Made by a program: the position numbers and the translations under genes. The notes under the pieces were generated by a model. It searched no databases, had not been told where the DNA came from, and saw nothing but the letters and a program-made list of their open reading frames with translations. Below, in pieces: positions 1 to 64,000 of a stretch of 64,000 nt of DNA; positions within the stretch are counted from its first letter, which is position 1; each line of letters starts with the position of its first letter. Source of the stretch: Rhizobium sp. NZLR1 (GTDB lineage: Bacteria > Pseudomonadota > Alphaproteobacteria > Rhizobiales > Rhizobiaceae); contig NZ_CP071633.1 in NCBI RefSeq assembly GCF_017357385.1, positions 372,001 to 436,000 of the forward strand, in the 5' to 3' direction.

Positions 1-570
1 GACGATCTCAGCGTCATGCAGACATTGGAAGCGCTGCCGTTCATCACGCGATCCGTCCGCGCGGTCTACGGCGACAAGCCCTATCGCATCGGCCCGTCGA
101 CGATCCCGATGCGGCAGAACCCTTATGGTAGCCGCACCATGGACAATCCTGCGGGCGGACGCATCCCGATGGCCAATCGCGACCCGCGCCACAACGGGCG
201 TTTCGCGGAGGCTTTCGCGCTCGGCTACGCGATCCGGGTGCTGGATGCCGATCTCGAATGCCTGACGCTTTCGGCACTGACCGGCCCTTTCGGCCTGATC
301 GCCGGCCCGGATGAACCGGTCGAGCAAGGCGGGCGGCGGCCGCTGTTCAACACGGTGCGGACCTTGTCGGCCCTCGCCGGCGCGTCCTGGCAGGAATGCG
401 TCTCGTCTTCGCCGTCCGAAGTGCTGTCCTTCGTGGCGCGGGATGCCGCAGGCGCCAGGATCTATGTGGTCAATCTGACCAGCGAAGAGCGAAGGGTCGA
501 CGGCGGCGCACTGGATAAAGAGCTGCGGCTCGCGCCTTTCGGGACTGTCGTCTTGCCGCGGGCGGATTGA
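1..570 (+). CDS. C-terminal part of a probable sugar-lactonase-like (D-apionate lactonase type) protein, 5' end outside window
   Basis: The frame is open from base 1 and ends in TGA at 568-570, so about 189 C-terminal residues are visible and the start lies upstream. The fragment carries conserved-looking loops (PMRQNPYGSRT, ANRDPRHNGRFAEAFALGYAIR) followed by a beta-rich tail ending in LAPFGTVVLP. The overall look recalls the TIM-barrel D-apionate lactonase (ApnL) family of rhizobia, which hydrolyses D-apionolactone in apiose breakdown. That assignment is from memory of the family and is not proven by a motif. The gene sits directly upstream of DhaK/DhaL-type kinase genes and a sugar ABC importer, which supports a role in catabolising an unusual sugar. 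It could instead be another glycosidase-like TIM barrel. Confidence 0.5.
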   Translation, partial: DDLSVMQTLEALPFITRSVRAVYGDKPYRIGPSTIPMRQNPYGSRTMDNPAGGRIPMANRDPRHNGRFAEAFALGYAIRVLDADLECLTLSALTGPFGLIAGPDEPVEQGGRRPLFNTVRTLSALAGASWQECVSSSPSEVLSFVARDAAGARIYVVNLTSEERRVDGGALDKELRLAPFGTVVLPRAD

Positions 571-626
571 CGTCCGGCGCGCCAGCCGCATCTATGCAGT
601 CGGAGCTCGTTCTGGGGAGGATCGGC

Positions 627-1631
627 GTGAAGACGAAGAAGCTTATCAATGCAGGCGCAGATGCCGTCGATGAGATGCTGCAAGGCGTTCTCGCGGCCCA
701 TCCCGGGCACCTTTATGCCGTGGACGACATGCCGCGCGCCATCATTGCCCGAAACGGACCGCGCAAGGGCAAGGTCGGGCTGGTGATCGGCGGCGGGTCC
801 GGGCACGAACCGACATTCCTCGGCTATGTCGGCAGAGGGCTGGCGGATGCCGCCGCGATCGGCAATGTCTTCGCCTCGCCGCCCCCCGATCCGATCATCG
901 CCTGCGCCAAAGCCGTCGACGGCGGCGCCGGCGTGCTCTTCATGTACGGCAATTATGCCGGCGACGTCATGAACTTCGACATGGCCGCCGAAATGCTGGC
1001 GCTTGACGAGATCGAGGTGCGCACCGTCCTGACCACCGACGATGTCGCGTCCGCCCCCGCCGATCAGAGGGACAGGCGGCGCGGCGTGGCGGGCAATGTC
1101 TTCATCTTCAAGGCCGCTGGTGCTGCCTGCGATCTTCTCTATTCCTTCGACGAGGTCGAGCGCGCCGCCCGCCATGCCAATGCGCGAACCTATACGATGG
1201 GTGTGGCGCTCGCGCCTTGTTCGCTGCCGCAGACCTTGAAACCGAATTTCCTGATCGGCGACGGCGAGATGGAGATCGGCATGGGCATCCATGGCGAGCC
1301 CGGCATGGCTCGCGAGCCGCTGAAGGCGGCCGACGCGGTGACCGACGAACTGATGGACAGCATCCTCCGCGAGATGAAGGCAGAACGGGGCGACCGTGTC
1401 GCCGTGCTCGTCAACTCGCTGGGCTCCACGCCGATGATGGAGCTCTACATCATGATGCGGCGCGTGAAGGCGCGGCTCGACGAGGCGGGGCTTGTCATCC
1501 ATAGCTCGCTCGTCGGGAATTACTGCACTTCGCTCGAAATGGCCGGCGCTTCGGTGACGCTCATGCACCTCGACGACGAGCTTCAGCGGCTAATCGACCA
1601 TCCCTGCGATTGCGCCATGTTTACGAGGTGA
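627..1631 (+). CDS. dhaK: Dihydroxyacetone-kinase-type subunit DhaK
   Basis: This is the substrate-binding half of a dihydroxyacetone (or related ketose) kinase. The 334-residue protein has GGGSGHEP at about 55-62 and GIHGEPG with the substrate-binding histidine at about 222, both hallmarks of the DhaK fold. The frame is open to 567, but I chose GTG 627 because GGGGAGG at 614-620 sits six bases upstream and the protein then begins KTKKLIN like E. coli DhaK (MKKLIN). The next gene, DhaL, starts three bases after the stop, so the two are co-translated. No PTS component (DhaM) is present, so the pair probably uses ATP directly. The substrate may be dihydroxyacetone or a four-carbon ketose such as erythrulose; the sequence does not decide. 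Confidence 0.85.
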   Translation: MKTKKLINAGADAVDEMLQGVLAAHPGHLYAVDDMPRAIIARNGPRKGKVGLVIGGGSGHEPTFLGYVGRGLADAAAIGNVFASPPPDPIIACAKAVDGGAGVLFMYGNYAGDVMNFDMAAEMLALDEIEVRTVLTTDDVASAPADQRDRRRGVAGNVFIFKAAGAACDLLYSFDEVERAARHANARTYTMGVALAPCSLPQTLKPNFLIGDGEMEIGMGIHGEPGMAREPLKAADAVTDELMDSILREMKAERGDRVAVLVNSLGSTPMMELYIMMRRVKARLDEAGLVIHSSLVGNYCTSLEMAGASVTLMHLDDELQRLIDHPCDCAMFTR

Positions 1632-1634
1632 TCG

Positions 1635-2306
1635 ATGCTGATCACGACGAAAGACCTGCAGCACCTCTTTGCCTTGATCGCCGAGGGCATCGCCGCGCAG
1701 CGCGATCATCTCTGCGAGTTGGATGGCGCCATCGGCGACGGAGATCACGGCCTTGCCATGGACGCCGGCTGTGAAGCCGCCGCCAAGGCCGTCGGCGGGC
1801 TCGATGCCGCGCAGACTGCGCCGACGCCTGCCTTCAACGCTGCGGCAAAGGCATTTCTGAATGCGGTCGGCGCGTCATCGGGCCCGCTCTATGCCACCGC
1901 CTTTATGCGCGCAGGCGCTTCGGTCAAGGACAGGTCTAACCTGAGCGATGACAATTTTGTGCGGGCTTTCGCGGCGATGGCGCAAGGCATTCAGGAACGC
2001 GGCAAGGCGGAGCCCGGCGAAAAGACCATGGTCGACGCCTGGAAGCCGGCGGCCGATGCGGCGCTCAAGGCCTGGGCGTCGGGAACCGCCCTTCCTGAAT
2101 GCTTCGACATGGCGGAGCGGGCAGCGCGCCAAGGCTGCGAAGCGACCCGGGATATGACGGCGGCCAAGGGGCGGGCATCGCGGCTGGGGAAACGAGCGAT
2201 CGGCCATATCGACCCCGGAGCGGCCTCGGCCGTCATCATCATCACCGCGATCGCAAAATTCGTTCGGCAGCATGATGGTTATCTCATCATACCAGTTGAC
2301 ATGTGA
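1635..2306 (+). CDS. dhaL: Dihydroxyacetone-kinase-type nucleotide-binding subunit DhaL
   Basis: This 223-residue all-helical subunit binds ADP/ATP and transfers phosphate to the sugar held by DhaK. The signature DGAIGDGDHG lies at residues 30-39; the aspartates (about 30, 35, 37) coordinate the two magnesium ions. The C-terminal GRASRLGKRAIGHIDPGA loop is the conserved lid region of the family. It starts three bases after the dhaK stop, with GAGGTGATCG upstream. Together with dhaK it forms a two-gene kinase embedded in a sugar-uptake operon, so the phosphorylated product probably enters glycolysis. A fused DhaK-DhaL arrangement is common elsewhere; here they are separate genes. Confidence 0.85.
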   Translation: MLITTKDLQHLFALIAEGIAAQRDHLCELDGAIGDGDHGLAMDAGCEAAAKAVGGLDAAQTAPTPAFNAAAKAFLNAVGASSGPLYATAFMRAGASVKDRSNLSDDNFVRAFAAMAQGIQERGKAEPGEKTMVDAWKPAADAALKAWASGTALPECFDMAERAARQGCEATRDMTAAKGRASRLGKRAIGHIDPGAASAVIIITAIAKFVRQHDGYLIIPVDM

Positions 2307-2352
2307 ATGACTATCTGCAACAAGGGGGCCGCTTATCAAGAGGAGGACGGTA

Positions 2353-3606
2353 ATGCTGACCCTATCCGCGAAATTGAAGACTGCGAGCATCGTCGCGATC
2401 GCCATGGCGTCTTTCGCCGCGACGCCGGTTCTTGCCGAAGACATCACGCTCTGGACCCTCAACTTCGACAACAACGCCGCCAACGGCGCGCTCAAGAAGG
2501 TTGCGACGGATTTTGAAGCGGCAAACCCGGGAACCCATGTCGAGATCGTTCAGCGCGCCGTCGACGAGCATAAGACGGCGCTCCGCGTCGCGGCCGGTTC
2601 CGACAAAGGCCCCGACATTTATTTCAGCTGGGCGGGCCTCGGCCTTGGCGGCGAATATGTGAAGGCCGGTCTCTCCCTGCCGCTCGACAAATATTATGCC
2701 GAATATAAATGGAACGACGAATTGCTGCCCGCCGCTGCGGCTTTCGCCGACCTCTATCCGGGTGGCAAGCATGGCGTTCCCTTCACCTTCAAGGGCGAAG
2801 CCGTCTATTACAACAAGAAGCTTTTCGAACAGGCCGGCATCAAGGAAGAGCCGAAGACCTATGAGGAATTTCTCGCCGCGGCCGACAAGCTGAAAGCCGC
2901 CGGCATCCCTGCCTTCACCTTCGGTGGCACGGTCAACTGGCACGTCATGCGCCTGATGGACGTCATCCTCGAAACCAAGTGCGGCGCCGAAAAGCATGAT
3001 GCACTGAAGGCTATGACGCTGGATTGGACCAAGGAACCCTGTGCGACGGAGGCCTTCGCCGAGTTTGCGAAGTGGACGAAGGATTATACGCTGCAGCCGT
3101 TCATGGGCATCGACAACAAGCAGTCCTACAGCCTCTTCACCGCAGGCCGCGCGGCGATGATGCTCGAAGGCGACTGGTTGGTCAGCCAGCTCAACGGCTC
3201 CGGCGCCAATCTCGACGATTACGGCATCTTCCCCTTCCCGACCAATACCGACCGTCTCTATGGCTTCGCCGAGTACAATTACATCAGCACCAAGAGCAAA
3301 AATCCTGACACCGCCGCGAAATTCCTCGACTATTTCCTGTCGACGAAGGTGCAGCAGGATCTGCTCGGCCAGCTGAGCTCGACTTCCGTCAACAAGAACG
3401 TGCAGTACGCCAACCAGAAGCCGCTCGAGGCGGAATGGCTGGGGATCTTCCAGAAATTCGGCAAGGTCTACATGAACGGCGATCAGGCCTTCCCGCTCGA
3501 TGTCACGACGGAATATTTCCGTGTCATCAACGACGTCGCCTCCGGCAACACCGAGCCGGCCGACGCGGTCAAGCAGCTGCAGAGCTTCATCGCAAGCAGA
3601 AGCTGA
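2353..3606 (+). CDS. Sugar ABC transporter periplasmic substrate-binding protein (CUT1 type)
   Basis: This 417-residue extracellular solute-binding protein family 1 member captures the substrate in the periplasm and passes it to the two permeases encoded next. A signal peptide is clear: basic start, hydrophobic stretch and a probable cut after VLA at about residue 28. The mature protein shows the family pattern: an early lobe (LWTLNFDNNAANGALK), KGEAVYYNKKLFEQAGIKEEP in the middle, and FTAGRAAMMLEGDW in the second lobe. AGGAGGACGG precedes the ATG. It follows dhaL by 46 bp and leads into permease, permease, glycosidase and ATPase genes. The substrate cannot be read from sequence; the context suggests a glycoside or branched sugar. 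Confidence 0.88.
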   Translation: MLTLSAKLKTASIVAIAMASFAATPVLAEDITLWTLNFDNNAANGALKKVATDFEAANPGTHVEIVQRAVDEHKTALRVAAGSDKGPDIYFSWAGLGLGGEYVKAGLSLPLDKYYAEYKWNDELLPAAAAFADLYPGGKHGVPFTFKGEAVYYNKKLFEQAGIKEEPKTYEEFLAAADKLKAAGIPAFTFGGTVNWHVMRLMDVILETKCGAEKHDALKAMTLDWTKEPCATEAFAEFAKWTKDYTLQPFMGIDNKQSYSLFTAGRAAMMLEGDWLVSQLNGSGANLDDYGIFPFPTNTDRLYGFAEYNYISTKSKNPDTAAKFLDYFLSTKVQQDLLGQLSSTSVNKNVQYANQKPLEAEWLGIFQKFGKVYMNGDQAFPLDVTTEYFRVINDVASGNTEPADAVKQLQSFIASRS

Positions 3607-3699
3607 TTCCTTCCAAGGCGCCATTCGATCGACCGCTGAGTTGATCGGCTGGCACATTCTTTCATCAGCTGGCGGCTGCTTTGCCCTCAGGAGGAAAGC

Positions 3700-4599
3700 A
3701 TGTCACTTCGACAATCGACTCATGATCCGCGCGTGCAAGCGGCGATCCTGCTGGTGCCGGCGCTGGCGATCTATGCGGTCTTTGCGCTCTACCCGATGCT
3801 CAACGTCGTCATCCTGAGCTTCCAGAAGTGGAACGGGCTGGATGCCAACCGGCAATTCGTGGGCATTGCCAATTATTCGGCGATCTTCACCCGGGACCCG
3901 GTCTTCTGGGTTGCCTTCCGCAACACGGTGATCTGGACTTTGATGAGCCTGATCTTCCCGCCGATGGTCGGACTGCTCCTGGCGCTCAGCCTCAATCAGA
4001 AGATCTTCGGCCGCAACGGCCTGAGGGCGATTTTCTATCTGCCCGTCATCATCGCGCCGATCGCCGTCGCCACCATGTGGAAATGGATGTACGATCCCTT
4101 CTTTGGCCTGTTCGCCCAGCTGCTGACCTCCTGGGGCATGCAGAGCTGGATCAAGGACTGGCTCGGCAACAGGGATATCGCCCTCTATTCCGTCTTCGTC
4201 GCCTATCTCTGGCAGACGGTGGGTTTCTCGATGGTGCTGTTCCTGGCCGGCCTGCAGAATGTCTCGCAGACGCTGGTGGAGGCCGCGCGCATCGACGGCG
4301 CCGGCCGCTGGGCGGTGTTCAAGCATGTGACGCTGCCGGCATTGCGCCCGACGATCACCATCGTTCTCGTTCTTTCGATCATCTCCTCGCTGAAGGCCTT
4401 CGATATCGTCTACGGCCTGACCGGCGGCGGGCCGGCGCAGTCCACCCAGATGCTGGCGCTCTGGGCCTTCACGCAGGCCATGCAGATCTTCGATTTCGGC
4501 CGGGGTGCGGCGATCTCCGTCGTCCTGCTGCTGATCACCATGGCCGTCGTCATTCCCTATTTGAGATGGACCCAGAAGCACGAGGAGGTCGAATCGTGA
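3700..4599 (+). CDS. Sugar ABC transporter permease, MalF/UgpA type
   Basis: This 299-residue inner-membrane permease has about six transmembrane helices. The cytoplasmic EAA loop (EAARIDGAGRWAVF, about residue 194 on) contacts the ATPase. It is the first of two permeases of a CUT1 importer. AGGAGGAAAGC lies just upstream of the ATG. Its stop overlaps the GTG of the next permease by four bases (GTGA, 4596-4599), a translational-coupling arrangement that ensures equal amounts of the two halves of the channel. A 93-bp gap separates it from the binding-protein gene, where an mRNA-processing step might favour the binding protein; that last point is inference. Confidence 0.9.
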   Translation: MSLRQSTHDPRVQAAILLVPALAIYAVFALYPMLNVVILSFQKWNGLDANRQFVGIANYSAIFTRDPVFWVAFRNTVIWTLMSLIFPPMVGLLLALSLNQKIFGRNGLRAIFYLPVIIAPIAVATMWKWMYDPFFGLFAQLLTSWGMQSWIKDWLGNRDIALYSVFVAYLWQTVGFSMVLFLAGLQNVSQTLVEAARIDGAGRWAVFKHVTLPALRPTITIVLVLSIISSLKAFDIVYGLTGGGPAQSTQMLALWAFTQAMQIFDFGRGAAISVVLLLITMAVVIPYLRWTQKHEEVES

Positions 4600-5480
4600 C
4601 AGCAGTGCCGAGCGATACCGCCGCCGTGCATCTCGAAGTCCAGCCGTCGTCGATGAAGCGCGATCCCGTTCTGATCGGCCTCTGGATCACGCTTATCATC
4701 GTCGCCCTCGTCTGGGTCGCGCCCTTCGTGTTCATCGTCTTTACCTCGCTGAAGACGCCGGCGGCGGTGACGAGCACCGGCGCCTTCATGCCGCCGACCC
4801 AGCTTGCCTATGACAATTACAGCGCTGCCTGGAGCCGCGGCAATTTCGCCAACTCCTTTCTGAACAGCGTCGTCATCACCGTCATCAAGGTGCCGCTCGG
4901 CCTGTTCCTGTCGGCCATGGCCGCCTATGCTCTGGCCAAGATCAAGCTGAAGATCAGCAAGGCCCTGCTGCTCGTCGTCGTCTTCGGCACGATGATCCCC
5001 TTCCAGGTGATGCTGGCGCCGCTCTTCACCCTGGTCAATTCCTTCGGCCTGATCGACACCTATCCCGGCGTCATCCTTCCCTATATCGCCTTTGGCGTTC
5101 CCTATCAGGTCTTCATCCTGCATGGCTTCTTCAAGGGCATTCCCAAGGAGCTGTCGGAAGCGGCCCTGATCGACGGCGCAACCCACTTCACCATCTTCCG
5201 GCGGATCTTCCTACCGGTGTGCCTGCCCGTGCTTGCCGCGCTGCTCATCCTCGATTTCGTTTCCACCTGGAACGAATTCGCCATGGCGCTGGTGCTGCTG
5301 CAGGACCAGCACATGTGGACATTGCCGCTCGGCCTGATGTCATTCCAGGGGCAGTTCTCCAGCAATTACGGCCAGCTCAACGCGGCGATCGTCATGACCG
5401 TTCTGCCGGCGACGATCGTCTATCTCATGTTCCAGCGCTACTTCGTCTCCGGCCTCACCTCCGGCGCCGTCAAGGGCTGA
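4596..5480 (+). CDS. Sugar ABC transporter permease, MalG/UgpE type
   Basis: This is the second membrane half of the importer, about 294 residues with six predicted helices and an EAA loop (EAALIDGATHFTIFRRIFLP) near residue 188. I place the start at GTG 4596, which overlaps the previous stop as GTGA and has GAGGAGG at 4582-4588. The reading frame is open much further upstream, but that part overlaps the first permease and is a shadow. The protein ends with the SGLTSGAVKG tail common in MalG-like permeases; the second importer of this window has a near-identical ending (GAMTSGAVKG). Confidence 0.9.
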   Translation: MTAVPSDTAAVHLEVQPSSMKRDPVLIGLWITLIIVALVWVAPFVFIVFTSLKTPAAVTSTGAFMPPTQLAYDNYSAAWSRGNFANSFLNSVVITVIKVPLGLFLSAMAAYALAKIKLKISKALLLVVVFGTMIPFQVMLAPLFTLVNSFGLIDTYPGVILPYIAFGVPYQVFILHGFFKGIPKELSEAALIDGATHFTIFRRIFLPVCLPVLAALLILDFVSTWNEFAMALVLLQDQHMWTLPLGLMSFQGQFSSNYGQLNAAIVMTVLPATIVYLMFQRYFVSGLTSGAVKG

Positions 5481-5512
5481 TCGCGAAATCTTATCTCACG
5501 AGGAGAGACAGA

Positions 5513-7039
5513 ATGTCTGATGCAACAGTCGAAAAATGGGGTGTGTTCGAGGCCGCCTTCGAGGGGCCGGCCGGCGGCAATCCCTATCTCGACGTGGCAT
5601 TCGATGCCGTGTTCACCCAGAAGAGCCGCGATGTGCGCGTACCGGGCTTCTATGACGGCAACGGCACTTATCGCATCCGTTTCATGCCCGACAGTGAGGG
5701 TGAGTGGTCGTTCAAGACGCGCTCCAAGACCGCGGCCCTCGACGGCAAGACCGGTGTTTTGACCGCGACCGCACCTTCGGCCGGCAATCACGGCCCGGTG
5801 CGCGTGCGCAACAAATTCCACTTCGCCTATGCCGACGGCACGCCGTTCCTCTCCTTCGGAACAACCTGCTACGCCTGGACGCACCAGCCGCTCGACATGC
5901 AGAAGCAGACGCTGGAAACCCTCAAGACGGCGCGTTTCAACAAGATGCGCATGGGCGTGTTTCCAAAGGACTATCCCTATAATGTCAACGAGCCGCTGCA
6001 TGCCTGCTTCGAACGCGGCGCGGATGGCGGCCAAGATTTCGACCGGCCCAACCCCGCCGCCTTCCAGCATTTCGAAAAGCAGGTCGCGGCGCTTTGCGAA
6101 CTCGGCATCGAGGCCGATATCATCATCTTCCACCCCTATGACCGCTGGGGCTATGCCGACATGTCGGCCGCGCAGGATTTCCGCTATGTCGAATATCTGG
6201 CCGCGCGTCTTTCCGCCTGCCGGAACGTCTGGTGGTCGCTCGCCAATGAATATGATTTCCTCATCGACACCAAACCGATGGCGCAGTGGGACCGCTACTT
6301 CCACATCCTGGAGGAAAACGACCCCTACCAGCACCTGCGTTCCATCCACAATGGCGACGTTACGGCGAATTTCGATCATCGCAAGCCGTGGGTCACGCAT
6401 AGCTGCATTCAGAACCCTGACGTCAAGCGCACCCAGGAATGGCGCGATGCCTATGGCAAGCCTGTCGTCAACGACGAGCCGGAATATGAGGGCGACATCC
6501 TGCAGTCATGGGGCAATCTCCATGCGGGGGAACTCGTGCATCGCTTCTGGATCACCATGGCGCGCGGCGGTTATGCCGGCCATGGCGAGACCTATTCCCA
6601 TCCCGAGGATCTGATCTGGTGGGCCAAGGGCGGCGAGCTGCGCGGCGAGGCCTGGAAGCGCATCGGCTTCCTTCGCGATCTGCTGGAGGCCGACGTCAAA
6701 CATGGGCTCGAGCCGCTCGGTATCATCGGCGAATGGCCCTGGTCGCGGGTATCGGGCGCGCGTGACGGCGACGGCGATTTCCGGCTGATCTATTTCGGCG
6801 AACATCAGCCGGTCATCTGGTCCACTGGCCTGCCTGTCGATGGCGACGATTACGATGTCGATATCATCGACACCTGGGAGATGACGATCACGCCGGCTGA
6901 AAAGGTGGCCGCGCCCGTTCCGCATCCGACCCGCCATGGCTCGATCGTGCGCGGCGGCAAGCCGGACGCGGCCTTCGGCGTCAAAATCCCGCCCAAGCCA
7001 TACCAGGCGCTGCGCGTGCGCCGGCGCGGGAAGAACTAA
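5513..7039 (+). CDS. Probable cytoplasmic glycoside hydrolase with DUF5060 / DUF4038-like / DUF5605-like parts
   Basis: The protein has 508 residues. The N-terminal ~80 residues ([14 protein letters not shown] ... GEWSFKTRS) match the Ig-like DUF5060 module found in front of glycosidases. The middle (about 100-400) is TIM-barrel-like, with [20 protein letters not shown] and candidate catalytic acids in WSLANEYDF and [10 protein letters not shown]. The tail resembles DUF5605. There is no signal peptide, so it should act in the cytoplasm on a substrate imported by the surrounding ABC genes. DUF4038 proteins include GH140 apiosidases, which would fit the lactonase-like gene at the window start, but this is inference. 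Start ATG 5513 is preceded by CGAGGAGAGA. It lies between the second permease and the ATPase, in the same operon. Confidence 0.7.
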
Positions 7040-7053
7040 TCAAGGGGTCCAAA

Positions 7054-8124
<1,071 letters not shown>

Positions 8125-8263
8125 CGACAGTTTGCGCGCAATCGGCGAACGCGAAATCGGTGTCGGGTGCGCTGGACGATGCCTCATCTGGCAGACGAAA
8201 TGGTGACTTGTCATCTCGAAATTTCGCCGATAGGTTGTTGGCGAACGACGAGGTAGCCAAGAC

Positions 8264-8773
8264 ATGCACATCCGAAAAGCCGCCTCCTCCGACGCAGAGG
8301 AGCTGAGCGCTCTCCTGAACGAGCTCATCCGGGCAGGCGGAACGACAGCGCTCGAGACCCCGCTTTCGGCCGGCGAGTTCGTCGATTGGTTCATCGACGG
8401 CGAGTTTCCGCTTGTCTGCCATGTTGCAGAGCACGATCAGTCGCTTGTCGGCTTTCAATCGCTGAGCTTATACGGCGATCCGCCGAAAGGCGTCGCCGAC
8501 ATTGCGACCTTTGCCCGCCTGAGCCCAAAGACCGCGGGCGTCGGCAGCGCGCTTTTTCCCGCGACAAGAGCGGCAGCAAAAGAGCTCGGGCTGGAATTCA
8601 TCAATGCGACCATCCGCGCCGACAATATCAGCGGACTTGGCTATTACGCGAAGATGGGCTTTGAGACCTATGACAGGCTGGTTCAGGTTCCGCTTCAGGA
8701 CGGAACGCAAGTCGACAGGATCAAGAAGCGTTTCAGCGTAAACGCCATGGGTCGCGCGACGCCGCACGGCTGA
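8264..8773 (+). CDS. GNAT-family N-acetyltransferase
   Basis: This 169-residue protein has the GNAT layout. It starts with MHIRKAASSDAEELSALLNEL. A central strand precedes the acetyl-CoA-binding region around GVGSALFPATRAAAKELG, where the usual Q/RxxGxG/A loop appears as the looser KTAGVGSAL. It ends with the typical INATIRADNISGLGYYAKMGFETY motif. Such enzymes acetylate small amines, antibiotics or protein N-termini; the substrate here is unknown. ACGAGGTAG precedes ATG 8264. It stands alone, 139 bp after the ABC ATPase, and probably has its own promoter. Confidence 0.85.
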   Translation: MHIRKAASSDAEELSALLNELIRAGGTTALETPLSAGEFVDWFIDGEFPLVCHVAEHDQSLVGFQSLSLYGDPPKGVADIATFARLSPKTAGVGSALFPATRAAAKELGLEFINATIRADNISGLGYYAKMGFETYDRLVQVPLQDGTQVDRIKKRFSVNAMGRATPHG

Positions 8774-8828
8774 ATGCCTCGACGACGTTATGGGGAGGTG
8801 TCGACGCCACGCGCCGGTGATGCCCGCG

Positions 8829-8850
8829 TGCAGGTCGGTTCTGACCTGCG
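8829..8850. terminator. Short hairpin downstream of the GNAT gene
   Basis: CAGGTC at 8831-8836 and GACCTG at 8843-8848 form a 6-7 bp stem with a six-base loop, about 56 bases after the GNAT stop. No T-run follows, so it is only a weak terminator candidate. An AT-richer stretch follows and could hold the promoter of the methyltransferase gene at 9072. Confidence 0.3.
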
Positions 8851-9071
8851 GCGGCGGGTTCGAATTATATAGCGTTGCCATGTTAAGTCTATGACGTAAC
8901 AACGTAGTTTTCTGTAATGGAAGCAAACATGGGCTTAACTTCCGCCATACGTGCGGACTGCTGCAGGATGCTATCCGCCGTCGACAGCGGCCAGGTGTCG
9001 AGCGTGGATAGATTTGCAGGCGCAAAGACGGAGAAAACGGCACAGATCAAAGTCATATCCGGAGATTAGCC

Positions 9072-9965
9072 ATGTCCGCTGCGATGTTCACGACCGACGA
9101 ACTTGCGTTGATCCGCCGCGCTTACGCCCATCAGGTGGCAGCAACCGCCGGAACGACGAACCCGCGGATCGAGGCTGCCTTTGCCGCTGTCCCCCGCGAA
9201 AAATTCCTCGGTGCGCCGCCATGGCAGATCGCCAATCTCGGTGGCGGATATCGCCCCCTGCTCTCCTCAGATGTGGTTCTGGCCTATCAGGATGCGCTGT
9301 TCGCCTTGCAGCCCGACAAGGGCGTCAACAATGGCAGCCCGTCGCTGCATGCCCGTCTCCTGGCGGAATTGGACGCCCAGATCGGTGATCGCATCGCTCA
9401 TATCGGTGCCGGCACCGGTTATTATAGCGCCATTCTCGCGGAGCTGGTGGGCGCCACCGGGCATGTCTATGCCGTAGAAATGGACCCCGATCTGGCCGGC
9501 CATGCCCAAGCAGCGCTTGCCGACCGGTCCAATGTCAGCGTCATCACCGCCGACGGCAACCAATGGCCGCAGCAAGAAGTGGATGCGATCTGCGTGAATT
9601 TCGCCGTCGGGCGTCCCGCAGCGCCGTGGATCGAAAAGCTGCGAGCCGGAGGGCGCCTGGTGTTGCCCCTCGTTGTACCGCGCCAGGGCCGGCCGGCGAA
9701 TGGCGGTCGTCATGCCTCTCACGGCGCCGCACTTCGTATTGAGCGCGGCGCGAGTGGATTTGCAGCGCGTTGGATCGGCACAGCCTATTTTGTCTGCGCC
9801 GATGGTGGATTGATGATCGAGGAGAACGAGATCGAGGCGCTGACGACCGCCTTCCAGCGCGGCGGCATCGAGTTCATCAAAAGCCTGCTCTGGAAGACGG
9901 ACCCGCGGATAGGACGCTGCTGGTATATCGGCGACCAATGGGCGCTCTGCTATGACGATCCCTGA
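9072..9965 (+). CDS. Protein-L-isoaspartate O-methyltransferase-like SAM-dependent methyltransferase
   Basis: The 297-residue protein belongs to the PCMT-like Rossmann methyltransferases, which use S-adenosylmethionine to methylate damaged aspartyl residues. VPREKFLG near the N-terminus and the SAM-binding IGAGTGYYSAILAEL with an acidic strand end (VYAVEMDPDLA) are clear. The canonical GQTIS substrate loop of true PCMTs is replaced by NNGSPSLHARLL, and the protein is about 80 residues longer than E. coli Pcm. It may therefore be a paralogue with another substrate. TCCGGAGATTAGCC precedes ATG 9072. It is monocistronic, with a gene-free region after it. Confidence 0.75.
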   Translation: MSAAMFTTDELALIRRAYAHQVAATAGTTNPRIEAAFAAVPREKFLGAPPWQIANLGGGYRPLLSSDVVLAYQDALFALQPDKGVNNGSPSLHARLLAELDAQIGDRIAHIGAGTGYYSAILAELVGATGHVYAVEMDPDLAGHAQAALADRSNVSVITADGNQWPQQEVDAICVNFAVGRPAAPWIEKLRAGGRLVLPLVVPRQGRPANGGRHASHGAALRIERGASGFAARWIGTAYFVCADGGLMIEENEIEALTTAFQRGGIEFIKSLLWKTDPRIGRCWYIGDQWALCYDDP

Positions 9966-10728
9966 AGCATTCCTTCCAGAGTGCCGACTGCTGCATCTCC
10001 GTTGCGAACAGCGACGCAGCCCACCACGCCGAAGATCTCGATGCCCCTCGCCCCTTCGCCCGGCGCGATCAGTCGGCCGCAGGTTTGATCAGCGACGACA
10101 TCGCAACACCCGAGCATCCGGCGGAGATGGTATGGGCGATGACACGTTCGGAGTGTCGACCTTAGATCCGGCCTTCCCGAAGCTTAGCGCAAGCTCGCCA
10201 ACGGCGCCTCTCCCCAGTTGAAGCGGGAAACTCTGCTGTTGAAATTTGCTGTCGATGATCTTCGAGATCGAGCCGGAGGCGCCGAGTATTCGAGCCGCGG
10301 CCATGCGGCGAAAGTTCATATGAATTGCGCACCACCGCCGGCGGCAAGGCGGCAGCTTCGGCGCAGGTTGGCGACGCAGGCAATGAACTTTGCCGCCGGC
10401 TCCGCCGATCCCGTTTGAGGACCGGATCGATAGGAGCGGAAGAAATGGAGGATGTGGCCTGTCCGGCTACTCCAGTGGTTTGCCGAAACAGCGAAAGCCC
10501 GGCGCGGGAGAGGCACCGGGCTTCGATAGTGAGCGACAGCCTGGGAGGAGGAATGACTGTCTGTCGGACCCAAGCGGCTCGGAGGGGTGAAGCGCTTCGG
10601 TCCATCACGAGGTAGTGCCGCGACGCGGCAAATTCAAGCTTGGCGGCTGGGTGGCAAGACGGGTGACGCTGCAAGAGGGTCGAATTGGGCGCAGCTTTTG
10701 ATTATTGCTCGCGGCCGGATTCGGCGGC

Positions 10729-10744
10729 GTTGTCCGCGGACAAC
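10729..10744. repeat. 16-bp palindrome, copy 1 (candidate parS / RepB site)
   Basis: GTTGTCCGCGGACAAC is a perfect 16-bp palindrome. It fits the parS pattern I recall for repABC plasmids (GTT, four bases, GC, four bases, AAC). Two more exact copies lie within about 1 kb, and a 12-of-16 match is found in the repA-repB gap of this same plasmid. Function as a partition site is inferred. Confidence 0.5.
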
Positions 10745-10884
10745 TTGCGCTGCGCCGCCACTCATTCCCGAAGCGAGCAGGTCGCTGCGTCCTTTGAGGC
10801 GTTTGCGGGGAGCGCCTCAGGCTCAATTGGACGACAGCGTAAGGTGAAGTGTTCTCGAGAACTTGTTCTGTCTCGATGGTCACC

Positions 10885-10904
10885 GGGTTGTCCGCGGACA
10901 ACCC
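10885..10904. repeat. 16-bp palindrome, copy 2, extended to a perfect 20-bp palindrome
   Basis: The same GTTGTCCGCGGACAAC core (10887-10902) is flanked by GG and CC, giving GGGTTGTCCGCGGACAACCC. It is 156 bp from copy 1. It lies just before the start of the tandem-repeat array. Confidence 0.5.
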
Positions 10905-10956
10905 ATTTACGATCAATCCCGTATTCTCGACGCTCAGGCTTTCGCATAGCTGATCC

Positions 10957-11700
10957 TTCCTCACCTTTAGCGCGCGGCGCCGACGCTGCTCCTTGCATTT
11001 CCCTCGACGTCGGCGCACCCGCATCGCCCGTCGAGGCCCCGAGCGGCGCGCTTCAGGGTGAGGCTCTCGGGGGTAGTATCGGAATCTTCAACGCCTGAAA
11101 TTGAGACGCAGGAAATCTACCGCCCCTTGTTGGGGGCGCATCCTCCAGCGTGCGCCTCATCTTGAGACACGCAGGCCGACAGCCGGAGCCTCGAAGGACG
11201 TGCTCAGCGCCGTTCCTTGCACTCCTTCGGCGTCGGCGCACCGGCCTCGCCCTTCGAGGCCTCTTGCGGGGCGCCTCAGGATGATGCTCTCGTGTGCGGT
11301 GGCGCGGGTTCTTCAACGCGCACTATTGGAGCGCAGATCCGCAGTGTCCCTTGTTGAGGACGGCACCCTCAGGGCGTTCCTCATCCTGAGGCGCGCAGGC
11401 CGACGGCCGGAGCCTCGAAGGGTCCGCTCCAGCGCTGCTCCTTGCATTCCTTCGACGTCGGCGCGCCCGCCTCGTCCTTCGAGGCGGTGCGCCTCGGGAT
11501 GAGGCTCTCGTGGGCCACGGCACGGCATTCTCCAGCGCTCGTTGTTGGGCGCAGATTCCTGGCGTCTCCTATGGACGGCGGCACCCTCTAGGCGTCCCTC
11601 ATCCTAAGGGGCACAGGCCGAAGGCCATTGCCTCGAGGGAGACGCCGCAGCGCTGCTCTTTGCATCCATTCGGCGTCGGTGCGCCCCTCGCATTTCGCTG
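10957..11700. repeat. Tandem array of a ~218-224 bp palindrome-containing repeat, about 3.5 degenerate copies
   Basis: Units begin at CCTCAT near 11155, 11379 and 11597, giving spacings of 224 and 218 bp. A shortened first unit runs from about 10957. Each unit contains CTCATCnTGAG, then GCAGGCCGACGGCCGGAGCCTCGAAGG or a variant of it, then CTTGCATTCCTTCGACGTCGGCGC or a variant, CCTTCGAGGC, and a mirrored GCCTCAGGATGAGGCTCTCG-like segment. Each unit can therefore fold on itself. The last unit breaks off near 11700. The motifs resemble dispersed palindromic repeats seen between genes in alphaproteobacteria, but I cannot assign a named family. Confidence 0.8.
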
Positions 11701-11759
11701 CCATGCACACCAGTTGCGGGGCGTGTTGAATAGGCTTTGCGGCCATCGTCTGATTGGAA

Positions 11760-11775
11760 GTTGTCCGCGGACAAC
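11760..11775. repeat. 16-bp palindrome, copy 3 (candidate parS / RepB site)
   Basis: This is the third exact copy of GTTGTCCGCGGACAAC, about 60 bp beyond the end of the tandem array. Copies 1 and 2 lie on the other side, so the palindromes bracket the array. Confidence 0.5.
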
Positions 11776-12471
11776 GGGCAATCAGGCAAGCGGACCTACA
11801 TCCGAGTTCAGGGATTCGCCTGGTGACGCGCCAGGCCTCGTGCCGGGAAGAGCCTTTGGCCGAGGTCTGACCCGGCCGAGGCTCGGCTGTCGCACGCCCG
11901 TGACGAGGCGATCGCGTGCATCGTCGGACGTGCATTTTTCATCGGTCGATGCTTGGAGATATCGAGCCGATTGCCCTTCCGCCATGTGACACCGCATCCA
12001 TCGCGCGATGGCTGGTCGAGGCGCACGGCAGTCTGGCCGGCCTCGCCATGCGGCCGAACCGAATGACCATGAAGCAGGGGAGGGGCTGGTTCTCAAGCAG
12101 CGCCGACCCGGTCTGCAGACGAGACTTTCGGGGGCGTATCGTGAATGCGTTGTCCGGCTGCGACCGAGGTATTGAGATCTCGATCTCGATCGCGGGCAGG
12201 CAATGCTCCGGCTTCGGCGGCGGGCAGCATGGATGATGCCGGGCAGAAGCACCTCCGCGTCCGGTTCCCGATATTCGCGGTCGATAACGAGAGCAGCTAT
12301 TGCAGGGGATTGCCACTGGCGTTATTGTTTTGTCGATCGCTGACAGGCGCTGTGGTCGCAACATTGCAGACGCTTGGAGCCAGAATTCGCTGCCTTTGAG
12401 ACCGAAACGATGGTTGTCGGGCAGGCTTGTCGAAAAGACCGCCCAGTCAGTAACGAAACTAAAGTGCGAAT

Positions 12472-12493
12472 TCACTTCCATAACTGGAAGTGA
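12472..12493. promoter_or_regulatory. 9-bp inverted repeat, possible operator upstream of the BrkB-like gene
   Basis: TCACTTCCA (12472-12480) and TGGAAGTGA (12485-12493) are perfectly inverted around TAAC. The site lies in the most AT-rich part of the region, about 240 bp before the next gene. The size and spacing suit a dimeric regulator, but no regulator can be named. Confidence 0.4.
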
Positions 12494-12731
12494 TAATAAC
12501 GAGATCAATGGCTTAGAATTTTGTAAGCTGCACCATACCCCCCGCCACCAGGCGATAGATTCCCCCGCAGCGACCGGTTTGACAAGCCCGAATCGGTCAA
12601 AATTGCCGTTACTCGACAGGCTCGAGGAACGGAATGATTTTGCCCCCCGCTCGAATGGTCGCGGGAGGCAGCGGCTTGCATCCTTTAGCGGCACTCTGCG
12701 TTATCCCCGCACCAGAGCGGAGAGCATCCTC

Positions 12732-13811
12732 ATGCCAGATGTGCTTCACCTCAAGAAGATGTCGATCGCAGCGGCGATGGTGGCTGCGGCGATCGGCGCA
12801 CTTGCGTTGATGCAGGCAACGGAGCGCAGTTCCGTTCCCCCGAGTGCCGAACCCCGCCGCGCGGTTGACGATCATGGCCGCAGCGCCGCGACGCCCGAGG
12901 CTATTCCGCTCCGCGGACTTCGCGATGTGTTCTGGCGCGTCTACCATGAAGTCCTGAACGACCGGGTCACACTCATTGCCGCGGGTGTGACCTTTTATCT
13001 GCTGCTGGCGCTGTTTCCCGCCATGGCGGCTCTGGTGGCGCTCTACGGGCTGGTTGCCGATCCGATCACCATATCCGAACATCTTCGCGAATTGGCCGGC
13101 CTCATGCCGCCGGGAGCGTTCGATCTACTTGCCGATCAGATCAAGGAACTCGTCAATAAGCGCGACAGTGCACTTGGCATCACCTTTTTCGTCGGTCTCG
13201 GCATCGCGCTATGGAGCACGCATAGCGGCACGCTGGCGATCTTCGATGCGATGAACGTCGCCTATGAGGAGAATGAAAAGCGCGGTCTTATCCGGTTGAA
13301 CCTCGTCGGACTCTGCTTCACCTTGAGCGCGATGCTTCTGACGGTGGTGATGGTGGCGCTTGTCGGCGTCATGCCGGTTGTGCTTTCCTATCTCTGGCTC
13401 GATCAGTTCAACGAGCACATGGCCCTTCTCCTGCGGTGGCCGCTGCTGCTGCTGGTCGTCGCGGTGGCGGTTACCTCAGTCTACCGCTTTGGCCCCAGCC
13501 GGGAGCCTGCCAAGCTCCGGTGGATGACGTGGGGCGCCGTTCTGACGACGGTCGCCTGGGCCGCCATGTCTCTCGGCTTCTCCTTCTACCTCGATCATTT
13601 TGCCAATTATAACGCGACCTACGGCACGCTCGGTGCGCTGATCGGCCTCCTCATCTGGATCTGGCTTTCCGTCGTCATTCTCGTCATCGGCGCGGAGCTC
13701 AACGCCGAACTGGAGCATCAGACCGCGAGGGATACGACGACGGGCACGCCGCTGCCGATGGGCGCGCGTGGCGCCTATGTTGCAGACACTCTGGGCGAGG
13801 CCGTCAACTGA
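12732..13811 (+). CDS. YihY/BrkB-family inner-membrane protein
   Basis: The protein has 359 residues. The family core starts at about residue 65 (FWRVYHEVLNDRVTLIAAGVTFYLLLALFPAMAALVALYGL) and contains about six transmembrane helices, ending with LIWIWLSVVILVIGAELNAELE, the conserved YihY/BrkB signature. An extra N-terminal helix (about 10-30) and a loop precede the core. I use ATG 12732, which has GGAGA nine bases upstream; the frame is open further up but that part looks non-coding. The function of the family is not established (once mis-annotated as RNase BN). It is followed 86 bp later by a PLP-enzyme gene that probably has its own promoter. Confidence 0.88.
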   Translation: MPDVLHLKKMSIAAAMVAAAIGALALMQATERSSVPPSAEPRRAVDDHGRSAATPEAIPLRGLRDVFWRVYHEVLNDRVTLIAAGVTFYLLLALFPAMAALVALYGLVADPITISEHLRELAGLMPPGAFDLLADQIKELVNKRDSALGITFFVGLGIALWSTHSGTLAIFDAMNVAYEENEKRGLIRLNLVGLCFTLSAMLLTVVMVALVGVMPVVLSYLWLDQFNEHMALLLRWPLLLLVVAVAVTSVYRFGPSREPAKLRWMTWGAVLTTVAWAAMSLGFSFYLDHFANYNATYGTLGALIGLLIWIWLSVVILVIGAELNAELEHQTARDTTTGTPLPMGARGAYVADTLGEAVN

Positions 13812-13897
13812 TCATTGAGGAGCATCATCAATGACTGCGCCTCACCTGTGGTTTTGATGTATTTTATCCTTCCGCAACCCCGACAGAGGAGACGATC

Positions 13898-15181
13898 ATG
13901 ACGGCCCCGCATCCTTCCAAAACCCATATCGGCAATCATGCACTGCATCCCGAAACGCAGATGCTGAATTACGGCTACGATCCCGAACTCTCGGAAGGGG
14001 CGGTCAAGCCGCCGGTATTCCTCACCTCCACCTTCGTCTTCAAGTCGGCCGAGGATGGCCGCGATTTCTTCGATTACGTCTCGGGCCGCCGCGAGCCGCC
14101 GGCGGGGAAAGGCGCGGGTCTCGTCTATTCGCGCTTCAATCATCCCAATAGCGAGATCGTCGAGGACAGGCTCGCCGTTTACGAGCGGACGGAAAGCGGC
14201 GCGCTGTTTTCCTCAGGCATGTCGGCGATCGCCACGACCTTGTTCGCCTTCGTCCGGCCGGGCGATGCGATCCTGCATTCGCAGCCGCTTTATGGCGGCA
14301 CGGAAACCTTGCTGGCAAAGACGTTCCTCAATTTCGGCGTCGGCGCCGTCGGCTTTGCCGATGGCGTCAGCGAGGGATCGGTGCAGAAGGCGGCGGAAGA
14401 GGCGATGGCGAAGGGCCGCGTTTCCGTCATCCTGATCGAAACACCCGCCAATCCGACCAACAGCCTGGTCGATGTCGCGATGATCCGGCGCGTGGCCCAC
14501 ACGATCGGCGCAAAGCAGGGGCATACGCCGATCATCGTCTGCGACAATACCCTGCTCGGCCCGGTTTTCCAGCGGCCGATCGAACACGGCGCCGATATCT
14601 CGCTCTATTCGCTGACCAAATATGTCGGCGGCCATTCCGACCTGATCGCCGGCGCCGTTCTCGGCCGCAAGGCTGTCATCAAGCAGGTCAAGGCGCTGCG
14701 CGGCGCGATCGGCACGCAGCTCGATCCGCATTCCTGCTGGATGCTCGGCCGGTCGCTGGAAACGCTGCAGCTGCGCATGGAACGGGCAAACAGCAATGCG
14801 CGGGCCGTTGCCGATTTTCTGCGCGATCATCCGAAGGTCGAGAAAGTCCACTACCTGCCCTATCACGATCCGGATTCACCATCCGGCCGGACCTTCGCCG
14901 CGCAATGCACCGGCGCCGGCTCCACCTTCTCCTTCGACATTCGCGGCGGCCAGCCGGCCGCCTTCAAATTCCTGAACGCGCTGCAGGTCTTCAAACTTGC
15001 GGTCAGCCTCGGCGGCACGGAATCGCTTGCGAGCCATCCGGCCGCCATGACGCATTCCGGCGTGCCCGCCGATGTCCGCCAGCGCATCGGCGTGCTGGAA
15101 TCGACGATCCGCCTGTCGATCGGCATCGAGCATCCGGACGATCTGATCGCCGACCTGGAGATGGCGCTGCAGGCGGCCTGA
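13898..15181 (+). CDS. Cys/Met-metabolism PLP-dependent enzyme (cystathionine gamma-synthase / methionine gamma-lyase family)
   Basis: This 427-residue cytosolic enzyme of the trans-sulfuration family uses pyridoxal phosphate for gamma-elimination or gamma-replacement on sulfur amino acids. Characteristic parts are the substrate/phosphate loop [29 protein letters not shown], the Asp that holds the PLP ring ([14 protein letters not shown]) and the Schiff-base lysine in [11 protein letters not shown] at about 241. The C-terminal [14 protein letters not shown] motif contacts the substrate carboxylate. It is 30-40 residues longer than typical MetB because of an N-terminal extension and an insert ([12 protein letters not shown]). 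AGAGGAGACGATC precedes the ATG. Whether it acts as synthase or lyase cannot be read from sequence. Confidence 0.85.
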
Positions 15182-15195
15182 TACGGCGGGGAAAT

Positions 15196-15220
15196 CGATG
15201 CCCGGCGGCGCCGGGCATCG
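15196..15220. terminator. Strong hairpin between convergent genes
   Basis: CGATGCCCGGCG (15196-15207) and CGCCGGGCATCG (15209-15220) are perfect 12-bp arms around a single base. It sits 14 bases after the PLP-enzyme stop and nine bases before the end of the convergent cupin gene. It could stop transcription from both sides, though no clear T-run is present. Confidence 0.6.
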
Positions 15221-15228
15221 TGGGGACG

Positions 15229-15642
15229 TCACTTGTCGTCGGTTGTCAGTTCCGTCTCGTCGGTATTCAGCACGAAGACCGCAAGCAGGCGGGCCGGCTT
15301 TGTCTTGCTGGCATTCTTGCTGACGGCGTGATGATCACCCGGAAATTCGGGAAAGCTTTCGCCGGCCTTATAGACCTTCTCCGGCCCGTCATTCACCTTG
15401 CTGGTGATCGCCCCTTCGAGAACGGTGGCGTAGATGAAGGCCGAGGCCGGGTGCGTATGGCCGGGCGACGAGCCGCCCGGCCCATATTCGACGAGCACCG
15501 CCCGCATGCTCTTGCCGGGAACATTGGGAAGCTTCTGGTCGAAAACGACGCGAACCTTCGCGTCGCCGCCTGCAGCATAAGCCTGAGTGCCGGCGGCAAG
15601 GACAATGGCGAGCGCGGCCGCCGAGATCATTTTTCTGAGCAT
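15229..15642 (-). CDS. Secreted small cupin-domain protein
   Basis: The protein has 137 residues with a clear signal peptide (MLRKMISAAALAIVLAAG, cut after AYA near residue 24), so the mature protein is periplasmic. The rest is a single cupin barrel with the metal-binding histidines in GHTHPASAF and a second site in FPGDHHAV. Such proteins bind a metal and often act as dioxygenases, isomerases or stress-related binding proteins; the substrate is unknown. Its start follows the upstream NmrA-like gene by 37 bp on the same strand, so the two probably form an operon with the reductase first. Confidence 0.8.
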   Translation of the reverse strand: MLRKMISAAALAIVLAAGTQAYAAGGDAKVRVVFDQKLPNVPGKSMRAVLVEYGPGGSSPGHTHPASAFIYATVLEGAITSKVNDGPEKVYKAGESFPEFPGDHHAVSKNASKTKPARLLAVFVLNTDETELTTDDK

Positions 15643-15679
15643 GTGTGGTCTCCTGCGTTGATGGGACGTGGTCTCGCTG

Positions 15680-16444
15680 TTAGGCGCTCTTTTTCTGCGG
15701 CGGCTGCCGGCTGAGCCAATCGTCGAAGCGGATCCGGCCGAGCCGCGCCTTGGCTCCGGTTACCAGCGAGTCGTCTTCGAGCTCGACGCCGAAATAGCGG
15801 GCGTGGGGATCCGCCATCACCTGGCGCGGATCGTTCGTCGCTTTCAGGAGGCGCGTCACGATGTCGGTGAGGCGGATTTTCTCCGGTCCGCCAATCTCGA
15901 TCGTGCCGTTCGCAGGCTCGGCAAGCGCCACTTCGGCCATGACGTCGGCGACATCGTCCGATGCGATCGGCTGCACATAGGCCGGCGACAGATGCACCAT
16001 CTGACCGACCGTGCCCGACTGGGCGATGCCGGCCATGAATTCATGGAACTGCGTCGAGTGCACGATGGTGTAGGGGATGCCGGAAGCCTTGATCAGCTCT
16101 TCCTGGGCCATCTTGGCGCGCATGTAGCCGCTGCCCTGCAGCCGCTCCATGCCGACGATCGACAGCGCGATGTGATGCTTCACGCCGGCGGCAGCCGCTG
16201 CCTTGAGCAGGTTGCGGCCCGAAGTCTGGAAGAATTCGAGGACCGCCTTGTCCTCGAAGGAGGGTGAGTTGGCGAGATCGAGCACCACCTGGGCACCTGC
16301 GAGCGCCTCCGTCAGGCCCTTGCCGGTGATCGTATCGACGCCCGAATTCGGCGACGCCGCCAGCACCTCGTGTCCCTTGTTGCGCAATCTTTCCACGGTC
16401 TTCGAGCCGATCAGCCCGGTGCCGCCGATAATGACGATCTTCAT
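15680..16444 (-). CDS. NmrA-like NAD(P)-binding atypical short-chain dehydrogenase
   Basis: This 254-residue Rossmann protein starts MKIVIIGGTGLIGSKTVERL, with the GGTGxIG dinucleotide-binding motif at residues 7-13. LDLANSPSFED and YTIVHSTQFHEFM are typical of NmrA/SDR_a5 proteins that sense or reduce with NAD(P)H. The open frame continues upstream, but the ATG at 16444 begins exactly at the first Rossmann strand and has AAGGAGACTACCC upstream, so I use it. It probably heads a two-gene operon with the cupin. The reaction is unknown. Confidence 0.82.
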   Translation of the reverse strand: MKIVIIGGTGLIGSKTVERLRNKGHEVLAASPNSGVDTITGKGLTEALAGAQVVLDLANSPSFEDKAVLEFFQTSGRNLLKAAAAAGVKHHIALSIVGMERLQGSGYMRAKMAQEELIKASGIPYTIVHSTQFHEFMAGIAQSGTVGQMVHLSPAYVQPIASDDVADVMAEVALAEPANGTIEIGGPEKIRLTDIVTRLLKATNDPRQVMADPHARYFGVELEDDSLVTGAKARLGRIRFDDWLSRQPPQKKSA

Positions 16445-16828
16445 GGGTAGTCTCCTTGTCCTTGCGAGGATTTCCTCTGTTGACCTGAGGTGGCTGCCGA
16501 AATCGCCTCCTCGGCGAGGCAAGCGACTTCATCGGAATGGGGACCGTCGCCGCGGGGATTTTCCGGCGCGGCCGGCCGGAACCGACGGGCTGCAGAATGC
16601 GCCGGATCGCGGCCCCGAACCATTCTCCCCCAGTCGCGGTCACCCTATGCGTAGGCAGTAGCCGGGCTCGCCCTGCGCTCGATCCATCCGGCCGAAATGG
16701 AGGAGTTTCACGTCATCCGGGATCGGCCGAACCTACCCTCGGAGCAGATAGGCGAGCCTGATGGCACGGCGTATCCACTGTCGGGCAAGCCGTGGCTTGC
16801 GTCATCAACCCTCTCGATGGAGACGAGA
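16445..16828. other. Divergent intergenic region, 384 bp
   Basis: This region separates the leftward NmrA-like gene from the rightward AhpD-like gene and must hold both promoters. I see no clear -35/-10 pair or operator, no hairpin of note and no credible small gene. Confidence 0.5.
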
Positions 16829-17287
16829 ATGATCAAGCGTTTGAACTTCATAGCCCATAAGAACAGCGGCGTTGACGGTCTGGTCGCCGTCGAAGCCTGG
16901 ATCGCCAAGAGCTTCGACCCGAAGCTGCTCGAACTTGTCAAAGTGCGCGTTTCCCAGATGAACGGATGCGCTCACTGCCTGCATATGCACCGTCAGGACG
17001 CCCTGAAGCTCGGCGAAACGGACGACCGGCTGCTGCTTCTGAATGCGTGGCGCGAGTCGCAGCTCTTCACCCAACGGGAGCGGGCCGCCCTCGCCTGGGC
17101 CGAGGCGCTCACAGAAATCGCGAAAAGCCATGCGCCTGATAATGTTTATGAAGAGGCGCATAGCAATTTTTCGGATGACGAACTCGTGGCCCTTTCGATC
17201 GGCATTGCGATGATCAACGCCTGGAACAGGCTGGCGATCGGCTTCCGGCTTCAGCACCCCGCGGATCACAAGCGCATCGCCGCCTGA
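16829..17287 (+). CDS. AhpD-like / carboxymuconolactone-decarboxylase-family alkylhydroperoxidase
   Basis: The 152-residue helical protein carries the redox CxxC motif with its following histidine (NGCAHCLHMH, about residues 45-54), the catalytic site of AhpD-like peroxidases. The downstream ALAWAEALTEIA is also typical of the family. The frame is open from 16697, but ATG 16829, with TGGAGACGAG upstream, matches the length of the family (about 150), so I prefer it. It probably reduces organic peroxides, possibly together with a thiol system. It reads divergently from the NmrA-like reductase and cupin genes, and the three may share an oxidative-stress theme. Confidence 0.83.
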   Translation: MIKRLNFIAHKNSGVDGLVAVEAWIAKSFDPKLLELVKVRVSQMNGCAHCLHMHRQDALKLGETDDRLLLLNAWRESQLFTQRERAALAWAEALTEIAKSHAPDNVYEEAHSNFSDDELVALSIGIAMINAWNRLAIGFRLQHPADHKRIAA

Positions 17288-17311
17288 CGGGATCGCAGCA
17301 TGAAGAACGGA

Positions 17312-17333
17312 CCGGGCGAAGAGCTTCGCCCGG
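17312..17333. terminator. Bidirectional hairpin terminator candidate
   Basis: CCGGGCGAAG and CTTCGCCCGG are perfect 10-bp inverted arms separated by AG. The hairpin lies 25 bases after the AhpD-like stop and ahead of the converging thiolase gene. A short T-containing tail (CTCAGTTTGCT) follows on the plus strand. Confidence 0.6.
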
Positions 17334-17405
17334 CTCAGTTTGCTAAAAACCTGGTTTGTTACTCGGTGTGATGTTTGGTGGCGACGACACACGATACCCT
17401 TATGA

Positions 17406-18611
17406 TCAGGAAAGCGTGGCGGTCTCGAACATGGCGGTCAGCCCGATGCCGCCGCCGATGCCGATCATTGCCAGGCCGGTCGCGCCGGCAGCTGAGCCGC
17501 TTTTATGGGCGCGGATCAGCTGGCTGTAGAGCCGGGTGACGAGGATTGCACCGGATGCGCCGAACGGATGACCCAAGGCAATGGCGCCGCCATTGCTGTT
17601 GACCGCGTCCGCGGAAACTTCGAGTTGATCCAGCGATGCCAGAACCTGGGCCGCGAAAGCCTCGTTGAATTCGATGGCATCGACGGCGGCGAGCGAGAGC
17701 CCGGGCTGACGCTGAAAGAGCTTTTTGGTCGAGGCAACCGGACCGATGCCAAGCAGGTTGGGGTCGACACCGGCCGCCGCGCTGTCGATGAAGGCGAGGC
17801 CCTTGTCGATGCCGAGACTTTTCGCCATCCCGCGGCTCATGACCAGCACCAGGCAGGCGCCGTCATTCACAGGGCAGGCATTGCCTGCTGTCACCGAACC
17901 GCCGGGGAGAAAGACCGGCCGGAGGTTTGCGAGCGCCTTGAGCGATGTGGATGGGCGCGGGCATTCGTCGCGTTCGACCAGTCCGTGGCCGGTGGAGATT
18001 TCGACGATCTCGGGCCGAAAGATGCCGGCATCGGCCGCCGCGGCGGCGAGCTGGTGACTGCGGAGCGCGAATTCATCCTGTCTCTGCCGCGATATGCCGA
18101 ATTGACGGGCGACGTTTTCGGCGGCAATTCCCATCTCAGGATCGCCGACGGCATCAGGCGAAAACCGGGCGCGCCCATAAAAGCGCGGTAGTGCCCCATT
18201 GGCTTTTGGTCGTTCGACACGCCATGGCGCGGTGCTGACGCTCTCGACGCCGCCGGCCAGAAAGCAGCAGCCCGCTTTCGCCTGGATCAGGCGGGCGGCC
18301 ATGATGATCGCTTCCAGGCCTGAACCGCATTGCCGGTCGATCGTCACACCCGGAACCGCCATGGGCAGCCCTGCGGCGAGTGCCGCCAGCCGCGCGATGT
18401 TGCCACCACCGCCGGCGGCGTTACCGACCAGGACGTCGTCTATAACGTCGGGCGCAATTGCCGTTTCGGAAAGGATCCGACGGATGATCGGCGCGAGCAG
18501 GTCTTCCGCCGCAACTGTCGAAAGCGATCCGAAAGCCCGCCCGATCGGCGTGCGGTAAGCGGCAACCACGACCGGCTGCCAATCCTCGTCAGGCTGATAG
18601 GCGTAGGACAA
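17406..18611 (-). CDS. Thiolase-family acyl-CoA acetyltransferase lacking the second catalytic cysteine
   Basis: The 401-residue protein has the thiolase fold. Present are the nucleophile cysteine in DRQCGSGLEA (near residue 95), the NEAFA motif (IEFNEAFAAQ) and the histidine in GGAIALGHPFGASGA. The last motif, normally CIGGGxG, reads MIGIGGGIGLTAMFE here, so the second catalytic cysteine is a glycine. Thiolases normally join or cleave acetyl-CoA and an acyl-CoA; loss of this cysteine should weaken the Claisen step, and the enzyme may catalyse a variant reaction. Its start overlaps the end of the upstream AMP-ligase gene by 23 bp. It is the last gene of a ligase-thiolase unit. Confidence 0.85.
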   Translation of the reverse strand: MSYAYQPDEDWQPVVVAAYRTPIGRAFGSLSTVAAEDLLAPIIRRILSETAIAPDVIDDVLVGNAAGGGGNIARLAALAAGLPMAVPGVTIDRQCGSGLEAIIMAARLIQAKAGCCFLAGGVESVSTAPWRVERPKANGALPRFYGRARFSPDAVGDPEMGIAAENVARQFGISRQRQDEFALRSHQLAAAAADAGIFRPEIVEISTGHGLVERDECPRPSTSLKALANLRPVFLPGGSVTAGNACPVNDGACLVLVMSRGMAKSLGIDKGLAFIDSAAAGVDPNLLGIGPVASTKKLFQRQPGLSLAAVDAIEFNEAFAAQVLASLDQLEVSADAVNSNGGAIALGHPFGASGAILVTRLYSQLIRAHKSGSAAGATGLAMIGIGGGIGLTAMFETATLS

Positions 18612-20118
18612 GATCGTCTCCCGAGATCACAGCCGTTTCCACGTGCCCCCTGGCAATCTTGCCGCTGCTCGTCATCGGCCAGGATCCGATATGGTAGAAT
18701 TGCCTGGGGATCTTGTACCTGACGAGCTTATCCGCGCAATAATCGGCCAGGATTTTTGGATCTGTCGCCTCTCCCGACACGACCGCGACGATCCGCTGGC
18801 CGTAATAGGCATCCGGCAGCCCGAAGACGACGGCATCGTCGACCCCCGGGCAAGCTTTTAGGGCGCTTTCGACTTCGGCGGGATAAACATTATTGCCGCC
18901 GGATATCATCATGCCGCCTGCCCTGCCGATCACCCGCAGCATGCCGTTTTCATCGAGTTCGCCGAGGTCCCCGACCGTCGCTCCCGCCTCGGTGACCCGG
19001 AATGCCTGACCGTCGTCACCCCAGAGATAGCCGTCGGCGATCAGGTCGCTCCTGACGAATATGGTTCCCGGCACATCGGTCCCGACGTTGTTTTCATCAG
19101 GGTCGCGAATGGAAATTTCCACGCCGGGATAGGCTTGTCCCACCCGATCGATCGGAAAATCGACCGCGCCGCCGACGAGCGTCGAGACCGTCATGAAACC
19201 GATTTCGGATGCGCCGTAATATTCCCTTATGCGCGCCTTCGGAAAAAGACGGCGCATGGATTCGACCCCGTTCACGTCCAATTTTGCGCCGGCGGTCAGG
19301 ACATCGCGCAGGGATGTCAGAGCCGGTTTGGCGGCCCAGGCCCTTGATATGCCGGCTATATGGGTGGGCACGGCGACCAGCCGTTCGATCTCTTCGGAAG
19401 AGAGGGTGCGGGCGACGCCAGCGGCATCCCATTTCCCGACCGAATGGAAGGTGGCGCCGGCATCCAAGGCTTCGACCATGGCGTAAAGCGCCAACCCATG
19501 CGCCAGGGCGCCGGGGCACATGGTGGACGGAGCATCTTCGAGTTCGAAAATGACGCGTCCGCGATCAAGGCTCCGGCGCCATTGCCCGCGCGAGCGATAA
19601 TAGGCTTTCGGCTCGGCTGTCGTGCCTGAGGTAAAGCCGATCAGGAAGATGCCCTCGGCATCATCAGGCAGATCGCCTTCCGTCTCGGTGAAATCGAAGG
19701 GCTCCGCTCCGGCGGTGATGACTGATATGCCGAGCCTGCGGCCGATCTCGGCGCTCGGGCTCGCCTCGTCGTCGACGATGAGCACGTCGGGCGCCAGCCG
19801 CTCGATGATGCGCTCGATCCTTTCCGGCGGCATCATCGGGTCGATGACCGCGGCGGCATGCGGCCAGGCGGTGGCGGCGATGAAATATTCGGCAAAGCCG
19901 ATGTGGTTGCCAAGGCTGAGGGCCGCAAGTTTCTCCACGCCGGGCAGATCGAGCGTGCGGCGGGTCGAGTGCGGCAATTCCTGGAGAAAACCGTAAATCG
20001 CCTTGGCGCGTAAAGAGAGTTCGCCGTAGCGCAGGGAGCGGCCGTCGATCGCCAGGGCCGGCTTGTCAGGCCTTTCCGTTGCATGTCGAAGAAGCTGCGC
20101 ATGGATCGGCATGGACAC
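18589..20118 (-). CDS. AMP-binding acyl-CoA ligase / adenylate-forming enzyme
   Basis: This 509-residue ANL-superfamily enzyme activates a carboxylic acid with ATP, normally loading it on CoA. The ATP P-loop motif GFTSGTTAEPKAYYRS lies at about 165-180. YYGASEIGF is motif A5, and GDLGELDENGMLRVIGRAGGMMISGGNNVYPAEVE holds the hinge and A8. The catalytic lysine is in MTSSGKIARG near the C-terminus. Its 3' end overlaps the thiolase start by 23 bp, so the two are coupled. The thioesterase gene lies 22 bp upstream on the same strand. Together they form a three-gene unit that activates, condenses or cleaves and releases acyl groups; the substrate is unknown. Confidence 0.85.
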   Translation of the reverse strand: MSMPIHAQLLRHATERPDKPALAIDGRSLRYGELSLRAKAIYGFLQELPHSTRRTLDLPGVEKLAALSLGNHIGFAEYFIAATAWPHAAAVIDPMMPPERIERIIERLAPDVLIVDDEASPSAEIGRRLGISVITAGAEPFDFTETEGDLPDDAEGIFLIGFTSGTTAEPKAYYRSRGQWRRSLDRGRVIFELEDAPSTMCPGALAHGLALYAMVEALDAGATFHSVGKWDAAGVARTLSSEEIERLVAVPTHIAGISRAWAAKPALTSLRDVLTAGAKLDVNGVESMRRLFPKARIREYYGASEIGFMTVSTLVGGAVDFPIDRVGQAYPGVEISIRDPDENNVGTDVPGTIFVRSDLIADGYLWGDDGQAFRVTEAGATVGDLGELDENGMLRVIGRAGGMMISGGNNVYPAEVESALKACPGVDDAVVFGLPDAYYGQRIVAVVSGEATDPKILADYCADKLVRYKIPRQFYHIGSWPMTSSGKIARGHVETAVISGDDLVLRLSA

Positions 20119-20140
20119 CCGCTGGTTTGAAGATCGGCCG

Positions 20141-20551
20141 TCAGCCTAAAGCGGCCCTGGTGGCGTCGGGAATTGGCGTCGGGCGGCTGTCGGAGAGGCC
20201 GACGCAGACCCAGACGAGCCCGGCCGAGGCGCAGTGAGCGCCATCGCGCCGGCGAAACAGTTCGAGCGCAAAGGAGAGGCTCGTGCGCCCGATTTTCTCG
20301 ACAGCCACCTTGGCCTCGACGACATCATCGACGTCGATGGGGTTGTGAAAGGTGATCTCCGCCTTCTTCACGTGATAGGCCACACCCGAGGAGGTGTGGC
20401 GGAAGTGGCTGAGAATTTGCCGGTGCCGCAGGAACTCGACGACAGCATCCTCGCAATAGTCGAGGTAAACCGAGTTATGGACATGACCATAGATGTCGAT
20501 GTCTCGCATCGACACCCGGAAGGATGCTAAAGGCCTGTCGTCAACACTCAT
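20141..20551 (-). CDS. Hotdog-fold acyl-CoA thioesterase (4HBT / YbgC-like)
   Basis: The 136-residue hotdog protein has the 4-hydroxybenzoyl-CoA thioesterase motif RDIDIYGHVHNSVYLDYCEDA near residues 16-36, with the catalytic aspartate at the start of the motif. It probably hydrolyses a short or medium acyl-CoA. It is the first gene of the leftward unit (thioesterase, ligase, thiolase). The divergent MDR reductase starts only 53 bp away, so both directions share one small promoter region. Confidence 0.85.
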   Translation of the reverse strand: MSVDDRPLASFRVSMRDIDIYGHVHNSVYLDYCEDAVVEFLRHRQILSHFRHTSSGVAYHVKKAEITFHNPIDVDDVVEAKVAVEKIGRTSLSFALELFRRRDGAHCASAGLVWVCVGLSDSRPTPIPDATRAALG

Positions 20552-20604
20552 TCGATCACCGAAAATTGGTGGGCTGTTCTAACCGCTGTTGTCTGGGGGA
20601 TGCA

Positions 20605-21573
20605 ATGCAATATCAGGCGGTCGTGCGAAAAATCGGGCCGGCCCAGGATGTCGTCGAGATCGAACGGACCGCACTGCCGACGCTGCGGCGCGATCAGGTC
20701 CGGGTGCGCCTGCTCGCGCGTTCGATCAATCCGTCCGATATCATCACCATTTCAGGCGCCTATGCGGGGCGGACGACCTTGCCGTTCATCCCCGGCTTCG
20801 AAGCCTTCGGCGTGGTCGAAGCGTGCGGCGAGGAGGTTCATGGCCTTTCCCCGGGAACGCGTGTACTGCCGGTGCGCAGCGCCGGTGGATGGCAGGAGTT
20901 CAAGGATACCGATCCCAGCTGGTGTCTCCGTGTGCCGGAGGCGCTCTCCGACTTCGAAGCCGCGACGAGCTACGTCAACCCGATGACGGCCTGGCTGATG
21001 CTGCACGAGAAGATCGGGCTGAGGCCGGGCATGCGCATCGCCGTCAATGCCGCCGCCTCTTCGATCGGATCGATATTGATCGGCTTGGCAAATGCCGGCG
21101 GCGTGGAACCGGTGGCGATCGTCCGCAGCGAACAATCCCTCCAGCGCCTCCACGGTCGTCTCGAGGCCGTGATCATCGACAGGGCGAACGGCGACCTGGC
21201 CGCGGGGCTTGCCGGCCGGCATGGGCTCGACGCGGTACTCGACTGCGTCGGCGGCGCCCGCGCCGGCCTGCTCGCCGACGCGCTACGGCCGGGCGGGCAC
21301 TTCGTGCATTACGGCCTGCTCTCAGGCCAAAGCATCCCGAATTCCTTCTGGGCCTCCCATCCCGATATGACTTTTTCGTTTTTCCATCTCCGCGAATGGG
21401 TTCATTCCGAAGCCATGGGCGACGTCCAGCACGCCTATTGCGACGTGGCGGCGCAGATCGCCTCGAAGATCATCGCGACCGAGGTGCGGGAGGTTTTTCC
21501 CTTGGAAAATATCCGCCAGGCGCTGCAATCCGCCCTTCCCTTCCGGACGGGCGGTAAGGTGCTGCTCGCCTGA
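20605..21573 (+). CDS. MDR-family zinc-independent oxidoreductase (2-enoyl thioester reductase-like)
   Basis: This 322-residue medium-chain dehydrogenase/reductase has a GroES-like N-terminal domain (LARSINPSDIITISGAY, GFEAFGVVEACGEEV). Its NADPH-binding domain contains NAAASSIGSILIGLANAGG, where the usual GxGxxG is replaced, as in enoyl reductases of the MECR/ETR branch. NPSD and YVNPMTAWLML are also typical of that branch. No zinc-binding cysteines are seen. I use ATG 20605, with GGGGA at 20596-20600. It is divergent from the thioesterase-ligase-thiolase unit and would supply a reductive step in the same pathway; that link is inference from position. Confidence 0.82.
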   Translation: MQYQAVVRKIGPAQDVVEIERTALPTLRRDQVRVRLLARSINPSDIITISGAYAGRTTLPFIPGFEAFGVVEACGEEVHGLSPGTRVLPVRSAGGWQEFKDTDPSWCLRVPEALSDFEAATSYVNPMTAWLMLHEKIGLRPGMRIAVNAAASSIGSILIGLANAGGVEPVAIVRSEQSLQRLHGRLEAVIIDRANGDLAAGLAGRHGLDAVLDCVGGARAGLLADALRPGGHFVHYGLLSGQSIPNSFWASHPDMTFSFFHLREWVHSEAMGDVQHAYCDVAAQIASKIIATEVREVFPLENIRQALQSALPFRTGGKVLLA

Positions 21574-21613
21574 CGCGCGAGCGCGCAAACCGCCGCCGAC
21601 GGCCAACGCCCCT

Positions 21614-22285
21614 TCAAGATAAGGGTGGATCGACCCACGGCCGTTCCGACTTCGGCGTCGCCAGCCCGTGTCTGGCGAGCTCCAACGTCAGAATGCGAGT
21701 TTCAAGAAGGTTGAAGATGCGCAGGACCGCCTCGATCGCATCGAAGGGTTTCGTCAGGAAATCCTTGGCGCCGAGGGACAGCGCCCGCCTGCGCGTCGGC
21801 AAGGTCGCGTCGGCGGTGAGAACCAGGATCGGCTGCGCCGAGCCGTCATGCAGATCGAGCGCCACCCGTTGCCGCTCCTGCTCCTGTGCCTGGATCAGCT
21901 GCGCGACCAGGGCGGCAAGCTCGCTGCGCTGCCGTTCGAGATCGCCGAGCAGCGCCTGCTTTTCTGCCGCCTGACGTTCGAGATTGCAGGCGTCGGCGAG
22001 CTGGCCCGCCACCACCTCCAAGGTCTGCCGGTCGTCGGCATCGTATGCGCGCGCCCTCGAAGGACCGATGAGCGTCAGATGGAGAGCGGAACCATCCTGC
22101 GAGGCAAACAGGATGCCGTCGCTTTCCGAGCTCCTCGATTGCACGACCGTAAGCTGCACGGGCGCCTCTCCCTGCAAGGGCGGAAAGACGAGCCTGGCAA
22201 GCGGCGCTCCGGCGAAATCGGCAAGCCGGGACAAGACCTCTGGGGCGGCCGTTTCGAAGGCGTGTGTGTCGAGAAGGTTCCGCAC
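21614..22285 (-). pseudogene. Remnant: sensor histidine kinase front fused to the back half of a response-regulator receiver domain
   Basis: The frame encodes about 223 residues from GTG 22285. The first part looks like a GAF-type sensor domain. A coiled stretch (LERQRSELAALVAQLIQAQEQERQRVALDLHDG) then carries the histidine-box LHDG of NarX-type (HisKA_3) kinases. Immediately after LHDGSAQ the sequence becomes PILVLTADATLPTRRRALSLGAKDFLTKPFDAIEAVLRI. That is the last half of a CheY-like receiver, including the conserved LTA threonine region and the KPF lysine. The kinase ATPase domain and the receiver's phospho-acceptor aspartate are both missing. The frame is also open upstream of the GTG (EPFTARAARLRFIIE), suggesting a lost N-terminus. 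The best reading is an internal deletion that joined two signalling domains. Confidence 0.65.
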
Positions 22286-22571
22286 TTCGATGATGAAACG
22301 CAGACGTGCCGCCCGCGCTGTAAAGGGCTCTCATCTCCGCGACATCAGGCGAATGCGCCGTATCTGTGTTACGCTCCAGACCCAACGGGACTGCTCCTGA
22401 AATGAATGACGCGGGCACGATAGTCATTCCGGTGGGAATGTCATCTATGCCGTTCGGCAAATCGGATCGGAGCCACCCGGCAGATGGGGCCGCAGCGCCG
22501 GCCGCTTAGATATTGGTCATGCGGTTGACCGATGCGATGTCCGCTGGAGCCGCCATAAAGGAAAGTCAAAC

Positions 22572-23027
22572 ATGCGTATGATCATCGCTGCCGCCCTCGT
22601 CCTCGGTTTCGTTCAGGTCCAGTCGGCGGCAGCGGCCGAAACGGCGACTTGCGCGCCAGTCAGCGAGGAGGAAGTGGCAAAGCTTTTCGACCGCTGGAAT
22701 ACGTCGCTGGCGACGCTGAGCCCGCAGGAAGTCGCAAAGAACTATAGCGAGGATTCCGTGCTTCTCGCCACCCTGTCCGACAAACCTCGCCTGACCCAGG
22801 CGGAACGGATCGATTATTTCGAGCACTTCCTGGCGAAGGAGCCCAAGGGCCACATCGACAGCCGCGACATCAAGACCGGCTGCAACTGGGCAGTCGATAC
22901 CGGCACCTATACATTCGCGCTGAAGGACGGTTCGAAGGTGCCGGCCCGCTATACCTACACCTATGAGTTCAAGGATGGCACCTGGCTGATCACCTCGCAC
23001 CACTCGTCGATGATGCCGGAGAAGTAA
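22572..23027 (+). CDS. Secreted DUF4440 / SnoaL-like (NTF2-fold) protein
   Basis: This 151-residue protein has a signal peptide (MRMIIAAALVLGFVQVQSAAAAE, cut near residue 22). The mature part is an NTF2-like cone: LFDRWNTSLATLSPQEVAKNYSEDSVLLATLSD, then beta strands ending YTYEFKDGTWLITSHHSSMMPEK. The pattern matches the SgcJ/EcaC or CaMKII-association-like DUF4440 proteins. Two cysteines (CAP near the mature start and GCNW) could form a disulfide in the periplasm. The biochemical role is unknown. It stands alone, with terminator-like hairpins after it. Confidence 0.75.
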   Translation: MRMIIAAALVLGFVQVQSAAAAETATCAPVSEEEVAKLFDRWNTSLATLSPQEVAKNYSEDSVLLATLSDKPRLTQAERIDYFEHFLAKEPKGHIDSRDIKTGCNWAVDTGTYTFALKDGSKVPARYTYTYEFKDGTWLITSHHSSMMPEK

Positions 23028-23053
23028 GGTTTCATCGACTTATTGGTCCGGCA

Positions 23054-23088
23054 GGGAGATCCCGTGTTCACCCCACACGGGGTCTCCT
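23054..23088. terminator. Hairpin after the DUF4440-like gene
   Basis: GAGATCCCGTGT (23056-23067) pairs with ACACGGGGTCTC (23075-23086) with one G-U, around a seven-base loop, 28 bases after the stop codon. No T-run follows, so it may be an mRNA-stabilising hairpin rather than a full terminator. Confidence 0.5.
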
Positions 23089-23120
23089 ACTGCTGACTGC
23101 ATATTCGTTGTGCGCGGCTT

Positions 23121-23166
23121 GTGCCTCGAGCATCTGTCATCGATCGATGGCAGATGCTCGAGGCAC
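23121..23166. repeat. 46-bp near-perfect palindrome
   Basis: GTGCCTCGAGCATCTG (23121-23136) is exactly inverted at 23151-23166. The 14 central bases contain the self-complementary CATCGATCGATG, so the whole 46 bp is palindromic with a single mismatched pair. It lies between the DUF4440-like gene and vapBC. It could extrude as a cruciform, act as a protein-binding site or mark an insertion scar. Confidence 0.75.
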
Positions 23167-23182
23167 GGAGCCGGCATGACAC

Positions 23183-23218
23183 AGGAGGGGTGTGCCTGGC
23201 ACGCCTTCTCCTTCTTTT
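23183..23218 (+). terminator. Rho-independent terminator with T-run
   Basis: AGGAGGGGTGTGCC (23183-23196) and GGCACGCCTTCTCCT (23198-23212) form a long stem with small bulges, followed by TCTTTT on the plus strand. It ends readthrough from the left just before the vapBC promoter. Confidence 0.6.
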
Positions 23219-23235
23219 AAAAACATGGCGCACCG

Positions 23236-23258
23236 CGTATATACGTTCTAATATATAC
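23236..23258. promoter_or_regulatory. AT-rich vapBC promoter/operator
   Basis: CGTATATACG (23236-23245) is a perfect palindrome, and ATATATAC follows at 23251-23258, so the TATATAC half-site occurs twice. VapB-VapC complexes usually bind such repeats in their own promoter, which would give autoregulation. The vapB start codon is 17 bp further on, after CGGAGG. Confidence 0.5.
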
Positions 23259-23275
23259 AAATCGCGGAGGCTCCT

Positions 23276-23536
23276 ATGCCGCAATATGCACGAGTGTTTC
23301 AATCCGGCAATTCACAAGCGGTTCGTCTGCCGAAGGAATTCCGTTTCGACGTTGACCAGGTAGAAGTGACGCGGGAAGGCGATGCCATAATCCTGCGGCC
23401 GCGGACCGATCACGGCAGGCGCTGGGCGTCGTTGCAGAGCGCCTTGGAGCGCGGCTTCAGTGACGATTTCATGGCGGAAGGACGCGGGCAGCCGGAGGAT
23501 CAGGAGAGGCCTGGGCTACAGGACCTGTTCAAGTGA
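23276..23536 (+). CDS. vapB: VapB-type antitoxin (AbrB/SpoVT-like swapped-hairpin DNA-binding)
   Basis: The 86-residue protein begins MPQYARVFQSGNSQAVRLPK, the classic VapB swapped-hairpin start, followed by EFRFDVDQVEVTREGDAIILRPR. This N-terminal half binds the promoter, and the polar C-terminal tail (DDFMAEGRGQPEDQERPGLQDLF) should wrap around and block the VapC toxin. CGGAGGCTCCT precedes the ATG. The stop overlaps the vapC GTG by four bases (GTGA), the usual coupled antitoxin-first arrangement. Its role may be plasmid retention or stress response. Confidence 0.9.
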   Translation: MPQYARVFQSGNSQAVRLPKEFRFDVDQVEVTREGDAIILRPRTDHGRRWASLQSALERGFSDDFMAEGRGQPEDQERPGLQDLFK

Positions 23537-23943
23537 TCACCCATCTCGTCGACACCAATGCAGTGATCGCTTTGATCGGCCGGAAGTCCGACATACTCTT
23601 GAGCCGCGTGATTGAGAGCGACGAGGGATCGATCGGACTGTCGACGATCGTGATGCACGAGCTTTATTACGGCGCCTATGGGAGCGCGAAAATTTCCTAC
23701 AATCTTGAGACCCTGCGCCTGTTCATGGCGGATTTCCCAGCCATTGGTTTCGAACGCGAGGATGCGCTGGCCGCCGGCGAGATCCGCGCGGCATTGGCGG
23801 CAAAGGGAAGGCCAATCGGTCCCTACGATGTTCTGATCGCCGCCCAGGCGAAGGCCCGGGATCTGTTTGTCATTACCAACAATGTCGGGGAGTTCCGGCG
23901 CGTGGATGGCTTGCGCGTCGAGGATTGGATGGTCGGGCGGTAG
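23533..23943 (+). CDS. vapC: VapC-type PIN-domain ribonuclease toxin
   Basis: This 136-residue PIN-domain endoribonuclease shows the acidic metal-binding residues in order: Asp in HLVDTNAVIALI (residue 7), Glu in IVMHELYYGAYGS (about 43), Asp in PIGPYDVLIAAQA (about 98), and NNVGEFRRV near the end. All catalytic positions look intact, so it is probably active. VapC toxins usually cleave initiator tRNA or rRNA. It starts with GTG 23533, overlapping the vapB stop. A hairpin follows before the convergent katG. Confidence 0.9.
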   Translation: MITHLVDTNAVIALIGRKSDILLSRVIESDEGSIGLSTIVMHELYYGAYGSAKISYNLETLRLFMADFPAIGFEREDALAAGEIRAALAAKGRPIGPYDVLIAAQAKARDLFVITNNVGEFRRVDGLRVEDWMVGR

Positions 23944-23978
23944 TTCCCGATGCGCGGCATTCCATAAAGAAAGAAATG

Positions 23979-24006
23979 CCCGGGTGCAGCCGAAGCTGCG
24001 CCCGGG
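23979..24006. terminator. Hairpin terminator between vapC and katG (convergent)
   Basis: CCCGGGTGCAGC (23979-23990) pairs with GCTGCGCCCGGG (23995-24006) around CGAA, with one G-U pair. On the minus strand the stem is followed by CATTTCTTTCTTTATGG, which is T-rich, so it should work best as the katG terminator. Confidence 0.7.
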
Positions 24007-24020
24007 GGAATGCTTACCGA

Positions 24021-26285
<2,265 letters not shown>

Positions 26286-26304
26286 TCATATCGGAAGCAT
26301 ATGA
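26286..26304. promoter_or_regulatory. Candidate OxyR-binding site in the katG-oxyR gap
   Basis: TCATAT (26286-26291) and ATATGA (26299-26304) are inverted around seven bases. ATAT-N7-ATAT has the same spacing as the ATAG-N7-CTAT half of the E. coli OxyR consensus. It lies about 45 bp before oxyR and 80 bp before katG, which would let one regulator control both. Confidence 0.55.
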
Positions 26305-26348
26305 TAATTTTAAGTTGGATTTACTGATTGCTGCGATAAGCTGAGCTT

Positions 26349-27263
26349 ATGAAGAACCTGACCTTGAAACAGCTGCGTTATTTTGAAGCCCTGGCGAGGG
26401 ATGGCCGCTTCCGGCGCGCTGCCGACGCCTGCGCCATCTCCCAGCCGGCACTCTCAATGCAGATCAAAGAACTTGAGCAGGAGTTGGGCAGCGCGCTTTT
26501 CGAGCGCAGCGCGCGTGAAGTAAAGCTGACGGCCTTCGGCCAGACCTTCGCTCTCAAGGTCCGCGCGATCCTGCGCGGCGTGGACGAGCTGGGGGAGCTG
26601 GCGCGCGCCTCCAGCGACTCCTTCCTGACGCGGCTGCGCATCGGTATCATACCGACCATCGCGCCTTATCTGCTGCCGGTCATCATAAACGATCTGAACA
26701 AAACTTTCGCCGGAATTCAGATCGAGGTGCGCGAGACGCAGACGGCAAAGCTTGTTCAGGAGCTTACCCAAGGCCAGTTGGACACGGCAATCGTCGCCTT
26801 GCCCGTGTCGGAACCGTCGCTGACCGAGCTCGAGCTCTTCAAGGAAGAATTCGTGTTGGTGCGGCGGCCAGAAGACGAGGGCAAGCCGGTGCCCGAACGC
26901 GAGGCGCTGCGCGAAATGCGGTTGCTGCTGCTGGAAGAAGGCCATTGCTTCCGCGACCAGGCCTTGTCGTTCTGCAAGATCGGGTCGGCCCGCCCCCGGG
27001 AAGTCATGGAAGGCAGCTCGCTCTCCACCCTGGTCCAGATGGTCAGCGCCGGCATCGGCATCACATTGATCCCGGAGATGGCGGTTCCTGTGGAAACGCG
27101 CTCGGCGCACGTTTCGATCTCCCGCTTCCAGTCTCCGCAGCCGTCGCGAACGATCGGCATGGTCTGGCGCAATTCGACCCCCATGGCCAAACAGCTCCTG
27201 CAGGTCTCCGAGGCGGTTCGCCGGTCGGCCGACATTATGCGCGAACGACAGGTCGCACGGTGA
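26349..27263 (+). CDS. oxyR: Hydrogen-peroxide sensor OxyR (LysR family)
   Basis: The 304-residue protein has an N-terminal winged helix (LKQLRYFEALARDGRFRRAADACAISQPALSMQIKELEQELG) and a LysR effector domain. The two redox cysteines of OxyR are present nine residues apart in EEGHCFRDQALSFCKIG (about residues 200 and 209), corresponding to C199 and C208 of E. coli. This sets it apart from ordinary LysR proteins. Peroxide should form a disulfide between them and turn on katG, which is transcribed divergently. Its 3' end faces that of panB. Confidence 0.95.
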   Translation: MKNLTLKQLRYFEALARDGRFRRAADACAISQPALSMQIKELEQELGSALFERSAREVKLTAFGQTFALKVRAILRGVDELGELARASSDSFLTRLRIGIIPTIAPYLLPVIINDLNKTFAGIQIEVRETQTAKLVQELTQGQLDTAIVALPVSEPSLTELELFKEEFVLVRRPEDEGKPVPEREALREMRLLLLEEGHCFRDQALSFCKIGSARPREVMEGSSLSTLVQMVSAGIGITLIPEMAVPVETRSAHVSISRFQSPQPSRTIGMVWRNSTPMAKQLLQVSEAVRRSADIMRERQVAR

Positions 27264-27276
27264 TGGCCGGATGTCC

Positions 27277-28098
27277 TCAGGATCGCCGCTTGAACGTGTG
27301 CTCTGCTGCCGGAAACTTTCGCGATCGCACCTCGGCGGCATAGGCGGCGGCAGCCTCGGTGACCCGCTTGCCGAGCTCGTCGTAGCGTTTGACGAAACGC
27401 GGCGTGAAATCGTTGAAGAGCCCGAGAATGTCGTCAGAGACCAGAACCTGGCCGTCGCAGGCTGAGGAGGCGCCGATACCGATGCTCGGGATGTGCATGG
27501 CTGAAGTCACCTCTCGGGCGAGCGGTTCCACCGTGCCCTCGATGACAACGGCAAAGGCGCCCGAGCCGCCGATGGCGTGCGCGTCACGCCGGATCTTCGA
27601 CGTCTCGTGTTCGGAATGGCCGACGGAACGATAACCGCCTGCGGTATTAATCTGCTGCGGCATCAGGCCGATATGCCCCATCACCGGGACCCCTCGCTTC
27701 GTCAGAAAGGCGATGGTCTCGGCCATCTCTTCGCCCCCCTCCAGCTTGACGGCATCACAGCCAGTTTCCTGCAGGATGCGGACGGCGTTGCGGAAGGCAA
27801 CCTCTTTCGATTCCTGATAACTGCCGAACGGCATGTCGACGACGACGCAAGCCTTGCCGACGCCGCGCATCACCGCCTTGCCATGTGCGATCATCATGTC
27901 GAGCGTGACGCCAATGGTGTTCTCCATGCCGTAGAGCACCATGCCGAGCGAATCCCCGACCAGGAGCAAATCGCAATGCTCATCGAGCAGCCGCGCCATC
28001 GGCGTCGTATAGGCGGTGAGGCAGACGATCGGTTTGCCGCCCTTCATTGCTAAAATGCGGGCTGGCGTAAGGCGCTTTTGAATTCCGGCCGCACTCAT
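27277..28098 (-). CDS. panB: 3-methyl-2-oxobutanoate hydroxymethyltransferase PanB
   Basis: PanB makes ketopantoate from 2-oxoisovalerate and methylene-tetrahydrofolate, the first committed step to pantothenate (vitamin B5) and coenzyme A. The 273-residue protein has [31 protein letters not shown], the magnesium-binding aspartates, KLEGGEEM and [11 protein letters not shown], all family signatures. Its ATG overlaps the panC stop by four bases (ATGA, 28095-28098), so panC-panB is a coupled operon. No panE (ketopantoate reductase) is visible in the window. From memory, panCB is the plasmid-borne pantothenate operon of R. etli and R. leguminosarum. Confidence 0.97.
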
Positions 28099-28988
28099 CT
28101 GGTCACTCCCTTTCCCGGCAAGCCCCGCCCGCCGATCACTCTGTTACCCCCGAGGACCCGGTTGTCGAGAAGCCGTGTCGTGCCGAGCCGAACGAAGAGC
28201 GCCACGACGACGGGTTCTGTGATCGACGCGACCGGCTGCAGCGTCGAAGCATCCCTGACGGCAACGACCTCGGGCTTTGCCAGAGGCTCTCGACCGAGAA
28301 ACGCCTTGAGCTTTTTCTCGAGTTCAGCTGGATCCGTCAGGCCGCCGGCGATGAGACGCTCCGCTTCGTCGAGGGTCTGAGGCACGATCACCGCGGCACG
28401 CCGCTCCGCCTCGCTGAGATAGACGTTGCGCGACGACAATGCGAGGCCGTCGCCGTCCCGAACCGTCGGCACCGATATCACCCGCACCGGCACGGCCAGA
28501 TCATCCACCATGCGCTTGATGATGACGACCTGCTGATAGTCCTTTTCTCCGAAATAGGCGGTCTGCGGCTGCACGATGTTGAAGAGCTTGTTGACGACGG
28601 TGGCGACACCGGCAAAGTGCCCAGGCCTGACCGCCCCTTCGAGCTCGTGTCCGAGATCGGGAACGTCGACGACGGTCAGCATCGGCTGGGGATACATATC
28701 CTCGACGTCGGGCGAAAAAAGGAAATTGACCCCGACCTGCTTCAGCATGGCTGCGTCGCGTTCCGGATCGCGCGGATATTTGCTCAGGTCTTCGGCCGGG
28801 CCGAACTGCAGCGGATTGACGAAAATCGAGACGACGACGATGTCGTTCTCGGCGCGCGCGCGCGAGACGAGTTCCATATGACCGGCATGAAGATAGCCCA
28901 TCGTCGGAACGAGGCCGACAGTCCTCCCCTGCCGCTTCAGCGCATCCAGCGTGTGGCGCAGCTCGTCAATACTCGAGAAAACCCGCAT
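28095..28988 (-). CDS. panC: Pantothenate synthetase PanC
   Basis: PanC joins pantoate and beta-alanine with ATP. The 297-residue enzyme shows [20 protein letters not shown] (nucleotide-binding HxGH, about 26-45), [40 protein letters not shown] and the late VYLS motif in [15 protein letters not shown]. It is the first gene of panC-panB, transcribed leftward. Its promoter should lie in the 277-bp gap it shares with the divergent ProQ/FinO gene. GGGAGGATGT precedes the start codon. Confidence 0.97.
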
Positions 28989-29265
28989 ACATCCTCCCCG
29001 CGGCCGGTCACTCTATCTTGGGCGCGGATAAGGACTGTAATCGATGCTGGAGGTCAATGCATATTGCTCGATAAAAACGATTAGATGAAACGGCATTCCG
29101 AAAACACCGAGCGACATCAACCCAGGAAACGGCATTTCGCCACAGGGCTGCCGCACCGCTTCAGTGCGGCTTGCAGCCGGACCGACGATGTGCCACGTCC
29201 GTTACTCGCCCTTTTCGTCAAAATACCATCATAGTCGGTCGCTATGGACGTTATATGGAGGACGC

Positions 29266-29748
29266 ATGGACAAGCCCTGGAAGATCAGCCGCGGACCGAT
29301 TGCGGCAACCGAGCTCGACGTTGAGAAGGCAACCGCGATCAACATGCTGTTGATCCGGTCGGTCGCCGTCCTTCCGGCCAAAGCAGGAGATCCGATCCTT
29401 CCCTTTGCCGTCGGCCTTTTCAACGAACTGCGTCCGCTGCTGAAGCCCGAAGCCGGCGTGACGACGCTGCGTCGGGCGACCGCCGCCTATGTTCACTGCC
29501 GGCGCTACTATTTTGCAAGCGCCCAGCCCGATTCCATGCGCCACGGCCTCGAGGGCGAACCCGTCGAACCAATGACGCCCGAAGACCGGCTGGTCGCGCA
29601 AAAACGCTTCCTGAGTCTCAAGCAGAGCACCGGCAAGGCCGAAGCGCCCGAAGCGCCAGTACCGGTTCCCCTTCCCCTGCTGAGCAAGAGCGAACAGATC
29701 CGCGCAGCTCTTCTCGGCAAGAAGGGCGCGTCGGCCAGAGCAGGATGA
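29266..29748 (+). CDS. ProQ/FinO-family RNA-binding protein
   Basis: I recognise a FinO/ProQ core in this 160-residue protein. LPFAVGLFNELRPLLKPEAG matches the start of the domain. TLRRATAAYVHCRRYYFASAQ corresponds to the LRRALxxYTxSxxYL helix, and LEGEPVEPMTPEDRLVAQKRFLSLK to the conserved DLxGxPxGxVTxEHxxHAxxxL end. The C-terminal tail is Pro/Lys-rich and probably disordered. Such proteins bind structured RNA and help small RNAs pair, for example FinO in plasmid transfer control. ATG 29266 has TGGAGGACGC directly upstream; the open frame before it is not needed. It sits 4.9 kb from the replication ctRNA gene of the same plasmid, so a role in plasmid RNA control is possible but unproven. Confidence 0.7.
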   Translation: MDKPWKISRGPIAATELDVEKATAINMLLIRSVAVLPAKAGDPILPFAVGLFNELRPLLKPEAGVTTLRRATAAYVHCRRYYFASAQPDSMRHGLEGEPVEPMTPEDRLVAQKRFLSLKQSTGKAEAPEAPVPVPLPLLSKSEQIRAALLGKKGASARAG

Positions 29749-29968
29749 CATTGGGTTTGCCCATATCCGGCTTCCTTTAAGTCGTTCGTGCATCCGCAAC
29801 ATCGATATAAGTAGACCTGGTATTGTATTTCGCTGGGATAAATATCCGCATTGCAATGCTGGCTGGCAAAATCTTCACGTCGGCCTCAAATAGATTTTGC
29901 TTTACATACCATTAATGCAATTGCGCTAATTTTAGCATCAGCCAGAAACGTTCTCCGGACCTGCTAGA

Positions 29969-30958
29969 ATGACGCGTCTCCTGATTGCAGCTTCCCTCTT
30001 CGCATTGGCCGCAGTCCAGCCCAGCGCGGCCGCGGATCTTTCCGCCTATAAAAGACCGCTGACGGTCCCTTTCGAGGGGGTGACGGCCTATTCCCCGCAA
30101 TTGGCGACGCTCGGCAAGATGCTGTTCTTCGATCCCCGGCTTTCCGGCAACAAGAACATGACCTGCGCCAGCTGTCATAATCCTTCCTTCGGCTTCGAGA
30201 CGCCGGTGACGACGCCGATCGGCGCCGCCAATACCCCGTTGGCGCGCCAGGCGCCGACGGTTCTGAACGTTGCCTGGGTGTCGCCCTTCTTCTGGGACGG
30301 GCGCGCGCCGAACCTGGAGCAGCAGGCGGCAGGTCCGATCACCGCTGCCGCCGAAATGAACGGAAAGCTCGACGACGCCGTGATCGAAATGCAGGGCATA
30401 CCCGATTACAAGAACTGGTTCGGTGAGGTGTTTCCCGACAAGGGCATCAGCAAGGAGACCCTGCTGACGGCGATCGCCACATATGAGCGGACGGTGGTTT
30501 CCAACTGGTCGCCGTTCGATCGCTGGGTGGATGGCGACGAGAAGGCGGTTTCGGACAGCGCCAAGCGGGGCTTTGAGTTGTTCACCGGCACTGTGGGCTG
30601 TTCCTCCTGCCACACGGGCTGGAATTTCACCGACAACAAATTCCATGACATCGGTCTGCCAGGCGACGATATCGGCCGCTACAAGATCGACGCGAGCAGC
30701 CCGAACAATAAATACGCCTTCAAGACACCCGGCCTGCGCAACACGCTCTACCGTGGTCCCTATATGCATGACGGAAGCCTGAAGAGCATGGACGAGGTGA
30801 TCGCCCATTATGAAAGCGGCGGCGTCAGCCGTCCGTCGCTCGATCCGGCGATGTCGCCCTTCCTGCTGACGGAAGAGGAGAGCAAAGATTTGATCGCCTT
30901 TCTGGGAACTTTGACCGCGGAAAAGCAAGACATCCCCTTGCCGACGCTGCCGAACTGA
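29969..30958 (+). CDS. Periplasmic dihaem cytochrome c peroxidase (CcpA/MauG family)
   Basis: This 329-residue secreted protein (signal [21 protein letters not shown]) has two c-type haem motifs, CASCH at about 67 and CSSCH at about 213. This is the two-haem layout of bacterial cytochrome c peroxidases. It reduces hydrogen peroxide to water in the periplasm with electrons from a small cytochrome or pseudoazurin. The [17 protein letters not shown] segment is the conserved active-site region. The chemoreceptor gene starts 11 bases after its stop, a likely operon. The 220-bp AT-rich gap upstream probably carries the promoter. It complements cytoplasmic KatG in peroxide defence. Confidence 0.9.
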
Positions 30959-30968
30959 GGTGCAGGCA

Positions 30969-32774
30969 ATGAAACTCTCGATACGCATGCAGATTCTCGT
31001 GCCGATGGTGGCAACGATCGTCGTCGGCTTCGGCAGCGCATTCCTGATCGGCTACCAGGCGGTCACCGGCCAGACCCGGGTCGCCGCGGTGGTGCAGGAG
31101 GCGGTGAACGCCAAGCTGGCCTCCGCTCATATCGAACAGCAGTTCCGGCAAGCCACATCGGTGGTCGAGCGGGTGCTGTCGATGACGAACTTCGTGCCGG
31201 CGACCGAGGTCAAGGCCGAGTTTGACGCGACCGACAGCGTGCTCTCGCAATCGCTCGATGAGCTTGGCCGCATCGATCTCGCCGCTTCGCTGACCGAGGG
31301 GGTACGATCGCTCCGCCAGGCGCATGAGGTCTGGGATAAGAATGTCAGGATCAGCCTTGGACTGCAGCAGGCGGAAGAGGTCCCGACGGCCGAAAAGCTG
31401 GCGCGTTCGCAGCAGGCGATCCTGACCGGAATTGCCGCCGTCAATGCCATCGTCGATCAGATTGCGACGGAGAGTGTGGCTGACGCCGGCAGCGCGTTGG
31501 AGACGAAGATCGAAATCGAATTGGCCTTGGCGGGCCTTGCCGCCATCATCGGTCTCGGCATACTGATCGCCATCGCCCGGCACGTGTCGCGCCCGATCCA
31601 GCGCATCACGCACTCCATGCAGGAGCTCGCGAGCGGCGAGACGGACAAGGCGATCCCCTATGCGGGGCGCCGCGACGAGATCGGCCTGATGGCGGGCTCG
31701 GTGGAAGTCTTCCGCCAGAACGCCATCGCCCGCACCCGGCTCGAAGGCGAAGCCGCGGAAAACCGGCGGCTGGCGGAAGCAAACCGGCTGGCTGACCAGG
31801 AGCAGGCGGAGGCGAGCGCGGCCGAGCGGCTGACGGTTGCCACGTCGGGTCTCGCGGCCGGGCTGAAGCGGCTCGCGGAGGGCGATCTCGCCTTCAAGCT
31901 CTTGGACCGGTTCGCGCCGGAATTCGAGCCCCTCCGAAATGATTTCAACGCCTCCGTCGAGCAGCTCGGCGGCACGCTCCTTTCCGTTTCCGAAAGCGTA
32001 TCGATCATCAATTCCGGCACTCGCGAGATCAGCGACGGCTCCAACGAACTCTCCGGCCGCACCGAGCGGCAGGCGGCGACGCTCGAACAGACCGCCGCGG
32101 CGCTCAGCGCCGTGACTGCCAAGGTCAACGAAGCCTCCAAGATCGCCGAAGAGGCCCGCGGTGTCGCCGACAGTGCCAATCGCAGCGCCGTAGCCTCGGG
32201 CAAGGTCGTGGCCCAGACAGTCGATGCCATGGGGCAGATCGAGGAATCGTCCAAGCAGATCAACAACATCATCAGCGTCATCGACCAGATTGCCTTCCAA
32301 ACCAACCTCTTGGCGCTCAATGCCGGTGTCGAGGCTGCCCGGGCCGGCGAGGCCGGCAAGGGTTTTGCCGTTGTCGCCCAGGAGGTGCGCGAACTCGCAC
32401 AGCGCTCGGCCCAGGCCGCCAAGGAGATCAAGGACCTTATCGGGCGGTCGTCCGCCAAGGTCACCACCGGCGTCGAACTGGTCAACCAGACCGGCGCAGC
32501 ACTTGGTGATATCGGCCGCTTCATCGTCGATATCAATCGGTTCATGGAAGCACTGGCAGGCGCGGCGCGCGAACAGTCTACCAACCTGTCGGAAGTCAAT
32601 GCGGCCATGCACCAACTCGACCAGGTGACCCAGCAAAACGCCGCAATGGTGGAGGAAACCACAGCCGCCAGCGTCACGCTTGCCGGCGAGGCCGAGCGCC
32701 TGCGCGAGCTGGTTACCCAGTTCGAACTGGGCAGGGCGGCGTCCGGCACGCGGGCCTATCGCAATGCTGCCTGA
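30969..32774 (+). CDS. Methyl-accepting chemotaxis protein
   Basis: The 601-residue receptor has transmembrane helices at about 9-31 and 180-205, with a helical periplasmic sensor between them. A HAMP linker follows ([25 protein letters not shown]), with a second HAMP-like stretch ([14 protein letters not shown]). The signalling hairpin carries the highly conserved tip [20 protein letters not shown]. The start is ATG 30969, with GAGG nine bases upstream. It is coupled to the cytochrome c peroxidase gene (11-base gap), suggesting sensing of a redox cue or oxygen species. It lacks a C-terminal CheR-binding pentapeptide. Its 3' end overlaps the convergent repC end by 19 bp. Confidence 0.93.
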
Positions 32775-34054
32775 GCGGGGTGCGAGGGAGATGAGCCCCT
32801 CGTGCGCAACTGCGCCATCAGCATCGGACCGAGCGCGAATTCGCCGCGTTCGGCGCGTCGCGTCAGGTCCCTGAGATAACCGCCGGCGGAGTTGATGCTC
32901 TCTCCCCGCTGCAGGATGCAGGCCATGACGGCAGCGGTGTTCTCCGGTCCCATCACCTTCGCCGCTTCCTCATAGGCCGACGGGCCGACGCCCAGCATCG
33001 AGCGCACGACGATCGCCGCCATCATCAGGTCCCGCCAACTGGCGATCGCGGCGCCTGGCCCATAGTCGACAATGTCAGGGCAGGCCTGCAGAACCATGCC
33101 GAGCGGGAAAGATTTCAATCCCGCAGCATTCGTCCGGGCGATGGCCCGCGATCCCTCCCCGTCCTTCCCCACCATTCTGGGTTCGCACCTTTCCAGCCCT
33201 GCCCTCGGCTCGCAATCTCGGTTCGCCTTCTGCCCCGTTTCCAAGCCCGGTTCAGATTCAGATGTGGATTCAGGGTTCGAATTCTGTATGTGGCGCTCAA
33301 TCTGGGATTCATTGGTGCTCGCTATCTGAATTTTATCGTGCGATTCCAATGTGTTGATGATGTTTCGGCGCGCCGTCTCGAGCTCTTCGAGGACCGGCGA
33401 GAGGTTTTCGGGCGTTGCTGCCCTCGGAATGCGCTGCAGGAGCGCCTGGAACATCGAAGAGGTGCGCTCCCAGTCACCGGGAACCGCTTCCGCGACGGCT
33501 GCGGAAACGAGCTTGGCGATATCGCGCCGGCAGATCGTCAGCCGCTCCTTCATTGCGCGCAGCATCTGTCGGTCAGCGGCGATGCGGGCGGCGATCGTTT
33601 CGATCTCGGTGGCGCGGGCAAGAAGCGGCGCCAGGCTGAAGCCATAGGCCTCGTCGAGCCCGCCTTCCCTGTGGCGCCTGATATAGCGCTTGCCGTTCGG
33701 GCTGTCCTTGCGGGAGATGAGGCCGGCTTCAACGAGACCTGCGAGATGCCGGCGCAATGTCGCGGCGGCCATGCCGCGTGCCCTGAGGCAAAGTTGCGCG
33801 TTCGAGGGAAAGACGACCAGTCCTTTCCCACCGGACAGCTCGTCGTCGGGAAAAAATGTCAGCAGCGCATCGAGCACCGTCAGCGCCCGGTCGCTCACGC
33901 CGAGACGCGCGCGGGCCTCGCAGACAGATCTGAACAGTTTCCACTTGTTGCGTCTCGTCCCGGGCTCGATCGCTTCGCCTCGCCGCTGTTTCAGCAGCAT
34001 GGCAAGCGACATTGGCCGCCGCCCGAAGGGCGTCGTCACACATTCACTCTCCAT
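32756..34054 (-). CDS. repC: Replication initiator RepC
   Basis: RepC is the initiator of repABC plasmids and acts at an origin usually placed inside its own gene. The 432-residue protein has the family start [18 protein letters not shown], a winged-helix DNA-binding part (about 50-150, with [32 protein letters not shown]) and a long polar linker (about 250-310). A conserved C-terminal domain carries [26 protein letters not shown] use ATG 34054, with AAAGGTGAAGGAA upstream; a GTG three codons earlier is less likely. RepC expression should be held down by the antisense RNA in the gap to repB. The 3' end overlaps the convergent chemoreceptor gene by 19 bp. Confidence 0.95.
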
Positions 34055-34102
34055 TTCCTTCACCTTTCATCAGGCAAAAGAAATCCGCTCACCAAACGGC
34101 GC

Positions 34103-34150
34103 GTAGCTTCAAAGCGCTACAGCGTTCCTTACGTGTCTGAAAAAGACACG
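34103..34150 (-). promoter_or_regulatory. repC leader hairpins (S-element-like)
   Basis: Two stem-loops lie in the repC leader. GTAGC (34103-34107) pairs with GCTAC (34116-34120). CGTGTCT (34132-34138) pairs with AGACACG (34144-34150) around GAAAA. They sit between the ctRNA target and the repC start, where repABC plasmids have a stem-loop (S-element) that sequesters the repC ribosome-binding site once ctRNA has bound. Confidence 0.55.
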
Positions 34151-34168
34151 GGCGGCGCTGCAGGACTC

Positions 34169-34197
34169 TTGACTGGGATTCGTGAAAATGCGATTCT
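34169..34197 (+). promoter_or_regulatory. Promoter of the antisense ctRNA
   Basis: TTGACT (34169-34174) and GATTCT (34192-34197) are separated by 17 bases and point rightward, opposite to repABC. Transcription would begin near 34204. The position matches the strong constitutive ctRNA promoter of other repABC plasmids. Confidence 0.65.
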
Positions 34198-34203
34198 CTG
34201 TCT

Positions 34204-34261
34204 TGCTTAAGGATAGGAGAAGGGCTTCCACGACCTGGTCGTTTGGGGGCCTTTTTCTTTT
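34204..34261 (+). ncRNA. Antisense counter-transcribed RNA (ctRNA) controlling repC
   Basis: The 213-bp repB-repC gap holds, on the strand opposite to repABC, a promoter at 34169-34197 and an intrinsic terminator at about 34220-34261. They define an RNA of about 58 nt. Size, place and orientation match the ctRNA (incA/repE) described for other repABC replicons, such as that of R. etli p42d. It should pair with the repB-repC mRNA leader, favour the hairpin that hides the repC start, and so set copy number and incompatibility. The ends are inferred from the promoter and terminator, not measured. Confidence 0.75.
34220..34261 (+). terminator. Intrinsic terminator of the ctRNA
   Basis: AGGGCTTCCACGACC pairs with GGTCGTTTGGGGGCCT, including several G-U pairs, and is followed by TTTTTCTTTT. 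The stem is the body of the ctRNA as well as its terminator. Confidence 0.7.
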
Positions 34262-34267
34262 GCGGTT

Positions 34268-35245
34268 TCAGTCTCCTTGATTGCTCTCCTCGGCGAGGAA
34301 TTGCTCATAGAGCACATCCAGCCTGCTGGAGAGAAATTTTCCGAAGCGGCCGGCATTCCTGGCTTTCATCGAAAGCGAAAATGCCTTGCCGTCATTCTTC
34401 ATTTCTGCCTGAACTGCCTTGTCCCGCGGCTGCCATTTGACCTTGCCTGCCGCGGCTTGGGTTTTCTTCACCGGCCGGGCGCTTTTGTTCAGCGCCGTGT
34501 AGAGCGCTTCGAAACGTTTGTCGGAGGGCGATCCAAGAAAATCGTCGTCTTCCAGGATCTTGGCGATATCGGCCGCATTGGCCGACTTGCCGGCGAGCAG
34601 CGAAAGCTCCACCCAGCGCTCACGGCCGATGCCGGGCGCAGCGCCGATCGCCTCGACGACCTCCGGCGAGATGCGATCCATTACCGTTATCATCTTCGAA
34701 ATCGACGCCGCATTGGCGGCGAGTGCGGTCGAGATGACCTCCCTGTCGTAGCCAAGCTCCTCCAGCCGGCTGGCAAAGAGGGCGCGCTCGATGAAGGTAA
34801 GATCGGCCCGGGCCGAATTCTCCTGCCCTTGGGCGATGACATGGGTCCGATCGTCGATCGCCTTGACGACGGCCCTGACATTGCGGCCGAGTTGGCGGGC
34901 CGCGCGCAGGCGCCGATGGCCGAAGACAACCTGATAGCGTCCGTCGATCTTGCCATGGGGACGCACCAGGATCGGTGTATCCTGCCCGCGGGCGCGGATC
35001 GCTTCGACCAGCGCGCGGAATTCCTCGTCGTCCTCGGACAGACGGTCCTTGACGAAGGAGACATCGACGACATCCGGGTCGAGATCGACGACCGCCTCGC
35101 CCTCCAGGAACTTCTCCGCCTGTTTGGCCAGTTCATCCAGCGAGCGGACAAGCGACCGGCCTGCCCCGCGCATCGGATAGTTCGGCGCGCCTGCGCCCTC
35201 GTCAGGCATGTCGCCCAGCCCTTCCAGAAGATTCTTTCGTGCCAT
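34268..35245 (-). CDS. repB: Partition protein RepB (ParB family)
   Basis: RepB binds the plasmid centromere (parS) and works with RepA in segregation. The 325-residue protein starts MARKNLLEGLGD. It has the ParB/Spo0J nuclease-like core (PILVRPHGKIDGRYQVVFGHRRLRAARQLG, about 95-125) and a helix-turn-helix region (LGYDREVISTALAANAASISKMITVMDRI, about 165-195). A GTG lies one codon earlier, but ATG 35245 has CGGAGGACGTG at better spacing. The 69-bp gap to repA contains a 13-bp inverted repeat with a parS-like centre. The repB-repC gap downstream encodes the ctRNA. Confidence 0.95.
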   Translation of the reverse strand: MARKNLLEGLGDMPDEGAGAPNYPMRGAGRSLVRSLDELAKQAEKFLEGEAVVDLDPDVVDVSFVKDRLSEDDEEFRALVEAIRARGQDTPILVRPHGKIDGRYQVVFGHRRLRAARQLGRNVRAVVKAIDDRTHVIAQGQENSARADLTFIERALFASRLEELGYDREVISTALAANAASISKMITVMDRISPEVVEAIGAAPGIGRERWVELSLLAGKSANAADIAKILEDDDFLGSPSDKRFEALYTALNKSARPVKKTQAAAGKVKWQPRDKAVQAEMKNDGKAFSLSMKARNAGRFGKFLSSRLDVLYEQFLAEESNQGD

Positions 35246-35290
35246 CACGTCCTCCGATTGCGGTCAATCAATTGATTCGGTTTAAGGAAA

Positions 35291-35320
35291 CGATGAATTT
35301 GTCAGCCGACAAGTTCATCG
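35291..35320. repeat. repA-repB junction inverted repeat with parS-like core
   Basis: CGATGAATTTGTC (35291-35303) and GACAAGTTCATCG (35308-35320) are inverted with one mismatch around AGCC. The centre, TTGTCAGCCGACAA (35299-35312), shares 12 of 14 bases with the TTGTCCGCGGACAA palindromes at 10.7-11.8 kb. It overlaps the last codons of repA. It may be a RepB-binding site, a transcript hairpin between repA and repB, or both. Confidence 0.6.
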
Positions 35321-36523
35321 CCCCCATGCCTGGTGAATGAGATCGGCAATCTCTGCGTTGACCGAGCCCATCGCCTCCAGCGCCCGATCGTAGGTTCCCC
35401 GGTTCATCGACGAACGCTCGACCTCGTAGAGCGTCTGCTTGGTGATCCCGGCATCCGAGATCGCCGTCGATTTGACCATCTGGTTCCGGAGCATGAACTC
35501 GTGGAACATCGTCGACATGAAGCCGACCATTTGCGCCTGCGGCACGTCGGTCGGCTCGTAGCGGGTGATCAGATAGCGGTACCAGGAGAGGTTCACTTCG
35601 GCGCCGGCCGCGCGGATCGGCTTCAGGATGCCGCCGAGCATCAGCAGGAACTGGCCCATCGACATGACGTCGAGCATCTGCGGATGGATGGTGATCAGCA
35701 CGCTTGTTGCCGCCGTCAGCGCCGTCAAGGTGAGGTAACCGAGCTGTGGGGGGCAATCGATGACGACGACATCGTAGCGATCGTCGACTTCGGCAAGGGC
35801 GCGCGAGATGCGGGTGAAAAACGTCTTGCCCTCATTGGTCGATTTGTCGGCCATGGCGAGCGGCGTGTCGTATTCGTATTCCTGCAGATCGAGATTGGCC
35901 GGCACGATATCGAGGCCGGGAAAATTCGTCCTGTGGATGATGTCGGCGAGCGGCTTCTTCTCGCCGTCGTAGCGGATCGCTTCGTAGATGGATGCGGCCT
36001 GGTCGAACTCCGGCTGGAACCCATGCAGGGACGAGAGCGATGCCTGCGGATCGAGATCGACGGCAAGCACGCGGTGGCCGGTCAGCGCAAGATGCTGGGC
36101 AAGATGGGCGGCCGTCGTCGTCTTGCCGGAGCCGCCTTTGAAATTGACGACGGCCAGCACCTGCAGCTTCTCATTGCCGCGGCGATGGGGAACATACATG
36201 CGGCTTTCGGAGCGGCCGTGGACATCGAGATATCGTCTCAGTTCCAGCATCTGCTCGGCGGTGTAGGAGCGGCGTCCGGAGGGCGACGTTTGCGGGCAGG
36301 GGCCTTTGCCTTCGAGATGGAGTTTCTTCAGCGTGCTTTGCGAGGCACCGACGAAATTCGCGACCTCCGCCAGGGAGAAGTTGCGCAGCGTTTTCTTCGC
36401 ATTGGGCGGAAAGCGCTGCACGCTGAGCAGATGCAGCTTCTTTGAAATCACGTCGCCATGTTCGAGGATCTGATCCTCGAATTGCAACGGCGCCTTGTTC
36501 AAAGGCATCAAACTAGCGTTCAT
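35315..36523 (-). CDS. repA: Partition ATPase and autorepressor RepA (ParA family)
   Basis: This Walker-type ATPase of about 402 residues moves plasmid copies apart and represses repABC transcription. A helix-turn-helix precedes the ATPase (FSLAEVANFVGASQSTLKKLHLEG, about 50-72). The deviant Walker A FKGGSGKTT is at about 128-136, with AVDLDPQASLSSLHG and VVVIDCPPQLGYLTL following. I use the ATG at 36523; TTG 36532 is less likely. GAGAG lies just upstream. repA is the first gene of the cassette, with an inverted repeat in its promoter region near 36625. The cassette order repA, repB, ctRNA, repC is complete and looks intact. Confidence 0.96.
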   Translation of the reverse strand: MNASLMPLNKAPLQFEDQILEHGDVISKKLHLLSVQRFPPNAKKTLRNFSLAEVANFVGASQSTLKKLHLEGKGPCPQTSPSGRRSYTAEQMLELRRYLDVHGRSESRMYVPHRRGNEKLQVLAVVNFKGGSGKTTTAAHLAQHLALTGHRVLAVDLDPQASLSSLHGFQPEFDQAASIYEAIRYDGEKKPLADIIHRTNFPGLDIVPANLDLQEYEYDTPLAMADKSTNEGKTFFTRISRALAEVDDRYDVVVIDCPPQLGYLTLTALTAATSVLITIHPQMLDVMSMGQFLLMLGGILKPIRAAGAEVNLSWYRYLITRYEPTDVPQAQMVGFMSTMFHEFMLRNQMVKSTAISDAGITKQTLYEVERSSMNRGTYDRALEAMGSVNAEIADLIHQAWGR

Positions 36524-36613
36524 TGGCAGCAATCTCTCGGATAACGATTTTCGGGATCAAAAGCCCTGCTAACCGTTATTATCCGCGATTCTCCGATGCC
36601 AGCCAAGAATTTT

Positions 36614-36635
36614 AAGGTTAACGCATATTAACCTT
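36614..36635. promoter_or_regulatory. Inverted repeat upstream of repA (candidate repABC operator)
   Basis: AAGGTTAA (36614-36621) and TTAACCTT (36628-36635) are perfect inverted arms six bases apart, about 90-110 bp before the repA start, within an AT-rich stretch. RepA (with RepB) represses its own promoter in these plasmids, and this is the best operator candidate here. Confidence 0.5.
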
Positions 36636-36729
36636 TTCGGCGTTGGTTCAAGCACTTGGCCGGTGCTGCAGCAATTCCAAGTTACAGCGTCCTTTGCGCT
36701 GTAGTGCCTGAAGACTTAAGAGTTTTCGC

Positions 36730-36760
36730 GGCCGGGGGCGCGGAAAACGCGCCCCCGGCC
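36730..36760. terminator. Perfect 13-bp GC-rich hairpin between repA leader and ABC operon
   Basis: GGCCGGGGGCGCG (36730-36742) and CGCGCCCCCGGCC (36748-36760) pair perfectly around GAAAA, 35 bases past the end of the leftward ABC operon. No T-run follows in either direction. It should still impede readthrough into the repABC promoter region. Confidence 0.6.
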
Positions 36761-36795
36761 GACACCCGGCCGAAGGGGAGGGGCAATCGGCCGGC

Positions 36796-37857
36796 TTAAT
36801 TCACCGGGGTTTCGCCTGATGTGATCCGTTGCTCGCCGGCGGCAAACAGGTGAACGGCATCAGGGACCGGAGCAATCCTCAGCACCTCGCCCGGAGCCGC
36901 CCTGATCCGCTCCCGGAAGACGCAGGTGAGCGTCTGCGTTCCTAACCGGACGATAACCAGCGTTTCCGAACCCGTAGGCTCCACGACGACGGTCGTCACT
37001 TCGATGCCGTTGGAATCCAGCAAAATATGCTCGGGACGGATGCCATAAGTCACGGCATCATCCGGGCGGCGCTCGCTCGGCAGCAGCAGCCCGTCGGCGG
37101 TTCGGAACCCGTCTTGCGTCATGTTGCCGCTGATGAAATTCATCGCGGGTGAGCCGATAAAGCCAGCAACGAAAAGGTTGTTGGGGCGGTCGTACAATTC
37201 CAGCGGCGAGCCTGACTGTTCGATCACTCCGTCCTTCATCACGACGATCTTGTCGGCCATGGTCATGGCTTCGATCTGGTCGTGGGTGACGTAGATGGTG
37301 GTCGTCTGCAGCCGTTGATGCAGTTCCTTGATCTCTGAGCGCATCTGTACTCTGAGCTTGGCGTCGAGGTTCGACAACGGCTCGTCGAAGAGGAAGACGG
37401 CCGGGTCGCGCACGATCGCCCGGCCCATGGCGACGCGCTGCCTCTGGCCGCCCGACAGCTGTTTCGGATATCTCTCCAGCAGACTTTCCAGGCCGAGGAT
37501 CTTGGCGGCATTGCCGACCCGCTGATCGATCTCCGTCTTCGGCATTCGTTTCAGCCGCAGCGAAAAACCCATATTCTTTGCAACGGTCATGTGCGGATAG
37601 AGCGCGTAATTCTGAAACACCATGGCGATGTCCCGATCCTTGGGCGCAAGCTCGTTGACGATATGCCTGCCGATCTGGATCTGCCCTGAGGTGATGCCTT
37701 CCAGGCCGGCGATCATCCTGAGCAACGTGGATTTTCCGCAGCCCGAGGGGCCGACCAGAACGACGAACTCGCCGTCGCCGATGTCGACCGATACGCCTTT
37801 AATGGCTTTGAAAGCGCCGTAATCCTTGCGTGCATTGTTGACCGAAACATGGGCCAT
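36796..37857 (-). CDS. Sugar ABC transporter ATPase, MalK/UgpC type (second system)
   Basis: The 353-residue ATPase has Walker [10 protein letters not shown] (about 36-44), signature LSGGQRQR (about 134), VFLFDEP and a C-terminal TOBE/OB domain (YGIRPEHILLDSNG). It is the last gene of the leftward unit (binding protein, two permeases, ROK regulator, isomerase, ATPase). It is very similar in layout to the ATPase at 7054-8124. It starts 22 bases after the isomerase gene, with AGGAGGACTGCA upstream. Its end is followed by a strong hairpin. Confidence 0.93.
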   Translation of the reverse strand: MAHVSVNNARKDYGAFKAIKGVSVDIGDGEFVVLVGPSGCGKSTLLRMIAGLEGITSGQIQIGRHIVNELAPKDRDIAMVFQNYALYPHMTVAKNMGFSLRLKRMPKTEIDQRVGNAAKILGLESLLERYPKQLSGGQRQRVAMGRAIVRDPAVFLFDEPLSNLDAKLRVQMRSEIKELHQRLQTTTIYVTHDQIEAMTMADKIVVMKDGVIEQSGSPLELYDRPNNLFVAGFIGSPAMNFISGNMTQDGFRTADGLLLPSERRPDDAVTYGIRPEHILLDSNGIEVTTVVVEPTGSETLVIVRLGTQTLTCVFRERIRAAPGEVLRIAPVPDAVHLFAAGEQRITSGETPVN

Positions 37858-37879
37858 TGCAGTCCTCCTGAAATCGCTA

Positions 37880-38734
37880 TCAAAGCCTGCTCAAGACATT
37901 TCTGAGATAATCGAGGCCGAGACGCTCGCCCTCCTTACGCGCCGACAAATCCTTGCCGGGCCAGCCATAGGCGGCGTCCTCGTGCTCGATCGACAGCGTG
38001 CCGTCGAAGCCGGCCCCACGCGCCTGGCGCAGAAAGCGCGGCCAGTCGATGAGGCCGAGACCGGGCAGCTTGTATTGCCACCAGCCCTTGCCGTGATACC
38101 CCACAGCCTCCAGCACATCTTTATCGATCGCCGTATCCTTGGCGTGCAGGATGGCGATGCGATCCTTCACTGCTTCCATCGCCTGATAAGGATCGACGCC
38201 GATGCGGATGAGATGCGACGGGTCGAATTCCAAGCCGAAGCGAGGATCCGGGATTCGCCGAAAAAGCTCCTGCCATCCTCTCGGCGTCGTGCCGATGAAA
38301 CTGTCCTTCGGACCCGGCCAGTTTTCGATCGCGAAGTTCAGGCCGACGGATTGCGTCTCTCCGATCAGCCTGATTGCGAATTCGGCGAAGTCGTCATAAT
38401 TGGCGTCTTCGCTGGCGCTGTCGTCGCGGCCGGGAAAAATCACGAAGATCGGGACGCCGGCCTCACCGATTGCCTTGGCAAAATCGGCGGTTTTCGCCCG
38501 AAGCTCCCGGCGCTTGTCGCGGTCGGCGTCGAGCTGATTGCCGAAATAGGTGATCGAGGAGACGAAGAGGCCGCGGCTGCGGGCGAGGGCGACGGCGGCC
38601 TCAACCCGGTCGGGCGTTTTGATATGGCCGCCGACATCGATTTCGATGGCATCGAACCCCGCCAATGCGGCGAAATCCACCACTTCCTCCAGTGGGCGAT
38701 CATTGAATGTCGAGGTGTAAAAGCCGATCTTCAC
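37880..38734 (-). CDS. Sugar phosphate isomerase/epimerase (xylose-isomerase-like TIM barrel)
   Basis: The 284-residue protein belongs to the AP-endonuclease-2/xylose-isomerase-like TIM barrels. Metal-binding residues are seen in LNFAIENWPG (Glu), GLEFDPSHLIRIG (Asp, His), ILHAKDT (His) and TLSIEHEDA (Glu), in the order expected for the family. It probably interconverts a ketose and aldose or epimerises the sugar imported by the adjacent transporter. I choose GTG 38734, with GGAGG six bases upstream, over TTG 38737. The ROK regulator gene lies 48 bp upstream on the same strand. Confidence 0.83.
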   Translation of the reverse strand: MKIGFYTSTFNDRPLEEVVDFAALAGFDAIEIDVGGHIKTPDRVEAAVALARSRGLFVSSITYFGNQLDADRDKRRELRAKTADFAKAIGEAGVPIFVIFPGRDDSASEDANYDDFAEFAIRLIGETQSVGLNFAIENWPGPKDSFIGTTPRGWQELFRRIPDPRFGLEFDPSHLIRIGVDPYQAMEAVKDRIAILHAKDTAIDKDVLEAVGYHGKGWWQYKLPGLGLIDWPRFLRQARGAGFDGTLSIEHEDAAYGWPGKDLSARKEGERLGLDYLRNVLSRL

Positions 38735-38782
38735 CAAAATCCTCCCATCTTCACCAAATGCCTGGGGCCGTGCCGGCCGTTT

Positions 38783-40021
38783 TCAGCTGTTCAGGCGATC
38801 CATGTTTTTGAGCGGCGACCGGGTGCGTTGAGCCGCGTCGGCCGATGCGAGCATCAGTGCTGCCGCCATCGGCATGGCTGCCGCCCCCATCGCCGAGGCA
38901 TCCTCGCCGAGCGAGGCGCGATGAAGCGAGGGCAGGTTGGTATCCTCGGGGTCGAGATGCTCGTGCACATAACGCAGCAACTCGTCGACGATGCGGATCG
39001 GCAGTCTGCCGCCGACGAGGACGGCGTCGGGATCGACGATCATGCCGATATGCTTGACGGCGACGGCCAGGTGCGCGCTCATTTCCTTCAGCCACTGCGA
39101 AACCAGGCGCCTGCCATGCGCATCCAGGCTCAGGAGATCGTGCGGAACACTCACCTCGACGGCGTGCCGCGCAAGAAAATCGTAAAGGGAAAACAGCGAA
39201 AATATCTCGCCGAGAAGCTGGACCTTTTGGCTCTTTTCGTCTCTGCCGTCGGCAATTGGAAGCCAGCCAATCTCGCCGCTGAGGCCCATGGCGCCGCGAT
39301 GACCGTTGCCGTCAAGCACGAGACCTCCGCCGGGGCAGGCATTGATGGCGATGTAGAAGAAGCTGCTGCTTTCGGCCCCCAGTCCATAATCGAGCTCGGC
39401 AAGGGCTGCGGCATTGGCTTCATTTTCGATGAAGACAGGATGCTGTGTCAGGTTTTCCAGTGCCGCGCGCACATCGAATGCCGTCCATTCCTGATAGGCC
39501 TTGGGCTTACCGAGCAGCGAAATCTCCCCAAGCCAATCCGGCATCGCCAGACCGATGCCGGCCAGGCGCGCGTCGTCGATCAGCCGGCTGCGCTGGAAAT
39601 GCGAAATCGCATCTGATGTCAGCTGCAGGAATTCTGCCGGCAGGATGAAGCGCTTTTCATGATGCACGCGGGCACGGACATTGCCGACAGCATCGACGGC
39701 CAGGACGGTCAGATGATCGCGATCGATATTGATGCCGATCGCAAAACAGGCGTCCGGATTGATCTCCAGTTCAATCGCCGGCTGCCCTCTCAGCCCATGC
39801 CGCCGACGGGCTTCCATGATCAGGCCCTCATCCAGCAAACGATCGACGATGCGAGCGATTGCCGGTTTGGTAAAACCCGTCTGCCGAGCGATTTCGGCGC
39901 GTGAAATCGGTGCCTGGCGATGGATGCAGCGCAGGACGACGGCCCTGTTGTGCTCGCCTGCATCTTCGACATTGGCGCCGGTCAAATCCGGGGAAAGCCT
40001 GGCGCCGAGCGTCTGGTTCAT
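38783..40021 (-). CDS. ROK-family transcriptional regulator (NagC/XylR type)
   Basis: The protein has about 412 residues. An N-terminal helix-turn-helix (ISRAEIARQTGFTKPAIARIVDRLLDEGLIME) is followed by a ROK sugar-kinase-like domain (GINIDRDHLTVLAVDAVGNV, HRGAMGLSGEIGWLP). The cysteine-rich zinc motif of active ROK kinases and many ROK repressors is not apparent, so it is probably a sugar-responsive repressor without kinase activity. ATG 40021 has GAGGAAGG upstream; an alternative ATG lies at 40045. Its place inside the transporter operon implies that it controls that operon. A second ROK regulator lies at 44744-45883. Confidence 0.85.
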   Translation of the reverse strand: MNQTLGARLSPDLTGANVEDAGEHNRAVVLRCIHRQAPISRAEIARQTGFTKPAIARIVDRLLDEGLIMEARRRHGLRGQPAIELEINPDACFAIGINIDRDHLTVLAVDAVGNVRARVHHEKRFILPAEFLQLTSDAISHFQRSRLIDDARLAGIGLAMPDWLGEISLLGKPKAYQEWTAFDVRAALENLTQHPVFIENEANAAALAELDYGLGAESSSFFYIAINACPGGGLVLDGNGHRGAMGLSGEIGWLPIADGRDEKSQKVQLLGEIFSLFSLYDFLARHAVEVSVPHDLLSLDAHGRRLVSQWLKEMSAHLAVAVKHIGMIVDPDAVLVGGRLPIRIVDELLRYVHEHLDPEDTNLPSLHRASLGEDASAMGAAAMPMAAALMLASADAAQRTRSPLKNMDRLNS

Positions 40022-40061
40022 GGGGTCGTATCCTTCCTCACGCATGGAGATTGGCCGTCCC

Positions 40062-40904
40062 TCATCCCTTCACCGCGCCGCTGGTCATTGCGCCGAGGAT
40101 CAGCCTCTGGAGCGACAGGAAGGCCACGATCGCCGGAACGACCGAGATCAGGCAGGCGGCGGCGAGAAGCTGGATGGACGAGTCGGTCTGCATGCCGCGG
40201 AAGTTAAAGATTCCGACGCCGATCGGCATCAGGTCATTTTTGGTGAGTAGCAGGAAAGGCACCAGGAATTGCGACCAGCCGGCAATCACCGTGATGATGA
40301 AGACCGAGGCGATGCCCGGCGCCGACAAGGGCAGAACAATACGCCAGAACACCGAAAACCTGTTGCAGCCGTCGATCATGGCGGCCTCGTCGAGGCTGCG
40401 CGGAATGCCGTCGACGGTGCTCTTTAAAAGCCAGGTCGCCAGCGGAACGCCGAGGGCGATATAGACCATGACGACGGCAAAATGGGTGTCCAGCATTCCG
40501 AGGCGGTTCATGTAGCGGTAGAGCGGCACCATGATGACAAGCGGCGAAATCATCTGGAAAAGCAGCAGACCCATCATCGACAGGCCCTTGCCGCGGAATT
40601 GAAAGCGGGAAAAGGCGTAAGCCGCGGGCAGTGCTACGATCAGCACGCCGAAGCCGCTCAAGGCCGCAAGCTTGAGACCGTTCCAGAGATAGACCGGGAA
40701 ATAGCTGTTGTTCAGAACGGTGATGAAATTGTCGATGGTGGGATTCTGGGGAATATAGCGCGCCGCGCCGCGATAGATCTCGCGCTTGTCACGCATCGCC
40801 ATCGACAGGAGATAGGTGAGGGGGCCGGCGAAGAAGATGAACATCACCAGCATGAAGAGATAGCTGAAGGCATCGCCGAGCCGCGTTCCGGTCCGTCCGC
40901 TCAT
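40062..40904 (-). CDS. Sugar ABC transporter permease, MalG type (second system)
   Basis: The 280-residue inner-membrane permease has about six helices and the EAA loop in SLDEAAMIDGCNRFSVFWRIVLPLSAPG. It ends GAMTSGAVKG like its counterpart in the first system. Its ATG overlaps the stop of the MalF-type permease by four bases (40901-40904). It feeds the channel for the solute bound by the protein at 41920-43218. Confidence 0.92.
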   Translation of the reverse strand: MSGRTGTRLGDAFSYLFMLVMFIFFAGPLTYLLSMAMRDKREIYRGAARYIPQNPTIDNFITVLNNSYFPVYLWNGLKLAALSGFGVLIVALPAAYAFSRFQFRGKGLSMMGLLLFQMISPLVIMVPLYRYMNRLGMLDTHFAVVMVYIALGVPLATWLLKSTVDGIPRSLDEAAMIDGCNRFSVFWRIVLPLSAPGIASVFIITVIAGWSQFLVPFLLLTKNDLMPIGVGIFNFRGMQTDSSIQLLAAACLISVVPAIVAFLSLQRLILGAMTSGAVKG

Positions 40905-41830
40905 TGCTCTTCCTCCTTCGGTAGGAATGACGCATAGACGAAAGCAAGCCCGAGGCTGATGATCAGCATGAGCACGGAGAGCACGCTGCCGCCTGATAGA
41001 TCGTAGTTTCTAAAGACGATATTGAAAACGTAGAGCGAGATGACCTCGGTCGCGCGCCCCGGACCACCGCCGGTCAGCGTGATGATCGCATCGAAAGTAT
41101 TCACCGTCTGAATCGTGATGAGGATCATATTGACGAGGATCGCCGCGCGCAGCTGCGGCAGGGTAATGAAGAAGAACTGCTGCGATGCGGTTGCGCCATC
41201 GACCTCGGCGGCTTCGTAGAGCGAGGGATCGATCGCCTTCAGCGCCGCATACATGACGACCATCGAAAAGGCCGTGCCGCGCCATATGTTGGAGATCAGC
41301 GTCGACCATGGGGCGATTGCGGGATCGGAAAGCCAGGCGACAACAGGCATGTGCATCAGCCGCAAAATGCTGTTCAATGCGCCGTAAGGCGCTTCGGAAA
41401 ACAGCATCTGCCAGATGATGCCGCCGGCAATGCCGGGGACGACCCAGGCGATCAGCGCCGTCGTTCTCAGGATCGTGGTGCCGAACAGGCCGCGTTTTTC
41501 GCCGCGGATAACCACGACGGCAACGGCAATGCCCAGAATTTGCTGGCCGATAACGCTGCCGCCGACGAAAATCAGCGTCGCCCATAAAATGTCGGGCAGC
41601 TGCGGCGAACTCAAGGCATTGGTGATCGAGCCCAGCGTATATTGCTGATTGTCGCCGATCAGCGTCGCATTGGTAAATGACAGCCTGAAAACGTCGATGA
41701 CCGGATAAAGATAGAAAATGCCGATGACGATGATCACGGGCATGATCCAGGGCAAGGGCGCGCCGGCGAAACGGCGCATGAACGTTCTGCTTTGAGGCGG
41801 GCTGTCAGCCTCGATGGCAATGGGGCTCAT
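40901..41830 (-). CDS. Sugar ABC transporter permease, MalF type (second system)
   Basis: The permease has about 309 residues and six helices, starting after a short cytoplasmic tail (FMRRFAGAPLPWIMPVIIVIGIFYLYP). The EAA loop is LYEAAEVDGATASQQFFFITLPQLR. I prefer ATG 41830 over a TTG at 41854, although the ribosome-binding site (AGAGAG) is weak. The gene begins 89 bp after the binding-protein gene and is coupled to the MalG-type permease by an ATGA overlap. Confidence 0.9.
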   Translation of the reverse strand: MSPIAIEADSPPQSRTFMRRFAGAPLPWIMPVIIVIGIFYLYPVIDVFRLSFTNATLIGDNQQYTLGSITNALSSPQLPDILWATLIFVGGSVIGQQILGIAVAVVVIRGEKRGLFGTTILRTTALIAWVVPGIAGGIIWQMLFSEAPYGALNSILRLMHMPVVAWLSDPAIAPWSTLISNIWRGTAFSMVVMYAALKAIDPSLYEAAEVDGATASQQFFFITLPQLRAAILVNMILITIQTVNTFDAIITLTGGGPGRATEVISLYVFNIVFRNYDLSGGSVLSVLMLIISLGLAFVYASFLPKEEEQ

Positions 41831-41919
41831 TAGCTCTCTGTCCGGGTTTGGCAAAGTCGGCGACGCCTGAAGGGCAGGCGTCGCCGCTGTCTGAAGCGTT
41901 ACGATTGCTTGGCGCGGGG

Positions 41920-43218
41920 TTACAGGCGCTTGTAAGCCTCCATTGCCGCGTTGAAGGCGGCATTCAAAGCGTCCTCCGGCTTTTTGGTCCCGGAGAGCAC
42001 GTCGCCCATCATGATCTGGATCTGGTTGGAGATCTCCGGATAGATCGGCACACCGGGGCGTGCCTGGCCGTCGACCAGAGCCGCGGCGAAGGTCTTGTTG
42101 GCCTCCGTGGAGAACACCTCATATTTGTCGAAGAGCGATTTGCGGGTCGGCAGCTGCTGCTGCAGCGCGTTTGCCGGCCCCATATAGACCTCGCGTGCGA
42201 GGTTGGCGCACATCTCGACCTTGTCCTTGTCCTTGCTGAAGGAGGCGATCGTCCAGCCGCCGGTGCCGGTCGAGCGCTGATCGGCACTGGGACCGGGGAT
42301 TGGCGAGAAGGTCCAGTTCTTGAATTCGTCCGCGTCGAGCGTCGTCTTCAACTGCGCATATTGCCAGTTGCCGCCGATGAAGAGCGCCGTCGTCGCCGCT
42401 GCGGCCGCAGCATTCATGTCGTCGTAATTGGCGATCGTGCTGACGCGCCTGGGCGCTGCGCCGGAATCGACGAGATCCTTGAAGTAATTCAGCGCTTTGA
42501 GGAATTTCTCCTTGTTCTCGCCTTCGCCGAAGACCGGCTTGCCGGAGTCGTCGACGAGCTTGCCGCCGAGCGCCCAATAATTTGCGAGCCAGTCGAACGT
42601 CGTCCCTTCCCAGCGCCCGCCATTGAAGAGCACGCCTTCCATGCCTTCCTTGGTGGAGGCGAGCGCGGCCTTTTTCAGGTCGTCCCATGTCTGCGGCGCA
42701 TCCGCGACGATCGACTTGTTGCGGTAGAGCACCCGAAGGTCCGTGTCCCACCACCATGCCCGGACCGTCTGGTCTTTGTCGGTGATGCCGCTGCGGATGA
42801 AGGGGAAGAGGTCAGCCACTTCTTCCTTCGAGAAGTAGGGTGTGAAGTCCGCAAGCACGTGATTGACCATGAACTGTGAAAGCACGAAGGAATCGACGGC
42901 GGCGCAATCGGGCGCATTGCCGGCCTTGGCCTGCTCCAGCATCTTGGCTTGTTCGGTGCCGATGTCCGACGACATGAACTGCATCTGCAGTTTCCAGTCG
43001 GGATGCTTCTTGATGAAATCGACGAAGAGCTTCTGATAGCCCTCGGCGATCGCCGGATCCGCATTGTTCGGACTGTCGTTCGTCAGACGGACGACGAGGG
43101 ATTTCGGGGCATCGGCCAAGCCGATCCTGTCCTTGGTAGCGAGTTCCTGGGCAAATGAAACGGATGCTGAAAATAACATTGTGCTCAGCGCAAATGCGCT
43201 GACGGTGGCGCTCTTCAT
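41920..43218 (-). CDS. Sugar ABC transporter periplasmic binding protein (second system)
   Basis: This 432-residue family-1 solute-binding protein has a signal peptide (MKSATVSAFALSTMLFSASVSFAQ, cut after SFA). Typical parts are QMQFMSSDIGTEQAKMLEQAKAG, DLRVLYRNKSIVADAP and TTALFIGGNWQYAQLK. Its start at 43218 is set by GGGGAGGAGACCCATC directly upstream; the open frame before it is not needed. It is the first gene of the leftward operon, with a good promoter at 43297-43324, and reads divergently from a Gfo/Idh/MocA dehydrogenase gene. The substrate is unknown. Confidence 0.92.
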   Translation of the reverse strand: MKSATVSAFALSTMLFSASVSFAQELATKDRIGLADAPKSLVVRLTNDSPNNADPAIAEGYQKLFVDFIKKHPDWKLQMQFMSSDIGTEQAKMLEQAKAGNAPDCAAVDSFVLSQFMVNHVLADFTPYFSKEEVADLFPFIRSGITDKDQTVRAWWWDTDLRVLYRNKSIVADAPQTWDDLKKAALASTKEGMEGVLFNGGRWEGTTFDWLANYWALGGKLVDDSGKPVFGEGENKEKFLKALNYFKDLVDSGAAPRRVSTIANYDDMNAAAAAATTALFIGGNWQYAQLKTTLDADEFKNWTFSPIPGPSADQRSTGTGGWTIASFSKDKDKVEMCANLAREVYMGPANALQQQLPTRKSLFDKYEVFSTEANKTFAAALVDGQARPGVPIYPEISNQIQIMMGDVLSGTKKPEDALNAAFNAAMEAYKRL

Positions 43219-43296
43219 GATGGGTCTCCTCCCCATTTGGAACGAATACAGCCTGGCGGTCAGTTGACCTCTCCTCATTTCCGTGCTGCATTAAAT

Positions 43297-43324
43297 AGAT
43301 TAAGTTACTTTGATTTGATGTCAA
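43297..43324 (-). promoter_or_regulatory. Promoter of the second sugar ABC operon
   Basis: On the minus strand TTGACA (43319-43324) is followed after 16 bases by TAATCT (43297-43302), about 80 bp before the binding-protein start. The AT-rich spacer and surroundings would suit a ROK-type operator. Confidence 0.6.
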
Positions 43325-43564
43325 GCCAGAGCTTTTGGGAGGATCGAAATGCTGGCGACATTCAACAGCAGCTAGCGCGCACGCTGGTTTTCGGAAGGGA
43401 TATGCGCCAATTAAAGTGACGGAGCGCGTGCCTTTCGGACACGTGGCGCATCCATCCGCAATTTTCCTGAAGAAGAGCACGAGGCGATCGCGGATGGCCG
43501 CGATGGCAAGGCAAAGGTTTTGTCCGGCTGCGCGGTAGCCGGAAGCGAACTCATGGAGGATAAG

Positions 43565-44644
43565 ATGCGGTTACTCATTCTCGGCACAGGCGGCATGGCC
43601 AACCAGCACGCCGCGAGATTCAAGGCGATCGAAGGCGTCAGCGTCGTTGGAGGCGTCGATGTCGTTGCGGAAAGGCTTACTGCCTTTTGCACCGAACATG
43701 GCATCGCCAATCAATTCACTTCCCTCGAAGAGGCTCTCGCCTGGGGCGAGTTCGATGCGGTCGCCAATGTCACGCCTGATAACATCCACCACCCGACGAC
43801 GCTTCAGGCGATCGCCGCCGAAAAACACGTCTTCTGCGAAAAGCCGCTTGCCACCGATGCGGTCAAGGCGATGGAGATGACCGAGGCGATCGAGCGATCG
43901 GGCAAGGTCGGCATGGTCAATTTCACCTATCGCAACTCGCCGGCGCTGCAGAAAGGTCGGCAGATGGTGCTCGCCGGCGAAATCGGCGCGGTGCGCCATG
44001 TCGAGGCCTCCCACCTTCAAAGCTGGCTGGTCGGTCGACACTGGGGCGACTGGAAGAGCGAAAGCAAATGGCTGTGGCGGCTGAGCAAGAAGCATGGATC
44101 GAACGGCGCACTCGGCGATATCGGCATCCACATCGTCGATTTCGCCTCATACGGTTCGGGGCTCGACGTCGCCCATGTCTTCGCGCGGCTGAAAACCTTC
44201 GACAAGGCGCCAGGCCACAAGATCGGCGAATATGATCTCGATGCGAACGACAGCTTCACGATGAATGTCGATTTCACCAATGGTGCGATCGGCACGATTC
44301 AGGCCACACGCACGGCAGCCGGCCAGATGGATCAGTTGCGCCTCAGGGTCTACGGCGAAACCGGCTCGATCGAGATGATTTACGATACGGGACAATCGAC
44401 GCTGCGCGCCTGTCTCGGCGAAGACGTGCATACTGCGACCTGGAGCGACGTGCCGTTCGATCCTGTCGAGACCAACTACCAGCGTTTCGTCCAGGCCGTG
44501 CGAGCCGGCAGGACGCAGGAACCGTCGTTCCGCCGCGCCGCCAATATCCAGAAGATCCTCGACAAGGCGCTGGCATCCGATCTCAGCCATGCCGACGAAG
44601 CGCTAGAACAGGATGATTTTAGGCCCGGTCGGCCTAAAATCTGA
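43565..44644 (+). CDS. Gfo/Idh/MocA-family NAD(P)-dependent sugar dehydrogenase
   Basis: The protein has 359 residues. It has a Rossmann start (MRLLILGTGGMANQHAARFKAI), NVTPDNIHHPTTLQAIAAEKHVFCEKPLATD with the family EKP lysine, and a C-terminal alpha/beta domain with GALGDIGIHIVDFASYG (catalytic Asp/His region). It probably oxidises the sugar, or its isomer, imported by the divergent ABC system. ATG 43565 is set by GGAGG at 43556-43560. The last ~13 residues and the stop are encoded by a RIME repeat that begins at 44604, so the natural C-terminus has been replaced or extended. Confidence 0.88.
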   Translation: MRLLILGTGGMANQHAARFKAIEGVSVVGGVDVVAERLTAFCTEHGIANQFTSLEEALAWGEFDAVANVTPDNIHHPTTLQAIAAEKHVFCEKPLATDAVKAMEMTEAIERSGKVGMVNFTYRNSPALQKGRQMVLAGEIGAVRHVEASHLQSWLVGRHWGDWKSESKWLWRLSKKHGSNGALGDIGIHIVDFASYGSGLDVAHVFARLKTFDKAPGHKIGEYDLDANDSFTMNVDFTNGAIGTIQATRTAAGQMDQLRLRVYGETGSIEMIYDTGQSTLRACLGEDVHTATWSDVPFDPVETNYQRFVQAVRAGRTQEPSFRRAANIQKILDKALASDLSHADEALEQDDFRPGRPKI

Positions 44645-44718
44645 TTCCTGTTCTACATTAGATAGCTAGAGCATGATGTCGTCCGAAAACCGCCCAGACT
44701 TTTCGGCATCATGCTCTA
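44604..44718 (+). repeat. RIME-like mosaic element, copy 1
   Basis: This 115-bp element is made of two hairpins. The first pairs TAGAACAGGAT / ATTCCTGTTCTA and ATTTTAGGCC / GGCCTAAAAT. The second pairs AGAGCATGATG with CATCATGCTCT and carries CCGAAAA / TTTTCGG-like arms. The second hairpin is the well-known rhizobial repeat sequence around GCATGATGCCGAAAA. It overlaps the 3' end of the dehydrogenase gene and ends 25 bp before the ROK regulator's stop. A nearly identical inverted copy lies at 45898-46010. Confidence 0.85.
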
Positions 44719-44743
44719 GCGTGATGCATGATACGCAATGGCG

Positions 44744-45883
44744 TCAGGCGGAAGCTGGCGGCAGCAGTAAAGTGTTGAGGAAGGGCAGGAGGGCGGCACC
44801 GAGTGCCACCCCGCCGCCGCTGAAGCTCGCCGGTTTCATCGGCGAAATCCATGGTGTCAGCAACGGCCTCGTCGAGGTGTCGCGCCGCTCGATGGAAAGT
44901 TGATGGATCAGGGCTTCGATCACGCCTTGTGGCAAATCGCTCCCGATCATGACGACGCTGGGCGCAAGAAAGCCGGCCATGGCGATGATCGGGTCGAGCA
45001 GATGGCCGGCGGCCTCGCGTATCCATTGCGACAATGATGGCGAGGAGAATTCTTCCCCGTCCAGCAAGCGCGTGAATTCCTGGTCGCCGATCCTCGACCG
45101 CAGGGACTCGAAACCGACGACGGTGTTCAGCTGGACATTGTCGGGGCCGGTCAGCATTTCGCCGATGCTGCCCGCCCTGCCGTGGACGCCGGAATAGGGA
45201 ATGCCGCGAATGAGAAAACCAGCCTGAACGTCGTCATCGATGATGATCATCGCCAGCCCGCCCTCCCGCGTAGAGCTGCCGATCGTGCGCTCTGCGAGTA
45301 GGCTCGCGGTGCACTCGTTCTCGGCATAGGGACGGGCGATCGCCGACAGTGCGGCGATTTGATCGCTTTGCTCGTCCGTCCAATCGTTGGCGGCGATGCC
45401 AAGGCCGAGGATCGGCATGGCGGCGTGGCGATCGGCGATGTCCTTGACGGCGGCGTGCACCGCGCCGACCCTGTCTGTGGGGCCCAGGCTGAAATAGACC
45501 CGATCATGAGCCTGGCCGCTGAGATCGATGAGCACGATCTCGCCGCGCCGCTGGCGGAGTTTGACGCCGATCGAAAAGGCGCCTTCCGGACGCAAGGCGA
45601 ACTCGGTGGCGGTCGCCCCGCCACCGGCACCGCTGCGGCGATGGGAGGTGACAAGCTTCTGGTCGGCCAATCGGCGAAGAATATTGGTGATGCCGGGGCC
45701 TGACAGGCCGCTATGCCGGCCAAGCTCCATCCGCGTCAACGGACCATGGCGGCGGATGGCTTCCAGAATGACGCGAATATTTCGATCGGCGATTTCACCG
45801 GACCTGAGGCCAATTGTTTTGGCGCGCGGGGCACCCATGTCCTGGGTTTGAAGCCGACGCGGCCCTGATCGAAGATACCGCAT
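44744..45883 (-). CDS. Second ROK-family transcriptional regulator
   Basis: The 379-residue protein has a winged helix (ADRNIRVILEAIRRHGPLTRMELGRHSGLSGPGITNILRRLADQKLV, about 32-77) and a divergent ROK kinase-like domain (FSIGVKLRQRRGEIVLIDLSG, YSGVHGRAGSIGEML). The canonical ATP and zinc motifs are degraded, so it should be a regulator rather than a kinase. AGGGAAGACGATC precedes the ATG. The gene is bracketed by two inverted RIME copies, and copy 2 ends only 14 bp from its start codon. Any promoter must therefore lie inside or beyond that element. It probably controls the neighbouring sugar genes. Confidence 0.82.
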   Translation of the reverse strand: MRYLRSGPRRLQTQDMGAPRAKTIGLRSGEIADRNIRVILEAIRRHGPLTRMELGRHSGLSGPGITNILRRLADQKLVTSHRRSGAGGGATATEFALRPEGAFSIGVKLRQRRGEIVLIDLSGQAHDRVYFSLGPTDRVGAVHAAVKDIADRHAAMPILGLGIAANDWTDEQSDQIAALSAIARPYAENECTASLLAERTIGSSTREGGLAMIIIDDDVQAGFLIRGIPYSGVHGRAGSIGEMLTGPDNVQLNTVVGFESLRSRIGDQEFTRLLDGEEFSSPSLSQWIREAAGHLLDPIIAMAGFLAPSVVMIGSDLPQGVIEALIHQLSIERRDTSTRPLLTPWISPMKPASFSGGGVALGAALLPFLNTLLLPPASA

Positions 45884-45897
45884 GATCGTCTTCCCTG

Positions 45898-46010
45898 GAG
45901 CATGATGCCGAAAAGTGTGAGCGGTTTTCTCATGACATCATGCTCTAACTATCTAATGTAGAACAGGATTCAGATTTTAGGCCGACCGGGCCTAAAATCA
46001 TCCTGTTCTA
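45898..46010 (-). repeat. RIME-like mosaic element, copy 2 (inverted relative to copy 1)
   Basis: The reverse complement of this 113-bp stretch matches copy 1 at 44604-44718 with only a few differences and the same two hairpins. The two copies form inverted repeats 1.2 kb apart around the ROK regulator gene. It lies immediately upstream of that gene's ribosome-binding site. Confidence 0.85.
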
Positions 46011-46268
46011 AAGCACCATTTCGATTGTGTACCACGCTTCCGGTCGATGCTCGTAACAATTTTTCCTGTGGATGCGCGTAACTAACTGATTCTATTGCTC
46101 CAGAAACCACCCTGTCTCAAGGCGCAGCCCGGCAAAGTCGGAGCTGGTTTGGCAAACTGGCTCGAGCAACGGTTTGCATGTGGGTGCGGCCGCGCCTGCC
46201 GACTTTACCGTAGCAATCGTCGTCCGACAGCCCGGCCGAAGGCGATCTCGTGGAGCCATCCGACGTGG
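46011..46268. other. Non-coding gap
   Basis: I see no gene here. It separates the sugar-utilisation region and its RIME copy from the polysaccharide locus. Confidence 0.5.
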
Positions 46269-46400
46269 TTATCCGTTTAATAGAGCGACAAGCGATATCG
46301 GCATCTCGACCGCGAAAAAATCCATTGCCGCACCGATAATCAGCGCCCACACGACTATCAGGAAAATGAGCGCTACAATCCTGATTTCTACCGGTCGCAT
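46269..46400 (-). CDS. Small 43-residue single-span membrane protein
   Basis: The short frame ATG 46400 to TAA 46269 encodes a short basic start (MRPVEIR), one strongly hydrophobic stretch (about residues 8-26, IVALIFLIVVWALIIGAAM) and a short tail (DFFAVEMPISLVALLNG). GGGGATGGAGCAAACA lies directly upstream and gives a good ribosome-binding site. It is downstream of fcl on the same strand (67 bp), so it may be carried on the gmd-fcl transcript or have its own promoter. I know no family for it; similar one-helix proteins are common next to polysaccharide loci. It is real only if conserved elsewhere. Confidence 0.5.
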   Translation of the reverse strand: MRPVEIRIVALIFLIVVWALIIGAAMDFFAVEMPISLVALLNG

Positions 46401-46466
46401 TGTTTGCTCCATCCCCGCATATGCGTCCCCCCGAGACAAAAGCTCATTGTGCCTCGCGCAAATTCG

Positions 46467-47537
46467 CTATGCGCGAGGATGATGTGCGACCGAAGAGAGC
46501 GTGGACGCATGCAGCGCCGAAGTCTCGGCTCTCTCAATACCGATGTCGCTTTGGCCGACCAGGTCGCCGGAAATAATCCTGTTGCTGCGTTCGAGATAAT
46601 GACCGTCAAGGAAAGAGCGATAGGCGTCTTCGATACCCTCCTTCAGACCGATCTTGGGAGACCAGCCGAGAGCGCGAAGCTTGTCGATGCTCAAGAGTTT
46701 ACGTGGCGTTCCATCTGGCTTGGTGAGGTCGTGCTTGATCTTGCCTTCGAAGCCAACGACCTTGGAGACGAGTTGTCCCAATTCGAGGATGGAAATGTCT
46801 TCGCCGGAACCGACATTCACATGACTTTCGGCGGAATAGGTCTTCATGAGATGGAGGCAGGCGTCGGCACAATCGTCAACATGCAGGAATTCGCGCCGCG
46901 GCGTGCCAGTACCCCAGATGCAGATCTCTTGCTGCTGGTTGACCTTGGCTTCATGCGCCTTGCGTATGAGCGCCGGCATGACATGGCTTGACCCGAGGTC
47001 AAAATTGTCCTCGGGACCATAAAGATTGGTCGGCATGGCCGAGATGAAATCTCTACCGTGCTGTTTGCGATAGGCGTGGCAGAGCTTTAATCCGGCAATT
47101 TTGGCGATCGCATACCATTCATTCGTGGGCTCAAGCGATCCAGTCAGAAGGGAGTCCTCCACGATCGGCTGGTCGGCGAATTTCGGATAAATGCAGGACG
47201 AGCCCAAAAACATCAGTTTTTCGACGTGAGTTCTATGGGCTGCGTGGATGACGTTCGCTTGGAGAATCAAGTTGTCGTAAAGAAAGTCGGCCGGATAGGT
47301 AGCGTTCTCCAGAATGCCGCCGACCCTCGCCGCAGCCAGGAAGACGGCGTCGGGACGATTCTTACTCATCCAGGCCTCCACCTGCTCCTGCCGTCTGAGG
47401 TCGACCTCGGCGCGGGTGGCCGTCAAAATCTCGCAACCCTCGGAAGCGAGACGCCGCACGATCGCAGAGCCCACCATGCCGCGGTGGCCCGCGACATAGA
47501 CCCTTTTTCCGGCAAGGCTGTAGATCACCTCAGGCAT
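46467..47537 (-). CDS. fcl: GDP-L-fucose synthase (GDP-4-keto-6-deoxy-D-mannose epimerase/reductase)
   Basis: It performs the last two steps to GDP-L-fucose with NADPH. The 356-residue protein has a Rossmann start ([20 protein letters not shown]), [12 protein letters not shown], the SSCIYP motif, the catalytic YAIAKIAG (Tyr and Lys) and [24 protein letters not shown], all diagnostic for GDP-fucose synthases. It is about 35 residues longer than E. coli Fcl, with a non-conserved C-terminal tail ([17 protein letters not shown] and on). ATG 47537 overlaps the gmd stop by eight bases, so the two are coupled. The product supplies fucose to the adjacent glycosyltransferases. Confidence 0.95.
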
Positions 47538-48633
47538 GAGCAAAGCCTTTGGTTGCGCCTAGCGACGGAACATTTCGTGCCATGACTTTCAGATCCTCGC
47601 GAACCATCTCCGCAACCAGCTGATCAAGGCTGGTCTCGTGTTTCCAGCCAAGCTTGGTGTGCGCCTTCGTCGGATCGCCGATCAAAAGATCAACTTCAGT
47701 CGGACGAAAGTAAGCTGGATCGATCTCCACCACACACTGACCGGATGTCTTATCGTATCCCTTTTCCTCAACCCCGTTCCCACGCCAATCAATTGGCATG
47801 CCCACCTTGGCAAAAGCCTTATCGACAAAGGAACGAACCGAGTGCGTTTCGCCTGTCGCCAGGACATAATCCTCCGGTTCGTCCTGTTGCAGCATCAGCC
47901 ACATGCCGCGGACATATTCTCGTGCATGTCCCCAGTCGCGCTTGGCATCCAGATTGCCGAGATAGAGCCTTTCCTGCAGGCCAAGATGGATCGCCGCCGC
48001 CGCCCGGGTGATCTTGCGTGTCACGAATGTTTCGCCGCGGATTGGGCTTTCATGATTGAACAAAATGCCGTTCGAGGCGTGCATGCCGTATGCCTCGCGA
48101 TAATTGACCACAATCCAATAGGCGTAGAGCTTGGCCGCCGCGTAGGGTGATCGGGGGTAGAAAGGCGTCGTTTCGCTCTGCGGGACTTCCTGGACTTTGC
48201 CGTAGAGCTCTGAGGTGGACGCTTGATAGAAGCGGGTCTTTTTGGTCAGCCCCAGGAGGCGAATTGCTTCAAGTAGCCGAAGAGTGCCGGTTCCATCCGC
48301 GTTAGCCGTGTATTCCGGCGTCTCGAAAGAGACTTGAACGTGGCTCTGTGCGGCGAGATTATAGATCTCGTCCGGCTGCGTTTCCTGAACGACACGGATG
48401 AGATTCGTTGAATCGGTCATGTCCCCGAAATGCAGAATAAAGCGAGGATTCTCGATGTGGGGATCCTCGTAGAGATGCTCGATACGACTGGTGTTGAAGG
48501 ACGATGAGCGTCGCTTGAGGCCGTGAACGATATAGCCCTTCTCCAAGAGCATTTCGGCCAGATACGCGCCGTCCTGACCTGTTATACCGGTAATCAGCGC
48601 AACTTTTCGGTTCTCTCTCATTCTCGTATCCAT
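47530..48633 (-). CDS. gmd: GDP-mannose 4,6-dehydratase
   Basis: It converts GDP-D-mannose to GDP-4-keto-6-deoxy-D-mannose, the substrate of the next gene. The 367-residue SDR enzyme has [23 protein letters not shown] (NADP binding), [38 protein letters not shown] and [20 protein letters not shown] with the catalytic Tyr-Lys. I choose ATG 48633, with TTGGAGGACCC upstream, over the longer frame. A good promoter lies at 48668-48696. It starts a gmd-fcl operon that is downstream of, but separately promoted from, the chain-length gene. Confidence 0.96.
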
Positions 48634-48667
48634 GGGTCCTCCAACTTGGATGCCAATGCAGAAGCAA

Positions 48668-48696
48668 ATTATGCTGTGTAGTTCGTGCAATTTCAA
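48668..48696 (-). promoter_or_regulatory. Promoter of gmd-fcl
   Basis: On the minus strand TTGAAA (48691-48696) and CATAAT (48668-48673) are separated by exactly 17 bases, in an AT-rich gap between the chain-length gene and gmd. Transcription would begin about 25-30 bases before the gmd start codon. Confidence 0.65.
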
Positions 48697-48729
48697 AAAA
48701 TGAGCATTTAATCAGTGCGTGTGATGTAT

Positions 48730-50934
48730 TCACACTTTGAGTTTGTAGTATTTCATCAGGGATTTTGAAAAAAGCTCCGAGTCGCTGAAATTATACAGTG
48801 CGTGCTTTTCGGGATTTACCTTGTTGATCGCGACAACGATTTCCGAGTTCCGCGAGCTTTTCATTTGCTGCAGGCTGAACTCGACGGCGCGGCGGCTCGT
48901 CTTTCCCCATCCAACGATTGCCAGTGTTCTTTCCGCCAGGGCAGTCAAATGCACGGTATCTGTCGAGGCGAGCACAGGCGCGCTGTCGAAGATGACAACC
49001 TGGCCGGCCGCGACCGCCATCTCGATGATTTCTGCGAGGCCGTTCGGACGGACGCGCCGCTGGAGACTGAAATTTCCAGACGGAATGAAATCGATACCGC
49101 TTGGATGGTGGTAGACGATGTCGCGGAAATCGGCTTGACCATTCAGGAATTCGTTCAATCCGTGCGTTAGCTCCGACCTGAAAAACGAATCGAGTTTTCC
49201 CCGCCGAAGGTCGCCATCGACCAGCAGCACCGGAATCGCGGCGGCGGCAAGTTCGATAGCCAGCGATCGCGCGACAAGCGACTTGCCGTCCCCGCTGTGA
49301 GCCGACGTAACGACGATGCTGTTCGGCAACTTACCGCCATTGGACTGCTTGAGTGAAAGCACCACGGTACGGATTGCTTCGTCAAACATCGGGACCGGTA
49401 TATGTGTGAACATCGTCTTCGAATGTTCCCTTCGCGCCAGACGCGGGATAAGTCCAGCCGGTATCGTGCGCGCCATTCCAGATATCTGGTCGAAGCTCCG
49501 GACCGTCCGGTCCCACATTTCGATCACGAAAGCGGCCGTTATGGCGGCCGAGATTGCGGCCAGGAGGGCGCCCACCAGATAGGAAAGCCGTCCACGTCCC
49601 TGTGATGCAAGCGGCACTGTAGCCGGTGTTAAAACTTCCAACTCCGCCCCCGGCAGCAGGGCCCTCGCGGCGAGGTCACGGCGCTGGTTCTCAAGCTTGT
49701 CGAGTGCCGTTTGTTCCTTTTCCGCGATCTTCTGAAGTCGCAACAATTCCGTCTGCACCAGCGCATCGCGTATGCGTTTTTCATTAGCAACAACCAACCT
49801 GGATTGTACTGCTTCAGCTTCATGATCAAGTGCGACGAGCTTGATCCGCATTGTCTGGAGATATTGTTTGGTCGCAAGTTCGAGATCGGCACGGGATTCT
49901 TGGATCTCTCCACGTAGCTCCACCACGGCGTCGGCATTGCCGTCATATGTCTCGAGAAGACGGGCGAGATCCTGTTCCTGTCCGCGAAGATCGCGTTGCT
50001 TTATGGCAATGCTGTCGGGGACGACGATGTTCTGCGCTGCGACCGAAGCGTTATCGGCTGTTTCCAGCGTCGAGATCGCCGCCTCTACCTCAACCCGGCT
50101 TTCTTCGATTTTCCCTTCTCGGCCAGTGAGTTCCAGAAATGACTTGATCCGTTCCTCCTGAGCGTCCTCTTTCGAGACGACGTCCATCGATTCTTGATAG
50201 TTGCGGGCAGCGTCTCGAGAAGTGTCAGCGCGAACCTGTTGTTCCGTGATGCGCTGTCGTATCCACTCTTCCGCCGCATCCAGGCGGCCACGGACACTCT
50301 CCTTCCGCTCATCGAGGTAAATGCCGATGACCCGGTTCGGAACCGCGGCTGCGAGTTCAGGATCAGTCGAATTGAAGCTGATCTGGATAACGTCACTCTT
50401 ATCTTCATGCCACACGCCGAGCGCCCTAAAATATTCCGGGATGATGGCGTTGATGTTGTCCCGTAAAGGCGAGGTGGGGTTTTTTGTGTCGAACAGGGCG
50501 CGCACCTTTGTCCGGATCCTTTCGATGAACGAGGTCTCCCGCAGCGCTGGATTGAATTCCTCCCGCACGTCAAGCTGCAGTTCGCGGACAACTCGCTCTG
50601 CGATACTTCTGGATAGAAGCCGCTCAGTCTCCGATTTCGCGTCAAGTAGATCACTGTGGTTGGCATCGTCCGTATCAAGCGATGTTGCGAGGGGCTGGTG
50701 GACAATCAACCGGGCCCAGCCCTGGTAGGTGGGCTTCAGCCCAAAGATCATAATCGCCGCGGGCGCCATGAGCAGCATGGTTATCGTGATGATCATGATC
50801 ATTCTTCGGCGAACGAGACGGTAAATGGATGCCAGATCGAAGTTGTCCGCCTTGGTCTCTACCTGAAAGCGTGGGTCATAGCGCATCGGCGAGATCGGAA
50901 GATTGCGGTCCGGCGGAAGAGTGGAAATCGTCAT
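48730..50934 (-). CDS. Wzc/ExoP-type polysaccharide co-polymerase with C-terminal BY-kinase-like ATPase
   Basis: This 734-residue inner-membrane protein sets chain length and couples polymerisation to export. The first transmembrane helix is at about 45-67 (MIMIITITMLLMAPAAIMIFGL). A long periplasmic coiled coil (about 200-440) follows, then a second helix near 460-485. The cytoplasmic ATPase has SAHSGDGKSLVARSLA as Walker A (about 545) and LLVDGDLRRGKLD as Walker A-prime. VVIFDSAPVL is Walker B. The loop reads GDGKS instead of the usual GEGKS/T. The C-terminal tail has only a few tyrosines (LYNF, KYYKLKV), not a dense cluster. Its stop is at the very end of the leftward transferase run, and its start overlaps the upstream gene's stop by four bases. 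Confidence 0.9.
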   Translation of the reverse strand: MTISTLPPDRNLPISPMRYDPRFQVETKADNFDLASIYRLVRRRMIMIITITMLLMAPAAIMIFGLKPTYQGWARLIVHQPLATSLDTDDANHSDLLDAKSETERLLSRSIAERVVRELQLDVREEFNPALRETSFIERIRTKVRALFDTKNPTSPLRDNINAIIPEYFRALGVWHEDKSDVIQISFNSTDPELAAAVPNRVIGIYLDERKESVRGRLDAAEEWIRQRITEQQVRADTSRDAARNYQESMDVVSKEDAQEERIKSFLELTGREGKIEESRVEVEAAISTLETADNASVAAQNIVVPDSIAIKQRDLRGQEQDLARLLETYDGNADAVVELRGEIQESRADLELATKQYLQTMRIKLVALDHEAEAVQSRLVVANEKRIRDALVQTELLRLQKIAEKEQTALDKLENQRRDLAARALLPGAELEVLTPATVPLASQGRGRLSYLVGALLAAISAAITAAFVIEMWDRTVRSFDQISGMARTIPAGLIPRLARREHSKTMFTHIPVPMFDEAIRTVVLSLKQSNGGKLPNSIVVTSAHSGDGKSLVARSLAIELAAAAIPVLLVDGDLRRGKLDSFFRSELTHGLNEFLNGQADFRDIVYHHPSGIDFIPSGNFSLQRRVRPNGLAEIIEMAVAAGQVVIFDSAPVLASTDTVHLTALAERTLAIVGWGKTSRRAVEFSLQQMKSSRNSEIVVAINKVNPEKHALYNFSDSELFSKSLMKYYKLKV

Positions 50935-52073
50935 CGTGCGCCAACCATTGCTTGAGGTTTCGCGGAAACGGTTTCGTATAGTTTCTCGAGCGACCGCATG
51001 TAGGCCTTCATGCTGAAATGGTTGAGGTAATGCGTGCGCCCCCGGACTGAGAGGCGGATGCAGGTTTCTGGATCGGTCACCAGTTTCGCCATGGCTGCAG
51101 CCAAGGCATTCGGATCTCCGACGGGCACGAAAATCCCGGTTTCACCGTCGGTAATGACTTCGTCATGCGCTCCGACACGCGTGGTGACGACCGCGAGCCC
51201 GTGGGACAGCCCTTCGAGCAGGGCCATTGCCAGACCTTCGGCGTGCGAAGGCAGAACCAGGATATCTGCACGCGCACACAGGGCTCGCGCCTCACCGGCG
51301 TCGAGCCAGCCGGGCATCTCTACCAGATCGGAAAGCGCCATGGCGTCAGCCTGACGGCGATAATCCTCGACAGGTCCGTCGCCTGCCAGTACAGCCCGCC
51401 ACTGGAGTTCTTTCATGAGCGGGTGGCTCAGGGCCAACAAAAGCTCCGTGACGCCCTTGCGTTCGCTCAACCGGCCGAGGAATACGATCAGCGGTGTCTG
51501 GCCGACGCGAATATCGTGCGCCCCGGGATCGGGGACGCAATTATGGGCAACGACCGTGCGACGCTCGTCAACGCCCAGAAGTGTGGTCAGCGTCATGCGA
51601 TCGCGCCGGCCGAGCGCCACAACGCAATCGGCATTCTGAAACATCCGACGGATGAGCCGTTGCTGGCGCGGCGAGCGTTGCGCAAAGTCGCCGGCATAGT
51701 CGTAGTCGTGCAGGTGCAATATGTGGCAGCACCCGAACAAACGGGCAGCCTCGGTCAGGATCAGTTTTCGGGAGGTGCTGCCGCGGCCGGCGATATGGAT
51801 ATGGTGAATGCGGGCCGGCGCGACAATCCGGTCCTTTGCCATCGTCAGGATGGCGCCGAGCAGGCGTGCGGGTGACGTCACCTTGGACCATCGAGCCCCT
51901 CTGGTATCGGTGACGAAATGTTCGCTGCCGGTCTCGTTCGCTGTCTCTGTTATATAGCCGACCAGCCTGCCAATGCCGCCGCCGTTCTCGCAGCCGCCCG
52001 GAACATAGTGGCGGACGCTGGCCGTGCTCCGTAGTGCCATTCGACTTCTGTCCGTCACGGCCTCCATCAGCAT
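50931..52073 (-). CDS. Glycosyltransferase family 4
   Basis: This 380-residue GT-B enzyme adds a sugar from a nucleotide donor to the growing repeat unit. The N-terminal domain has PGGCENGGGIGRLVGYI, a glycine-rich acceptor loop. The C-terminal donor domain has LIVFLGRLSERKGVTELLLA and the EX7E motif region ADILVLPSHAEGLAMALLEGLSHGLAVVTT. It overlaps its upstream neighbour's stop (ATG 52071-52073 against TGA 52067-52069) and the downstream chain-length gene by four bases. The donor sugar is unknown. Confidence 0.88.
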   Translation of the reverse strand: MLMEAVTDRSRMALRSTASVRHYVPGGCENGGGIGRLVGYITETANETGSEHFVTDTRGARWSKVTSPARLLGAILTMAKDRIVAPARIHHIHIAGRGSTSRKLILTEAARLFGCCHILHLHDYDYAGDFAQRSPRQQRLIRRMFQNADCVVALGRRDRMTLTTLLGVDERRTVVAHNCVPDPGAHDIRVGQTPLIVFLGRLSERKGVTELLLALSHPLMKELQWRAVLAGDGPVEDYRRQADAMALSDLVEMPGWLDAGEARALCARADILVLPSHAEGLAMALLEGLSHGLAVVTTRVGAHDEVITDGETGIFVPVGDPNALAAAMAKLVTDPETCIRLSVRGRTHYLNHFSMKAYMRSLEKLYETVSAKPQAMVGAR

Positions 52074-53167
52074 GACCCGATCACCTCCCGATAAACGGCC
52101 GCGGCCTGGGCGCCGACCCGTTCAGGCGAATTCGGTCCTTTGGCCCATTCGAGCGCATTGGCGCCGAAATTGTTTCTCAGTTCGCCGTTGTCTGCCAATG
52201 TCCTGATTGCTGCCGAGAGCTCTTTGGCATCTCCGGGAGGGACCACCATTCCCAACCCGTTGGGCTGAACGGTGCCCCGCAACTCGCCGACATCCGTGAC
52301 GATCACCGGTTTGCCAAATGCGGCAGCAAGGTTGAGTACACCGCTTTGGGATGCTTCAGTATAGGGAAGCACGACAATGTCGGTGTCCAGGAAAAGCTGG
52401 GCGACCTCTGCATCCTCGATAAAACGATTGCGAATGTCGTAGCGGCCGGCATCCCCCATAAGCGGCTGGAATATCAGCGGATTGTCGCCACGGCCTGCGA
52501 CCGTGATGCGCAGGTTGGGAAGGGCGTCCTTGAGCATCGCCTCGGCCCGAACCAGATGTTCCAGGCCCTTGTAGGCGAAAATCCGTCCGAAGAGCAGGAC
52601 GCGTATGGTACCATCCGCTTCGCGCGGTGCCATCTTCTGTCGCCGCGCGAGTTCCGCATAGCGAAGGATGGAGGGATGCGACAGGACATGGACACAGTCC
52701 GGCGATTTTGAATATCGATCGAGGACAAGCCGCTTCAGTCCCTCGCCGTGGACGACAACATGTCCGGATTGTTTCACCATCAATTCGGGGGCCCAGTCGG
52801 GCAGCGTCCGCGTATCGGAATCGCCGGGATGGATTTCCACGTCATGAACGGTCGTCACAAGCGGGATCGGGCGCCAGAACGGCACGGCAAGGTTCAGCCA
52901 AAGCGTAGAATTGCTGAGGAGATGGATGAGGTTTGGCTGTTCCCGCCGGATCAGACGCGTAAGCTGGTAGAGAAACCAGGGATTGGAGAGAGAACGGTGT
53001 CTCGGCCAGTCCAGAAGGTGCAGATCGACAGCCGGATCGAAAGAAGAGGCGAGATGTGCATAGCGCCGGCGAGGCACGGCAAGCACAACGTTCAGGTGTT
53101 GGGCAACGCCGCTGGCGAAGGAGATGGTATAGTCTTCCAGTTCGGAAACCAATAGCAGCGCCTTCAT
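52067..53167 (-). CDS. Glycosyltransferase family 4
   Basis: The 366-residue GT-B enzyme begins MKALLLVSELEDYTISFASGVAQHL. The donor domain has VLLFGRIFAYKGLEHLVRAEAML and FLDTDIVVLPYTEASQSGVLNLAAAFGKPVIVTD, where the first glutamate of EX7E is kept in YTEAS. It overlaps the GT2 gene by four bases (53164-53167) and the next GT4 gene by seven, so the whole leftward run is translationally coupled. Confidence 0.88.
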   Translation of the reverse strand: MKALLLVSELEDYTISFASGVAQHLNVVLAVPRRRYAHLASSFDPAVDLHLLDWPRHRSLSNPWFLYQLTRLIRREQPNLIHLLSNSTLWLNLAVPFWRPIPLVTTVHDVEIHPGDSDTRTLPDWAPELMVKQSGHVVVHGEGLKRLVLDRYSKSPDCVHVLSHPSILRYAELARRQKMAPREADGTIRVLLFGRIFAYKGLEHLVRAEAMLKDALPNLRITVAGRGDNPLIFQPLMGDAGRYDIRNRFIEDAEVAQLFLDTDIVVLPYTEASQSGVLNLAAAFGKPVIVTDVGELRGTVQPNGLGMVVPPGDAKELSAAIRTLADNGELRNNFGANALEWAKGPNSPERVGAQAAAVYREVIGSC

Positions 53168-54114
53168 TTCGCTGCCTCCGACAAGCCGACGTCCAGGCCG
53201 AGCCGTGACAGGCCGCGCGCAGAGCGCAAACTATCGCGCGTCCGTCGGAGCAGGTTCGGTTCGCCGGCAAAGAAGAGGCCTTCGACGGCAAGCTTGAACC
53301 GGGTGCGTGTATCGGCTCCCTGCAGCTTTGCCGACGCGATGCGATAGGGATGGTGATCCGTCAGACGTAGTCTTGCCGGCAGTTGATGGGTTGAGAGAAA
53401 CAGGTTCGTCGCTTCAACGGTACGCTGCCAGTGCGTCATCCGCCTCCTTAGCGTGGTGGCATCCTCGGTCGAGCGATACCAGTTGTTATTGTGGATGCGG
53501 TAGAATCCAAGCGGATCCGGCATGGCAATGACGTCCCCCAGAAACGGATAGATCCCCACGAGCCAGGCGTCGGCCGATATGCGGAATTGTTCGGGAATGC
53601 TGCCGGCAGCATTCCATGCGCTACGCCGTACCGCGACGGCTGACGTCATCGGAAAAGGCCACCAGCCAGCCGATCTGGTGAGTAGCGGCGACAAAGCGCC
53701 CGAACACAGGGTCCGAGGGATCGGCTTGGAAGTCGGCGTGCCATCGACAAGCGTTGGCTGCAGTCGGTGATAGACGAGCGATGCTTGCGGGTTTGCGCGG
53801 AACGCTGCAGCCGTCGCCGACAGCTTGCTCGGCGCCCACCAGTCGTCAGCATCCAGAAAACAGAGGATCTCGCCCGTGCTTGATCTCACAGCGGTATTGA
53901 TCGCAGCCGCCTGTCCTGCGTTCTCCTGGAAGATCACCTTTACTCGGTTGTCATACACTTCCAGAACAGACCGCGACTGGTCGGTAGAGCCGTCATCGAC
54001 GACGATTATCTCGACGTTGCGCGCGTCCTGGCTCAACACGCTGTCTATCGCCCGCCCAACGAAGCGAGCGTAGTTGTAATTATTGATGAGGACACTGAGG
54101 GCCGGCCGCTCCAT
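53164..54114 (-). CDS. Glycosyltransferase family 2
   Basis: The 316-residue GT-A enzyme has the start PALSVLINNYNYARFVGRAIDSVLSQ, VEIIVVDDGSTDQS for nucleotide binding and EILCFLDADDWWAP with the metal-binding DxD. The C-terminal part (about 200-316) is non-catalytic and may bind the membrane or acceptor. It is followed by the two GT4 genes and the chain-length gene in one coupled run. Its ribosome-binding site is weak, so translation may depend on the small ORF just upstream. Confidence 0.9.
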   Translation of the reverse strand: MERPALSVLINNYNYARFVGRAIDSVLSQDARNVEIIVVDDGSTDQSRSVLEVYDNRVKVIFQENAGQAAAINTAVRSSTGEILCFLDADDWWAPSKLSATAAAFRANPQASLVYHRLQPTLVDGTPTSKPIPRTLCSGALSPLLTRSAGWWPFPMTSAVAVRRSAWNAAGSIPEQFRISADAWLVGIYPFLGDVIAMPDPLGFYRIHNNNWYRSTEDATTLRRRMTHWQRTVEATNLFLSTHQLPARLRLTDHHPYRIASAKLQGADTRTRFKLAVEGLFFAGEPNLLRRTRDSLRSARGLSRLGLDVGLSEAAK

Positions 54115-54123
54115 GGCGCGCGC

Positions 54124-54351
54124 TCAGGCGGGTTGCCGCGATGCGCTGCTGTGCAGCAGCGCAAAGTTGCTTGAGAGGTCGACCTTTAGGTAGCCATCGA
54201 GGCTTGGAGCCTCGGTGATGGTGATATTCAAAATACCATGTCGGCCGAACAGCATCTCGCGCAGAGCCGATGAGATCGCCGCTGACAATGCCACGACGAG
54301 CAGAGCGCCGGTCGTGTTGCATAGAGAACTAGGATCATGACGCAGAAACAT
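54124..54351 (-). CDS. Small hypothetical membrane protein
   Basis: This 75-residue frame begins at ATG 54351, with GGAAGGTTAGGA upstream. It contains one hydrophobic segment (TGALLVVALSAAISSALREMLFG, about 12-34) followed by a polar tail (HGILNITITEAPSLDGYLKV). The stop is nine bases before the GT2 start, so it may be the first gene of the leftward transferase operon and may help its translation. I recognise no family, and the gene could be spurious. Confidence 0.4.
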   Translation of the reverse strand: MFLRHDPSSLCNTTGALLVVALSAAISSALREMLFGRHGILNITITEAPSLDGYLKVDLSSNFALLHSSASRQPA

Positions 54352-54746
54352 AGTAATCCTAACCTTCCAGGCTTCGACTGCAGAGATAGCCTCTGTCAGA
54401 ATTGTTGCCTCATTGCAGTGGAACCGCGGCTTACCCACCACGCTTCACGAGAGATTCATCGCCACGGTACCGGTGAACGGACAAGCGCAACATCTGCTCT
54501 TAAGGGCAATTCGCGGGCATGAAGACCCACCTTTTGGGTAAATGCCGGCTGAAAGCTTAGGCGCAACATCGTCTTTGGGTGGAGCGAAGGTGCATTAGGC
54601 GTAGCCCGCCCTTCACTAGAACAGGTTGACCGGGGATGTGGCCGGATGATTGCTTGAGAGCAGCGCAGCCACAAAGGCCGACACCTGTTTTTTTGATCTG
54701 CCGCGATCAACAGCCGCTTGTCTGTTCAAGTCAGTCGGGACGGATA
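54352..54746. other. Divergent control region of the polysaccharide locus
   Basis: This 395-bp region lies between the leftward transferase operon and the rightward polymerase operon and should contain both promoters. GCGCAACATC occurs twice in direct orientation, near 54485 and 54561, as GCGCAACATCTGCTCTT and GCGCAACATCGTCTTTG, which might be regulator half-sites. I see no strong -35/-10 pair and no gene. Confidence 0.4.
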
Positions 54747-56066
54747 ATGAGAGTAGATAGCCTCAGAACTGCCAGCGGACCAACCATCAGTTGGCGGGCC
54801 ATAGAATGCTGGGGCGCCGGCATATCCCTTTTTCTTCAGGCAGGCGCTCTTCTGCCACTTATCCTGGCTGATGCGGACGGAACGCTCAGCGAATCTGCCA
54901 AATCTATACTGCGTCTTCCTTGCTTTCCTGTTTATGCATTTACAATCGTGATCCTGATACGCAATTTTCCGCAGTTTCTAACGGCGCTCAGACGAAATCT
55001 GATTCTTCCCCTGATGCTCGTCTTGCCGTTTTTGTCTGCCCTGTGGTCAATATCACCGCCAACGACCTTGAGGCGCGCAATCGGCCTTTTGTTTTGCATG
55101 CTTCTTTCCTATGTCCTGGCGATACGTTTCACGCCAAGGCAGCTGCTGTTCCTGCTATTTGTGACGCTTGGAGCCTGTATCGGCCTGAGTGTGGTTATCT
55201 CCGTGGTGTCACCAAGCCTCGCCAGTATGCCGGACGGTGCTATGCGGGGCGTCTTCATTCACAAGAACGTCCTGGGCTGGTACGCGGCTCTGATGATCTT
55301 GGTGGCGACGGCGGTGCTGATCGACGGCACGCTCGGTCTGCGGCGAACCGCGTTCATCTTGTTGGCGGCGGGTGTGATCTGCCTTGCAAGCTCCGGATCG
55401 ATGACCGCGATCATTGCAACGTCAGTGGCGTATTGCCTGATCGGCTTTTATTCCCTCCTGCAAAGAAGCAGCAGCATTGGCCGCGTCGTCATCGTCCTGT
55501 TTTTCGTTCAGCTGTCTGTCGGCATTCTGATTTCGCTGCACGAATTCCTGGTTCCGGCCCTTGTAGCGCTCGGCAAGGACGCGACTTTGACGGGTCGGGT
55601 GCCATTGTGGGAGCTGGTTGACCGCGAAATATCCGATCGTTGGTTGCTTGGCTACGGTTACCAGGCTTTCTGGACAGTCGCGAACCCTGAAGCGACGCAC
55701 ATCTGGTTAAAAATCGGATGGCCGGCGCCCCACGCGCATAATGGATACCGCGATATCCTGTTGAGCTTTGGCATCATTGGAATGATTCCGTTCGCTCTGA
55801 TGCTTCCCTACGCAATTCGCCAGGGCGCGTTCCTTCACTGTCATGATCCGCAGTACGGGTGGCTCTGGCTCAATGTCCTTACGATCATGATTCCGGTGAT
55901 GAATCTGACCGAGAGTATTTTTTTCGTTCAGAATGACGCCATCTTCATCCTGTTTACCACAGCCATCATCATGTTTTCGCTATACGCGCCCGTCGTTTCG
56001 ACCAGCCGTTCGCCAGCTTGGCAGGCGCCCGCGCATGGCCTTACGAGCGGGTTGCAGACATCATGA
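54747..56066 (+). CDS. O-antigen/exopolysaccharide polymerase, Wzy/ligase-like (PF04932 type)
   Basis: This 439-residue polytopic membrane protein has about ten to eleven helices. The conserved Wzy_C/WaaL-type loop is seen in MRGVFIHKNVLGWYAALMIL (mid) and in a large periplasmic loop with LTGRVPLWELVDREISDRWLLGYGY and PHAHNGYRDILLSFGIIG. These are hallmarks of enzymes that polymerise or ligate polyprenyl-linked repeats. I use ATG 54747 (CGGGACGGATA upstream). The frame before it is not membrane-like. Its stop overlaps the beta-helix gene's ATG as ATGA. With the chain-length protein it would set polymer length. Confidence 0.85.
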   Translation: MRVDSLRTASGPTISWRAIECWGAGISLFLQAGALLPLILADADGTLSESAKSILRLPCFPVYAFTIVILIRNFPQFLTALRRNLILPLMLVLPFLSALWSISPPTTLRRAIGLLFCMLLSYVLAIRFTPRQLLFLLFVTLGACIGLSVVISVVSPSLASMPDGAMRGVFIHKNVLGWYAALMILVATAVLIDGTLGLRRTAFILLAAGVICLASSGSMTAIIATSVAYCLIGFYSLLQRSSSIGRVVIVLFFVQLSVGILISLHEFLVPALVALGKDATLTGRVPLWELVDREISDRWLLGYGYQAFWTVANPEATHIWLKIGWPAPHAHNGYRDILLSFGIIGMIPFALMLPYAIRQGAFLHCHDPQYGWLWLNVLTIMIPVMNLTESIFFVQNDAIFILFTTAIIMFSLYAPVVSTSRSPAWQAPAHGLTSGLQTS

Positions 56067-58189
56067 GGCGGCGTTTTGGACGGATCCTGAGCATTTTGCC
56101 TGTCATGCTCTTTCCCCAGCCCGGCAATCCGGCGCCAGTTGGGACAGAGATAGATGGGCCCGAGCGCCTGCAGGTGCTCGTCAGGGAGGCGACTTGCGCG
56201 GAAGCTTCCGCGACTTTGTCAGCCAAGTTGAAGGGGACTTCTTTAAGCGACGAATTGAGCAGCAGCACCGGGGTGCGGACGATATTTTACGTTTCTCCCG
56301 ATGGCAAAGACACCTGGAGTGGCCTCCTTCCGACCGCAACTCAGCAGGGTGGCGACGGCCCTTTCGCCAGCATTGAAAGAGCCCGTGATGCTGCCCGTGA
56401 GAAGGGCGGCACCAACACCATCGCGCTGGGTAAAGGCGATTACTACCTTACTCAGCCGATCGTCTTTGATGCCCGCGATACGGGCTTGATCCTGACGGCA
56501 AGATGCAATGAAGTGCCGATTTTGCATGGGGGGCCGCGCGTGCGCGACTTCGCGCAGCAAGCCGATGGTCGCTGGACGGCGCCGCTGAAGTTGCCGCCGG
56601 ATGAAGGGGTCGGTGACCTTTTCGTCGATGGGATACGCCAAACCAGAGCTCGATTCCCCAACGCCCCCGCTGATGGCGATCCACGCAAGGGATGGTTGTT
56701 TGCCGCAAAGTGCCAGCCTACCGTCGACGCGTCGGAAGGAAACACGGGCTTTTGTTTCCATGCCGGCGATCTTCCGGCAGTGGGTGATACAAGTGGACTG
56801 GTCGTGGACATCGTTGGGGGGTATCAACCCGGAAGCCAGTGGGGCAATGATACGCTCCCCGTTGTATCCATCGATGACGCCGGCCGGACTGTCCATACGA
56901 AAGGCACAGGCTATTTCTTTACCGCAGAAGGCAGCCGCTATTTCCTTGCCGGAGCCAAGACCTTGCTCGATGCTCCCGGAGAGTGGTGGTACGACCTTGT
57001 CGCGGGCGAGCTTCATTATATCCCTGTCGATCAGTCGTTGCCCAATTCCGTCGTCGTTGCTGGCATCCTGCCGACATTCTTCAAGTTGGATGGGGCCAGC
57101 GGGATGGTTGTATCAGGGTTCGAGTTTAGAGATGGAGCTCCCGAAGGCAGCGGCAAGTTCTATACGGAAACCAGAGGATTTGGCGCCATTCGGATCGAAC
57201 ACGCTGATGGCGTCAAGATTGTCGGCAACAGCATCGAGAATGTCGGCGTCGGGATCCATGTGACGGAAAGCAAGGATGCGTTGATTGCCGCCAATGTGAT
57301 TGCGGATGTGGCTGGCAACGGGATCTACGTCGGCACAAATTATGGCACCTTCGGCAAGTCGAACGGCGCCAGGATCCTTTCAAACCATATCCATGACATC
57401 GGAAAGGTTTACATTGAAACCGCCGGAATATGGTTTCAGGCGGCTGACAATGTCAGGATCGCCGACAATCTGATCGAAAACACGGCGCAGTTCGGAATCG
57501 CCGGCGGTTCGCTGTGGGGTTCCAATGACGCCGTCTATAACGCTGTCATCGAGCACAACGTGATCCATAACGCCAATCAGCAGACGGCAGATGGCGGTGC
57601 CATCAAGATGATGGGCGAGCAGGCCGACCCTCTGAACAGCACCATCCGCTCCAATCTCGTGACCGGCACCGGTCATCTCATGAACAGGGCCGATGGGACG
57701 TTCTGGCCTCCCGGATATGAAAATACCGGTGAATGGCCGTCCCCTATCAGCTGGGCGATCTATACGGATGGGAAGGCGAGCGGGCTGCGCATCGAGGGAA
57801 ATACGCTCTCGGGCAACGTCGCGGCGATCGGTATCAATGGCGGTTGGAGCAACCTGGTGGCGGGAAACGTCATCACGAACGGATCGGGCGCTGCTTTTCG
57901 CGTTGATGACGGTACCGGCAGGGGTTGGCGTCCACCGTGGGCACGCCCCAATCGTATTGAGGAGAACGTTGTATCGGTTGACAGTGACAGCGGCATTGTC
58001 GCGTACGTCAACGCTCCCGATCTTGGGCTTGGATTTGTGCAATTCGCGCGCAACCGCTACAGCGGCAACTTGAACGACAAGAGCTTCCGAATAGATCCGA
58101 GGATCATGCGTTCGGGAGAATTTGGCAGTCTAGGCGATCTTCAGAAGGCTGGGGCGGACACCGGGAGCGTGGCCGCGCCGCCCGAGTAA
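56063..58189 (+). CDS. Secreted right-handed beta-helix protein (polysaccharide lyase/epimerase-like)
   Basis: The protein has 708 residues. The N-terminus looks like a signal or anchor (MRRRFGRILSILPVMLFPQPGNPAP). At about 88 FYVSPDGKDTWSG begins the usual N-cap of beta-helix enzymes. From about 340 onward there are successive short repeats (VKIVGNSIENVGVGIHVTES, VIADVAGNGIYVG, NGARILSNHIHDIG and more) typical of parallel beta-helix coils. Such folds act as lyases, hydrolases, epimerases or depolymerases on polysaccharides. The gene starts inside the polymerase stop (ATGA), so it belongs with polymer synthesis, perhaps to trim or modify the chain in the periplasm. The catalytic residues cannot be named. 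Confidence 0.8.
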   Translation: MRRRFGRILSILPVMLFPQPGNPAPVGTEIDGPERLQVLVREATCAEASATLSAKLKGTSLSDELSSSTGVRTIFYVSPDGKDTWSGLLPTATQQGGDGPFASIERARDAAREKGGTNTIALGKGDYYLTQPIVFDARDTGLILTARCNEVPILHGGPRVRDFAQQADGRWTAPLKLPPDEGVGDLFVDGIRQTRARFPNAPADGDPRKGWLFAAKCQPTVDASEGNTGFCFHAGDLPAVGDTSGLVVDIVGGYQPGSQWGNDTLPVVSIDDAGRTVHTKGTGYFFTAEGSRYFLAGAKTLLDAPGEWWYDLVAGELHYIPVDQSLPNSVVVAGILPTFFKLDGASGMVVSGFEFRDGAPEGSGKFYTETRGFGAIRIEHADGVKIVGNSIENVGVGIHVTESKDALIAANVIADVAGNGIYVGTNYGTFGKSNGARILSNHIHDIGKVYIETAGIWFQAADNVRIADNLIENTAQFGIAGGSLWGSNDAVYNAVIEHNVIHNANQQTADGGAIKMMGEQADPLNSTIRSNLVTGTGHLMNRADGTFWPPGYENTGEWPSPISWAIYTDGKASGLRIEGNTLSGNVAAIGINGGWSNLVAGNVITNGSGAAFRVDDGTGRGWRPPWARPNRIEENVVSVDSDSGIVAYVNAPDLGLGFVQFARNRYSGNLNDKSFRIDPRIMRSGEFGSLGDLQKAGADTGSVAAPPE

Positions 58190-58756
58190 CAAAAGGCGCG
58201 CGCCCCGCGACGAGCGGTGTTCTGCGGCGATAATGTTCGCCGGGATCTGCCGATCCGTCGAATGATCAATCGCGTCAAGGCGAAGGCCTTTTGAGGGTCA
58301 GGCGAAGCCGCAGCCAGATCGCCTCGAAGATCTGCTGGCTCCTGTCAACCAGCGTCGGCATTTGCCGGGCATGTTCGATCCGCACATCAAAGATGATGGC
58401 ATTGCCAGCTCGTACGCGCAGGCTCTTCTCTAGCAAGGCCTTTACCAGACCCTTGAGATGAGATTTCGGTCGAACCTTCAATGTCGCCGGCGAGTTCATT
58501 CCGATTCTGGCGATAGAACACGATCCTCCCCGGCTTTGTTCGCGCGAGCGAATATCTTCTGCAGCTCTTCGGTCATCAAAAAGAGCAACATGGCAAGCCA
58601 TGGGGTACGTAGACTTACTTCGAATATCGTACGCCATCCCGGCGTAAGACGTAAACGTGAAGTCTCTTCTACGTCCAATAGCTGGAGCGGCAAGTATGGA
58701 GGCAATCGACCTGCCGGGATATTCTGATGACAGTTTCAGTCGCGAAAGCGTAGGTC
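58190..58756. other. Gap of 567 bp without a convincing gene
   Basis: Two short overlapping leftward frames are present: 58275-58637, which includes LKVRPKSHLKGLVKALLEKS, and 58496-58705. Both have a protein-like feel but no recognisable motif or good start. They could be one decayed leftward gene with a frameshift near 58500. The rest should hold the promoter of the WecG/TagA gene. Confidence 0.45.
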
Positions 58757-59614
58757 ATGAGAAAACAATCAGTAGGCAGCAGCCCAACTTCAGTTCTTCA
58801 TCCAGGGGGCTCTTTAGGATGGACGAATGTCCTTGGTGTTCGCGTCTCGGCAGTCAATCTCAAAAGCGCGACGGGATTTATTCAAAAAGCGGTCGAAGAC
58901 GGCAGGAAGGAATATGTATGCGTTCGCGACGCACACGGCATCGTCCGATGTCAGGATGATCCCGAGCTCCGGTCGATCCATAACCGGGCGTTCCTCGTAA
59001 CCCCCGACGGCATGCCGCTTGTTTGGGCGCTGAGACATGCTGGTCATGCCGAAAGCGACAGGGTCTATGGACCAGATCTCATGCTATCCGTTTTCGATGC
59101 CGGCAGCGCCAAGGGCTTGCGCCATTTCCTTTATGGCGCAACGGCCGAAACGCTCGAACAACTGCAGGCGCGCCTTCTCGCAAAATATCCGCAAGCGCGG
59201 ATCGTCGGCTCCTATGCACCGCCTTTTCGCAAACTGTCGACGCGGGAGGAAACGGATATTGCTGACCGGCTCAACCGGTCGGGCGCCGATATCATCTGGG
59301 TCGGGCTGAGCAGTCCCAAACAGGAACTCTGGATGGCGCGCATGCGCGATCGTCTGGAAGCATCGATGCTCATCGGTGTCGGAGCTGCGTTCGATTTCCA
59401 CGCCGGCCTCAAGCGGCAGGCTCCGAGGTTCATTCAAAGAAGCGGCTTCGAATGGGCGTTTCGTCTTATGTGCGAGCCGCGGCGGCTGTGGCGGCGCTAT
59501 GCGCTCGTCGTGCCGACCTTCATCTCACTGTCAGCATTCCAGAGACTGGGACTTCGGAAGTTTCCGATCGAAGACGCCATTTCTGAATCGGGCGCGTCGG
59601 GACAAATGCAGTAG
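58757..59614 (+). CDS. WecG/TagA/CpsF-family glycosyltransferase (GT26)
   Basis: The 285-residue enzyme has the family core. VRDAHGIVRCQDDPELRSIHNRAFLVTPDGMPLVWALRHAG corresponds to the TxNxxxxxxxxxDGxG region. RVYGPDLMLSVFDAGSAKGLRHFLYGATAETLEQL, GADIIWVGLSSPKQELWM and GVGAAFDFHAGLKRQAPRFIQRSGFEWAFRLMCEPRRLWRRY follow, with the C-terminal basic stretch that docks to the membrane. It adds the second sugar (for example ManNAcA or GlcA type) to a polyprenyl-linked primer. It directly precedes the initiating transferase gene. Confidence 0.92.
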   Translation: MRKQSVGSSPTSVLHPGGSLGWTNVLGVRVSAVNLKSATGFIQKAVEDGRKEYVCVRDAHGIVRCQDDPELRSIHNRAFLVTPDGMPLVWALRHAGHAESDRVYGPDLMLSVFDAGSAKGLRHFLYGATAETLEQLQARLLAKYPQARIVGSYAPPFRKLSTREETDIADRLNRSGADIIWVGLSSPKQELWMARMRDRLEASMLIGVGAAFDFHAGLKRQAPRFIQRSGFEWAFRLMCEPRRLWRRYALVVPTFISLSAFQRLGLRKFPIEDAISESGASGQMQ

Positions 59615-59629
59615 AGGGGTAAAAGCGTC

Positions 59630-61123
59630 ATGTCCATATTTGTGCCGTCAGCTATGACACCGGGTCCGTCGAAGGCATCCACACCAAATGACATGACATC
59701 GCGGGCGATTCCGGCAGGGTCCGTGCCGCCCATAGCAGCCAGGACTGCCGATGCCTTTGCGCCGGCTGGACTGAATATGCCCGTCGCACTAGGGCGCCAG
59801 CTTCCTCGGCTTGCAACGTCGTCCTTCCTGGTCGCCGGCGACATTGCCAGCTATCTGACTGCCTATTTCGTTCTCCTGTTCTTTCTTCCCAGTGGTTCGG
59901 AGGGCACGCTCGTGGAGCGCGCGTTCACGATCGCCGCACTGGCTGCGATTGTTCTTTACGCATCGGCCGGCCTCTATCCTGGATATCGGCTGCATGACCA
60001 CGAACATCTGCGGCGGCGCACTATGGCTGCCGTCAAGGTGGCTGTCCTGGCGGCATTCGCAGCGATTGTCCTGCCGGAGGGGGAACGACTGCTGCTTGCC
60101 ATTATTGTGTTCCTCGGTCTCGGGCTGATTGTTCAGCCATTTGTGCATTGGCTTGCACGTGGCCTGTGCTGGAGACTTGGAATTTGGGGGGAGCGCGCGG
60201 TTGTCATAGGGGGGCGCAACCTTGCTCCCGCGCTCGTGGCACATTTCAACGACCACTGGCAGTATGGCATCAGGCCGGAGCCCTCTTCCTCCGATACTTT
60301 GGAGGCATTGCCGGGTGGCGGGCCATCCATTGCGGTAATTGCCGGCGACACAGGCTCGCTTGTGTCCGACTTGCCGGCGATGCGTCGGAAGTTCGCCGAA
60401 ATCATTTTGCTGTCCGACACGCCGAGCCTTAAGGTAAGTGGATTGCGACCTGCGGATATCGGCGGAGAGATCGGTATTCGCCTCACCACCGGTGGGAGTT
60501 CGATCAACTCGGATCCGGTTCGCCGGATCCTCGATCTCGCAATCGCCGTCCCTGCAACGATCGTGGTCGCGCCATTCATCGCGATGGCAGCGGCCGCAAT
60601 CTATGCCATCGATCCCGGCCCGGTCTTCTTTCGGCATGCCAGGGAAGGACGGTCCGGCAGGCCGGTGCACGTCCTGAAACTGAGGACGATGTACCAAGAC
60701 GCGGAAAAGCGCCTCGAAGCACTATTCCGAGACAACCCTGCCATGCGCGCCGAGTGGTTGAGCCACTTCAAGCTCAAGGACGATCCGCGCGTCCTTCCGA
60801 TTATAGGACATATGCTGCGCTCATCGAGCATCGACGAGCTCCCGCAATTGGCAAACATCATTGCGGGCGAGATGGCCTTTGTGGGACCACGCCCGTTCCC
60901 GGAGTATCACCTTTCGGCGATGGACGGCGAATTTCGGGACAAGCGCCGTTCCGTCACGCCGGGGCTCACGGGCCTTTGGCAAATTTCTGAACGAAGCGAT
61001 GCGGACATCGAGCTGCAGCAGCAACTCGACGAGTTCTACATCGACAACCGGTCCCTGTGGTTCGACTGCCAAATTCTTCTCGGCACAATCCCCGCGGTCT
61101 TCAAGCGCAGGGGAGCCTGCTGA
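59630..61123 (+). CDS. Polyprenyl-phosphate sugar-1-phosphate transferase (WbaP/ExoY/CpsE type)
   Basis: The 497-residue enzyme starts polysaccharide synthesis by loading a hexose-1-phosphate on undecaprenyl phosphate. It has a hydrophilic N-tail, four transmembrane helices (about 65-190) and a cytoplasmic CoA-binding-like middle. The catalytic C-terminal domain (about 290-497) follows a fifth membrane segment. Hallmarks are GPVFFRHAREGRSGRPVHVLKLRTMYQDAEKRLE and the end MLRSSSIDELPQLANIIAGEMAFVGPRPFPEYHL, then VTPGLTGLWQISERSD. AGAGGGG is upstream of the ATG. The gene begins 15 bp after the GT26 stop, so the two are one unit. Confidence 0.93.
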   Translation: MSIFVPSAMTPGPSKASTPNDMTSRAIPAGSVPPIAARTADAFAPAGLNMPVALGRQLPRLATSSFLVAGDIASYLTAYFVLLFFLPSGSEGTLVERAFTIAALAAIVLYASAGLYPGYRLHDHEHLRRRTMAAVKVAVLAAFAAIVLPEGERLLLAIIVFLGLGLIVQPFVHWLARGLCWRLGIWGERAVVIGGRNLAPALVAHFNDHWQYGIRPEPSSSDTLEALPGGGPSIAVIAGDTGSLVSDLPAMRRKFAEIILLSDTPSLKVSGLRPADIGGEIGIRLTTGGSSINSDPVRRILDLAIAVPATIVVAPFIAMAAAAIYAIDPGPVFFRHAREGRSGRPVHVLKLRTMYQDAEKRLEALFRDNPAMRAEWLSHFKLKDDPRVLPIIGHMLRSSSIDELPQLANIIAGEMAFVGPRPFPEYHLSAMDGEFRDKRRSVTPGLTGLWQISERSDADIELQQQLDEFYIDNRSLWFDCQILLGTIPAVFKRRGAC

Positions 61124-61162
61124 CCACTTCCACGAGGCAACCATCAACAACGGAGCACACCA

Positions 61163-62215
61163 ATGCACGGACACAAGAGAATTATGGTTACCGGCGGCAC
61201 CGGGTTTCTGGGATCATTCCTGTGCGAAAGGCTTTTGCGAGAGGGCAATGACGTCCTCTGCGTGGACAATTACTACACCGGTTCGCGCGACAACGTGCTG
61301 CACCTTCTCGACGACCCGCGCTTTGAGATTCTTCGCCACGACATTACCTTCCCGCTGTATGTGGAGGTCGACGAGATCTACAACCTCGCCTGCCCGGCAT
61401 CTCCGGTCCACTATCAGCACGACCCCGTGCAAACGGTGAAGACCAATGTGCACGGGGCCATCAACATGCTCGGCTTGGCAAAACGCACCAAGGCGAAGAT
61501 CTTCCAGGCCTCCACCAGCGAAGTTTATGGCGATCCGGCCGTGCACCCTCAACCCGAGGAGTATCGAGGCAGCGTCAATCCGATAGGCCCGCGGGCATGT
61601 TATGACGAAGGCAAGCGGTGTGCCGAAACATTATTCTTCGACTATCATCGCCAATACGGTGTGGAAATCCGCGTGGCGCGGATCTTCAATACTTATGGGC
61701 CGCGTATGCAGACCAACGACGGCCGCGTCGTCTCCAATTTCATCGTTCAGGCGCTTCAAAACGAGCCGATCACCATCTTCGGCAAGGGCACGCAGACGCG
61801 CTCCTTCTGCTATGTAGACGATCTGATCGAGGGCTTCATCCGCCTGATGGGTACGCCGGCCGGCGTCACGGGTCCGATCAATCTCGGCAACCCAGGAGAA
61901 TTCCAGGTCCGGGAACTGGCCGAAATGGTCATCGAGATGACCGGATCGAAATCAAGCATCGTTTACAATCCTCTGCCGATTGACGATCCCACACAGCGCA
62001 AGCCCGACATCAGCCGGGCAAAGCAGGACCTGGGCTGGCAGCCGACGGTGAACCTGCGTGAGGGGCTCGAGAAAACGATCGCGTATTTCGAGTGGAAGCT
62101 TTCTGGCGGAGCCAAGAGCGTGCCTGGCGTCCGGTCCTCGCGAACGGCTTACACCTATCTGCCTACTCCGGCCGTCGGCCTTCCTGTTGCGCAAGCTGCG
62201 CCCCTGGGAACGTGA
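61163..62215 (+). CDS. UDP-glucuronate decarboxylase (UDP-xylose synthase)
   Basis: The 350-residue SDR enzyme converts UDP-glucuronate to UDP-xylose with bound NAD. Signatures are [18 protein letters not shown] at about 8-25, [31 protein letters not shown] (diagnostic for UXS), [10 protein letters not shown] and the catalytic YDEGKRCAE with Tyr near 147. [21 protein letters not shown] closes the core. The C-terminal ~35 residues are extra. GGAGCACACCA precedes the ATG. It would supply xylose donor to the locus. Plant UDP-apiose synthase is a relative, but the UXS-type motif makes xylose the better call. Confidence 0.9.
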
Positions 62216-62239
62216 ACAGAAACGGCAAGCGAAAATCAA

Positions 62240-62266
62240 GGCTCGGTTTCTTCAATAGACCGAGCC
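62240..62266. terminator. Hairpin after the UDP-xylose synthase gene
   Basis: GGCTCGGT (62240-62247) pairs with ACCGAGCC (62259-62266) around an 11-base loop, 25 bases past the stop. No T-run follows, so it may only attenuate transcription into the next glycosyltransferase. Confidence 0.4.
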
Positions 62267-62344
62267 CCAAATCGCGGTTTGCAAAATGAGCGGCAACCGT
62301 CGGACGTGCAAATCGCTGCAAAAACAACAATGAGGAAATGAGGC

Positions 62345-63154
62345 ATGCGCGTTGCCGTTGTTACGCCATACTACAAGGAGCCTAACGAGCTCCTTGAGCA
62401 ATGCCGGGCGAGCGTTCTCGACCAAACCGTTGCATGCGACCATGTTTTTGTTGCCGACGGGTTTCCGAACGCTATCGTCGGTGGCTGGCGCGCAAAACAT
62501 TTCATTCTGCCGAATGCTCACGGCGACGCCGGCAACATGGCTCGCGTGATCGGCAGCCTCAGCGCCTTTGCCCAGGGCTATGACGCGGTGGCGTTTCTCG
62601 ATGCGGACAACTGGTACAGATCCGACCACATCCAGCGCTTGCTTGAGCTTCACCGCCGTACCGGTGCTGCGGTTTGCACATCGAGACGTTCGATGCACCG
62701 TGCGGACGGCACCTACATGTTCGACGACTCAAAGAGCGACGGTCGCACGCACGTGGATACGAACTGCTTATTTCTCACGCGACCGTCCCTGCCGATCATT
62801 GCGCGCTGGGCTCACATGCCGAGGGAACTCTATCCAGTCGGAGATTCCGTCTATTGGAGCTCGATCCGAAGCTCTCGGCTGTCGCTCTCTCATGAACCGA
62901 CCGCGACGGTATGCTACCGGACGACTTGGGAAGCCGACTACAAGCGAATGGGAGAACCTGTTCCTGCAGGCAGCAAGACCCTCGCGTTCACCGACCAGCC
63001 ATATCACTGGTTCAAGTCTCTCCCGGCTCGGGACCGCTGGCGCATCTGGCAGGATTTCGGCTTTCCCCTCAGGCGCCGCACGGTGGCAAAGCTGGTCGGC
63101 CAATATGCGCTGTCAAGGCTTTCCCCCACCTCTTATCTCGGCGCCAAAATATGA
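62345..63154 (+). CDS. Glycosyltransferase family 2
   Basis: The 269-residue GT-A enzyme begins MRVAVVTPYYKEPNELLEQC. It has the DAVAFLDADNWYRSDHIQ motif with the metal-binding DxD and an acceptor region CLFLTRPSLPIIARW. It has no transmembrane segment and is probably peripheral. GAGGAAATGAGGC lies just before the ATG. It probably adds one sugar of the repeat; which one is unknown. Confidence 0.88.
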   Translation: MRVAVVTPYYKEPNELLEQCRASVLDQTVACDHVFVADGFPNAIVGGWRAKHFILPNAHGDAGNMARVIGSLSAFAQGYDAVAFLDADNWYRSDHIQRLLELHRRTGAAVCTSRRSMHRADGTYMFDDSKSDGRTHVDTNCLFLTRPSLPIIARWAHMPRELYPVGDSVYWSSIRSSRLSLSHEPTATVCYRTTWEADYKRMGEPVPAGSKTLAFTDQPYHWFKSLPARDRWRIWQDFGFPLRRRTVAKLVGQYALSRLSPTSYLGAKI

Positions 63155-63276
63155 ACACCCAAAGTCTTGCCGAGCCGGCTATATCCCGTCTTCTTGCCCG
63201 GTCCGCCTTGTTGGCAACTGTCTGGCCTCGCGTGAAATCAGCCAGGCGAAAACATTCTCAACGCATGCGAGAATAA
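63151..63276 (+). CDS. Possible small 41-residue ORF coupled to the GT2 gene
   Basis: ATG 63151 overlaps the GT2 stop as ATGA and opens a 41-codon frame (MNTQSLAEPAISRLLARSAL and on) ending in TAA at 63276. The tail is basic. The overlap is suggestive, but there is no recognisable domain and the frame is short, so it may be chance. Confidence 0.25.
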   Translation: MNTQSLAEPAISRLLARSALLATVWPRVKSARRKHSQRMRE

Positions 63277-63368
63277 TCGGAAAACAAATTACGCATAACA
63301 AAGAAACGATGCCGCGTCCGAAAGATTTGTCAAACCAGGAGTGACGCAGTGCTTACGGAGGAAGAAGT

Positions 63369-64000
63369 TTGCAACGTGTTGATGTCGTAGTCCCCTGCTA
63401 TAATTATTCCCATTTCTTGCAGGAATGCGTTGAAAGCGTCCTTTCGCAGGCGGGCGTCGATGTGCGCGTGCTCATTATAGATGACTGCTCGCCAGACAAT
63501 ACGCCGGAAGTCGGGATGGCCCTGGCATCCCGCGACACGCGGGTCACTTATCGGCGGCACACTGCAAACATGCGGCACATCGCTACCTACAATGAAGGGA
63601 TCGATTGGGCAGGCGGTGACTTATTCCTGCTTCTTTCTGCGGATGATTATCTTCTGCCGGGCGCGCTGGACCGCTCGGCGGAGCTGATGCGCAAGTATCC
63701 GGATGTGGGGTTGGTGTTCGGGAACGCGCTCATAGCTGAGCCAGATGGTACTACGAGCAAGCGCGCGGATCCTCTCGGCGACAATAACGTGCACCCCATG
63801 CAGGTCTTGTCCGGTCGGCAATTCATGCGGTTGAGTGGAGCGCGCAATCTCGTTCCAACGCCGACAGCTGTTGTGAGGACGGCGCTGCAAAAGCAGGTCG
63901 GCGGCTATCGCAAGGAACTGCCGCATGCCGGCGATATGGAAATGTGGCTGCGACTCGCATCACATGCCGGCGTTGGCTACATCAATGACGACCAAGCAGT
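63369..64000 (+). CDS. Glycosyltransferase family 2, 3' end outside window
   Basis: The frame beginning at TTG 63369 encodes QRVDVVVPCYNYSHFLQECV, then VLIIDDCSPDNTPEV and DLFLLLSADDYLLPGALDR with the DD motif. These are clear GT2 features, and the frame remains open to the window end (about 210 residues seen). The start is TTG: GGAGG (63357-63361) lies seven bases upstream, and the neighbouring ATG is out of frame. It is 92 bp after the small ORF. It would be the fifth clear nucleotide-sugar transferase of the locus, apart from the GT26 and initiating enzymes. Confidence 0.85.
   Translation, partial: MQRVDVVVPCYNYSHFLQECVESVLSQAGVDVRVLIIDDCSPDNTPEVGMALASRDTRVTYRRHTANMRHIATYNEGIDWAGGDLFLLLSADDYLLPGALDRSAELMRKYPDVGLVFGNALIAEPDGTTSKRADPLGDNNVHPMQVLSGRQFMRLSGARNLVPTPTAVVRTALQKQVGGYRKELPHAGDMEMWLRLASHAGVGYINDDQA

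Follow-up and report, generated by a model that had tools for sequence, protein, structure and literature searches.

A cluster of parS-type palindromes probably serving as a remote centromere for the second repABC operon of a Rhizobium plasmid

Three identical copies of a 16-base palindrome, GTTGTCCGCGGACAAC, lie in a 2.8-kb gap between two genes on a large plasmid carrying two repABC operons, and very probably represent a parS-type centromere. This reading is based on their match to the repABC parS consensus, their confinement within the genome, their conservation and their identity with operon-linked sites elsewhere, all of which lend good sequence-level support to the original prediction of a plasmid centromere. 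The window, i.e. the whole 64-kb stretch of DNA analysed (C2:372001–436000), is part of contig C2 (913,960 bases), a 914-kb plasmid, and contains one of the two repABC operons, to which the palindromes had first been assigned. That assignment is probably wrong, as the site tracks a second type of RepB and is retained by four plasmids that do not figure among the listed records with a local-type RepB. It is likely that the cluster is instead the remote parS of the second repABC operon (C2:1–3658, outside the window), 382 kb away.

Table 1. Coordinates of features in the window, including the palindrome cluster, its bordering genes and the local repABC operon
Feature	Coordinates	Strand	Basis
PCMT-type methyltransferase gene, left gap border	9072..9965	+	Pfam PF01135; synteny in fetched relatives
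Probable ar14 small RNA	10490..10605	-	RF02344, 56.4 bits (gathering 58.8), E 6e-9
parS-type palindrome 1, GTTGTCCGCGGACAAC	10729..10744	.	Exact match
parS-type palindrome 2	10887..10902	.	Exact match; flanks similar in L092
Tandem array of dispersed repeat, ~218 bases x 3.2	10984..11686	.	TRF
parS-type palindrome 3	11760..11775	.	Exact match; flanks similar in L092 and L122
YihY/BrkB-family gene, right gap border	12732..13811	+	ORF; name from annotated relatives
Local repC	32756..34063	-	NF040974
ctRNA of local repABC	34218..34263	+	RF00489, 57.4 bits
Local repB (RepB1)	34268..35248	-	TIGR03454, PF07506, PF02195
TTGTCAGCCGACAA, repA-repB junction, probable local RepB site	35299..35312	.	Pattern match
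Local repA	35315..36532	-	TIGR03453

Copy number and confinement of the palindromes

A mismatch scan of the window recovered the palindrome exactly at three positions (Table 1), as originally predicted. The sole further match at up to three mismatches has three and none was found at two or fewer, while none of 100 shuffles reached four matches. Exact searches of the 6.86-Mb genome (6 contigs) returned the same four matches to TTGTCNGCNGACAA as the window itself, one of them at the repA-repB junction, and none for the reversed control; this agrees with the original scan by eye, in which the pattern was not noticed elsewhere, and is a count of exact matches. Genome-wide, GTTGTCNGCNGACAAC is confined to the three cluster places (reversed control 0), to which TTGTCNGCNGACAA adds the junction at 35299 only. 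Four sites on C2 lie within two mismatches of the palindrome, namely the three cluster copies and one within the second repB. By our estimate, about 0.002 exact matches to a 16-base sequence of such make-up are expected by chance in a genome of this size.

The cluster sites fit the repABC parS consensus GTTNNCNGCNGNNAAC, which has three exact matches in the window. They also match the loose pattern GTT-N4-GC-N4-AAC (GTTNNNNGCNNNNAAC) invoked in the original prediction, a fit that holds but is weak evidence alone, given 97 occurrences in the genome versus 75 for the reversed control. The loose pattern occurs in the window at the three cluster sites and nowhere else, and at 14 sites on C2, none of which comes closer than ~9 kb to the second operon or 6 kb to the local operon. 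A close relative of the palindrome had likewise been proposed at the repA-repB junction; this site does share the palindrome core, but its sequence, tTTGTCAGCCGACAAg, lacks the outer G and C.

The gap around the cluster

The gap is bordered by a PCMT-type methyltransferase gene and a YihY-family gene, the start of the latter being set by the length of annotated relatives. Its description as gene-free does not hold strictly: a probable ar14 small RNA lies left of the palindrome interval, and small hypothetical ORFs are annotated in the gaps of relatives, one of them overlapping a palindrome in L006. The ar14 stretch is partly identical in all 11 gaps compared, and this small RNA, although adjoining the cluster, probably does not belong to the centromere. 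GANTC (CcrM) sites number 6 in the 2,770 bases of the gap versus 1.18 per kb on C2, a comparison of small counts. The GC skew of C2, inspected for a working origin, has no clear switch.

Palindromes 2 and 3 flank a tandem array (period 218, 3.2 copies, 74% matches), consistent with the predicted bracketing of a repeat island, but the repeat itself is dispersed and looks incidental. We rejected it as a part of the centromere because it recurs at least 31 times elsewhere in the genome, always on contig C1 (4.58 Mb; 40 of 78 candidates scored), and because the palindromes are merely 42–49 bases apart in five of the 11 compared gaps, where similar repeat sequence is found elsewhere in the gap. As a separate observation, 28 of the 31 listed C1 matches crowd into the region of C1 at ~2.73–3.15 Mb, which, with 40 of the 78 candidates scored, is possibly in part an artefact.

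Conservation in related plasmids

Six plasmids with DNA similarity to the gap, chosen from 30 listed, have two or three sites of the core TTGTCCGCGGACAA within it. The core is present in all 14 complete p42f-type plasmids checked (local RepB 87–92%; the six included), with one to four cores per record; these were drawn from 50 records with a local RepB of at least 80%, and in eight of them the view took in the 14-base core, the outer bases lying outside it. The core was found in none of the five other plasmids of R. etli CFN42. Among genomes, all 21 with a local RepB of 85–94% contain TTGTCCGCGGACAA, which lies on the contig of the junction at a distance of 22–37 kb in 14, near the other contig end in one (G041) and on other contigs in six; G005, G010 and G024 among these 21 also carry a core site away from the cluster. 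Many relatives are draft genomes in which replicon membership was deduced from contigs.

Although the search asked for 14 bases, the full 16-mer is present at 71 of 81 core sites from 40 loci, most of which had been fetched for having the core. In 11 gaps picked regardless of the palindrome, five 16-mers are shared throughout: the palindrome itself and four others that overlap in one stretch of the ar14 region. A family sample of 199 genomes contains the 16-mer in 13 (our own included) and at least two copies of it in 10, with a reversed control of 0. The TTGCG right flank of palindrome 1 recurs at one site each in L006–L011, L092, L093, L108 and L122. We also observed that the flanks of the second site in L007–L009 resemble those of two different sites in other plasmids, site 2 on the left and site 3 on the right, as would result from loss of the DNA between two palindromes. 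pRL11 was considered as the p42f counterpart and discarded: it has no TTGTCNGCNGACAA match, and p42f has been paired with pRL12 (PMC2434198).

A second repABC operon on the same plasmid

The replicon carrying the palindromes has two repABC operons. The local one is complete, with a ctRNA between repB and repC (Table 1). A search with the local RepB revealed a second complete operon at C2:1–3658 (repA2, repB2 and repC2; ORFs of 397, 333 and 434 aa), whose RepB2 (C2 1198–2199) is 39% identical to the local protein and has a counterpart in all 14 complete p42f-type plasmids. Two repABC operons have been reported for p42f and pRetMim1f (PMC2783167, PMC4125696), which are of the same plasmid type as the one analysed here, in accounts whose available text is silent on the places of parS. 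Both repB genes are under purifying selection, with a mean dN/dS against relatives of 0.12 for repB1 (14 comparisons) and 0.11 for repB2 (13), the comparisons not being mutually independent. Independently of the palindromes, repC2 (C2 2354–3658) is 64% identical to the local repC, yet repB2 only 39% to the local repB, which suggests an exchange of parts between operons.

The copy within repB2, GTTGTCCGCGGACGAC, is the palindrome with one base changed (15 of 16 bases). It occupies one position in the gene of the window plasmid and of 13 out of 13 fetched p42f-type relatives (14 of 14 genes aligned; the gene of CB782, the remaining one of the 14 relatives, was left out), and is found in the repB2 of TA1 too. 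Its position is the sole invariant one among 329 16-base windows in that reading phase across the 14 genes, in which 85 of 334 third codon positions are invariant. The five more distant RepB2 relatives aligned (65–76%) all have the perfect 16-mer at this position.

Proposed assignment of the cluster to RepB2

Operon-linked copies of the palindrome in more distant genomes point to the second RepB type. Eight genomes combine the core TTGTCCGCGGACAA with a local-type RepB of 68–72%, and all eight have the core at another repABC operon, either within its repB or 35 bases to 2.4 kb upstream of its repA. The RepB of that operon is 65–76% identical to RepB2 in five and similar to it over ~60 residues in two, while that of G026 falls outside the fetched stretch. 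Similarly, the 16-mer lies upstream of repA in G115, G198, G089, G182, G209 and G095 (for two of the six, if the record is circular), where RepB is 53–58% identical to RepB2 versus 39–41% to RepB1. The palindrome sequence in relatives is accordingly one found at operons of the presumed cognate RepB type, either upstream of repA or inside repB, and in a phylogenetic tree RepB2, the operon-linked RepBs and the RepB of G047 form one clade with moderate support (0.84), the local type forming another (0.95). A joint move of the cluster with its neighbour genes was considered: in the short stretches fetched at operon-linked sites, neither the methyltransferase nor the YihY gene turned up, with the exception of L183, where a methyltransferase of 67% identity lies 2.7 kb downstream of repC in G209. 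Two sites speak against the association: the only palindrome of G193 has no repA beside it in the 7 kb fetched, and that of G047, likewise single, lies 4.9 kb upstream of repA.

Plasmids in which the two RepB types are separated are informative as well. TA1 pRltTA1D, 248 pRle248e and the plasmids of WSM1689 and R. anhuiense T24 encode a RepB2 of 91.9–93.7%, and each has two perfect palindromes in the corresponding methyltransferase-YihY gap, 174–356 kb from repABC2. A close local-type RepB (E up to 1e-130) occurs in 62 records, 60 of them listed, and none of the four plasmids is among those 60; the palindromes are thus present in plasmids not found among the listed local-RepB records, contrary to what ownership by the local repABC would predict. 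In R. leguminosarum NZ_CP016287 and R. indicum NZ_CP054022, the best match to the local RepB is RepB2. In total, 17 of 113 plasmid records with a RepB2 of at least 80% were looked at, and CB782 in addition to these. The local repABC was displaced as the most likely owner of the cluster once the second RepB had been found.

From these patterns we infer binding by RepB2, centromere activity of the cluster, partition driven by the second operon and a role for the intragenic copy. We propose, by analogy with pAMI4 (PMC9040568), that RepB2 would bind the 16-base sites and gather at the cluster and that RepA2 would move the resulting complex, in which case the plasmid would be pulled by the cluster and not by the operon. 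The one-base-off copy that stays in repB2 may serve autoregulation or act as a minor centromere. For the local repABC, the site used would be TTGTCAGCCGACAA in its own junction. The inner and outer bases distinguish the two site classes and may be what separates RepB1 from RepB2.

Layout of the plasmid

The cluster is 113–461 kb from the second repABC in the 14 relatives. Its distance to the local junction is 22–38 kb in 14 of the 15 plasmids with both operons (the window plasmid included) and 255 kb in CB782, and it is nearer to the local repABC than to repABC2 in all 15. This closeness is weak evidence for function, since it may go back to one ancestral event. A different order was observed in G031:C27 (L118), with a local-type junction at 206623 and a second-type repABC plus two palindromes at 246909–249202, ~40 kb apart. 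Our guess is that this order is possibly ancestral, the operons having once been neighbours before the second moved off and left its sites behind.

A speculative and, at present, doubtful extension is that the plasmid is naturally dicentric with its centromeres held close: in 14 of 15 plasmids, the centromere of one partition system would lie 22–38 kb from the other's operon, centromere and origin, but 113–461 kb from its own genes. The two systems would form one segregation unit in which the local repABC gives the origin and the remote repABC the pulling force. If true, this arrangement would protect the molecule from the tearing to which dicentric DNA should be prone.

Other arrangements came to light among the loci fetched. 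A single TTGTCAGCTGACAA site lies ~20 kb from another repABC operon in two species (L243, G040:C53, ~2023; L244, G008:C9, ~2039), within a gap where alignment has been lost though the blocks on both sides still align; that operon has two TTGTCAGCTGACAA sites 2.4 kb apart, and the single site is perhaps another remote parS. Some repABC operons (L178–L181) combine perfect palindromes of two classes: GTTGTCCGCGGACAAC, found upstream of repA, and GTTGACAGCTGTCAAC, found upstream or beyond repC.

Alternative explanations

The junction site shares the TTGTC-GC-GACAA core with the cluster and differs from it in the inner and outer bases. The common core may allow cross-binding, and a single centromere shared by two partition systems, with both RepBs using the cluster, would also be in keeping with the closeness of the cluster to the local repABC and with purifying selection on both repB genes. 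We nevertheless consider such sharing unlikely, because the site classes differ in both pairs and discrimination fits these differences better. The inner pair is C/G in all 81 core sites of the strand-symmetric form of the pattern versus purine/pyrimidine in the junctions of closer relatives, and the outer pair G..C, present at the 71 core sites with the full 16-mer, occurs at none of the junction sites.

Ownership by the local repABC, in which the local RepB would bind the cluster and the junction would be a weaker operon site, appears quite improbable. It would account for the 22–38 kb distance in 14 of 15 plasmids, the core common to cluster and junction, and the presence of TTGTCCGCGGACAA in every one of the 21 genomes with a close local RepB. 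More distant genomes do not follow: among 20 grouped by their local-type RepB alone (64–75%), 12 have no core and eight have it beside or inside another repABC. Around RepB relatives (54–94%), a TT..C.GC.G..AA site stands at 66 of 80 corresponding places, never flanked by G..C, and GTTNNCNGCNGNNAAC was found in none of the 80 fetched loci. The two palindromes retained by each of the four plasmids without a listed local-type RepB also argue against local ownership and for assignment of the cluster to RepB2.

The distance to the presumed operon, on a plasmid with another repABC, might also suggest a partition system that is no longer active, of which the palindromes are a chance leftover. We regard this as very improbable, given purifying selection on repB2 and the statement that TA1 plasmids all have functional repABC genes (PMC4492784). 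All 16 bases are intact at most core sites, albeit in loci largely fetched for having the core, and in all 11 gaps picked regardless of the 16-mer. Least probable of all is that the palindromes serve as operator for a transcription factor with no role in partition: repressors typically have palindromes of this size and an ar14 small RNA is nearby, but copies lie up to 3 kb apart (L122), the same sequence occurs at repABC operons and within repB2, and on C2 it is limited to the cluster and repB2.

Comparison with known systems

The remote layout, predicted to be unusual, is indeed rare but not new in kind, as remote parS clusters are already known (PMC9040568). If the assignment to RepB2 is correct, the best parS copies of a lineage of large Rhizobium plasmids (among those checked, R. 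leguminosarum TA1 pRltTA1D and R. etli p42f) appear to be hundreds of kb away from the partition genes. The remote cluster would make it possible to test the need for a centromere near operon and origin, how two repABC systems coexist on one molecule, and what explains the apparent absence of a perfect parS from some repABC operons. In the literature searched, which did not extend to the figures and supplements of PMC9040568, we found no report of this cluster, nor the palindrome as a literal string. The published survey began with GTTNNNNGCNNNNAAC sites in the repABC region (PMC9040568), and a survey of this type might skip p42f-type plasmids because neither operon of the plasmid analysed here has such a site nearby.

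The parS sites of repABC replicons are described as almost always located within or near the operon (PMC9040568). Operon-linked Rhizobiales sites in more distant relatives of the window plasmid conform to this, with an identical 16-mer upstream of repA or inside repB, whereas the window plasmid has its perfect copies off the operon and a repB2 copy that is one base off. A parS inside repB, and incompatibility exerted by the two parS of pRleTA1b, have been reported (PMC4492784).

The closest functional precedent is 3parS of Paracoccus aminophilus pAMI4: each of its remote parS sites is bound by RepB, and deleting the locus disperses RepB foci and lowers stability (PMC9040568). Like the window cluster, 3parS comprises three identical 16-base sites in ~2 kb of non-coding DNA outside the repABC operon; it differs in sequence (GTTGACAGCTGTCAAC), in lying 11.5 kb from repC, in being AT-rich and in an exact copy left in the operon (PMC9040568). 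The window cluster, by contrast, is separated from its presumed operon by 113–461 kb across plasmids, is not AT-rich and has an operon copy one base off. In common with 3parS-like loci, it has multiple identical parS in a long stretch of non-coding DNA beyond the operon, with small hypothetical ORFs in the gaps of relatives, and we propose that it would work like the 3parS locus. We do not file it as a member, since both described remote loci are AT-rich whereas the cluster region has a G+C content of 62% versus 61% for C2.

Nearer in taxonomy are chromosome 2 of Allorhizobium vitis and Neorhizobium pNCHU2750a, also Rhizobiales, which combine a remote multi-copy parS locus with one degenerate copy (PMC9040568); the one-base-off copy in repB2 is reminiscent of the degenerate site of A. 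vitis chromosome 2. Their two-parS locus is 30–90 kb from repC (PMC9040568). The sites of pNCHU2750a are of a different class (GTTGACAGCTGTCAAC twice and GTTGACGGCTGTCAAC once, with no TTGTCNGCNGACAA), and the arms read GTTGTC in the window cluster versus GTTGAC in the known remote loci, from which the cluster also differs by residing on a plasmid with two repABC operons. In this last respect the plasmid resembles the dicentric fusion chromosomes of Agrobacterium, in which two partition systems act on one molecule, both systems are essential and XerCD is needed (PMC12153318). The two presumed centromeres of the window-type plasmids differ from these in lying 22–38 kb apart in 14 of the 15 plasmids.
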